The position numbers and the translations under genes are program-made. The notes beneath the pieces were generated by a model. The model saw nothing but the letters and a program-made list of their open reading frames with translations. It did no database searches and had not been told where the DNA came from. A stretch of 35,173 nt of DNA from the NCBI GenBank assembly GCA_017437285.1, contig JAFSBM010000192.1, positions 1 through 35,173 on the forward strand, given 5' to 3'. The DNA comes from Ruminococcus sp. Its GTDB lineage: Bacteria > Bacillota > Clostridia > Oscillospirales > Ruminococcaceae. Below, one piece after another: positions 1 through 35,173 of this stretch. Position 1 is the stretch's first letter. Each line of letters begins with the position of its first letter.

Positions 1-96
1 AGGGAGGGAAATGCTGACTTTTGTGCCAGTTTTCTTTTTCCCTCCCTTTTGCCCCGTAGGTGTTCCTCTCTGGTGATAAATCACCCTTTTGTATTT
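1..96 (-). promoter_or_regulatory. Leftward leader with strong hairpin, gene outside window
   Basis: Read on the minus strand, this stretch follows a candidate promoter (minus -10 TATAAT at 97-102). It contains a small hairpin (GGTGA/TCACC arms, about 72-85) and a perfect 11-bp stem formed by 1-11 and 38-48 (AGGGAGGGAAA with its complement). No reading frame begins here, so it is most likely the 5' untranslated leader of a gene lying left of the window. I compared it by memory with common riboswitch consensus motifs (TPP, SAM, FMN, c-di-GMP, ykkC, ydaO, THF) and none fits convincingly. It could be an unassigned regulatory RNA or simply a structured leader. Confidence 0.3.
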
Positions 97-125
97 ATTA
101 TAATTAGAAAAAAGTAAAGTTTAAG
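97..125 (-). promoter_or_regulatory. Candidate promoter for leftward leader
   Basis: On the minus strand a perfect -10 TATAAT (97-102) lies about 17 bp from a weak -35 (CTTAAA, 120-125) in AT-rich DNA. It would start transcription near 90, toward the left edge. Confidence 0.35.
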
Positions 126-173
126 ATATTACAATGTACTAATGGAGTTTTATAATACTATTCAAAAAAAGAA

Positions 174-206
174 AATCCAGAGAGGAATTTAAATCTTCTC
201 TGGATT
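174..206. terminator. Bidirectional terminator between tRNA-like gene and leftward leader
   Basis: A 9-bp stem AATCCAGAG/CTCTGGATT has a T-rich run on both sides (plus strand 204-211, minus strand 160-173). It can end transcripts in both directions, including the one carrying the tRNA-like gene. Confidence 0.75.
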
Positions 207-227
207 TTTTTAAGGATTGGTATTAGA

Positions 228-327
228 GGCAGATGGTGGGAATTGAACCCACGAAATCGCCGCAGATACCCCATTAAACGGACTTAATCACGTATCCACG
301 ACCACGTTACCCCTTCGTCACATCTGC
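228..327 (-). tRNA. tRNA-like gene, class II size, anticodon unresolved
   Basis: On the minus strand a 7-bp acceptor stem (GCAGATG with CATCTGC) is joined directly to a perfect 5-bp T-arm, GTGGG-TTCAATT-CCCAC. That is the standard 3' half of a bacterial tRNA. A D-arm is possible as ACG/CGT with loop AAGGGGTAA, or as ACGA/TCGT with a longer loop. At about 100 nt it is longer than class I tRNAs, and the variable region would be about 27 nt. I tested every 17-nt window for a 5-bp anticodon stem with a 7-nt loop and found none. The best fold is GTGGAT/GTCCGT with wobble pairs and a 10-nt loop. CCA is not encoded, and the discriminator position would be C. It lies between pssA and a terminator. 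It may be an aberrant tRNA, a tRNA pseudogene or a tRNA-like RNA; the acceptor and T-arm are certain as sequence, the identity is not. Confidence 0.55.
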
Positions 328-338
328 CATTTAATCAT

Positions 339-360
339 GGGGCGATGTAATCATCGCCCC
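339..360 (-). terminator. Hairpin after pssA
   Basis: A perfect 9-bp stem GGGGCGATG/CATCGCCCC with a 4-nt loop lies immediately downstream of the pssA stop. There is no T-run on the minus strand, so it is either a weak terminator or a processing and stability hairpin that allows read-through into the tRNA-like gene. Confidence 0.5.
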
Positions 361-364
361 CTTG

Positions 365-1009
365 TTATTTTTCAAATTTAGTCTTGTAAACAAGCCATAG
401 GAATTCAAGAAAACCAATGCCGATGAAAGCAAGCATAGTTTTCAACCCCGGCTTTTTTACCTTGAATTTCGTTACAAAGGCAATTGCCACAAGCAGCATA
501 ACCGAGCCGTAAACCTGTGGGAAGTAATCGCCGATATCCTTGTGAAAGCTGTATAACAGCGGAAAAATCAACGCAACACTTGTAACAGGCAAGCCCTCGT
601 AGGTCTTACGCAGGGCAGTTGTATTCTTCTGCCGAGTTTCCTCCGTAACATTGAAATACGCAAGCCTTATCACCGCACAAAGGGGAAACAGCACAAGCAC
701 AGGCAAGTCGATAAAGCTGTTCAATCCCACAGAATAGCCGATAACCGAGGGCAGAACGCCAAAGCAAATGACATCGCAAAGGGAGTCAATCTGTATGCCG
801 AAATTTTTCTCGTCATCGGTTCGATTTTTCTTTGTCCTTGCAATTTTTCCGTCGAACATATCGCACAAGCCCGAAAGCATCAGGCACACAATGGCATATG
901 TAGGACGCTGAACTCCGCCATACATACCGCAGGCAAACATCATACCCGTAATTGCCGATGCAAGGCTGATATATGTAAGAATCACCGTATAGCTGTAAAA
1001 ACCAATCAT
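365..1009 (-). CDS. pssA: CDP-diacylglycerol--serine O-phosphatidyltransferase
   Basis: The enzyme makes phosphatidylserine from CDP-diacylglycerol and L-serine at the cytoplasmic membrane. The 214-aa protein is hydrophobic with several membrane segments. It carries the CDP-alcohol phosphotransferase signature: DG-x2-AR near residues 54-59, followed by G-x3-D-x3-D (GIQIDSLCD). The spacing between AR and G is 12 residues, against the usual 8-9, so there is a small insertion inside the motif. The start follows a GAGG ribosome binding site about 8 nt away. A promoter sits at 1077-1105, inside the 3' end of ppk1, and a 9-bp hairpin lies in the leader. The partner enzyme psd is encoded at 31.2 kb, so both steps to phosphatidylethanolamine are in the window. 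The family is certain; archaetidylserine synthase is the only near alternative. Confidence 0.93.
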   Translation of the reverse strand: MIGFYSYTVILTYISLASAITGMMFACGMYGGVQRPTYAIVCLMLSGLCDMFDGKIARTKKNRTDDEKNFGIQIDSLCDVICFGVLPSVIGYSVGLNSFIDLPVLVLFPLCAVIRLAYFNVTEETRQKNTTALRKTYEGLPVTSVALIFPLLYSFHKDIGDYFPQVYGSVMLLVAIAFVTKFKVKKPGLKTMLAFIGIGFLEFLWLVYKTKFEK

Positions 1010-1030
1010 TTCTTTTTCCTCAATTTTACA

Positions 1031-1060
1031 GGAAGTATCATGCTAAAGCAGGATACTTCC
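1031..1060 (-). promoter_or_regulatory. Leader hairpin of pssA / ppk1 3' hairpin
   Basis: A perfect 9-bp inverted repeat GGAAGTATC/GATACTTCC with a 12-nt loop lies between the ppk1 stop and the pssA start. On the minus strand it is followed by TGTAAAATT, which is not a clean T-run. It could end ppk1 transcripts weakly or act as an attenuator in the pssA leader, because the pssA promoter lies upstream of it. Confidence 0.45.
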
Positions 1061-1076
1061 CTAAATATTATACTAT

Positions 1077-1105
1077 ATTATATCACATTATTTGCTTTTT
1101 TTCAA
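1077..1105 (-). promoter_or_regulatory. pssA promoter
   Basis: On the minus strand TTGAAA (1100-1105), a 17-bp spacer and TATAAT (1077-1082) give a near-consensus sigma-A promoter. It overlaps the last codons of ppk1 (stop at 1088-1090), so pssA can be transcribed separately. Confidence 0.65.
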
Positions 1106-3232
1106 TGGTTTTTTCGTGCTTTTTCGGGATTTTTTTGCAGCGGTCTGCTTTTTCTCACGAACTTCTTTCATTCGTTCCTGACGGAGTGCCTTTGCTTCAA
1201 GGCGGCGGTATGCCTCATCGTAGAAGTATTCCTGTGAATTAAAGGGAGCTTCGCCCTCCTTAGGTTCAACACGTGTATATCGTCCGTTGGACTGCAATTC
1301 CCTTGCCTTAGCCGTATCCGACATCATTGTGTTAAACATATCACGGATACGCTTTTTCAGCTTTTCGTCCTCAATGGGAGCTGCAACCTCCACACGGCGG
1401 ATAGTGTTTCTGCTCATAAAATCGGCAGAACCGATATAAATTTTCTGCTCCTTGGCATTTTTTCCGAAGATGAAAATTCGGCTGTGTTCAAGGAATCTTC
1501 CCACAATACTCCGCACGGTGATATTATCGGTATAACCTGCAACCTTTGGAATAAGACAGCAAATTCCACGTACAAGCAGTTCAATTTTAACTCCAGCCTG
1601 TGAAGCCTCAACGAGTTTATCGATAATTGCAGTATCGTTGAGAGAGTTGATTTTTGCTGCAATATAGCCTTTTCCGCCATTTTTGGCAATTTCAGTCTGC
1701 TCGTCAATCATTTCAAGAATTTGAGGCAAAAGAGCATAGGGCGATACAAGCAGTTTATTCGTCTTTTCCACAAAAGTGCCGTTCATAAGGCAATCGAAAA
1801 CCTGCTCTGCGTCCTCAGCAATTTCACGGTCAGCAGTCATAATCATTAAATCGGTGTACAGGGAAGCGGTTTTTTCGTTGTAGTTGCCCGTTCCCACCTG
1901 CGTCACATAGTCGAATTTATCGCCTGTGCTTTTGCGTTTAATGAGTAAAAGCTTAGAGTGTGCCTTGAATTCCTTTGGACCGTAAATGACCTTAACTCCC
2001 GATTTTTGGAGGATTTTCGACCATTCGATATTATTCGCCTCGTCAAATCTTGCACGAAGTTCAATCATAACCGTAACGTCCTTGCCATTTTCAGCGGCAT
2101 TGCACAATGCACTTATAACCTTGCTGTTACGTGCAAGGCGGTACAGGGTGATTTTAATTGATACCACCTTAGGGTCTACGGCACATTCCTCTAAAAGTCG
2201 TATAAACGACGTTGTGATTGACTCAAAAGGATAGCTTAAAAGTATATCCTTAGCCTTAACCTGTGTGAAAACAGGGCGATTATCGGCTAACATAGCCGTT
2301 TTTCTGGGCAGTCGCTTTTCGAAGTGAAGTTCCTCTGACAGGTCAAGTTCCTGCAATTGATAAAGATATGACAAATCAAGAGGAATGTTTGAGTTGAAAA
2401 CACGTACATTGCCGATTTTCAGCTTTTTGCAGATGTAGTCCAAGGCTTCACGGCTGAACTGATTTGTGATTTCAAGGCGGACAGCGGCAAGCTTTGTACG
2501 CTTAACCACAAGCTCCTCCATACGGTCACGGAAATCCGAACCCTTATTATTTACCATAATATCGGCATTTCTTGTAACTCGGATAATTGCTCTGTCCTGA
2601 ATTTTACAGCCCTTGAACATAAGGTGAGCGAATTGCAGAACCACTTCCTCGTGGAGAATAAAACGCTTGCCGTCCTTGCCGAGAGGAATTATGCGGTCTG
2701 AATGTTCGTGGGCAACGGGGATAATTCCTACGATAGTGTCTTTTTTTGACGCAATATTAACGGCAGCATAAAGCTCCTTATTTTTCAGAAACGGGAAAGG
2801 CAGAGCGTCATTTACAAGAATACCCGTGATAAACGGCTTTATTTCACGCTTGAAATAAAGCTCCAGAAAGTTCTGTTCCTCGGGAGTTGCATCGGCAAAT
2901 GAAACGTGTTCAAAGCCGTAGGGTTTAAGCTCCTCCATATTTTTGCGGAAAATTTCCTCAACTTTTGGCTGTAATCGTCGCACAGCGGTATAGACTGAAT
3001 CCAGCTGCTGGGAGGGAGTCATTCCCGATTTACTGTCCTTTTTCTTGTTATTTTCCTTTTCCTTATCGGTGAGGGAACCTACACGCACCATAAAGAATTC
3101 GTCAAGATTGCTCTGATAAATAGCGGAAAATGATAGTCTTTCAAGGAGGGGATTGTTTATATCCGCCGCCTCCTCAATGACTCGTTTATTGAATTTAAGC
3201 CATGAAAGCTCACGATTTTCAAGATGTTCCAT
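1088..3232 (-). CDS. ppk1: Polyphosphate kinase (PPK1)
   Basis: The enzyme reversibly transfers the terminal phosphate of ATP to polyphosphate. At 714 aa it has the normal length of the family. The N-terminal motif RELSWLKFNKRV (residues 7-18) is typical. The two conserved active-site histidines are visible: His425 in KAHSKLLLI, which should be the autophosphorylated residue, and His583 in LEHSRIFIFG. The C-terminus ends in a Lys/Arg-rich tail of about 25 residues (KKSRKSTKKPLKKSK), an extension beyond the catalytic core. The ATG is preceded by AAAGGAG at 6 nt, and a consensus promoter lies at 3265-3293. It is the first gene of a leftward series followed by pssA, which has its own promoter. 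The assignment is very secure. Confidence 0.97.
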   Translation of the reverse strand: MEHLENRELSWLKFNKRVIEEAADINNPLLERLSFSAIYQSNLDEFFMVRVGSLTDKEKENNKKKDSKSGMTPSQQLDSVYTAVRRLQPKVEEIFRKNMEELKPYGFEHVSFADATPEEQNFLELYFKREIKPFITGILVNDALPFPFLKNKELYAAVNIASKKDTIVGIIPVAHEHSDRIIPLGKDGKRFILHEEVVLQFAHLMFKGCKIQDRAIIRVTRNADIMVNNKGSDFRDRMEELVVKRTKLAAVRLEITNQFSREALDYICKKLKIGNVRVFNSNIPLDLSYLYQLQELDLSEELHFEKRLPRKTAMLADNRPVFTQVKAKDILLSYPFESITTSFIRLLEECAVDPKVVSIKITLYRLARNSKVISALCNAAENGKDVTVMIELRARFDEANNIEWSKILQKSGVKVIYGPKEFKAHSKLLLIKRKSTGDKFDYVTQVGTGNYNEKTASLYTDLMIMTADREIAEDAEQVFDCLMNGTFVEKTNKLLVSPYALLPQILEMIDEQTEIAKNGGKGYIAAKINSLNDTAIIDKLVEASQAGVKIELLVRGICCLIPKVAGYTDNITVRSIVGRFLEHSRIFIFGKNAKEQKIYIGSADFMSRNTIRRVEVAAPIEDEKLKKRIRDMFNTMMSDTAKARELQSNGRYTRVEPKEGEAPFNSQEYFYDEAYRRLEAKALRQERMKEVREKKQTAAKKSRKSTKKPLKKSK

Positions 3233-3264
3233 AGTTTTCTCCTTTTCAGGGTGTTATTATAATA

Positions 3265-3293
3265 ATTATATAACATTTTGGGGAATATGTCAA
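3265..3293 (-). promoter_or_regulatory. ppk1 promoter
   Basis: On the minus strand a perfect TTGACA (3288-3293), a 17-bp spacer and a perfect TATAAT (3265-3270) lie just upstream of the ppk1 ribosome binding site. It is among the strongest promoters in the window. Confidence 0.85.
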
Positions 3294-3425
3294 GAGTTAT
3301 AAGTCAAAATAGATAAAAAATAAGACGATTTCAAGGGAAAAAGACGGTTAAATGAAAAAATTCTCCGATATGCACAAATAGCGTGATATTTTTTTAACGG
3401 AAATGCCAAAGTAGCGGAATATCTC

Positions 3426-3454
3426 TTGATTTATGGGGAATATTGTGATATAAT
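3426..3454 (+). promoter_or_regulatory. Promoter of the 74-aa protein gene
   Basis: TTGATT (3426-3431), a 17-bp spacer and TATAAT (3449-3454) lie ahead of the AAGGAGG ribosome binding site at about 3473-3479. The leader would be short, about 28 nt. Confidence 0.7.
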
Positions 3455-3488
3455 TATTTTGATAAAATTTATAAGGAGGTATTCTCAA

Positions 3489-3713
3489 ATGGATATCAAA
3501 GAAAAAATTGAAGAACTGGTAAGCAAAATCAAGAACGATAAGGATTTTGGAGATGATTTTAAAAAGGACCCTGTTAAGGCTGTTGAAAGCGTCCTTGGAA
3601 TCGACCTGCCTGATGAGCAGATTGAAAAGGTAATTGACGGTGTTAAGTCAAAGATTAAGCTTGACGATATCGGTGACAAAATCGGCGATATTTTCGATAT
3701 GTTTAAGAAATAA
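3489..3713 (+). CDS. Small acidic helical protein, function unknown
   Basis: The 74-aa protein is rich in Lys, Asp and Glu and has no cysteine, signal peptide or membrane segment. It consists of amphipathic helical stretches around the phrase FKKDPVKAVESVLGIDLPDEQ. I recall similar short proteins annotated as hypothetical in many Lachnospiraceae and Ruminococcaceae. The DP-x-A-x5-LG-x-DLP pattern loosely resembles leader peptides of the nitrile-hydratase-like (NHLP) RiPP type. There is, however, no core-like tail and no maturase next to it. The start is fixed by AAGGAGG 9-10 nt upstream; an upstream in-frame ATG at 3426 lies inside the promoter and is unlikely. The gene has its own promoter and a palindromic terminator. 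No function is assigned. Confidence 0.75.
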   Translation: MDIKEKIEELVSKIKNDKDFGDDFKKDPVKAVESVLGIDLPDEQIEKVIDGVKSKIKLDDIGDKIGDIFDMFKK

Positions 3714-3722
3714 GAGTAAAAG

Positions 3723-3742
3723 CGGCGGTCAATTGACCGCCG
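3723..3742. terminator. Bidirectional palindromic terminator
   Basis: A 20-bp perfect palindrome with GGCGGTC/GACCGCC arms lies between two converging genes, with an A-rich left and a T-rich right flank. It ends the 74-aa gene and the lipoprotein/MIF operon. Confidence 0.75.
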
Positions 3743-3755
3743 TTTGCTGTTTATA

Positions 3756-4097
3756 TCAGAAGTTTCCGCCATTCCAGCCCCAGTCCGAGGTTGCGGAGTA
3801 TTTCACGTAAATCCTTGACGGCTCAATATTCAGCCTGCTGTTGAGAATACCGCATATCTCCCCTGTAAGCTTATCGAAAGCCGCAGGATTTGCAGAGCCG
3901 AAAACGCTTACCTCAACCATAGCCGCAGGAGCGTCATCGCCCTTGAAATAGAGGATATGCTCAGGCTCAATTCCCACCATAAGCCAAGCCTCGGACTTGC
4001 CCGGGATAGCGGAAATAGCCTTTCCCAAATCGGTTTTTACAGCGATTTCAGCCTCTTTTGATACAGCTGCATTTGTTTTTACATTGATAAATGGCAT
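3756..4097 (-). CDS. MIF-like tautomerase family protein
   Basis: The 113-aa protein matches the macrophage migration inhibitory factor/phenylpyruvate tautomerase family in length and landmarks. The N-terminus is MPFINVKTN, so Pro2 becomes the N-terminal catalytic proline after Met removal. The C-terminus DWGWNGGNF matches the characteristic NWGWNG-type end of the family. Related bacterial enzymes tautomerise alpha-keto acids, but the natural substrate here is unknown. It is the last gene of a minus-strand operon after two lipoproteins, with 12-bp gaps and an AAGGAG ribosome binding site. It has no signal peptide, so it is probably cytosolic, unlike its neighbours. The link to the lipoproteins is by operon position only. 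Confidence 0.88.
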   Translation of the reverse strand: MPFINVKTNAAVSKEAEIAVKTDLGKAISAIPGKSEAWLMVGIEPEHILYFKGDDAPAAMVEVSVFGSANPAAFDKLTGEICGILNSRLNIEPSRIYVKYSATSDWGWNGGNF

Positions 4098-4109
4098 AAT
4101 AATCTCTCC

Positions 4110-4793
4110 TTAGAATAAGTAATATTTTCCCTCAACCTGATAGATACGGAGGTTTAATGGTGTAGTATGGTTTTCCAGCACGTAGTTGTTGTCGCCTGCT
4201 GAATAGCAGGTATAGCCGCCGATTTCCACAACCTTTTTCGATGTGATTTTTTCTAAAATCGAGCTGTCAAAGACTGCAATTTCAGCGTCGGCAAACTGGA
4301 AGAACTTTTCAGCCTCCTCGCCCTCTGTAAGGCAATCCGAAATGTTAATGTAGTCAATTTCGAAATCCTCGCCCAAGGTTTGTTTCAGGGTTTGATTCAT
4401 ACCGTCAAGGTACTCGTCAGCATTTGAATAGCCGCCGTTTACGCAAAGATGCTCCAGATAGCCGGGATAGTAGAGGTTTTTTATTGCCTCGTGGTCATTT
4501 TCGTTGACAGCCACAATGTAATCGTGAACGAGATAAATTTCCCCTAAGTCCTCAGTTTCGCCCTCACCGCCGAAATAACGCTTGTCAAATTCCATAATAT
4601 ACTTTACTCTGCTGTCGTATTCGGGGCGAAGTTCGTAAATTGTAGCACCATAGGGCATATCTTCCTGTTTTACATCGCCTTTTTCATCGTCAACATTGCC
4701 GACCATATTTGCGTGTGAATGGTTATGGTCATCGCAGCTTGTCATTCCGCATAACATAATTGCGGAAAGTGCGAAACAAAGTAATTTTTTCAT
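4110..4793 (-). CDS. Predicted lipoprotein, function unknown
   Basis: The 227-aa protein begins with a lipoprotein signal peptide (MKKLLCFALSAIML...), with lipobox GMTSC and Cys20 as the predicted lipidated residue. A short His-rich stretch, HNHSHAN, follows directly and could bind metal. The rest is acidic, alpha/beta in character, and ends EGKYYLF. The upstream lipoprotein ends in a similar way (DGKYYTFG). Both contain a helical segment of the type ENYF/VHDY followed by NNDFESYK or ENDHEAIKNLY, which suggests that they are paralogues, possibly of an NTF2-like fold (inference). The ribosome binding site AAGGAG is 9 nt upstream. The gap to the preceding lipoprotein stop is 12 bp, so they are co-transcribed. 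Confidence 0.75.
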   Translation of the reverse strand: MKKLLCFALSAIMLCGMTSCDDHNHSHANMVGNVDDEKGDVKQEDMPYGATIYELRPEYDSRVKYIMEFDKRYFGGEGETEDLGEIYLVHDYIVAVNENDHEAIKNLYYPGYLEHLCVNGGYSNADEYLDGMNQTLKQTLGEDFEIDYINISDCLTEGEEAEKFFQFADAEIAVFDSSILEKITSKKVVEIGGYTCYSAGDNNYVLENHTTPLNLRIYQVEGKYYLF

Positions 4794-4805
4794 ATTTCTC
4801 TCTCC

Positions 4806-5552
4806 TTAACCGAATGTGTAGTATTTTCCGTCTTTTTCAGCAAGAATAATATTTGCCTCGCTGACAATTTTATGCTCATTTCCGTCCTCAGCTTTAGCCA
4901 TAACAAAGAAAGTTATGGGCATAAGCTTGTCAACATCTGCGGAAACCTCTTTATAGTAGTCGGTATCAAAAATCTCATCATAGCTTTCAAAGAAACTCTT
5001 AACAAAGCTTTCCTCTGTAACGCCTTCCTCGTAAATGGTATGTTCAGCTCTGATACGTGTTATGGTGTAATCTCCGCTGAATTCCTTATCCTCGGTGCTT
5101 TCGTAAGTAAGTGTATCTATGAGAATGTCACGGAGATTATTATAACGCAGTTCAAAGGAATTTTTCAGGCTGTAATCGCTGTCAACTCCCTCATTTTTGC
5201 TGTAAACCTCACGGAGATACTTGTCATAGCGTTCAGCATAGCTTGTATACATTGAAGCCTTGTAGCTTTCAAAATCGTTATTCTGAAATGAGAGGAAATA
5301 ATTTTCAAGGGCAAGGAGAATATCGGTAGAAATAGTTTCATCTTCGCAGTAAAGTTTTGTGCCGTTGGGACTGAAATAGTATTCGCCGAGGGAATATTCC
5401 TCACTGTCTTCGGCAGGAGAAATAAGCTCGCTGACGCCTTTTTCCGTCATTTCGGGAAGTGAAGCTGCGACTTCCTCTTTTTTTTCACAGGACACGCTGC
5501 ACACAGCTAAAGCAAGAGCCGAAAGTGCGGCGATTGTATTTTTCAAGTTCAT
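4806..5552 (-). CDS. Predicted lipoprotein, paralogue of the next gene
   Basis: The 248-aa protein has the signal peptide MNLKNTIAALSALALAVCSV and lipobox SVSC, followed by a Lys/Glu-rich tether and a roughly 200-aa acidic, Tyr-rich domain. Its end DGKYYTFG resembles the end of the following lipoprotein. The ATG at 5552 is chosen because CGGAGG lies 5 nt upstream and the signal peptide begins there. A further in-frame upstream ATG (5579) overlaps the inserted repeat element and is not credible. A promoter lies at 5748-5776, beyond a 157-bp MITE-like element that would be transcribed as part of the leader. It is the first gene of the operon with the second lipoprotein and the MIF-like protein. 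The function is unknown. Confidence 0.75.
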   Translation of the reverse strand: MNLKNTIAALSALALAVCSVSCEKKEEVAASLPEMTEKGVSELISPAEDSEEYSLGEYYFSPNGTKLYCEDETISTDILLALENYFLSFQNNDFESYKASMYTSYAERYDKYLREVYSKNEGVDSDYSLKNSFELRYNNLRDILIDTLTYESTEDKEFSGDYTITRIRAEHTIYEEGVTEESFVKSFFESYDEIFDTDYYKEVSADVDKLMPITFFVMAKAEDGNEHKIVSEANIILAEKDGKYYTFG

Positions 5553-5574
5553 ACAGACCTCCGAATTATTAATG

Positions 5575-5731
5575 GGCATCTCTAAAAACCCGTTTGGTTA
5601 AAGGAAAAGCAGATAGGTATGGCAGCTGCAAAGAAACCTTCCGCAGGCGTGCTGCCGCACTCCAAGGGAGGTTGACGCAGTAGATGCCATGCATAGCTGT
5701 TTTTTCTCAAAAGGGTTTTTTAGAGATGTCC
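5575..5731. mobile_element. MITE-like element A with 5-bp target duplication
   Basis: The 157-bp non-coding element has terminal inverted repeats (GGCATCTCTAAAAACCC at the left; the complement of GGACATCTCTAAAAAACCC at the right). It is flanked by the direct repeat TAATG (5570-5574 and 5732-5736). Inside are nested inverted repeats, for example ATGGCA/TGCCAT and AACCTTCC/GGGAGGTT. It sits between the promoter and the ribosome binding site of the lipoprotein operon. A second member is at 15162-15324 and a solo end at 10451-10466. No transposase is in the window. Confidence 0.7.
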
Positions 5732-5747
5732 TAATGTTGTCTATTTT

Positions 5748-5776
5748 ATTATACTACAATTTTAACTGAATTTCAA
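5748..5776 (-). promoter_or_regulatory. Promoter of the lipoprotein/MIF operon
   Basis: On the minus strand TTGAAA (5771-5776), a 17-bp spacer and TATAAT (5748-5753) lie just upstream of the MITE-like element. Transcription would run through the whole element before reaching the first gene. Confidence 0.65.
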
Positions 5777-5856
5777 GCATATATTATGATTTTAAGGTGA
5801 TAATTTTTTGAAATCTTTGAAAATGCAATACCAATCATATCAGCACACAAAAAAGC

Positions 5857-5881
5857 GGCGGCAGAAATAAATTCCACCGCC
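5857..5881 (-). terminator. Terminator of radical SAM/dockerin operon
   Basis: GGCGG/CCGCC arms with partly complementary inner bases are followed on the minus strand by a TTTTTT run. The loop wording (CAGAAATAAATTCCACC) is shared with the terminators near 8710 and 32254, so it belongs to a terminator family. Confidence 0.65.
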
Positions 5882-5900
5882 TCAAATTAGCTTTTAATTA

Positions 5901-5930
5901 TTATAATTCTGAAAAGTCGTTGATAAGTTT
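5901..5930 (-). repeat. Vestigial copy of the dockerin C-terminal codons
   Basis: The 30 bp after the stop of the dockerin protein, read in another frame, spell KLINDFSEL-stop. They are a near-copy of the true C-terminal codons KLIEDFSELE at 5932-5961, offset by 31 bp. This is a tandem duplication that created or shifted the stop codon. Confidence 0.6.
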
Positions 5931-7317
5931 ATTCAAGTTCTGAAAAATCTTCAATAAGCTTTGCGTCAAGCTTTTGAATTGCAATTGCGTCATCAGCTGT
6001 GATACCGTTGCCATTACCCACAACGTCAGCTGCTTTCATTCCGTTTTCTGACAATTCGTACTTATCGGGATTTGCGATATATTGCAGAATTGCAGCTGCA
6101 TCAGCAATGGAAACAGTGCTGTCATTATTTGCGTCGCCGTCGATATAAATTTGCATATCGCCCATTAACGGCGGAATAGTTGTCGACACTGTTGTCGGCA
6201 TCTGAGTTCCAATTGTAGGAGTTGTAGTAGTTGTTGTGGTGGTAGTTTTCTCGTCGGAGGGCATCATACCGCCTGCTATATATGTTTGTGTGGTTGTTGA
6301 TGTTGGAATAGTCTGTGTTCCCATAAGCGGTGGAATATCAGTCTGACGTGGACGTGTAGAGGTTGTAACTCCTGCAAGAGGAGGAACTGTAGTTGTAGTA
6401 TACTCATCGGGAGGCAGCGGCACTCCTGCAAGAGGAGGAACTGTAGTAGTTTCTGTTGTCGCTACAATTGTTCCCATAAGTGGCGGAAATGTAGTAGTTG
6501 TTCTTCCGCTTTCAAGATTTACAAGCTCAACCTTTTCAAGATTAACGCCTTTTTCTTTGGAATCGAAAACGGCAGCTGTAATAAAATCGTCGCTGTTAAA
6601 AGGAACACGATAGGATACAGTTGCTATGCCGTTTTTAACAGCAGCAGTAAAAAACTCCTCTACCATTTCGTGGTCAATTGCGGTTACAAATACACCCTCA
6701 ATTTCGTCACAATCTCCTTCTACTGAATATTGTAAAACTACATATTCTGCACACTGTGCGTAAAATGAGGCATAATGGTCTTCAATTTCGTCATTGTTAA
6801 ACAGAGCTTCTCCAATTTCAATTTCTTCGAGAGGCAGTTCAATTCTGTCATTTGAAGGAACAGCTGTAGTTGTTGTCAATTTTGAAACCACAGTTCCAAC
6901 TGTAGTGGTTGTAGTAGTTGCAGTAGTTGTAGTAGTTGTTGTCAATTTTGAAGTCTGAGTTCCGATTGTAGTAGTTGTAGTTGCTTTAGTTGTTGTAGTG
7001 TACTCATCGGGGGGCATTGCTACGCCATCTTCGGGGGGGAATGTTACGTCTTCATCGGGGGGCATTGTAGAACCGGGGGCAGGTGCAAGTTGAGATGTAA
7101 CTTTTGCTCTTGTAGTAGTTGCAGTCGTTGCAACCTCAGTTCCAACACGGGTTGTGGCTGCAACAGCACCTGCTGTTGTAGTAAAGGACGGTTGGTTTTG
7201 TTCCGCCGCATTTGAAGCAGCATGGGTGGTTTCAGTATTTGTCATTGCCATATTGGCAGATGTGCTTACTGAAACGGCAGCTAAAAGTGCCGCAATTTCT
7301 TTTGTGAATTTTCTCAT
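5929..7317 (-). CDS. Secreted Thr-rich dockerin protein with repeated Pro-Pro motifs
   Basis: The 462-aa protein has an N-terminal signal peptide (about residues 1-34), then Thr-rich low-complexity stretches that frame a globular domain (about 158-270), and a C-terminal dockerin (about 388-455). The dockerin has two Ca-binding-like segments, DGDANNDSTVSIADAAAIL and DVVGNGNGITADDAIAI. Ten short motifs stand out: PPDE type at 85-90, 93-98, 101-106, 301-306 and 352-357, and PPL[MA]G type at 277-282, 293-298, 311-316, 328-333 and 381-386. The globular domain shares the phrase AVKNG-x3-VSY-x2-P with the carbohydrate-binding-like domain of the right-edge protein. The gene starts 2 nt after the radical SAM stop, and its GGAGG lies inside the end of that gene, so the two are coupled. 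It may be a substrate of that enzyme (inference). Export and cellulosome attachment follow from the signal peptide and dockerin. Confidence 0.85.
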   Translation of the reverse strand: MRKFTKEIAALLAAVSVSTSANMAMTNTETTHAASNAAEQNQPSFTTTAGAVAATTRVGTEVATTATTTRAKVTSQLAPAPGSTMPPDEDVTFPPEDGVAMPPDEYTTTTKATTTTTIGTQTSKLTTTTTTTATTTTTTVGTVVSKLTTTTAVPSNDRIELPLEEIEIGEALFNNDEIEDHYASFYAQCAEYVVLQYSVEGDCDEIEGVFVTAIDHEMVEEFFTAAVKNGIATVSYRVPFNSDDFITAAVFDSKEKGVNLEKVELVNLESGRTTTTFPPLMGTIVATTETTTVPPLAGVPLPPDEYTTTTVPPLAGVTTSTRPRQTDIPPLMGTQTIPTSTTTQTYIAGGMMPSDEKTTTTTTTTTPTIGTQMPTTVSTTIPPLMGDMQIYIDGDANNDSTVSIADAAAILQYIANPDKYELSENGMKAADVVGNGNGITADDAIAIQKLDAKLIEDFSELE

Positions 7318-7319
7318 GA

Positions 7320-8294
7320 TTAATTACCTCCATTTTCTTTGTTAATAATTTCAAGTGCCGTTAAAATAAGCACTTGTTCTTCCAAGCAAGCGGCTTCGGA
7401 AATGTCAGTTACTGTGCCTGTTGTTGACATTTTTCTGCAAGCACATGAATTATGACAGTAATCCACAAGCTCGCAATCGTCGCATCGCTTTGAAACCATT
7501 GAATAGTCGGGGTGTGCCTTTCTCGCTTTTTCAGCTTCAATTCCCACATAAATATTACCGCAGCGGTAATCGGGGAGATTCTGGAACTGCACACAAGGAT
7601 AGAAATTTCCGTCCCAGTTGATGAAAACTTTCTTTTTGCATATTTCGCAGGTACCCTTGATATTTTCCCTTATATTTTTCTTTTTTACCTCCAGCTCATA
7701 CATGAAAAGGTCGTCAATTTCAGCGATTTTCCGCCATTGCTCCCTTAGCAAGTCACCGAAGCTGTCGGGGTCTTGGGGATTTGTAAAAGCGTTCATAGCC
7801 GCTGAAATTTTCTTTACTCCCTGATTTTTCAGATAGATGATATTTTCGTAAAGCTGAGGGAGTGTTTCCTCCGTATAGACAAGCTGAACGAGAGTTTCGG
7901 GCTGATATTTCAGCAGCATTTTCAGCTTTTCGTCAAGGAGCTGAGGAGAAACTCCACGGTCAGTACACTTTATGCCGTCATGGGACATATTTATAATAAC
8001 ATTTCGTTCAATGCACCATTTTATGAATTCCTCGTCAAGAAGTGTTCCATTGGTGGTAATTACGAATTGCACAGCCTTGACATTTTCGCAGTAGAATTTG
8101 ACAATATCCTTATAAAGCAGGGGTTCGCCGCCGAAAAGATAGACCGTATGTGCGTTATTGTTGCCGTTTATGTAATCCGCAATTTTCTGCTTTATATCCT
8201 CGGTAATATTGCCGTAGTCGGTGTTGAGATGCCGTTCATAGCAGTAAGAGCATTTAAGGTTGCATTTATTTGTAATGCTTATTGTATAATCCAA
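7320..8294 (-). CDS. Radical SAM/SPASM-type peptide or protein maturase
   Basis: The 324-aa cytosolic enzyme has the radical SAM cluster motif CNLKCSYC (Cys11, Cys15, Cys18) at the very N-terminus, the GGEP motif at 55-58, and a C-terminal SPASM-type Cys set. The latter comprises Cys216, 219, 234, 245, 271, 274, 280, 284, 286 and 303, including CDDCELVDYC and CHNSCAC. SPASM enzymes with such auxiliary Fe-S clusters usually modify ribosomal peptides or proteins (sactipeptide, ranthipeptide and cyclophane maturases, anaerobic sulfatase maturases). No sulfatase and no small Cys-rich precursor is next to it. The only partner is the coupled Thr-rich dockerin protein. The start is TTG at 8294, with GGAGG 8 nt upstream and a promoter at 8333-8361. 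The enzyme class is secure; the substrate is inferred. Confidence 0.88.
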   Translation of the reverse strand: MDYTISITNKCNLKCSYCYERHLNTDYGNITEDIKQKIADYINGNNNAHTVYLFGGEPLLYKDIVKFYCENVKAVQFVITTNGTLLDEEFIKWCIERNVIINMSHDGIKCTDRGVSPQLLDEKLKMLLKYQPETLVQLVYTEETLPQLYENIIYLKNQGVKKISAAMNAFTNPQDPDSFGDLLREQWRKIAEIDDLFMYELEVKKKNIRENIKGTCEICKKKVFINWDGNFYPCVQFQNLPDYRCGNIYVGIEAEKARKAHPDYSMVSKRCDDCELVDYCHNSCACRKMSTTGTVTDISEAACLEEQVLILTALEIINKENGGN

Positions 8295-8332
8295 AAAAAT
8301 CGCCTCCAGATAAAATATTTATATTCACTCAT

Positions 8333-8361
8333 ATTATAACATATATTACTCTGTATTTCAA
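8333..8361 (-). promoter_or_regulatory. Promoter of radical SAM/dockerin operon
   Basis: On the minus strand TTGAAA (8356-8361), a 17-bp spacer and TATAAT (8333-8338) preceded by TGT (extended -10). It is the only good promoter upstream of the TTG start. Confidence 0.7.
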
Positions 8362-8637
8362 TAATCTTGCATATATTAACATTGCACGAAAATTCGGCTC
8401 AGATTTGCACATTATGACGGAACACGGTGTGATTAATTTGCTTTCTATATGTCCTATATATATTAAACAACTTTACCCCCTCAATTATCGCAGTAAAATT
8501 GAAAAAAATTTTCAAAAGTTGTAAGTATGTGCTAACATACAGCTTTTAGCCGTTAGCCTTTAGCCGTTAGCTTTTAGCCTTTTTAAAGCTGTTAGCTTTT
8601 AGCCATTAGCCGTTAGCCAATGGGTGCGGTGAATGTT
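8362..8637. other. Intergenic region without a gene
   Basis: The left part (8362-8541) is AT-rich DNA in which I see no convincing gene or RNA. The right part (8543-8618) is a 7-bp-period TTAGCNN array, listed separately. A short plus-strand reading frame overlapping the promoter has no ribosome binding site. Confidence 0.6.
8543..8618. repeat. Heptamer array, TTAGCCN type
   Basis: Consecutive degenerate 7-bp units (TTAGCCG, TTAGCCT, TTAGCTT and similar) run through most of this stretch, with a short break near 8580. TAG occurs on one strand and TAA on the other, in all frames, because the period is not a multiple of three. Confidence 0.7.
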
Positions 8638-8735
8638 GCGGTATACCGTCAATCTGTGTAGGGGCGGATATTATCCGCCCGTTTTAAACATATTATCATA
8701 CAAAAGAAAGGACGGCAGAAACAAATCTACCGTCC
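8638..8735 (-). repeat. Terminator-containing repeat module, copy 1 (downstream of guaB)
   Basis: Read on the minus strand, the 98-bp module runs: hairpin GGACGG...CCGTCC, the T-rich TTTCTTTTGTATGAT, an AT stretch, the palindrome GGGCGGATAATATCCGCCC, then CCTACACAGATTGAC and GGTATACCGC. The same order and near-identical sequence occur on the plus strand at 32133-32231, downstream of psd. In both cases it is oriented as a terminator for the preceding gene. Confidence 0.75.
8710..8735 (-). terminator. guaB terminator
   Basis: A GGACGG/CCGTCC stem is followed on the minus strand by TTTCTTTT. It belongs to the recurring terminator family and forms the first part of the repeat module. Confidence 0.65.
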
Positions 8736-8738
8736 AAT

Positions 8739-8773
8739 TTCTAACATCTAACATCTAATCTCTAACGACTAAC
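8739..8773 (-). repeat. Heptamer array directly after guaB stop
   Basis: On the minus strand, units GTTAGTC, GTTAGAG, ATTAGAT, GTTAGAT and GTTAGAA follow the guaB TGA stop codon without a gap. Confidence 0.7.
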
Positions 8774-10303
<1,530 letters not shown>

Positions 10304-10315
10304 TTATTAACATTA

Positions 10316-10344
10316 ATAATAACATTTTTTTCACGTTCTGTCAA
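10316..10344 (-). promoter_or_regulatory. guaB promoter
   Basis: On the minus strand TTGACA (10339-10344), a 17-bp spacer and TATTAT (10316-10321). The leader to the guaB ATG is about 65 nt. Confidence 0.75.
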
Positions 10345-10450
10345 GAGAAACACGAAAAACTTTAATAGAAAAATCATGTGTAATCAACACACTTATTTGT
10401 CGAAATTCATCATACTAATTTTATATAAGATTATAGGGTGGGTGTGGTTT

Positions 10451-10466
10451 GTTTTTAGAGATGCCC
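10451..10466. repeat. Solo terminal repeat of the MITE-like family
   Basis: GTTTTTAGAGATGCCC matches the complement of the left end of element A (GGGCATCTCTAAAAAC). No partner end is found within 300 bp, so it is probably a remnant of a decayed or deleted copy. Confidence 0.5.
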
Positions 10467-10517
10467 TTAAGTAAGAAATTACAGTAATTCGAGTGTGTTG
10501 ATTAACCTGAAATTGAT

Positions 10518-10538
10518 GGCGGATAATATCCGCCCCTA
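10518..10538. repeat. GGCGGATA palindrome with CCCTAC tail
   Basis: A palindrome GGCGGATA/TATCCGCC joined to CCCTAC. Its right flank continues toward ACGGTATA, so it is a partial relative of the terminator repeat module. It lies in the 340-bp gap between the LRR/dockerin gene and guaB, which holds no gene. Confidence 0.6.
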
Positions 10539-10583
10539 CACAAAATTACGGTATATAGCCAATCCGTAGGGATAGAACTATTA

Positions 10584-11450
10584 TCAGCCGCCTGTAGAAA
10601 TCTTTGCGTATTTTTCGAGAATCAGTGACGCATCGGAAGAATCAACCAATCCGTCAAGGCTGATATCAGCGAAAATACGCTGTTTTCGGGAAAAGGTCAG
10701 AGGTGAGCCTGTGGAAATGAGTGCATATTCCGCAAGAACAGCCGAAGCGTCTGAGGAGTCCACAACATCATCACCGTTGGCATCTCCGAGGTCAATTTTC
10801 TTTACATCAATAAATTCAATGCCCTGTGCTTTGGCATATTTTTCAGCGGCAGTTCCCGTTGTACCCCTTATGATAAAATCGGGGATAACGGCATTTCCCT
10901 CACCGTGAGTTTCAGCTGTCATACCGATTGCATTTTCACCTATTTTCGTAACCGTTGAGGGGATAGCCGCATCATAGGCAACACAGCCGAAAAATGCGTC
11001 ATCGCCTATAGTTTTCACCGTTTTGGGAATAACTACCGTTTCAAGCTTCGGGCAGGAGAAAAAGCAGTCGTCAGGGATAGCCGTTATGGGAGCATTCAGC
11101 ACAACCTCTTTCAGTTCGTAACAGCTCATAAAAGCCTTTGCACCCATTGACTTTATATTTTCGCCGATGTTAATTGTTTCAACTGTAAAATTTCCTGCAT
11201 AAGCCTTTTCGCCGATTGCAGTTATTTTATACCCCTCGATTTCAGCAGGCACATCAGCCTCAGCGTAGCTGTAGGGCAGGTATACGCTTTTCAGTTCAGC
11301 TGTTTTGCCGTCTGAATTTACGAGAATTACATATTCCACAGAATTGATTTTCGTGGAAATCTCCTTGCGTGTATCGGTATCGGTTTCGGTATCTGACGCA
11401 GCAGCCGATACAGCTAAAATTCCGCTTAATATAGCTGAAAGAAGCTTCAT
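10584..11450 (-). CDS. Secreted BspA-type leucine-rich repeat protein with dockerin
   Basis: The 288-aa protein has a short signal peptide (MKLLSAILSGILAVSAAA), a spacer rich in Thr and Asp, and then LRR_5/BspA-type repeats. Examples are ITAIGEKAYAGN, KSMGAKAFMSC, TAIPDDCFFSC and KTIGDDAFFGC (about residues 70-200). The C-terminus is a dockerin with two Ca-binding segments, GDANGDDVVDSSDAS and DISLDGLVDSSDAS. BspA repeats commonly mediate binding to proteins or surfaces, so this may be a non-enzymatic cellulosome component. The ATG overlaps the TAA of the amidohydrolase gene by one base (TAATG), so translation is coupled to a metabolic gene. That is an odd partner for an exported protein. The family calls are firm; the ligand is unknown. 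Confidence 0.85.
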   Translation of the reverse strand: MKLLSAILSGILAVSAAASDTETDTDTRKEISTKINSVEYVILVNSDGKTAELKSVYLPYSYAEADVPAEIEGYKITAIGEKAYAGNFTVETINIGENIKSMGAKAFMSCYELKEVVLNAPITAIPDDCFFSCPKLETVVIPKTVKTIGDDAFFGCVAYDAAIPSTVTKIGENAIGMTAETHGEGNAVIPDFIIRGTTGTAAEKYAKAQGIEFIDVKKIDLGDANGDDVVDSSDASAVLAEYALISTGSPLTFSRKQRIFADISLDGLVDSSDASLILEKYAKISTGG

Positions 11451-12622
11451 TATAATTCCTCTTTCTTAATAATTTCGCCGTCAATCATAACGAGAACAGG
11501 CTCCGACATAAGGTCGAAAGGTGATTCGCCTTTGCGGTAAAGCTGAATGTCAGCGTCCTTGCCGACAGTAAGACTTCCCACCACATCATCAACGCCGAGA
11601 ATTTCAGCGGCATCAATTGTCAGACTGCGGAGAGCCTTTTCCATATCCAGACCGCCTTTTACAGCCGCCTGTGCCGAAATGGGGAGATACTGCACAGGGA
11701 TTACCGTGTGGTCGGTGCAGATTGCAATTTTTACGTTATTTTTCGCAAGTACAGCGGCATTTTTCAGTTCAAGACCTTTCATTTCAGGCTTGCATCTGTC
11801 GCAAATCATAGGGCCGCAGATTACGGGAACTTCTTCTTCCCCTAAAATATCCGCAATTTTATAACCCTCTGTGCCGTGGATAATTACAAGCTCCAAGCCG
11901 AATTCCTTTGCAATACGTATTGCTGTGCAGATGTCATCGGCACGGTGGCAATGGAAAAAGGCTTTCTGCTTGCGGTCAAGGAGAGGCATGAGAGCCTCGC
12001 ACTTTATATCGTATTCGGGAGGTTCATAATTCTCGTTATCGGAGTAGTAAATGTCCATATCATGGGCATATCTGCGGGATTTATACAAGCCCTCACGGAT
12101 AATAGCCGCCGTAGCCATACGGGTTACGGGAGCTTCGCCCTTGTCGTTGTAAACTCTCTTTGGATTTTCGCCCAAAGCAAATTTCATACCGCAGGTTTTA
12201 ATGAGCATATCGTCAATACGTCTGCCTACAGTCTTGATTACACCGATTTCACCGCCGCAGGCATTGGCACTTCCGGGGCATGACGCAACAGTTGTAATAC
12301 CTCTCATTCGTGCTTCCTCAAAACAGCGGTCAAAGGGATTTATACCGTCAATTGCTCTCATCTGCGGAGTGAACGCATCGGAGGATTCATTGCAGTCATC
12401 GCCCTCAAAGTCAACTCCGTCCTCGATTATTCCGAGGTGAGTGTGAGCGTCAATAAATCCCGGGAGAACAAGTCCGCCCTGTGCGTCAATACTGTCATCG
12501 GGGATACTTTCAGGTTCGCCCTCGCCTACAGCTCCGATATTTCCGCCGTCGGTTTCAAGCCAGCCGTTTTTTATAGTTCCCCTTTCGTCCATGGTAACTA
12601 TTTCAGCATTATATATAAGCAT
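11450..12622 (-). CDS. Imidazolonepropionase-like amidohydrolase
   Basis: The 390-aa metal-dependent amidohydrolase carries the N-terminal GFIDAHTHLG motif (His-x-His metal ligands near residues 60-62), a central HCHRADD segment, IHGTEGY, and the Asp-containing ICTDHTVIPVQ near the C-terminal end of the barrel. Composite beta-sandwich strands at both ends (MLIYNAEIVTMDERG and VGKDADIQLYRKG) are typical of the urease-type amidohydrolase superfamily. The substrate cannot be told: no histidine-degradation genes are nearby, so imidazolonepropionase itself is unlikely. It lies 16 bp after aroK and overlaps the LRR/dockerin gene by one base, so it is in the middle of the leftward fabD series. Confidence 0.85.
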   Translation of the reverse strand: MLIYNAEIVTMDERGTIKNGWLETDGGNIGAVGEGEPESIPDDSIDAQGGLVLPGFIDAHTHLGIIEDGVDFEGDDCNESSDAFTPQMRAIDGINPFDRCFEEARMRGITTVASCPGSANACGGEIGVIKTVGRRIDDMLIKTCGMKFALGENPKRVYNDKGEAPVTRMATAAIIREGLYKSRRYAHDMDIYYSDNENYEPPEYDIKCEALMPLLDRKQKAFFHCHRADDICTAIRIAKEFGLELVIIHGTEGYKIADILGEEEVPVICGPMICDRCKPEMKGLELKNAAVLAKNNVKIAICTDHTVIPVQYLPISAQAAVKGGLDMEKALRSLTIDAAEILGVDDVVGSLTVGKDADIQLYRKGESPFDLMSEPVLVMIDGEIIKKEEL

Positions 12623-12638
12623 AAAAATCTCCCTTCGC

Positions 12639-13139
12639 TCATTTCAGCATCTTCACAGCATCAGCAATAAGTTCAGCTGTTGTCATCGGGTTGCCGCTGC
12701 CGTCAATCTGCATTGTGGAATGTTTCATATACACCTGCTGACGGGAATTGAATCTTTCTTCAAGCTCCTCTTTTGTGGAACTCATAACAATGGGGCGGTT
12801 TTCATCTCCGCTTATTCTTGCATAACAGGTTTCAAAGTCAAGGTCAAGGAAAATTACAGCACCAGCCTTTGCAGCCGCAGCCGCAGATTCGGGATTGAGC
12901 ATTGCACCGCCGCCGCAGGCTACAACAGCCTTTTTATCGCAGAGGGATTTTATAACTTCAACCTCAACCTGTCGGAAGTATGCCTCCCCCTTTTGTGCGA
13001 AAATTTCAGGTATACTCATACCCTCTCTTTCCACAATAACCTCATCGGAGTCGTAAAAGCCGCAGCCCAGCTTTTTAGCGGCAAGCTTTCCCACAGTCGT
13101 TTTGCCGCACCCCATAAATCCGCATAAAAATACAGTCAT
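12639..13139 (-). CDS. aroK: Shikimate kinase
   Basis: The 166-aa enzyme phosphorylates shikimate at the 3-hydroxyl with ATP, in the aromatic amino acid pathway. The P-loop GFMGCGKTT lies at residues 7-15, the shikimate-binding DSDEVIV follows, and the conserved GGG (ACGGGAML) is at about 94-100. Length is normal. Only one base separates its start from the stop of aroE, so the two consecutive pathway steps are co-translated. Confidence 0.96.
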   Translation of the reverse strand: MTVFLCGFMGCGKTTVGKLAAKKLGCGFYDSDEVIVEREGMSIPEIFAQKGEAYFRQVEVEVIKSLCDKKAVVACGGGAMLNPESAAAAAKAGAVIFLDLDFETCYARISGDENRPIVMSSTKEELEERFNSRQQVYMKHSTMQIDGSGNPMTTAELIADAVKMLK

Positions 13140-13140
13140 A

Positions 13141-13983
13141 TCAATTACCCCGATTCATCTTTTCAACTTCATCTTCAACATCTTTTATAACAGCGGATAT
13201 ATCCTCTGTGGAAAATTCGCCGCCGTACCAGATTTCGTGAGCCTTTACAGCCTGATAAACAAGCATAGCCGCACCGCCAACCGCTGTTTTTCCCAATGCT
13301 CTCGCTTTTTTCATAAGGAGAGTTTCAATGGGGTTATAGATAACATCAAAAAAGCTAAGGCAATTTTCGATTACTTCATCGGAAACAGGGCAAGCGTCAA
13401 CTTTTGGGTACATACCCACGGGAGTTGCATTTACAAGCAAGTCGAATTTGCCCTCGATTTCGTTTACAAGGCAGATTTTCACAGCTGCATTGCCGCATTT
13501 TGAAAGTATCTCCGCCATAACAAGCTGTGCAGTTTTTACAGCGTCGGGGAGAACGGCAATTGTAAGCTCTGCATCGTGGAGAGCCGCTTCAATGGCAATC
13601 ATTCTGCCAACTCCGCCGCAGCCTACAAGGAGAACTTTTCCGCCGAGAGGGAGAAGTTCCGCTGAACGGAGAAAACCGTCACAATCGGTATTGTAGCCTG
13701 TCATAACGCCGTTGTCGTTGGAAATGCAGTTGACGGAATTATATCTTTCCGCACTTTCGCCCAGTCTGTCAGCCATGGGAATAATGGCTGTCTTATGGGG
13801 AATTGTAATGTTAAATCCCCTTAATTCACGGAGCATATCTCCGCTTTCCGCAAGCTTTTCTGGAGCAATTTCAATCAGTTCATAGCTGAAATCTTCAATT
13901 CCGCTTAAAGCAAAAAGCTTATTGTGAATAAGCGGCGACATTGAATGTCCCAGAGGATAGCCGATAAGTCCATATTTATCCAT
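13141..13983 (-). CDS. aroE: Shikimate dehydrogenase
   Basis: The enzyme reduces 3-dehydroshikimate to shikimate with NADPH. The N-terminal domain shows YGLIGYPLGHSMSP and the catalytic-Lys motif NITIPHKTAI. The NADP-binding domain has NTDCDGF and GCGGVGRM, and the C-terminal half has NATPVGMYP. I chose the ATG at 13983 (280 aa) because the family starts just before the YGLIGYPLGHS motif; the further upstream ATG at 14010 would add nine unrelated residues. This start overlaps the end of fabD by 8 bp (ATGGATAA), so aroE depends on fabD translation. Confidence 0.95.
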   Translation of the reverse strand: MDKYGLIGYPLGHSMSPLIHNKLFALSGIEDFSYELIEIAPEKLAESGDMLRELRGFNITIPHKTAIIPMADRLGESAERYNSVNCISNDNGVMTGYNTDCDGFLRSAELLPLGGKVLLVGCGGVGRMIAIEAALHDAELTIAVLPDAVKTAQLVMAEILSKCGNAAVKICLVNEIEGKFDLLVNATPVGMYPKVDACPVSDEVIENCLSFFDVIYNPIETLLMKKARALGKTAVGGAAMLVYQAVKAHEIWYGGEFSTEDISAVIKDVEDEVEKMNRGN

Positions 13984-14890
13984 AAATTTCAGCACCTTCA
14001 ATTCCTGCAAGATTTTCTATATTAAGAGCAGTAACGCCCTTTAAAGTCTTTTTCACAAGTCCTGTGAGAGTTTTTCCCGGACCAAATTCCACAAAAGTAT
14101 CAGCACCTGCCGCCTCCATAGCGGAAAGTTCAGCTGTAAAGCGTACAGGGGAAACGATATGCTTTGCAAGAAGTGACGGCATATCGCTGAAATCTGTCAA
14201 TTCTCCGCCTGTTACGTTGGAGTAGTATTTCACCTGCGGAGCATTAAAAGTGATTGTCTTTGCTGTTTCATAGAACTTGTCAGCCGCAGACTGCATAAGC
14301 TTTGAATGGAATGCTCCTGCAACATTGAGAGGAACAACTCTTGCCTTTAATTCGGCAAAAACTTCGCTTACCTCCGCAATTCCCTCGGGAGTTCCTGCAA
14401 TAACAGTCTGCTGTGGGGAATTGTAATTTACAGCTGTTACATAGTTCACAGCCTTTGAGCAGATTTCCTCAATTTTTTCGGGAGCAAGCTTTATAACAGC
14501 CGCCATTGCACCCTTTTGCTCTGCTGTAGCCATTTCCATAGCCTCTGCACGGGCTTTTATAAGTCTGAAACCGTCCTCAGCGGAAACCATACCTGAGCTT
14601 ACAAGTGCCGCATATTCGCCAAGGGAGTGACCTGCAACACCGTCAAATTTAAATCCTTTTTCAATAGCCGCATTAAGGCACACGAGAGAAGTGAGCATAA
14701 TGGCAGGCTGAGCATTGATAGTTTTTGACAGTTCCTCAATGGGAGCTTCAAAGCAAATCTGCTTCATATCCCTGCCGAGGATTTCCGACGCTGTATCGTA
14801 TAAATCCGCCATTTTTGGGAAAGCGTCGTATATGTCCTTTCCCATGCCCTGAGTCTGTGAACCTTGCCCTGCGAAAAGTGAAATAGTCAT
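13976..14890 (-). CDS. fabD: Malonyl-CoA:ACP transacylase
   Basis: The enzyme loads malonyl groups onto acyl carrier protein for FAS II. The 304-aa protein has GQGSQTQGMG at the N-terminus, the nucleophile Ser89 in GHSLGEYAAL, and His195 in GAFHSKLM. It is divergent from fabH and the rest of the fatty-acid genes and is instead co-transcribed with aroE and aroK. In many Firmicutes fabD lies between fabK and fabG. A promoter at 14992-15020 faces it. Sequence and length leave little doubt. Confidence 0.97.
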   Translation of the reverse strand: MTISLFAGQGSQTQGMGKDIYDAFPKMADLYDTASEILGRDMKQICFEAPIEELSKTINAQPAIMLTSLVCLNAAIEKGFKFDGVAGHSLGEYAALVSSGMVSAEDGFRLIKARAEAMEMATAEQKGAMAAVIKLAPEKIEEICSKAVNYVTAVNYNSPQQTVIAGTPEGIAEVSEVFAELKARVVPLNVAGAFHSKLMQSAADKFYETAKTITFNAPQVKYYSNVTGGELTDFSDMPSLLAKHIVSPVRFTAELSAMEAAGADTFVEFGPGKTLTGLVKKTLKGVTALNIENLAGIEGAEIYG

Positions 14891-14915
14891 AATTTTTTAT
14901 TGTTCCTTTCTGTGC

Positions 14916-14940
14916 AAATCGTCGAATTAATCAACGATTT
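14916..14940. promoter_or_regulatory. Inverted repeat in the fabD leader
   Basis: AAATCGT (14916-14922) and ACGATTT (14934-14940) form a 7-bp inverted repeat 26 bp upstream of the fabD start and downstream of its promoter. It could be an operator or a small leader hairpin; nothing in the sequence decides. Confidence 0.3.
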
Positions 14941-14991
14941 AAGCCGATTATTCTAATAAATCCTGTCTAAAGTGCTGAAATTTCATTTCCC

Positions 14992-15020
14992 ATTATAAAA
15001 AGAGAAAAAAATTCTTGCAA
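14992..15020 (-). promoter_or_regulatory. fabD-aroE-aroK promoter
   Basis: On the minus strand TTGCAA (15015-15020), a 17-bp spacer and a perfect TATAAT (14992-14997). The leader to the fabD ATG is about 95 nt and contains the inverted repeat at 14916-14940. Confidence 0.65.
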
Positions 15021-15061
15021 AATTTTTGGAAATGATTTACAATATATATGTATACTGTAAA

Positions 15062-15090
15062 ACACCGACCAAGTACACCTTGACGGGTGT
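15062..15090. promoter_or_regulatory. Dyad overlapping a candidate fabH promoter
   Basis: A nested dyad ACACC...CAAG...CTTG...GGTGT covers a TTGACG sequence (15080-15085) that could be the -35 of rightward transcription, with TATAAC 15 bp or TAACAT 17 bp downstream. A symmetric site over a promoter in the fab divergent region is a candidate regulator site. It does not match the FapR or FabT sites I remember. Confidence 0.3.
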
Positions 15091-15161
15091 ATATTATTAC
15101 TATAACATAATTTTGAAAATATTACAACACTTTTTTCAAAAATTTCACTTGATTATCTCAT

Positions 15162-15324
15162 GGGGTTCTCTAAAAACCGGAACACGAGCGAAATTTCGTA
15201 CATGACAAATATCAGTTACAAGGCGTCAAGCCGCAGTAATACTTTGTGTATTGCAAGGTTTGACAACGCAGTAAATGATGTTTGTCATAGAAAGTTCGCC
15301 GTGAGGGAGGTTTTTAGAGGTTCC
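15162..15324. mobile_element. MITE-like element B with 5-bp target duplication
   Basis: The 163-bp non-coding element has inverted ends (GGGGTTCTCTAAAAACC; right end the complement of GGAACCTCTAAAAACC) flanked by the direct repeat CTCAT (15157-15161 and 15325-15329). Its inner inverted repeats (ATGACA/TGTCAT, AATAC/GTATT) differ in sequence from those of element A but hold the same nested positions, and GACAACGCAGTAAATG parallels GACGCAGTAGATG of A. It lies in the fabH leader region. Confidence 0.7.
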
Positions 15325-15432
15325 CTCATATGATATAGAATTATAGTGTTGTAACTGCTCAGCGGATAATCCTGACAAATCGGATTAATCGGGAGCGATA
15401 AATATTAGTGTGGTTTATTAAGGAGCTATGAA

Positions 15433-16419
15433 ATGGGAGTTAAACTTTTGGCTATGGGAAGCTATCTTCCCGAAAAAATTATGACAAACGATGACTTTGC
15501 GAAATTCCTCGATACAAATGACGAGTGGATTCGCACACGTACAGGCATTACACAGCGTCATATGTCAGGCTGGGAGCCTGTGTGGTACATGGGAAAAAAG
15601 GCAGCTGAAAAGGCAATCGAAAAGGCTGGGATTTCCCCAAAGGACATCGGACTTGTCATTGTAAGCACCGTTACAAGCGATTTTGTAACACCAAGTATTG
15701 CAAGTCTGCTCCAGTATGAACTGGGAATTGAAAATGCAGCGGCTTTTGACCTTAATGCCGCTTGTTCGGGATTTGTATTTTCACTTGATACCGCAAGAAG
15801 ATTTCTCGAAACTGATGATAATATGAAATATGCCCTTGTAATCTCAACTGAGGCTATTTCACGTATATGCGATTTTGAGGACAGAGGTTCATGTATTCTT
15901 TTCGGTGACGGTGCAGCTGCCGCTGTTATCGAAAAAAGCGACAGCCTTTATTCTTCATTCCTCAATTCCGACGGTAGCGGTGCAAGAAAGCTTTATGCAA
16001 GAAACTGCACTCCTGCCCCAATCGTAAAGCAGGAAACTGATTTTGAGGACGGATTTGAAAAACAAGCTGTCCACAGCCTGTATCAGGACGGCAGAGAGGT
16101 TTATAAATTCGCTGTAAAGGCACTTCCAGCGGCATTTAATGCGGCTGCTGAAAAAATCGGCATTACAAGCGAGGAAATTGACTGGTTTGTGCCGCATCAG
16201 GCAAATGTGAGAATTATTGAAACTGCCGCTAAAAATCTCGGTGCGTCAATGGATAAATTTATAGTTACCCTTGACCACCACGGAAATACTTCAAGTGCAT
16301 CAATTCCTCTTGCCCTTGATGAAGCTATTGATAAGGGAATTGTGAAAAGAGGACAAAAGCTTGCATTGGTAGGCTTTGGTGCAGGTCTTTCCTACGGCAG
16401 CGTTATTTTAGAATTTTAA
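15433..16419 (+). CDS. fabH: 3-oxoacyl-ACP synthase III
   Basis: FabH starts fatty-acid synthesis by condensing acetyl-CoA (or branched acyl-CoA) with malonyl-ACP. The 328-aa protein has Cys111 in NAACSGF, His255 in VPHQANVRI and Asn285 in HHGNTSSAS, the full catalytic triad. The ATG at 15433 has AAGGAG 8 nt upstream. It is the first gene of the rightward FAS II series. A MITE-like element separates it from the best upstream promoter candidate. The stop codon TAA is already part of the first unit of the repeat tract that follows. Confidence 0.97.
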   Translation: MGVKLLAMGSYLPEKIMTNDDFAKFLDTNDEWIRTRTGITQRHMSGWEPVWYMGKKAAEKAIEKAGISPKDIGLVIVSTVTSDFVTPSIASLLQYELGIENAAAFDLNAACSGFVFSLDTARRFLETDDNMKYALVISTEAISRICDFEDRGSCILFGDGAAAAVIEKSDSLYSSFLNSDGSGARKLYARNCTPAPIVKQETDFEDGFEKQAVHSLYQDGREVYKFAVKALPAAFNAAAEKIGITSEEIDWFVPHQANVRIIETAAKNLGASMDKFIVTLDHHGNTSSASIPLALDEAIDKGIVKRGQKLALVGFGAGLSYGSVILEF

Positions 16420-16792
16420 GAAATTAGATGTTAGAAGTTAGATAGAGTTTTAAGAAATTAGATATTAGAAGTTAGATAGCATTTTAAGAAATTAGAAGTT
16501 AGAAACTGAATTTTCTAACTTCTAGCCTCTAACCTCTAACTTCGTCTACTAACATTTTAGGGATTGGTATAAGAAATTAGATGTTAGAAGTTAGATAGCG
16601 TTTTAAGAAATTAGAAGTTAGAAACTGGATTTTCTAACTTCTAGCCTCTAACCTCTAACCTCTAACTTCGTCTACTAACATTTTAGGGATTGGTATAAGA
16701 AATTAGATGTTAGAAGTTAGATAGCGTTTTAAGAAATTAGAAGTTAGAAACTGGATTTTCTAACTTCTAACCTCTAACCTCTAACTTCTAAA
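16418..16792. repeat. Three-copy tract of heptamer-based hairpin units
   Basis: Three direct repeats start at 16418, 16571 and 16697 with AAGAAATTAGATGTTAG. They are about 153, 126 and 96 bp long, and the first two end in ATTTTAGGGATTGGTAT. Within each, TTAGAAG/GTTAGAT heptamers in the left half face CTAACTT/CTAACCT heptamers in the right half, so each unit can fold into a long hairpin. The tract fills the whole fabH-fabK gap and runs into the fabK ribosome binding site. Confidence 0.85.
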
Positions 16793-16807
16793 AGAGGAGG
16801 ACAAATT

Positions 16808-17734
16808 ATGAAAACAAGAATTACAGAATTACTGGGTTGTCAGTACCCCATTATTCAGGGCGGTATGGCTTGGATTGCAGAGCATAACCTTGCGGCAGCT
16901 GTATCAAATGCAGGGGGTATCGGTCTTATCGCAGGCGGCTCAGCTCCTATTGACTATCTCCGTGAGCAGATTCGTCTTTGCAAGGAGAAAACAGATAAGC
17001 CCTTCGGTGTAAATATTATGCTGATGAGTCCAAATGCAGAGGACCTTGCACAGCTTTGTATTGATGAAAAAGTTGTAGTTGTAACAACAGGTGCAGGAAA
17101 TCCCGGAAAATTCATTCCCGCTTGGAAAGAGGCAGGAATCAAGGTAATCCCTGTTATTCCCTCAGTTGCCCTTGCAAAGCGTATGGAGCGTGCAGGTGCT
17201 GACGCTGTAGTTGCAGAGGGTACTGAATCAGGCGGTCACATCGGCGAAAATACAACTATGTGCCTTGTTCCACAGGTTGTGGACGCTCTTGAAATTCCCG
17301 TAATTGCCGCAGGCGGTATTGCTGACGGCAGAGGTATTGCGGCTTCATTTATGCTTGGTGCAGAGGGTGTACAGATTGGTACACGTTTCCTTGCATCTGA
17401 GGAATGTCAGATTCACCCCACTTTCAAGGAGCTTGTTGTTAAGGCTAAGGACACCGACAGCGTTGTAACAGGAAGATACACAGGACATCCTTGCAGAAAC
17501 ATCAAGACAAAGTTCTCCAAAATGCTTGCAAACGGCGAAAAAGACGGCTCACTCACTCCCGAACAGTTCGAGGAGGTTACTCTCGGTTCTCTCCGTAAAG
17601 CTGTTCAGGACGGTAATCTTGAAGAAGGTTCATTCCTTTGCGGTGCTATTGCAGGTATGATTAATGATGTAAAGCCCTGCGAAGCTATCGTTAAGGAGCT
17701 TATGGAGCAGGCGGAGAGATTATTGAAAGCATAA
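16808..17734 (+). CDS. fabK: Enoyl-ACP reductase II (FMN-dependent)
   Basis: FabK reduces trans-2-enoyl-ACP, the last step of each elongation cycle, with FMN and NAD(P)H. The 308-aa protein shows the 2-nitropropane dioxygenase/FabK barrel: YPIIQGGMAWIAEH, the GGIGLIAGG loop, GVNIMLMSPN, EGTESGGHIGE and AAGGIADGRG, with GVQIGTRFLAS for flavin phosphate binding. GGAGG lies about 7 nt upstream of the ATG. FabK in place of FabI is common in Clostridia. The restriction-modification genes begin 17 bp after its stop. Confidence 0.96.
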   Translation: MKTRITELLGCQYPIIQGGMAWIAEHNLAAAVSNAGGIGLIAGGSAPIDYLREQIRLCKEKTDKPFGVNIMLMSPNAEDLAQLCIDEKVVVVTTGAGNPGKFIPAWKEAGIKVIPVIPSVALAKRMERAGADAVVAEGTESGGHIGENTTMCLVPQVVDALEIPVIAAGGIADGRGIAASFMLGAEGVQIGTRFLASEECQIHPTFKELVVKAKDTDSVVTGRYTGHPCRNIKTKFSKMLANGEKDGSLTPEQFEEVTLGSLRKAVQDGNLEEGSFLCGAIAGMINDVKPCEAIVKELMEQAERLLKA

Positions 17735-17751
17735 TATTAAGAGGTTTCCTT

Positions 17752-18699
17752 ATGTTATTTATGGATTTTTGTTCAGGTATCGGCGGCGGTCGTTCAGGTC
17801 TTGAACTAAATAATATGAAGTGTATTGGACACAGCGAAATATCACAAGATGCCAACAAAATATATCAGCTTTTTTATGGTTCAAATGAGACTAATTTCGG
17901 GGATTTAACAAAAATCAAAATAAACGAACTTCCTTATTTTGATGTGCTTATATGTGGTTTCCCTTGCCAAACATTTTCTATTGTCGGAAAACGTTTGGGA
18001 TTTGAGGATTTAAGAGGACAAATAATATTCCATATTGCAGAAATTCTAAAGACAAAAAAAGTCCCTATGTTTTTGCTTGAAAATGTCAAAGGTCTTGTAA
18101 ATCACAACAAGGGCAAAACACTTAAAGATATTATAGAACTTCTAAAATCCTGCGGATATAATGTAGACTACAAAGTTCTGAACAGCCTTGATTTTGGTGT
18201 TCCGCAAATGAGAGAAAGAGTATACATAATCGGAATAAGAAAAGAATTGTATAAAGGCGAATTTTATTGGGATTACTCCAATAAAAATGCAAATCTTCTT
18301 GATTTTCTCGATGAAAACAATAACGACATATTAAATAAAGATGATGCCACATTCAATAAATATCTAAATAATAAATATAACAAAGGCAAATACTCTATGG
18401 ATGAACTTCTTAAGGACGATTATACTGTTATTGACTGGCGACAATCTGATTTAAGGCTTTATAAAAATAAGGTTCCTACACTTAGAACCGGTCGTCATGG
18501 TATTCTTTATGTAAAAAATGGACAATTGCACAGGCTTTCAGGATATGAAGCTTTATTACTCCAAGGATTTCCTAAAAGTATTGCAGAAAAAGCCAAAAAC
18601 TGCAACATAAGCAACACTTCATTGTTATCTTTAGCAGGAAATGCAATGACCGTACCTGTTATTGCGGAAGTTTGTAAAATTCTTTATAAAAGGCGGTGA
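17752..18699 (+). CDS. DNA (cytosine-5) methyltransferase of a type II system
   Basis: The 315-aa enzyme carries the ordered m5C-methyltransferase motifs: I (FCSGIGGGRSG, 6-16), IV (GFPCQTFS with catalytic Cys72), VI (LLENVKG with Glu110), VIII (PQMRERVYIIG) and X (GNAMTVPVIAEV) at the C-terminus. It resembles M.HhaI in the catalytic half (GFPCQ.FSI.GK..GFED.RG). Together with the HinP1I-like endonuclease that follows, this suggests GCGC as target (inference). Its AT content is clearly higher than that of the flanking fab genes. It starts 17 bp after fabK and its stop overlaps the endonuclease start, so it may be read from the fab promoter. Confidence 0.95.
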   Translation: MLFMDFCSGIGGGRSGLELNNMKCIGHSEISQDANKIYQLFYGSNETNFGDLTKIKINELPYFDVLICGFPCQTFSIVGKRLGFEDLRGQIIFHIAEILKTKKVPMFLLENVKGLVNHNKGKTLKDIIELLKSCGYNVDYKVLNSLDFGVPQMRERVYIIGIRKELYKGEFYWDYSNKNANLLDFLDENNNDILNKDDATFNKYLNNKYNKGKYSMDELLKDDYTVIDWRQSDLRLYKNKVPTLRTGRHGILYVKNGQLHRLSGYEALLLQGFPKSIAEKAKNCNISNTSLLSLAGNAMTVPVIAEVCKILYKRR

Positions 18700-19451
18700 A
18701 TATTTTGAGTAAACATTCATCTGAAAAAGGTTCTTTAATTGCAGTAGGTGGATTTCAAAACGAAAAAGATGTTTGCAATAAATTTAACAATTGGGAAAGT
18801 GACGAGGATGCACAAAAATGGCTGAATATTATGGAATACAAGTTAGACGAAATAGAATATGTCAAGGCTTCTGTATTACACGGATATAAAGCTGATATAA
18901 ATGTTCAGATTCAGATTAAATTAAAATCAGCAATTGATACTGAAAACATTCAGGTTAAACTGGTTTCTTCCTCAAAAGGATTTAATCAAATTGACAAACG
19001 CAGTTTAGCTTCTTATCGTGAAATGTGGAATATACCTGATGATGTATACACTCTCCTGCAATATTTTACGGGAGAATTGCCGCCAAGAAATTCAAGCACA
19101 AAATCTAACAAAAGAATGTTCGTTAATGAATTTAGTTTGTGCGAACAAAGCGTTTTATTAGATTGGATAAAGAAAAATAAATCACTTATAACATCTGATA
19201 TTATTCGTGGCAGAGGAAGATTTAGTGCAGAATGGGTTTTAGTTGTCAGAAAAACAGCTAATACAGAATGGGCATTAAAAAACATAAACCAAGTAATCCA
19301 ACACTATTCTTTCGGAGATGTCAGGATTTCTCCTCGTGGTTCTATATTGATAGGAAAAATTACAATGCAGCGTAAAGGTGGAGATGGTGGCAGAGAAACT
19401 GCTAAAATGCTCCAATTTAAAATAGACCCCTCAGAAATATTTAACATTTAA
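18696..19451 (+). CDS. HinP1I-like type II restriction endonuclease
   Basis: The roughly 250-aa protein matches the sequence I remember for R.HinP1I (247 aa, cuts G^CGC) over its whole length: the GF.NEKD start, GYK-x-DINVQ, IQVKLVS, KGFNQIDK, FTGELPP, RGRG.F.AEWVLV, SPRGSI, QRKGGD.GRET, and the end MLQFKIDP. The PD-(D/E)xK-type active site is kept as Asp67, Gln86 and Lys88 (numbered from 18696), with the same 19-residue spacing as in HinP1I. GTG at 18696 overlaps the methyltransferase stop. TTG at 18705 is a plausible alternative because AGGCGG lies 8 nt before it. The gene is AT-rich like its partner. The enzyme appears intact. Confidence 0.9.
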   Translation: MNILSKHSSEKGSLIAVGGFQNEKDVCNKFNNWESDEDAQKWLNIMEYKLDEIEYVKASVLHGYKADINVQIQIKLKSAIDTENIQVKLVSSSKGFNQIDKRSLASYREMWNIPDDVYTLLQYFTGELPPRNSSTKSNKRMFVNEFSLCEQSVLLDWIKKNKSLITSDIIRGRGRFSAEWVLVVRKTANTEWALKNINQVIQHYSFGDVRISPRGSILIGKITMQRKGGDGGRETAKMLQFKIDPSEIFNI

Positions 19452-19466
19452 TGGATAGGGATTATT

Positions 19467-19679
19467 ATGAAAAGATATAAATTTATAAGAATGACATACA
19501 AGGTGCTAAAAGGCGGATACGTAACTGCAAAAGAGGACGGCTGCCGTGACCACAGAACAGTAATCAGAGATATGGCTGTTCTGGGTTGGCGGTTTGTAAG
19601 TCAACTTCCTGTTGAGGTAGGCGGTTATGGTGCAATCGCCAGCTACGACCTTGTATTTGAAATTGATTGTGAAAATTAA
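19467..19679 (+). CDS. Small DUF4177-like protein
   Basis: The 70-aa protein has a Tyr/Lys-rich first strand, then HRTVIRDMAVLGWRFVSQLP and a final beta strand SYDLVFEID. The phrase around GWRFV resembles DUF4177 (N-terminal strand, helix, GWELV-like turn, strand). It has no signal peptide. It lies 15 bp after the endonuclease and may have travelled with the restriction-modification insert or belong to the host. Function is unknown. Confidence 0.7.
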   Translation: MKRYKFIRMTYKVLKGGYVTAKEDGCRDHRTVIRDMAVLGWRFVSQLPVEVGGYGAIASYDLVFEIDCEN

Positions 19680-19738
19680 AACATACTATACGGACTGCCA
19701 AAGGCAGCCCCTACAATCAGAGAAATCGGACATACCAT

Positions 19739-19774
19739 TCTAATTTCTAACCTCTGATTTCTCTAATTTCTAAA
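19739..19774. repeat. Heptamer-type tract abutting the fabG ribosome binding site
   Basis: CTAATTT/CTAACCT/CTGATTT-type units end in TTTCTAAAAGCGGAGG, nearly the same junction as before fabK (TTCTAAAAGAGGAGG). A GGACTGCC/GGCAGCCCCTAC palindrome lies just upstream (19691-19712). Confidence 0.6.
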
Positions 19775-19788
19775 AGCGGAGGTAAAAT

Positions 19789-20529
19789 ATGGCTACAGCA
19801 ATTATAACAGGCGCATCACAGGGAATAGGCGCTTGTATTGCAAAAAGACTTGCTAAAGACGGCTTTGATGTCGTTATAAATCATTCACCAAAGGAAAGCA
19901 GTAAGGAAAAGGCACTTGCTGTTGCGGCTGAATGTGAGGCATTCGGCGTTAAGGCGGTATGTATCGCCGCCGATGTTTCACAATTCGACCAGTGCGAGGC
20001 TATGGTTAAGCAGACAAAGGCTGAATTCGGCACAATTGATGTTCTCGTAAATAACGCAGGCATCACAAAGGATACCCTCCTTGCACGTATGAAAGAGGAG
20101 GATTACGACGCTGTAATTGCTGTAAATCAGAAAAGCGTCTACAATATGTTAAAGCATACCTGTGCTGTAATGATGAAACAGCGTCACGGCAGAATTATAA
20201 ATATCACCTCTGTTGCAGGTCTTTACGGCAATGCAGGACAGGTGAACTATTCCGCATCAAAGGCGGCTATAATCGGTATGACTAAAACCGTAGCAAAGGA
20301 GTTCGGTTCACGCAATATCACTTGTAATGCCGTTGCTCCGGGACTTATCCGCACACCTATGACGGACGTGCTTTCCGATGAGCTTAAAGCAAAAATGCTT
20401 TCCGCAATCGCTCTCGGCAGATACGGTGAGCCTGAGGAAGTTGCTTCTGTTGTGTCATTCCTCGCATCTGAGGACGCATCTTACATAACAGGACAGGTAA
20501 TTGAAATTTCAGGCGGACTTTCAATGTAA
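19789..20529 (+). CDS. fabG: 3-oxoacyl-ACP reductase
   Basis: The NADPH-dependent short-chain dehydrogenase reduces 3-ketoacyl-ACP. The 246-aa protein has the cofactor motif TGASQGIG (7-14), NNAG (88-91) and the catalytic Ser141, Tyr154 and Lys158 (YSASK). The end SYITGQVIEISGGLSM is typical. A GGAGG ribosome binding site precedes the ATG. Its position directly between fabK (interrupted by the restriction-modification insert) and fabF fixes the assignment among the many SDR enzymes. Confidence 0.96.
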   Translation: MATAIITGASQGIGACIAKRLAKDGFDVVINHSPKESSKEKALAVAAECEAFGVKAVCIAADVSQFDQCEAMVKQTKAEFGTIDVLVNNAGITKDTLLARMKEEDYDAVIAVNQKSVYNMLKHTCAVMMKQRHGRIINITSVAGLYGNAGQVNYSASKAAIIGMTKTVAKEFGSRNITCNAVAPGLIRTPMTDVLSDELKAKMLSAIALGRYGEPEEVASVVSFLASEDASYITGQVIEISGGLSM

Positions 20530-20594
20530 TTCAGGGAATCCCTAAAAAATACAGAATTAATCCCTTTGTTTGGTATATTTCATCTCGAAATTTC

Positions 20595-20617
20595 GGGCGG
20601 ATAATATCTGCCCCTAC
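20595..20617. repeat. GGGCGGATA palindrome with CCCTAC tail
   Basis: A near-perfect copy (one base changed, ATCTGCC) of the GTAGGG-palindrome family in the fabG-fabF gap. Confidence 0.7.
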
Positions 20618-20653
20618 ACAATCAGAGGAATTAAAACGCACACAGAAAGGAAA

Positions 20654-21922
20654 ATGATAAAATTTATGAGCAGACGAGTTGTTATCACAGGTATGGGCGC
20701 AGTTACTCCCCTTGGCACAGGCGTTGAGAAATTCTGGGAGGGAATCAAGGCTAATAAGCTTGGATTTTCCTATATTGACGCTTTTGATACGGAAAAAACA
20801 GGCGTTAAAATCGCAGGTATCGTCCGTGATTTCGACGAAACGGCTTACTACGATGTAAAGGGCTGCTTCGATAAAAAAGAGGCAAAGCGTATGGATACTT
20901 TCACAAAATACGCTGTTGTTGCGGCTCACGAGGCTATGGCTGATGCAGGTACGGACTTCTCCGACGTTGACTGCTACAGAGCAGGCGTTCTTGTTGGTTC
21001 AGGTATCGGCGGCATTGACCTTACAATTTCCGAATATGAAAAATATCTTGAAAAAGGTGCAGGCCGTGTTTCCGCTTTCTATATCCCAATGATGATAAGC
21101 AATATGGCTTCAGGTACAATTGCTATGAAAACAGGCTTCAGAGGTGCAAACTTTGATATTTCCTCTGCCTGTGCAACTGCTACCCACGCTATCGGCGAGG
21201 CTTTCCGCAAAATCAAGGACGGCTATCTCGATGTATGTCTTGCAGGCGGTACTGAAAGCACAAATATTGAATTTACATACGCAGGCTTTGCAAATATGAA
21301 AGCTCTCACAAAGGCTGATGACCTTTCAAGAGCGTCAATTCCCTTTGACAAGGAGCGTCACGGCTTCGTTTTAAGTGAGGGAAGCGGTGTTCTCGTTTTA
21401 GAGGAATACGAACACGCTAAGGCAAGAGGTGCTAAGATTTACGCTGAAATCGCAGGCTATGGTGCAACTGATGACGGCTATCATATGACATCTCCTATGC
21501 CTACAGGCGAGGCAGCAGCTATGGGTATGACTCTTGCAATGCAGGAGGCAGGTGTTACACCTGCTGAGGTTGACTATATCAACGCTCACGGCACTTCAAC
21601 AGGTCTTAACGACAAGTATGAAACAGCCGCTATAAAGCTTGCATTCGGCGATGAAGCTGAAAATGTAAAAATCAACTCCACAAAGTCAATGACAGGTCAT
21701 CTTCTTGGTGCAGCAGGTGCTATTGAAGCTATCGTTGTTGCAAAATCCATTGAGGAGGGACTTATTCACGCTACTGTGGGATATAAAGTTCCCGATGAGG
21801 AATGTGACCTCAATTACTGTGTAAACGGAAATATTCAGCAGGAGATAAATGCCGCACTTTCAAATTCTCTCGGATTCGGCGGTCATAACGGAACTCTCTG
21901 CTTCAAAAAAGTTAAGGAATAA
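20654..21922 (+). CDS. fabF: 3-oxoacyl-ACP synthase II
   Basis: FabF carries out the elongating condensation of malonyl-ACP with acyl-ACP. The protein has RRVVITGMGAVTPLGTG at the N-terminus, the nucleophile in SSACATATH (Cys169 counted from MSRR), the first catalytic His in NAHGTSTGLND and the second in TGHLLGAAGA. Two starts are possible: 20654 (422 aa, AAAGG only 3-4 nt upstream) and 20666 (418 aa, MSRRVV, which fits the family but has a long spacer). The stretch upstream of 20654 that stays open is repeat DNA. It is followed 10 bp later by accB. Confidence 0.96.
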   Translation: MIKFMSRRVVITGMGAVTPLGTGVEKFWEGIKANKLGFSYIDAFDTEKTGVKIAGIVRDFDETAYYDVKGCFDKKEAKRMDTFTKYAVVAAHEAMADAGTDFSDVDCYRAGVLVGSGIGGIDLTISEYEKYLEKGAGRVSAFYIPMMISNMASGTIAMKTGFRGANFDISSACATATHAIGEAFRKIKDGYLDVCLAGGTESTNIEFTYAGFANMKALTKADDLSRASIPFDKERHGFVLSEGSGVLVLEEYEHAKARGAKIYAEIAGYGATDDGYHMTSPMPTGEAAAMGMTLAMQEAGVTPAEVDYINAHGTSTGLNDKYETAAIKLAFGDEAENVKINSTKSMTGHLLGAAGAIEAIVVAKSIEEGLIHATVGYKVPDEECDLNYCVNGNIQQEINAALSNSLGFGGHNGTLCFKKVKE

Positions 21923-21932
21923 GGTGACGGCT

Positions 21933-22403
21933 ATGTGTAAAATTTTTGATTCAGTTGAGCTTGAAACAGTTGAAAAGCTTGCTAAAATTGTAAAGGACAA
22001 TGAGCTTTCTGAAATCTCAATTTCCAACGATGATTTCAATATCACTATCAAGGGCAAGAAGTGTCCTCCCCCTGCCCCTGTAATGCCTATGGGTATGCCA
22101 ATGGCTGCGGCTGCTCCTACAGCTGCACCTGTGCAGACAGCAGATGCTCCAAAGGCTGAAATTGCAGAGGGAAATGTAGTGAAATCTCCCATTGTAGGCA
22201 CTTTCTATCAGGCACCCTCACCCGATAAGCCGCCTTTTGTAAAGGTTGGCGACAAGGTGAAAAAGGGCGATGTCATTATGATTATCGAGTCAATGAAGCT
22301 TATGAATGAGGTTCAGTCCGAATTCGACGGCACAGTTGAAAAAATCCTCGTTACAAATGGTGAGGCTGTTGAGTTCGACCAGCCTATTATGATTATCAAG
22401 TAA
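21933..22403 (+). CDS. accB: Biotin carboxyl carrier protein of acetyl-CoA carboxylase
   Basis: The 156-aa protein carries biotin on Lys122 in IIESMKLMNEV. An N-terminal helical region (1-45) is linked by an Ala/Pro/Met-rich flexible hinge (about 45-75) to the C-terminal biotinyl domain. The ATG at 21933 is supported by AAGGTGA upstream and sits 10 bp after fabF; the in-frame upstream extension lies inside fabF. The order accB-fabZ-accC-accD-accA is the usual Firmicutes order. Confidence 0.96.
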   Translation: MCKIFDSVELETVEKLAKIVKDNELSEISISNDDFNITIKGKKCPPPAPVMPMGMPMAAAAPTAAPVQTADAPKAEIAEGNVVKSPIVGTFYQAPSPDKPPFVKVGDKVKKGDVIMIIESMKLMNEVQSEFDGTVEKILVTNGEAVEFDQPIMIIK

Positions 22404-22414
22404 GGGGGAGAAAA

Positions 22415-22867
22415 ATGTCAGATATTTTAATGAATAAAGAGCAGATAATGGAAATTATCCCCCACCGTGACCCATTCCTTCTCATTGACGAAATCGTTGA
22501 AATGGAAGTGGGCGTTAAGGTAAAGGCAAGAAAGTACATCAAAGAGGACGATTTCTGGTTCAAGGGACATTTCCCCGATTACCCTGTAACACCAGGTGTG
22601 CTTATGGTTGAAATGCTTGCACAGGCAGGTGCTGTATGTATGCTTTCAAAGCCTGAATTCAAGGGGAAAATTGGACTTTTCGGCGGAATTGACAAGGCTA
22701 AGTTCCGCAGACAGGTTGTTCCCGGAGATGTCCTTGACCTTGAAGTTGAAATAATCCGTCAGAGAGGTCCAATCGGAACAGGTAAGGCACTTGCATCCGT
22801 TGACGGCGAAAAGGCAGTTTCCTGCGAAATTACCTTTGTTGTTGCAGACGGTGAAAATAAGTCATAA
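22415..22867 (+). CDS. fabZ: 3-hydroxyacyl-ACP dehydratase
   Basis: FabZ dehydrates 3-hydroxyacyl-ACP to the trans-2-enoyl form. The 150-aa hot-dog protein has His52 in KGHFPDYPVTPG and Glu66 in VEMLAQAG, the catalytic pair. IMEIIPHRDPFLLIDEI near the start is diagnostic. GGGGGAG precedes the ATG, and accC follows after 12 bp. No fabA or fabM for unsaturated fatty acids is present in the window. Confidence 0.97.
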   Translation: MSDILMNKEQIMEIIPHRDPFLLIDEIVEMEVGVKVKARKYIKEDDFWFKGHFPDYPVTPGVLMVEMLAQAGAVCMLSKPEFKGKIGLFGGIDKAKFRRQVVPGDVLDLEVEIIRQRGPIGTGKALASVDGEKAVSCEITFVVADGENKS

Positions 22868-22879
22868 TGGAGTACAGTA

Positions 22880-24229
22880 ATGTTTAAGAAAGTATTGATT
22901 GCTAACCGTGGAGAAATTGCGGTTCGTATTATCCGTGCCTGCCGTGAGCTTGGTGTACGCTGTGTGGCTGTTTATTCCACCGCTGACAGAAATGCTCTCC
23001 ACGCACAGATTGCCGATGAAGCGGTTTGTATAGGCCCTCCAGCCACAAAGGACAGCTACCTCAATATGAACGCTGTCATTCAGGCGGCTATAAATGTAGG
23101 TGCAGAGGCTATTCACCCAGGTTTCGGATTTCTCTCGGAAAATGCGGAATTTGCAAGACTCTGTGAAAAAAGCGGAATTGTTTTCATCGGCCCGTCATAT
23201 AAATCTATCGAAATGCTGGGAGATAAGGCGGCTGCAAAGGAAACTATGGCAGCGGCAGGAGTTCCCGTAATCCCAGGTTCCAAGGGAGCTGTAAAGAGCA
23301 TTGACGAGGCTAAGGAAATCGCTGAAAAATGCGGTTATCCCGTCCTTGTAAAGGCATCGGCAGGAGGCGGCGGCAGAGGTATCCGCCGTGTTGATTCACC
23401 CGATGACCTTGAATCACAGATTATCGCCGCACAGCAGGAGGCACTCTCATTCTTCGGCGATGATACGGTATATATTGAAAAATTCCTTGTAAATCCTCAC
23501 CACGTTGAAATTCAGATTATGGCGGATAAAATGGGCAATACTATTTATCTCGGGGAGCGTGACTGCTCTATGCAGCGTCGTAATCAGAAAATTCTCGAAG
23601 AATGTCCCTCACCTGTGGTAAATGCCCAACTCCGTGAAAAAATGGGTAAGGCAGCTGTTACTGCGGCTAAGGAGTGCGGATATTACAATGCAGGTACAAT
23701 TGAATTCCTCGTTGATGAGGAACGTAATTTCTATTTTATGGAAATGAATACACGTATTCAGGTTGAACATCCTATAACTGAGGAAATTACAGGCTTTGAC
23801 CTTGTAAAGGCACAGATTGAAGTTGCCTCGGGTACACCTCTCCGTGTATCACAGGAGGATATAAAGCTTACAGGTCATGCTATTGAGTGCCGTATAAATG
23901 CAGAAAATCCCGATATGGACTTCCGTCCCTCACCGGGTACTATAAATGCCCTCTACGTCCCCGGAGGTCCGGGTATACGTATTGACAGTGCTGTTTATCA
24001 GGGCTACACAATTACGCCATACTACGACTCTATGATAAGCAAGCTTATTGTCCACGGTGCTGACCGTGACGAGGCTATACGCAAAATGAGATGGGCATTA
24101 TCCGAATTTATCGTTGACGGAGTTGATACAAATATCGACTTCCAGCTTGAAATTATCAAGCAGCCCGAATTCCTTGGAGGAAATTACGACAACGGTTTCC
24201 TTACAAGATATATGAAAACTCGTAAATAA
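22880..24229 (+). CDS. accC: Biotin carboxylase subunit of acetyl-CoA carboxylase
   Basis: The 449-aa ATP-grasp enzyme carboxylates the biotin on AccB with bicarbonate. Landmarks are KVLIANRGEIAVRIIRA (N-terminal), KASAGGGGRGIRRV (glycine-rich ATP loop), HHVEIQIMADK, and EMNTRIQVEHPITEE with the catalytic Glu/Arg set. Length is normal for the single-subunit bacterial form. GGAG precedes the ATG. accD starts 14 bp downstream. Confidence 0.98.
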   Translation: MFKKVLIANRGEIAVRIIRACRELGVRCVAVYSTADRNALHAQIADEAVCIGPPATKDSYLNMNAVIQAAINVGAEAIHPGFGFLSENAEFARLCEKSGIVFIGPSYKSIEMLGDKAAAKETMAAAGVPVIPGSKGAVKSIDEAKEIAEKCGYPVLVKASAGGGGRGIRRVDSPDDLESQIIAAQQEALSFFGDDTVYIEKFLVNPHHVEIQIMADKMGNTIYLGERDCSMQRRNQKILEECPSPVVNAQLREKMGKAAVTAAKECGYYNAGTIEFLVDEERNFYFMEMNTRIQVEHPITEEITGFDLVKAQIEVASGTPLRVSQEDIKLTGHAIECRINAENPDMDFRPSPGTINALYVPGGPGIRIDSAVYQGYTITPYYDSMISKLIVHGADRDEAIRKMRWALSEFIVDGVDTNIDFQLEIIKQPEFLGGNYDNGFLTRYMKTRK

Positions 24230-24243
24230 GGCGGTGAATACAG

Positions 24244-25089
24244 ATGTTTGAAGATTTTTTTAAGGTTGTAAAGCACCGTTTTAACAACGGCGATGAGGAA
24301 GAAACATTCCCCACCGTCAAATGTCCCAGATGTCAGAGCAATATCCACGCAGAGCGATATGAGGAACTGAATAAAGTCTGCCCTAACTGCAATTACCACG
24401 GCAGATTGACTGCAAGGGAGCGTATCGCCCTTACATTCGACAAGGACAGCTTTGAGGAATTCGACAGCGGAATGATAAGCTGTGACCCCATAAGCTTCCC
24501 CGAATATCCCGAAAAGCAGGAAAAACTCCGTGAGGCTACGGGACTTAATGACGCCATTGTGACAGGTGTAGGTCTTATCAAGGGACAAAAAGCTGTTGCA
24601 GGTATTATGGACTCCCGATATATGATGGCTTCTATGGGAAGCGTTGTAGGCGAAAAAATTGCCCGTGCCTTTGAATATGCCACAGAGAATAATCTCCCTG
24701 TTATTATGTTTACGGCATCTGGCGGTGCTCGTATGCAGGAGGGTATCGTTTCCCTTATGCAAATGGCTAAGACATCGGGAGCAGTAAAGCTCCACAGCGA
24801 CAATGGCGGATTGTACATAACAGTTCTCACCGACCCCACAACAGGCGGTGTAACTGCAAGCTTTGCGTCATTGGGCGATATTATCATAGCTGAGCCGAAA
24901 ATCCTCATAGGCTTTGCAGGCAGACGAGTTATTGAAAGCACAATGAAACAGCGTTTGCCCGAGGATTTCCAGCTTGCAGAATTTATGCAGGAAAAAGGCT
25001 TTGTTGATATGATTGTTGAAAGAAAGAAAATGCGTAAAACTCTTGCAAAAATTCTTTCAATTCACGCACCTGAAGAAAAGGAGGTCTGA
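24244..25089 (+). CDS. accD: Acetyl-CoA carboxylase carboxyltransferase, beta subunit
   Basis: With AccA it transfers the carboxyl group from biotin to acetyl-CoA. The 281-aa protein has the N-terminal zinc ribbon CPRC...CPNC (about residues 22-44), then the crotonase-type carboxyltransferase fold with FTASGGARMQEG and DPTTGGVTASFA. The end carries IHAPEEKEV, and the GGAGG of accA is embedded in the last codons (gap of 3 bp). Confidence 0.97.
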   Translation: MFEDFFKVVKHRFNNGDEEETFPTVKCPRCQSNIHAERYEELNKVCPNCNYHGRLTARERIALTFDKDSFEEFDSGMISCDPISFPEYPEKQEKLREATGLNDAIVTGVGLIKGQKAVAGIMDSRYMMASMGSVVGEKIARAFEYATENNLPVIMFTASGGARMQEGIVSLMQMAKTSGAVKLHSDNGGLYITVLTDPTTGGVTASFASLGDIIIAEPKILIGFAGRRVIESTMKQRLPEDFQLAEFMQEKGFVDMIVERKKMRKTLAKILSIHAPEEKEV

Positions 25090-25092
25090 GCC

Positions 25093-25899
25093 GTGGAAAA
25101 CAATAAAACTGCATGGGAACGGCTTACTCTCGTTCACACAAAGGGCAGACCGACTATAAGAGATTATATTCCCCTTATTTTCACGGATTTCTGTGAAATG
25201 CACGGTGACCGTCTTTTTGGCGACGACCATGCTATAATTGGCGGAATTGCACGTCTTGACGGCAAGCCTGTTACAATTATCGCACAGGTAAAGGGCAGGG
25301 ATTTAAATGAAAATAAGGACTGCAATTTTGCAATGCCATTGCCTGAGGGCTACAGAAAGGCTCTCCGCCTTGCTAAGCAGGCTGAGAAGTTCCACCGCCC
25401 TGTAATCTGCTTTATTGATACCCCCGGTGCATATGCAGGTATGGCAGCTGAGGAACGTGGACAGGGTGAAGCCATTGCAAAAAATATTGCGGAATTTATG
25501 ACTCTCCGCACACCTGTTATTTCAATCGTTCTTGGTGAGGGCGGCAGCGGAGGAGCGCTTGCCCTTGGTGTATGCGATGAACTGGCTATGCTTGAAAATG
25601 CACAGTACTCAGTTGTATCTCCGAGAGGTTTTGCGTCAATCCTCTGGAAAGATGCGTCCCGAGAGGAAGAAGCCTGCAATATTATGCAGGTTACAGCTGA
25701 TGATATGGTGCGTCTTGGAGTGGCAGAAACTATAATTGAGGAGCCTTTAGGCGGTGCACATAACGATTTAGACAAAATTTCCGAAAATATTAAAGAATAT
25801 TTGTCACTCAAAATTGAAGAAAAATGTCAAAAAGATATTGACGAATTGCTAAAAGCAAGGTATACTAAGTTTAGGAAAATCGGTGAGTTCACAGAATAG
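25093..25899 (+). CDS. accA: Acetyl-CoA carboxylase carboxyltransferase, alpha subunit
   Basis: This is the partner of AccD. The 268-aa protein shows the carboxyltransferase motifs GDDHAIIGGIARLDG, IDTPGAYAGMAAEERGQ, EGGSGGALALG and SVVSPRGFASILWKDA. It is shorter than the roughly 320-aa proteobacterial AccA at the N-terminus, as expected in Firmicutes. The start codon is GTG with GGAGG about 8 nt upstream. A 170-bp gap before acpP contains only a small GCGGAAAAACCGC hairpin. Confidence 0.97.
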   Translation: MENNKTAWERLTLVHTKGRPTIRDYIPLIFTDFCEMHGDRLFGDDHAIIGGIARLDGKPVTIIAQVKGRDLNENKDCNFAMPLPEGYRKALRLAKQAEKFHRPVICFIDTPGAYAGMAAEERGQGEAIAKNIAEFMTLRTPVISIVLGEGGSGGALALGVCDELAMLENAQYSVVSPRGFASILWKDASREEEACNIMQVTADDMVRLGVAETIIEEPLGGAHNDLDKISENIKEYLSLKIEEKCQKDIDELLKARYTKFRKIGEFTE

Positions 25900-26069
25900 C
25901 TGATTTTAAAAGGGAGTTTCCGAGAAGAAAAAGCCTGTGGTTGGCTGTATATAGCGGATTTTCGTAAATTTACAGTTTGAAATCCAAATGGCGGAGAATT
26001 TTTTCGGATATTCCACAAAATAAAAATGGCGGAAAAACCGCATAAATCAAAAGATGGAGGAAAAAAATT

Positions 26070-26300
26070 ATGGTATTTGACAAGGTTAAAGAGCTTATTG
26101 TTGATCAGCTCGGAGTGGAAGAGGATATTGTTACTTCTGACGCAAGCATTCAGGATGATCTCGGTGCAGATTCTCTTGACATCGTTGACCTCATTCAGAC
26201 AATCGAGGACGAGTATGATCTCTCTATTCCCGATGAGGCTGTTGAGAACATCAAGACAGTTGGCGATATCGTTGCTTACATCGAGAACAACTGCGATTAA
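26070..26300 (+). CDS. acpP: Acyl carrier protein
   Basis: The 76-aa acidic four-helix protein carries the growing acyl chain on 4'-phosphopantetheine at Ser35 in [11 protein letters not shown]. The residues around it (DDLGADSLD) are conserved. GGAGG is upstream. It is placed at the 3' end of the fab/acc series rather than next to fabH or fabK as in many Firmicutes, and the 170-bp gap may allow separate control. No near-consensus promoter is evident in the gap. A terminator at 26469-26500 lies beyond a repeat mosaic. Confidence 0.96.
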
Positions 26301-26720
26301 TTTAATTCGTAATGCATAATTGAAAAGCCATTAGCCGTTAGCTTTTAGCTTTTAGTTATTGGTTGGTGTGGTTTTAATTAATTCCTAATGCATAACGTAA
26401 TTATATGGACGGTGGAAATTATTTCTGCCCTGCTAGTCGCTAGAGGTTAGAGATTAGATGCTAGAAAATGGACGGTGGTTTTTTCCACTGTCCATTTTTT
26501 GTAGGGACACAGCGTGCTGTGTCCGCAATTTCGGTACGAAATTCAGTTTTTTCAACAATCTCGGGCGGATAATATCCGCCCCTACACTTTGTAAAAATAA
26601 TTACGCATTACGCATTACGCATTACGAATTACGCATTGCCAAAAGGCTAATGGCTTTTAAAAAGCTAACGCTTTTTAAAATTAATAGAAAAACTTGTTGT
26701 ATTTGTTGATTAATTCCGCT
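26301..26720. repeat. Composite repeat mosaic between acpP and the activase gene
   Basis: In order this region holds: a TTAGCCN heptamer array (26328-26360), AATGCAT/CTAATGC pieces, a GGACGGTGG fragment (26407-26420), a CTAGNNN/TTAGNNN array (26432-26466), a terminator (26469-26500), a GTAGGG palindrome GGACACAGC/GCTGTGTCC (26505-26524), an AATTTCG/CGAAATT dyad, a GGGCGGATA palindrome (26563-26581), an ATTACGC heptamer array (26599-26638) and inverted GGCTAA units. No gene is supported; an 83-codon open frame here is made only of repeats. Confidence 0.75.
26469..26500 (+). terminator. Terminator of the fab/acc/acpP series
   Basis: TGGACGGTGG/CCACTGTCCA (one wobble pair) with a short T loop is followed by a TTTTTT run. 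It belongs to the GGACGG terminator family. Confidence 0.7.
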
Positions 26721-26746
26721 TTACTTTTTTTGTGAAATGGTGTATA
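26718..26746 (+). promoter_or_regulatory. Promoter of the dehydratase activase gene
   Basis: TTTACT, a 17-bp spacer and a perfect TATAAT (about 26741-26746) lie some 75 bp before the ATG at 26821. The -35 is weak. Confidence 0.45.
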
Positions 26747-26820
26747 ATTATAGAGTATACGATTTTATGATTGTAAAGCAGACATAAAATCACCAAATCT
26801 GATTTTTTAAGAGGCATATT

Positions 26821-29751
26821 ATGGCGAAGAATTATTCACTCGGTATTGATGTAGGCTCAACAACTGTTAAAACCGTCATTACCGATACAGCAAAAAATAT
26901 CATATATTCACGCTATCAGCGTCATTTTTCCAAGGTCAAGGAAACTGTTACAGAACAGCTGGAGTTGATACATGAGGAATATCCCCACGACAGCTTCACC
27001 GTATGTATAACAGGCTCGGCAGGTCTTGGACTGGCAAATTCTGCCAATCTTCCGTTCGTACAGGAGGTTCACGCCGCTTTTCTTGCGGTTAAGGAAAAAG
27101 CTCCCGATGCCGATGCGGTTATCGAATTAGGCGGCGAAGATGCTAAAATTATCTTCCTCACAGGCGGAATTGAACAGCGAATGAACGGCTCATGTGCAGG
27201 GGGTACAGGCGCATTTATTGACCAGATGGCAACGCTTCTCGGTATAACTGCCGATGAACTCGATGCCCTTTCTCTCAATGCGGAAAAGATTTACCCCATT
27301 GCCTCACGCTGCGGAGTTTTCGCTAAATCCGACATTCAGCCCCTGCTCAATCAGGGTGCATTGCGTGAGGATATTGCCGCAAGTATTTTTCAGGCTGTTG
27401 TTGACCAGACAGTTTCGGGACTTGCACAGGGACGAACAATTGAGGGAAAAGTTCTTTTCCTCGGCGGTCCCCTACACTTCCTCAAAGGCTTGAAAAAGGC
27501 GTTTGTAAATACTCTCGGTCTTGATGACGAACACGCTGTATTCCCAGATGACGGCCCTGTTTTCGTGGCATACGGCTGTGCTATCCACGGTTCACAGCTG
27601 GAGGAACAATATACAATTGACGAAATGATTTCCATGGTGAAATCCGCCAAAGCCTCTGATGATATTGTTACAGGTGAACCTCTTTTCGCTTCACAGGCTG
27701 AATATGAGGAGTTCATCGACCGCCATAAAAAATGCGATTTAGGTTATGCCGATATACGTACATACAAGGGCAATGCTTACCTTGGAATTGACGCAGGTTC
27801 AACTACTACAAAGCTTGTGCTTATAACTGAGGACTGCCGTATTCTCTATCACCATTATTCCTCGAATATGGGGCAGCCTCTTGATAAAATTGCCGCACAG
27901 GTGAAGATTATCCGTGAGGCAATGAACCCCGATATTACCATAAAAGGCTCGGCAGTTACAGGCTACGGCGAGGATTTAATAAAGGCAGGACTTTCCATTG
28001 ACCACGGCATAGTTGAAACTGTTGCCCATTTCAGAGCAGCGGCATATTTCTGCCCCGATGTTGATTTTATCATTGATATCGGCGGACAGGATATTAAGTG
28101 TTTCCGCATAAAAAATCACAGCATTGACAGCATTATGCTCAACGAGGCTTGTTCATCGGGCTGCGGTTCGTTTATACAGACCTTTGCAATGGCTCTCGGC
28201 TATGATATTTCCGAATTTTCAAAGCTTGGATTATTCGCACAGCATCCTGTAGACCTCGGCTCACGCTGTACCGTATTTATGAACAGTTCCGTCAAGCAGG
28301 CACAGAAAGACGGTGCAACTGTTGAGGATATTTCCGCAGGCTTGTCCTCGTCAATTATCAAAAATGCGATTTACAAGGTTATCCGTGCAAATTCTCCCGA
28401 TGAACTGGGAAAAAATATTGTCGTTCAGGGCGGTACATTCCTCAATGACGCTGTTCTCCGTTCATTTGAAAAGGAACTTGGCAGAAACGTAATCCGTCCT
28501 GCCGTGTCGGGACTTATGGGAGCCTTAGGCTGTGCATTGTATGCAAAGGAGCATACCACAGGTGAGTCAAATCTCATTACTGCCGAAGAACTGGCTAATT
28601 TCAGCTATACTTCAAAATCCGCAAGCTGCGGCGGCTGTACTGCAAACTGCCGTCTTAATATAATCAATTTCGGCAAGGGACGCAATTTCATTTCGGGAAA
28701 TCGCTGTGAAAAGGGCAGCGGCAAGGCGAAAAAGAATAATATTCCTAACCTTTACGAATACAAATACAATAACGTATTATCTCTTAAATCCGTTACACAG
28801 CCGAAAAATCCCATTGCAAAAGTTGGATTGCCAATGACATTGAGCTTTTATGAGCAGCTGAAATTCTGGCAGACATTTTTCAATGAACTGGGATTTGAAA
28901 CGGTCATAAGCGACGAAAGTTCCCGTGAAATGTATTATCTCGGTCAGCATACTATCCCCTCTGATACCGTTTGCTACCCTGCCAAGCTTGCCCACGGACA
29001 TATCGAATATCTACTTGACAAGGGCGTAGACTTCATTTTCTACCCCTGTATGAGTTACAACATTGACGAGGGCGGCAGCGATAACCACTTCAATTGCCCT
29101 GTTGTAGCCTATTATCCCGAACTTTTAGCGGCTAATAATCTGCGGCTTAACGGCGATAATTTCTTGCGTCCGTATATGGATATGAACAACAAGAAAAATG
29201 TTATCCGTGTTATGAAGCAGACTTTGAAGAAGTTCAATATTGGCGGAAAAATAGCCGCCGCCGTTGAAAAGGCTTACGAGGAATACCACAATCAGCAGAA
29301 GGATATTTCCAAAAAAGCTGCGGAAATAATCGCACAGGCAAGAGCCGAAAAACGCAAAATTATCGTTCTTGCAGGCAGACCGTATCACATTGACCGTGAA
29401 ATCAACCACGGTATACATAAGCTTATTACATCTCTTGGAATGGCAGTTGTAACTGAGGACAGCATTGCACCATTGGGCGAAGCTCCTAAGCTTGGAGTTC
29501 TCAATCAGTGGACATATCACGCAAGGCTTTACCGTGCGGCACAGTATGTCACAACTCAGCCTGATATGCAGCTGATACAGCTTGTTTCATTCGGCTGCGG
29601 CATTGATGCTGTTACAAGTGATGAAGTCCGCAGTATTCTTGAAAATGGCGGAAAGCTCTATACACAGCTGAAAATTGATGAGATAAATAACTTAGGTGCG
29701 GCAAGAATACGTTTAAGAAGTCTTGTTGCCGCTATGGAACAAGCTGATTAA
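26821..29751 (+). CDS. 2-hydroxyacyl-CoA dehydratase activase-like protein, two ATPase domains
   Basis: The 976-aa protein has two tandem BadF/BadG/BcrA/BcrD-type ASKHA ATPase domains and a C-terminal activase-related (DUF2229-type) region. The first domain starts GIDVGSTTVKTV, with NGSCAGGTGAF near residues 122-132. The second starts GIDAGSTTTKLV near 320, with NEACSSGCGSF. In the known activators the Cys of such motifs hold a [4Fe-4S] cluster between two subunits. Further Cys pairs occur near residues 598-626 (SCGGCTANC and nearby). These proteins use ATP to drive a low-potential electron into a 2-hydroxyacyl-CoA dehydratase. The next gene encodes a dehydratase-subunit-like protein, and I recall the two parts as one roughly 1400-aa protein in many Clostridia. 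The substrate is unknown. Confidence 0.85.
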   Translation: MAKNYSLGIDVGSTTVKTVITDTAKNIIYSRYQRHFSKVKETVTEQLELIHEEYPHDSFTVCITGSAGLGLANSANLPFVQEVHAAFLAVKEKAPDADAVIELGGEDAKIIFLTGGIEQRMNGSCAGGTGAFIDQMATLLGITADELDALSLNAEKIYPIASRCGVFAKSDIQPLLNQGALREDIAASIFQAVVDQTVSGLAQGRTIEGKVLFLGGPLHFLKGLKKAFVNTLGLDDEHAVFPDDGPVFVAYGCAIHGSQLEEQYTIDEMISMVKSAKASDDIVTGEPLFASQAEYEEFIDRHKKCDLGYADIRTYKGNAYLGIDAGSTTTKLVLITEDCRILYHHYSSNMGQPLDKIAAQVKIIREAMNPDITIKGSAVTGYGEDLIKAGLSIDHGIVETVAHFRAAAYFCPDVDFIIDIGGQDIKCFRIKNHSIDSIMLNEACSSGCGSFIQTFAMALGYDISEFSKLGLFAQHPVDLGSRCTVFMNSSVKQAQKDGATVEDISAGLSSSIIKNAIYKVIRANSPDELGKNIVVQGGTFLNDAVLRSFEKELGRNVIRPAVSGLMGALGCALYAKEHTTGESNLITAEELANFSYTSKSASCGGCTANCRLNIINFGKGRNFISGNRCEKGSGKAKKNNIPNLYEYKYNNVLSLKSVTQPKNPIAKVGLPMTLSFYEQLKFWQTFFNELGFETVISDESSREMYYLGQHTIPSDTVCYPAKLAHGHIEYLLDKGVDFIFYPCMSYNIDEGGSDNHFNCPVVAYYPELLAANNLRLNGDNFLRPYMDMNNKKNVIRVMKQTLKKFNIGGKIAAAVEKAYEEYHNQQKDISKKAAEIIAQARAEKRKIIVLAGRPYHIDREINHGIHKLITSLGMAVVTEDSIAPLGEAPKLGVLNQWTYHARLYRAAQYVTTQPDMQLIQLVSFGCGIDAVTSDEVRSILENGGKLYTQLKIDEINNLGAARIRLRSLVAAMEQAD

Positions 29752-29944
29752 GAATGAAGAATTGTAGGGGCGGATATTATCCGCCCGAATAATGCTTGGA
29801 AATAGGTATATTGTATAACGGACACGGCACGCCGTGTCCCTACAAAATGACCATTAACCATACACTGTGTAGGGTCACGGCGTGCCGTGACCGCAATTTC
29901 GGAATGAAATTCAAATTTTTGATAATTTTGAAATTATTCTATTC
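29752..29944. repeat. Palindromic repeat cluster between the two dehydratase-type genes
   Basis: Three members of the GTAGGG-palindrome family are packed here: GGGCGGATA type (29764-29786), GGACACGGC/GCCGTGTCC (29820-29839) and GGTCACGGC/GCCGTGACC (29873-29892). The last is followed by the GCAATTTCGG..GAAATTCA dyad also seen at 26525-26545. The 206-bp gap contains no gene. Confidence 0.75.
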
Positions 29945-29957
29945 AGAGGAGATTAAT

Positions 29958-31184
29958 ATGCCTGAATATGCAAAATTTACCGAGGAAATGATAAAAACAC
30001 ATACAATCCTCGTTCCCGATATGCTGCCTGTTCATTTCAAGCTGCTTATCGCAATATTTGAAAGCAAAGGCTACCATATGGAGCTTTTGCAGAATGACTC
30101 CCGTGCAGTCGTTGATGAGGGACTGAAAAACGTCCACAACGATGCCTGTTACCCTGCTTTGCTTGTTATAGGGCAGTTTATGGATGCCCTTAAAAGCGGC
30201 AAATATGACCTTGACAAGACGGCTCTGCTTATTACCCAGACAGGCGGCGGCTGTCGTGCCTCAAACTATATCCACCTGCTGAGAAAGGCAGTTGACAAGA
30301 ATTTTCCGCAGGTTCCTGTTGTATCCCTTAATTTCAGCGGTCTTGAAAAAGACAGCGGATTTAAAATAACCGCAGGTATGTTTTTAAAGTTCCTCTATGC
30401 CATTCTCTACGGCGATTTGCTTATGACTTGCTACAACAAGTGCCGTACATACGAGGTAAACAAGGGCGAGGCTAAGGCTACCCTTGAAAAATGGCAGGAC
30501 GCTTTAGGCGAAATGTTCCGTCAGGGCAAGGGTTACACCAAGACTAAAAAGCTGTACCGTGACATTATGGACGATTTCGGAGCTATAAAATTAAGCGGCG
30601 AAAAGAAAATAAAAGTCGGAATTGTAGGGGAAATTTACGTTAAATATTCACCCCTTGCAAATAATCATCTTGAAGATTTCCTCATTTCCGAGGGATGTGA
30701 GCCTGTTGTGCCGTCACTTCTGGAATTTGTTATGTACTGTGCGGTGAGCAACTTCAACAATGCCGCCCTTTACGATAACAAAACTACAAAGTCAATGGCG
30801 TTCAAACTGGGATATAAGCTGATTTACGCAAAGCAAAAGGAGCTTATTTCCATTATGAAACAGCACGGCAAATTTGAGCCGCTTCACGATTTTGAGCATC
30901 TCCGCCAATTAGCCGACAAATACATAAGTCAGGGTGTTGTTATGGGCGAGGGCTGGCTTATTCCTGCGGAAATGGCTGCTCTTGCGAAATCGGGAGTTGA
31001 AAATATCATATGCGCACAGCCTTTCGGCTGTCTGCCAAATCACATTGTTGCAAAGGGTATGTCCCGTGCAATTAAGGACGATAACCCCAATGCAAATATA
31101 GTTGCAATTGACTATGACCCAGGTGCTACAAGAGTTAATCAGGAAAACCGCATAAAGCTTATGCTTGTAAATGCAAAGCGATGA
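29958..31184 (+). CDS. 2-hydroxyacyl-CoA dehydratase subunit-like protein
   Basis: The 408-aa protein belongs to the HgdB/DUF2229-related group of Fe-S dehydratase components. Cysteines in candidate cluster positions are HNDACYPALL, TGGGCRASNY, TCYNKCRTYE and AQPFGCLPNH. It probably acts with the 976-aa activase upstream, either as dehydratase-like partner or as the missing C-terminal part of that protein. The ATG at 29958 is chosen because AGAGGAG lies 6 nt upstream and MPEYAKFTEEM begins a conserved-looking region; the longer frame would include repeat DNA. Its TGA overlaps the psd ATG by 4 bp. The exact reaction is not known. Confidence 0.8.
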   Translation: MPEYAKFTEEMIKTHTILVPDMLPVHFKLLIAIFESKGYHMELLQNDSRAVVDEGLKNVHNDACYPALLVIGQFMDALKSGKYDLDKTALLITQTGGGCRASNYIHLLRKAVDKNFPQVPVVSLNFSGLEKDSGFKITAGMFLKFLYAILYGDLLMTCYNKCRTYEVNKGEAKATLEKWQDALGEMFRQGKGYTKTKKLYRDIMDDFGAIKLSGEKKIKVGIVGEIYVKYSPLANNHLEDFLISEGCEPVVPSLLEFVMYCAVSNFNNAALYDNKTTKSMAFKLGYKLIYAKQKELISIMKQHGKFEPLHDFEHLRQLADKYISQGVVMGEGWLIPAEMAALAKSGVENIICAQPFGCLPNHIVAKGMSRAIKDDNPNANIVAIDYDPGATRVNQENRIKLMLVNAKR

Positions 31185-32050
31185 GGAACTCACAAAACGG
31201 AGTAAATCTCCGTAATAACAGCGGACAGGAAAAGGCTCTCAGCCTCCTTTACGGGAATTTTTTCGGCAGATGTGTGCTGAAAATTCTCACAATGCCTTTT
31301 ATTTCAAAGGCGGCAGGAGCGTTTATGGATTCGCCTCTGTCAGTTCCCTTTATTAAGCCATTTATCCGCAAAAATAACATCTCAATGGCGGAATATGAAA
31401 AGGCGGATTACAAAAGTTTCAACGAATTTTTCACACGCAGAATAAAGCCTGAAAATCGTCCCGTTTCTCAAAATCCAGCGGAACTTATAAGTCCCTGCGA
31501 CTCTAAGCTTACGGTATATGAGATAAACGAAAACAGCCTTTTCAGCATTAAAAATTCCCTCTACAGCGTGGCGGATTTGCTGAAAAATAAATCCCTTGCC
31601 GAGAAATACAAGGGGGGCTACTGTATGATTTTTCGTCTTTGCGTGGACGATTACCACCGCTATTGCTACATTGACAACGGCATAAAGGGCGGCAATAAAT
31701 TCATCGGGGGAGAGCTTCACACCGTCAATCCCATTGCCTTGGAACACTACAACATCTACAAGAGAAACAGCCGTGAATACACCATTCTCCGCACGGAAAA
31801 TTTCGGAGATGTGGTGCAGGTTGAAGTTGGTGCAATGCTTGTGGGGAAGATTTCCAACCGCCACGGCAGGCATAAATTCTGCCGAGGTGAGGAAAAGGGA
31901 ATGTTCCAATTCGGCGGTTCAACTATTGTTCTGCTTTTGGAAAAGGGCAGAATTGCCCTTGACGGAGATATTCTTGAAAATTCCGCAAAGGGCATTGAAA
32001 CTCCCGTGCGTTTTGGCGAAACTATAGGATTTATAGCCTTTAGCCGTTAG
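31181..32050 (+). CDS. psd: Phosphatidylserine decarboxylase proenzyme
   Basis: Psd converts phosphatidylserine to phosphatidylethanolamine with a pyruvoyl group made by self-cleavage. The 289-aa protein has the FNEFFTRRIKPENRP and SPCDSKL segments, DDYHRYCYID with the conserved His, GELHTVNPIAL, VEVGAMLVGKI, and the cleavage site FGGSTIV, where Ser of GGST (usually LGST or GGST) becomes the pyruvoyl residue. The start overlaps the previous stop (ATGA). The last codons, Phe-Ser-Arg and the TAG stop, are supplied by the first units of a TTAGCC heptamer array. It forms the pathway with pssA at the left end. Confidence 0.96.
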   Translation: MRNSQNGVNLRNNSGQEKALSLLYGNFFGRCVLKILTMPFISKAAGAFMDSPLSVPFIKPFIRKNNISMAEYEKADYKSFNEFFTRRIKPENRPVSQNPAELISPCDSKLTVYEINENSLFSIKNSLYSVADLLKNKSLAEKYKGGYCMIFRLCVDDYHRYCYIDNGIKGGNKFIGGELHTVNPIALEHYNIYKRNSREYTILRTENFGDVVQVEVGAMLVGKISNRHGRHKFCRGEEKGMFQFGGSTIVLLLEKGRIALDGDILENSAKGIETPVRFGETIGFIAFSR

Positions 32051-32085
32051 CCATTAGTCGTTAGCCTTTAGCCGTTAGCTTTTTA
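32039..32085. repeat. Heptamer array containing the psd stop codon
   Basis: Units TTTAGCC, GTTAGCC, ATTAGTC, GTTAGCC, TTTAGCC, GTTAGCT follow in phase with a period of 7. The psd TAG lies in the second unit. Confidence 0.75.
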
Positions 32086-32103
32086 GGGCGGCGAGTTAAT
32101 ACA

Positions 32104-32131
32104 AAATTAAGAATTAAGAATTAAGAATTAA
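32104..32131. repeat. AATTAAG heptamer array
   Basis: Nearly four perfect units of AATTAAG directly precede the GGACGG terminator of psd. Confidence 0.75.
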
Positions 32132-32132
32132 A

Positions 32133-32231
32133 GGACGGTGGATTTTTTTTTCTGCCGTCCTTTCTTTTGTATGATGATATTTTTGTAGGGGAGGATAATA
32201 TCCGCCCCTACACAGATTGACAGTATACCGC
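32133..32231 (+). repeat. Terminator-containing repeat module, copy 2 (downstream of psd)
   Basis: The order is GGACGGTGG...CTGCCGTCC, TTTCTTTTGTATGATGATAT, GGATAATATCCGCCCCTAC, ACAGATTGACAGTATACCGC. It is close to identical with the minus-strand copy at 8638-8735 and, like it, points away from the preceding gene. The hairpin with the TTTCTTTT tail (32133-32168) should terminate psd. Confidence 0.75.
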
Positions 32232-32253
32232 AAAATAATTACGCATTAATAAA

Positions 32254-32279
32254 GGACGGCAGAAAAAATTCCACCGTCC
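32254..32279 (-). terminator. Terminator of the xylanase gene
   Basis: A GGACGG/CCGTCC stem with loop CAGAAAAAATTCCA is followed on the minus strand by TTTATTAA. It is another copy of the terminator family, about 90 bp past the xylanase stop. Confidence 0.55.
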
Positions 32280-32306
32280 TAAAAAGCTAAAAGCTAAAGG
32301 CTTTAT

Positions 32307-32338
32307 AATTACGCATTACGCATTACGAATTACGCATT
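32307..32338. repeat. ATTACGC heptamer array
   Basis: ATTACGC units, one as ATTACGA, match the array at 26599-26638. Inverted GGCTAA units flank it. Confidence 0.7.
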
Positions 32339-32367
32339 GTCGAAAGGCTAACAGCTCTAATACTAAA

Positions 32368-34314
32368 TTATTCAGTTACAGGAAGTGAGTCAATAAGCTT
32401 AGCGTCAAGCTTCTGAATTGCAATAGCGTCAGCAGCTGTAAGACCGCCGCCCGGGTTGCAAACGTCAGCATTTGCCTTGCCCTGCTCTGAAAGCTCATAC
32501 TTGTCAGCGTTGCCGATAGCCTGAAGAATAGCGGCTGCGTCAGCGATAGAAACGACATCATCGCCGTTAGCGTCACCGTAAAGTGTAACCTCAACAACAG
32601 GTGTTGTAGGCTCTACAGGCTTTGTTGTAGGCTCTGTTGTAGCAGGCTCAGTAGGAATTACAGGGGGATTTGTAGGAATAACCTCGGGCATCTCGTAGCC
32701 GTCAACAATTGACTTGAAACATTCCTTTGCCTTGTATTCAGCGTCAAAGAGGAGAGGATACTGTTTAGCTCTCCAGCTCTGGTCATCAGTTACACCCCAG
32801 AGAATAACAGCTGAAATATTGTCCTTATGTGCGTAAATTGCATCCCAGATACCCTCATAGTAAGCTGCCTGAACAGCAAAATCGGCATCCTTTGGATTTT
32901 CGGGAGTTGTTACGTCAAGCTCAGTAACCTGAATGTCAAGACCGAGTTCGCTGTACTTATTGAGAGCGTTGTTGTACATTGCAACAGAGGGGAATGCAGC
33001 GTCAAGGCTCTGACGAGCGTCAAGGTGTGACTGCATACCGATACCGTCAATGACACCCTTTTCCTTTAAATCCTTAGCCATATCAATAATAGCGTTCATC
33101 TTGCCGTCCATATATTCGTTGTAGTCGTTGTAGTAAAGCTTACAGCCCTCGGGAGCGTACTTTCTTGCATATGTGAAAGCAGGCTCAATGAATGAGTTGT
33201 CGCCGAATACCTGTACCCAGGCAGACTTTGCGGAACCGCCTGAACCCTGCTCGCCTGGCTGACGTGGCTTACCGTCCTCAAGCCAAGCCTCGTTTACAAC
33301 GTCACAAGCATAGAAATCAACTGTAGGATAAAGTTCTGTGAGAGTTTCGAAGAATACCTTGATATAATTTTCCATACGGAGGAGCATTTTTTCCTTGCTT
33401 ACCCACTCACCGTCATCTGCGTAATTCTCCTTGAAGAACCAGTCGGGAGTCTGTGAATGCCATACAAGAGTATGAATTCTCATAGGCACATTGTTGTTGC
33501 GGCAGTAGTTAAGGAGAGGCTTAGCAGCACCGAAAGAAATCTGTGGAACTGTATCATCGCCTGTTTCCTCAACATAAGCCTGACAAGCAGCCTTATTGAG
33601 AACTGAATCGGGCTTCATTTCGTTACCAGCTGTAAGGCTCTGATAGAAGTGCTTCTCAACGAGGTCCATTGTGGAACGTGAGCTGAGGTTGCCGGGAACA
33701 AGAGCAGTACCAACCTTGAAGTCGTTGCCGAACATAGCAGCAAGTCCGGGGATATCCTGTTCAATTTCAACTGCGGGAACTTCCTCAACAACGAAATCGT
33801 CAATGAAAAGGTCATCGGAGCCGCCCTCGAAGTAAACGTAAACGCCCTCCATATCCTCTGTAAAGCTTACCTTTACTCTTTCAACGGACATCCAGTCGCT
33901 GCCGTTGAGGTTCTGAACGAGGTTGCTGTACTTTGTTTCGCCGTCAACTGTGTACTGGAAACTCATCATAGCACCAGTGTAGTATCTGCCCTTGATTTTA
34001 GCACTGATGTAATATTCTGTGTATGGTTCAAGCTTATCGTCAAGGCGGAAAGCAGGACCATTCCAGCTTTCTGAACGTCCGCTTGCAAGAAGTGCAGTTT
34101 CACCGCTTACAGCAGCATCTTTAGAAGCTGAAAGTTCTGTTGTGTCATCTCCGCCACGGTTTGTAAATGCGGAAACATCGCCGTCCTCGAAGTCGAAGCT
34201 GTATACAACCTTTGGTTCAGCTGTATCAGCCGCATAAACGGCAGGTGCTGTGCCTACAGCAAGTGAAGCGGCAAGTGCCATTGCCATTACTTTAGTGATG
34301 TGTGATTTTCTCAT
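32368..34314 (-). CDS. Cellulosomal GH10 endo-1,4-beta-xylanase with CBM22-like module and dockerin
   Basis: The 648-aa secreted enzyme has a signal peptide (about 1-29, ending PAVYAA), a CBM22-like module (about 36-180), a GH10 barrel (about 190-530), a Pro/Thr linker and a C-terminal dockerin (about 578-645). The acid/base is Glu342 in DVVNEAW and the nucleophile Glu465 in VTELDV. The barrel also shows HTLVWHSQTPDWF and YYNDYN. It hydrolyses xylan backbones and would dock onto a scaffoldin. I chose the ATG at 34314 because a typical signal peptide starts there; the ATG at 34347 would put charged residues in front of it. A strong promoter lies at 34363-34391. The ribosome binding site (GAGGG, about 11 nt) is further away than usual. 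Confidence 0.95.
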   Translation of the reverse strand: MRKSHITKVMAMALAASLAVGTAPAVYAADTAEPKVVYSFDFEDGDVSAFTNRGGDDTTELSASKDAAVSGETALLASGRSESWNGPAFRLDDKLEPYTEYYISAKIKGRYYTGAMMSFQYTVDGETKYSNLVQNLNGSDWMSVERVKVSFTEDMEGVYVYFEGGSDDLFIDDFVVEEVPAVEIEQDIPGLAAMFGNDFKVGTALVPGNLSSRSTMDLVEKHFYQSLTAGNEMKPDSVLNKAACQAYVEETGDDTVPQISFGAAKPLLNYCRNNNVPMRIHTLVWHSQTPDWFFKENYADDGEWVSKEKMLLRMENYIKVFFETLTELYPTVDFYACDVVNEAWLEDGKPRQPGEQGSGGSAKSAWVQVFGDNSFIEPAFTYARKYAPEGCKLYYNDYNEYMDGKMNAIIDMAKDLKEKGVIDGIGMQSHLDARQSLDAAFPSVAMYNNALNKYSELGLDIQVTELDVTTPENPKDADFAVQAAYYEGIWDAIYAHKDNISAVILWGVTDDQSWRAKQYPLLFDAEYKAKECFKSIVDGYEMPEVIPTNPPVIPTEPATTEPTTKPVEPTTPVVEVTLYGDANGDDVVSIADAAAILQAIGNADKYELSEQGKANADVCNPGGGLTAADAIAIQKLDAKLIDSLPVTE

Positions 34315-34362
34315 TTCTAAATCATCCCTCGAAAAAATATTTCGCATTCCTGCGATACTTAA

Positions 34363-34391
34363 ATTTTACCATAATAAAGCGAATATGTCAA
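34363..34391 (-). promoter_or_regulatory. Xylanase promoter
   Basis: On the minus strand a perfect TTGACA (34386-34391), a 17-bp spacer ending TGG (extended -10) and TAAAAT (34363-34368). Confidence 0.8.
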
Positions 34392-34456
34392 TAAATCAGA
34401 GTAAACTTGACAATTAATGAGGAAATCGCACAATTTAACCAAAAATTGCGATTAAA

Positions 34457-34488
34457 AAAATCCGCAGGAAAATTTCCTGCGGATTTTG
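34457..34488 (-). terminator. Terminator of the right-edge dockerin gene
   Basis: Stem AAAATCCGCAGG/CCTGCGGATTTT with an AT loop; the minus strand continues TTTTTTTAAT. It lies 20 bp past the stop of the right-edge gene and upstream of the xylanase promoter. Confidence 0.8.
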
Positions 34489-34506
34489 TGTAGTATTAAT
34501 CAGAAA

Positions 34507-35173
34507 TTAAACGGGGAGCTTGCTAACAAGACCTGCATAAAGCTTCTGAATTGCAAGAGCGTCATCACTTGTGACACCGTTGCCGTTGCCAGCTACGTCA
34601 GCATTTGCCTTACCAGCCTCGCTGAGACCGTACTTATCGGGGTTACCGATAGCCTGATAAATTGCTGTAGCGTCAGCGATTGTTACATTACCGTCGCAGT
34701 TAGCGTCACCGTAAAGAATCTTAGCTGTAGGCTGAGTTGTTGTAGTTACAGGCTTTGTAGTTGTGGGCTTAGTTGTAGTAGGCTTTGTAGTTGTCTTAGT
34801 TGTAGTAGTCTTTGTTGTTGTAGGCTTAGTTGTAGTCTTTGTAGTTGTCTTAGTTGTTGTGTTTGAAGAAGAACCGCCGCTGAGAACAACCTTGTCGATT
34901 GTTACACCGTCATCGTGTGGCCACCAAATCATAGCCTTAACAGTTGCACCTACGTTAGCAGGAATGTCGTAAGAAACTTCAACCTTACCGTTCTTAACAG
35001 CTACGTTAAAGTCTTCCTGTTCCCATTCGCCAGTCCATGTACCGAAACCGCCTGAGCTTTCTAAGTCGTTTGTGTTAACTGTGTAGTAGAGAGTAGCTGT
35101 CTTGTAGCCCTTAGCGTTGAATTCAGCGTAGTTGTTCATCTCGCCGTCATCGCCCTCTTCTACGCCAACCTTC
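34507..35173 (-). CDS. Dockerin protein with carbohydrate-binding-like domain, 5' part outside window
   Basis: The frame stays open to the right edge, so the N-terminus is missing and at least 221 residues are visible. The visible part starts with a beta-sandwich-like domain of about 100 residues (GYKTATLYYTVNTNDL, GFGTWTGEWEQ, VKNGKVEVSYDIPANVG, MIWWPHDDGVTIDKVVLS). Its aromatic residues suggest carbohydrate binding. A linker built from TTTK and TTKP repeats follows, then a dockerin with GDANCDGNVTIADATAI and DVAGNGNGVTSDDALAI. It is probably the C-terminal part of a cellulosomal enzyme or binding protein. The internal ATG near 35139 is not the real start. The domain is a distant relative of the globular domain at residues 158-270 of the radical-SAM-linked protein. 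Confidence 0.85.
   Translation of the reverse strand, partial: KVGVEEGDDGEMNNYAEFNAKGYKTATLYYTVNTNDLESSGGFGTWTGEWEQEDFNVAVKNGKVEVSYDIPANVGATVKAMIWWPHDDGVTIDKVVLSGGSSSNTTTKTTTKTTTKPTTTKTTTTKTTTKPTTTKPTTTKPVTTTTQPTAKILYGDANCDGNVTIADATAIYQAIGNPDKYGLSEAGKANADVAGNGNGVTSDDALAIQKLYAGLVSKLPV

Follow-up and report, generated by a model that had tools for sequence, protein, structure and literature searches.

To our knowledge, radical SAM maturases are known chiefly from small peptides and a few enzymes. The closest published idea that we found is the TvgA/TvgB pair of Halomonas anticariensis, a cyclopropylglycine RiPP system in which TvgB acts on Val in a repeated TVGG motif and TvgA is the precursor peptide in a five-gene cluster with an oxidase and transporters (PMC9062424). 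PapB, a ranthipeptide maturase, introduces several linkages per substrate, its substrates being marked by Cys-X3-Asp/Glu motifs. Among the titles and abstract beginnings listed in our literature searches, none links a radical SAM enzyme to a dockerin-bearing partner or substrate.

Here we describe a locus of two genes in a 35,173-nucleotide stretch of DNA from Ruminococcus sp. (GenBank assembly GCA_017437285.1, contig JAFSBM010000192.1; hereafter, the window), which encodes a radical SAM/SPASM-type enzyme followed by a putatively secreted, Thr/Pro-rich dockerin protein, hereafter the partner. Judging from the sequences, we consider it probable that the locus is a two-gene system in which a radical SAM enzyme, guided by a leader, modifies a protein displayed on the cellulosome at multiple sites.

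Comparison with known radical SAM maturases

TvgB offers a parallel to the proposed system, in that a single radical SAM enzyme from the SPASM-bearing subfamily works repeatedly on a short Gly-containing motif in a repetitive substrate, without Cys (PMC9062424). Unlike TvgA/TvgB, however, the system described here would comprise two genes and a secreted, mostly dockerin-bearing substrate. PapB shares with the proposed system the modification of several sites per substrate, whereas Cys, which its substrates require in their motifs, occurs only twice in the window partner. In contrast to anSME (PDB 4k36-4k39), there is no sulfatase here and there are many candidate sites instead of one. TigE (PDB 8vpo) is also among the closest known systems, as is ChlB with the ChlA leader (PDB 9gm3, 9gmc), at 18% identity to the enzyme.

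Profile scores place the enzyme outside the three maturase families with which it was compared, namely PapB, anSME and FibroRumin. Its best NCBIfam match is the PapB model NF047865 (117.8 bits, under the 340-bit cut-off), and the anSME model TIGR03942 gives 63.5 bits against a cut-off of 349.45. The first-pass annotation of this DNA mentioned a FibroRumin class and a possible link; the class does exist (TIGR04136, cut-off 400 bits), but none of the four matches that it gives in the genome of the window at E up to 0.001 is the enzyme. The same genome has a FibroRumin system of its own, with a different enzyme on another contig.

The radical SAM enzyme

The enzyme gene (positions 7320..8294, minus strand; 324 aa) begins with TTG, preceded by GGAGG, and its product, which carries the motif CNLKCSYC, scores 61.5 bits against Pfam Radical_SAM (cut-off 29.5). 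Cys 11, 15 and 18 of the CX3CX2C motif (residues 11-18) are invariant in a 31-row alignment, and are present also in row L011, which is cut at the N-terminus in one enzyme alignment. Equally invariant are eight C-terminal ligand-type cysteines (Cys 216, 219, 234, 271, 274, 280, 284 and 303), a pattern consistent with the two auxiliary clusters of SPASM enzymes, together with Cys 245 and 286; the same alignment shows near invariance for two cysteines that belong to no cluster set, Cys 94 and 110. When aligned with anSME, each ligand Cys of the enzyme that is covered pairs with a Cys, the alignment stopping before Cys 303, and in the alignment with CteB, Cys 219 is without a Cys counterpart. The AlphaFold2 model (pLDDT 92.6) predicts a fold that resembles CteB, ChlB and anSME across nearly the whole length (Foldseek, VIA-align; one model). 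The Pfam SPASM match falls short of the model's cut-off (17.9 bits against 21.5), and we base the SPASM assignment on the cysteine pattern and the fold; the cysteine alignment bears out the CNLKCSYC motif and SPASM-type Cys set that had been read from the sequence earlier. No RRE recognition domain is visible in the enzyme, which speaks against leader-guided modification.

Gene organization and the partner protein

The partner gene (5929..7317, minus strand; 462 aa) starts 2 nt behind the enzyme stop codon, and GGAGG lies within the last enzyme codons (junction at 7318..7336, minus strand), so that the layout proposed earlier for translational coupling holds; GGAGG at this place is kept in most of the 16 relatives compared. 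A promoter-like TTGAAA-17-TATAAT with TG before the second hexamer (8333..8361, minus strand; consensus match only, 11 of 12 positions) precedes the pair, and a terminator-like hairpin (5857..5881, minus strand; consensus match only) follows the partner gene. The two genes are likely to form a complete operon, with the reservation that both types of flanking match are also common in shuffled sequence (20 promoter-like sites in the scan versus 7.9 in shuffles, and 5 terminator-like sites versus 3.4).

The partner, whose homologues stand downstream of enzyme homologues, opens with the conserved N-terminus MRKFTKEIAALLA (7279..7317, minus strand), recognized by alignment, codon table and genome surveys as a putative leader and start of a signal peptide; the putative signal peptide, with its hydrophobic stretch, was assigned by eye. 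A first linker (residues 46-160; 6838..7182, minus strand) contains AGAVA, VGTEV, EDGVAM, IGTQT, VGTVV and PPDE units, and a second (residues 273-393; 6139..6501, minus strand) contains five PPL[MA]G motifs, IAGG and IGTQ. A type I dockerin follows (residues 394-444; 5983..6138, minus strand; Pfam Dockerin_1, 23.5 bits against a cut-off of 22.9), which agrees with the original description of a secreted, Thr-rich protein ending in a dockerin. The genome yields 16 cohesin matches and at least 138 dockerin matches, a setting in which the partner would qualify as a cellulosomal dockerin protein. P-Doc-1, described as a dockerin protein without other domains (PMC3672088), could not be linked to the partner.

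Ten Pro-Pro motifs had been counted in the partner. The five PPL[MA]G motifs stand, but there are nine Pro-Pro dipeptides in all, the others being two PPDEY, one PPDED and one PPEDG; the presumed tenth is probably MPSDEK. Six further Gly sites without Pro-Pro (TIGTQT, TVGTVV, RVGTEV, TTAGAV, IAGGMM and TIGTQM) were absent from that account.

Conservation and distribution of the pair

A scan of species genomes yielded 16 further loci, 15 from genomes labelled Ruminococcus and 1 from a genome labelled Clostridium. Together with the family and genus surveys, this gave a set of 60 loci including that of the window, a few of them being one region represented in two collections. The partner was sought in an interval that opens 60 nt ahead of the enzyme stop and closes 300 nt behind it. 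It lies directly downstream in 58 of the 60, starting with MRKF (55) or MKKF (3) at -17 to +94 nt, and the adjacency that the first-pass annotation proposed to test in homologues is therefore the rule. The 58 loci encode 42 distinct partners, 39 of them complete and three truncated. As in RiPP systems, a conserved leader is found beside a putative maturase, but the putative precursor is not small, complete partners having 170-611 aa and one unlinked leader protein 79 aa. Dockerin_1 is found in 32 of the 42 partners, the three truncated ones being counted among the 42, and in the unlinked 79-aa protein it is lacking, which counts against the proposed system.

The enzyme and the leader also co-occur at the level of genomes. 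Among 125 genomes of the genus survey, both were found in the same 34 and neither in the other 91 (E values of at most 1e-60 for the enzyme and 1e-4 for the leader; lists compared by eye), and among 396 genomes of the family the enzyme occurs in 12, the same 12 having the leader at E up to 1.1e-6. Outside the family, the only match in samples of 345 order and 391 class genomes (E 1e-50; both samples with some family members) was the window's own genome, and radical SAM proteins in a plasmid collection were all less than 60% identical to the enzyme. Partner homologues in enzyme-less genomes had been named as grounds for abandoning the link. The genus survey offers none (0 of 91 enzyme-less genomes with the leader), but the wider family has one weak case among four weaker leader matches in enzyme-less genomes. 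Three of these, in G217, G204 and G370, have the appearance of common signal peptides, whereas the one in G308 is a leader-like start MRKYTKILASVLA on a dockerin protein (E 1.4e-4; L055:1501 onward), with the dockerin right behind it and a Thr/Pro linker devoid of Gly sites by eye. This protein, found in a genome without the enzyme, speaks against the proposed system; its start is perhaps the origin of the leader, or a product of chance.

The surroundings of the pair vary. In 29 loci hand-chosen from the 58 with a partner, the commonest family of neighbouring ORFs (at least 120 codons) occurs in 4, and a wider cluster with a protease and an exporter was accordingly rejected, no ORF of that size recurring in more than 4 of the 29. 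Enzyme and partner thus form a conserved, near-exclusive two-gene cassette. The two loci without an adjacent partner, L058 and L059, encode paralogues of the enzyme (48-49% identity) that sit between similar neighbours in genomes G096 and G292. These orphans argue against the modification of a paired substrate, but a complete enzyme-partner pair is present at another place in each of the two genomes; the orphan paralogues may act in trans. They also lend some weight to the idea that the enzyme has another target, a small molecule or an unlinked protein, and that the partner is merely co-inherited. The co-occurrence within genomes, the variable neighbourhoods and a leader conserved beyond the needs of a signal peptide all point the other way, and we regard this explanation as very unlikely. 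The near-exclusive pairing, together with the repeated candidate sites described below, supports the original suggestion that the partner is the substrate, which we hold to be very likely.

The putative N-terminal leader

The leader follows the pattern MRKFTKEI..L[LI]A, with positions 1, 3, 4 and 8 identical in all 42 partners, positions 2, 5, 6, 7, 11 and 13 identical in 39-41 of them, and later residues variable. Codons for Phe4, Thr5, Glu7, Leu11 and Ala13 vary freely across the 42 partners, so that it is the protein that is constrained. Being kept in this way at the protein level, the signal peptide resembles the leader of a maturase system, a candidate for a dual role in modification and Sec export. 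KFTK or KYTKEI near the start is absent from all 38 further dockerin ORFs that the analysed stretches of the window genome contain, some starts possibly being misplaced, and a second leader protein was not detected in this genome (next match at E 0.057).

Two enzyme-positive genomes carry the leader on further proteins that are not linked to the enzyme. One (L183) begins with MRKYTKEI and continues with two IPPLAGT sites; beyond a masked segment, which hides whether the frame of the start is kept, lies a dockerin. The other (L184), the protein of 79 aa, combines MRKYTKAI with YEGGMM. These unlinked proteins suggest that leader-tagged proteins are modified in trans.

Exported sulfatases are matured at a single site by a cytosolic SPASM enzyme. 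With this precedent, and with an enzyme whose predicted fold matches that of anSME, one might suppose that the partner, too, is modified at a single site or few sites, for instance close to the N-terminus or within the dockerin, and that its Gly residues merely punctuate the linkers, for example as breaks in an O-glycosylated Thr tract. However, the C-terminal parts of the partners differ, and the L184 protein has the leader and a Gly site in the absence of a dockerin. Further points for and against this explanation come from the linkers themselves.

Glycine-centred sites in the linkers

A general linker site, [LTMV]-[AIVME]-Gly, occurs in 2-11 strict copies in 41 of the 42 partners and once in the remaining one, a 47-residue fragment (L060). 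Linkers of the 41 partners (5687 residues in 42 pieces, from residue 28 to the dockerin, with L060 and the folded central part of the window partner left aside) contain 400 Gly, 324 of which were profiled after exclusion of any Gly close to the end of a piece and of the latter Gly in each pair. Directly before Gly, Ala (102), Ile (40), Val (37), Glu (36) and Met (31) predominate, whereas Thr, which makes up a quarter of linker residues, is five-fold depleted. Two residues before Gly, Leu is five-fold enriched and Thr common; Pro is enriched 3 and 4 residues before, Met or Val 3 after and Asp 6 after. Some partners contain a unit IPPLAGxPLPPDE, which joins the PPL[MA]G and PPDE types as halves of one unit, the Gly core being general. 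The PPDE motif, earlier taken for a conserved site, is found as PPD[DEA][YFLDE] in just 10 of the 42 partners, and Pro-Pro, taken for the hallmark, in 35.

Strict sites number 10 in 257 linker residues of the window partner (16 Gly) versus 2 in 1906 residues (87 Gly) of Thr/Pro/Glu-rich control linkers from the same genome (Fisher p 2.5e-8 on residues), the controls coming from 22 of 38 other dockerin ORFs in 20 stretches and the window, of at least 138 dockerin matches, and the pattern having been derived from the partners themselves. Both the recurrence of the site in nearly every partner and its rarity in other dockerin proteins run counter to modification at a single site. In favour of the latter, retention of Gly between relatives is modest: 87 of 106 Gly versus 870 of 1150 other residues are kept at ungapped positions of 12 hand-picked sister pairs, and over 141 pairs retention is 0.60 for Gly, 0.60 for Thr, 0.50 for Pro and 0.28 for Ala. 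Gly is thus kept barely better than other residues and equally to Thr, and selection on single sites is therefore not strong; this, and the derivation of the pattern from the partners, also weigh against Gly-centred modification. On balance, we judge a single-site modification unlikely and the modification of several Gly-centred sites reasonably likely.

Near-identical repeat units in L009 and L018 resemble multi-core precursors, which raises the question of whether the partner is a polyprotein, with the Gly sites as processing sites at which it is cut into many small peptides, with or without modification. Such cleavage would, however, separate the repeats from the dockerin present in most partners, and no protease gene recurs among ORFs of at least 120 codons; we therefore give this explanation little credence.

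As to the chemistry at these sites, cyclopropanation of the residue before Gly, by analogy with TvgB, cannot be general, because Ala rather than Val is the most frequent residue there. Sactionine and ranthionine formation were discarded as the general chemistry, Cys lying within 6 residues of only 21 of 367 Gly sites, as was cyclophane formation as the general mode, with an aromatic residue no more than 3 residues away at 116 of the 367 sites and no more than 6 away at 179; a mode that requires an aromatic may apply to part of the sites. The chemically varied residue before Gly (Ala, Ile, Val, Met, Glu, Ser) would fit chemistry at the alpha-carbon, namely an epimerisation that inverts this residue, leaves the mass unchanged and renders the linkers protease-resistant. 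PoyD and EpeE, which epimerise with a critical Cys (PMC8326336), provide a precedent, and Cys 94 and 110 of the enzyme could be considered in this light. Such a variant, compatible with the other parts of the multi-site reading, is our second choice of chemistry and seems rather improbable. The two auxiliary-cluster Cys sets and the near absence of Cys around the sites lead us to favour, to a moderate degree and provided that the rest is correct, a net oxidative reaction of a C-H group, located at Gly or next to it, through bond formation or desaturation, with a guessed change of about -2 Da per site.

Proposed modification system

We infer the following order of events for leader-guided, multi-site modification. 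Translational coupling would bring the enzyme and the nascent partner close together in the cytosol, where the enzyme would dock on the MRKFTKEI..L[LI]A segment of the fresh, still unfolded partner and work repeatedly at the Gly sites of its Thr/Pro/Glu-rich linkers. The same N-terminus would then serve as the Sec signal peptide for export of the modified partner and, in most partners, the dockerin would allow docking into a cellulosome or cell-surface scaffold.

The chances appear evenly balanced that this amounts to a new class of protein modification, one that is guided by a leader identical with the Sec signal peptide, alters a cellulosome-displayed protein at numerous Gly-centred sites, requires no Cys and no fixed aromatic residue, and can act in trans on tagged proteins. 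If so, there would be an extra chemical layer in the building of the fibre-degrading surface of gut and rumen bacteria, and an enzyme that edits unfolded linkers under the guidance of a 13-residue tag. Ruminococcus flavefaciens FD-1 is reported to have 118 dockerin proteins with unknown regions (PMC2930009), and such a modification would offer a possible purpose for some of them.

Other loci in the window and genome

The window holds another secreted-looking ORF with a C-terminal dockerin (10584-11450, minus strand; match at 10620-10790) and, by eye, leucine-rich-like repeats. Two adjoining ORFs of similar size (4806-5579 and 4110-4793, minus strand) encode putative secreted proteins or lipoproteins, with no Pfam match at E up to 1. 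Elsewhere in the genome, the true FibroRumin maturase (901.7 bits; contig C167, L153:5788-9782) is preceded by Cys-rich small ORFs, among them a 57-aa ORF containing seven Cys, and followed by a UvrA-like ATPase (by eye). What looks like a separate RiPP cluster (contig C160, L155:1003-6252) comprises two adjoining radical SAM genes and a Tyr-rich ORF of 77 aa that contains three Cys, along with genes named by eye as encoding a subtilisin-like protein and an ABC transporter.
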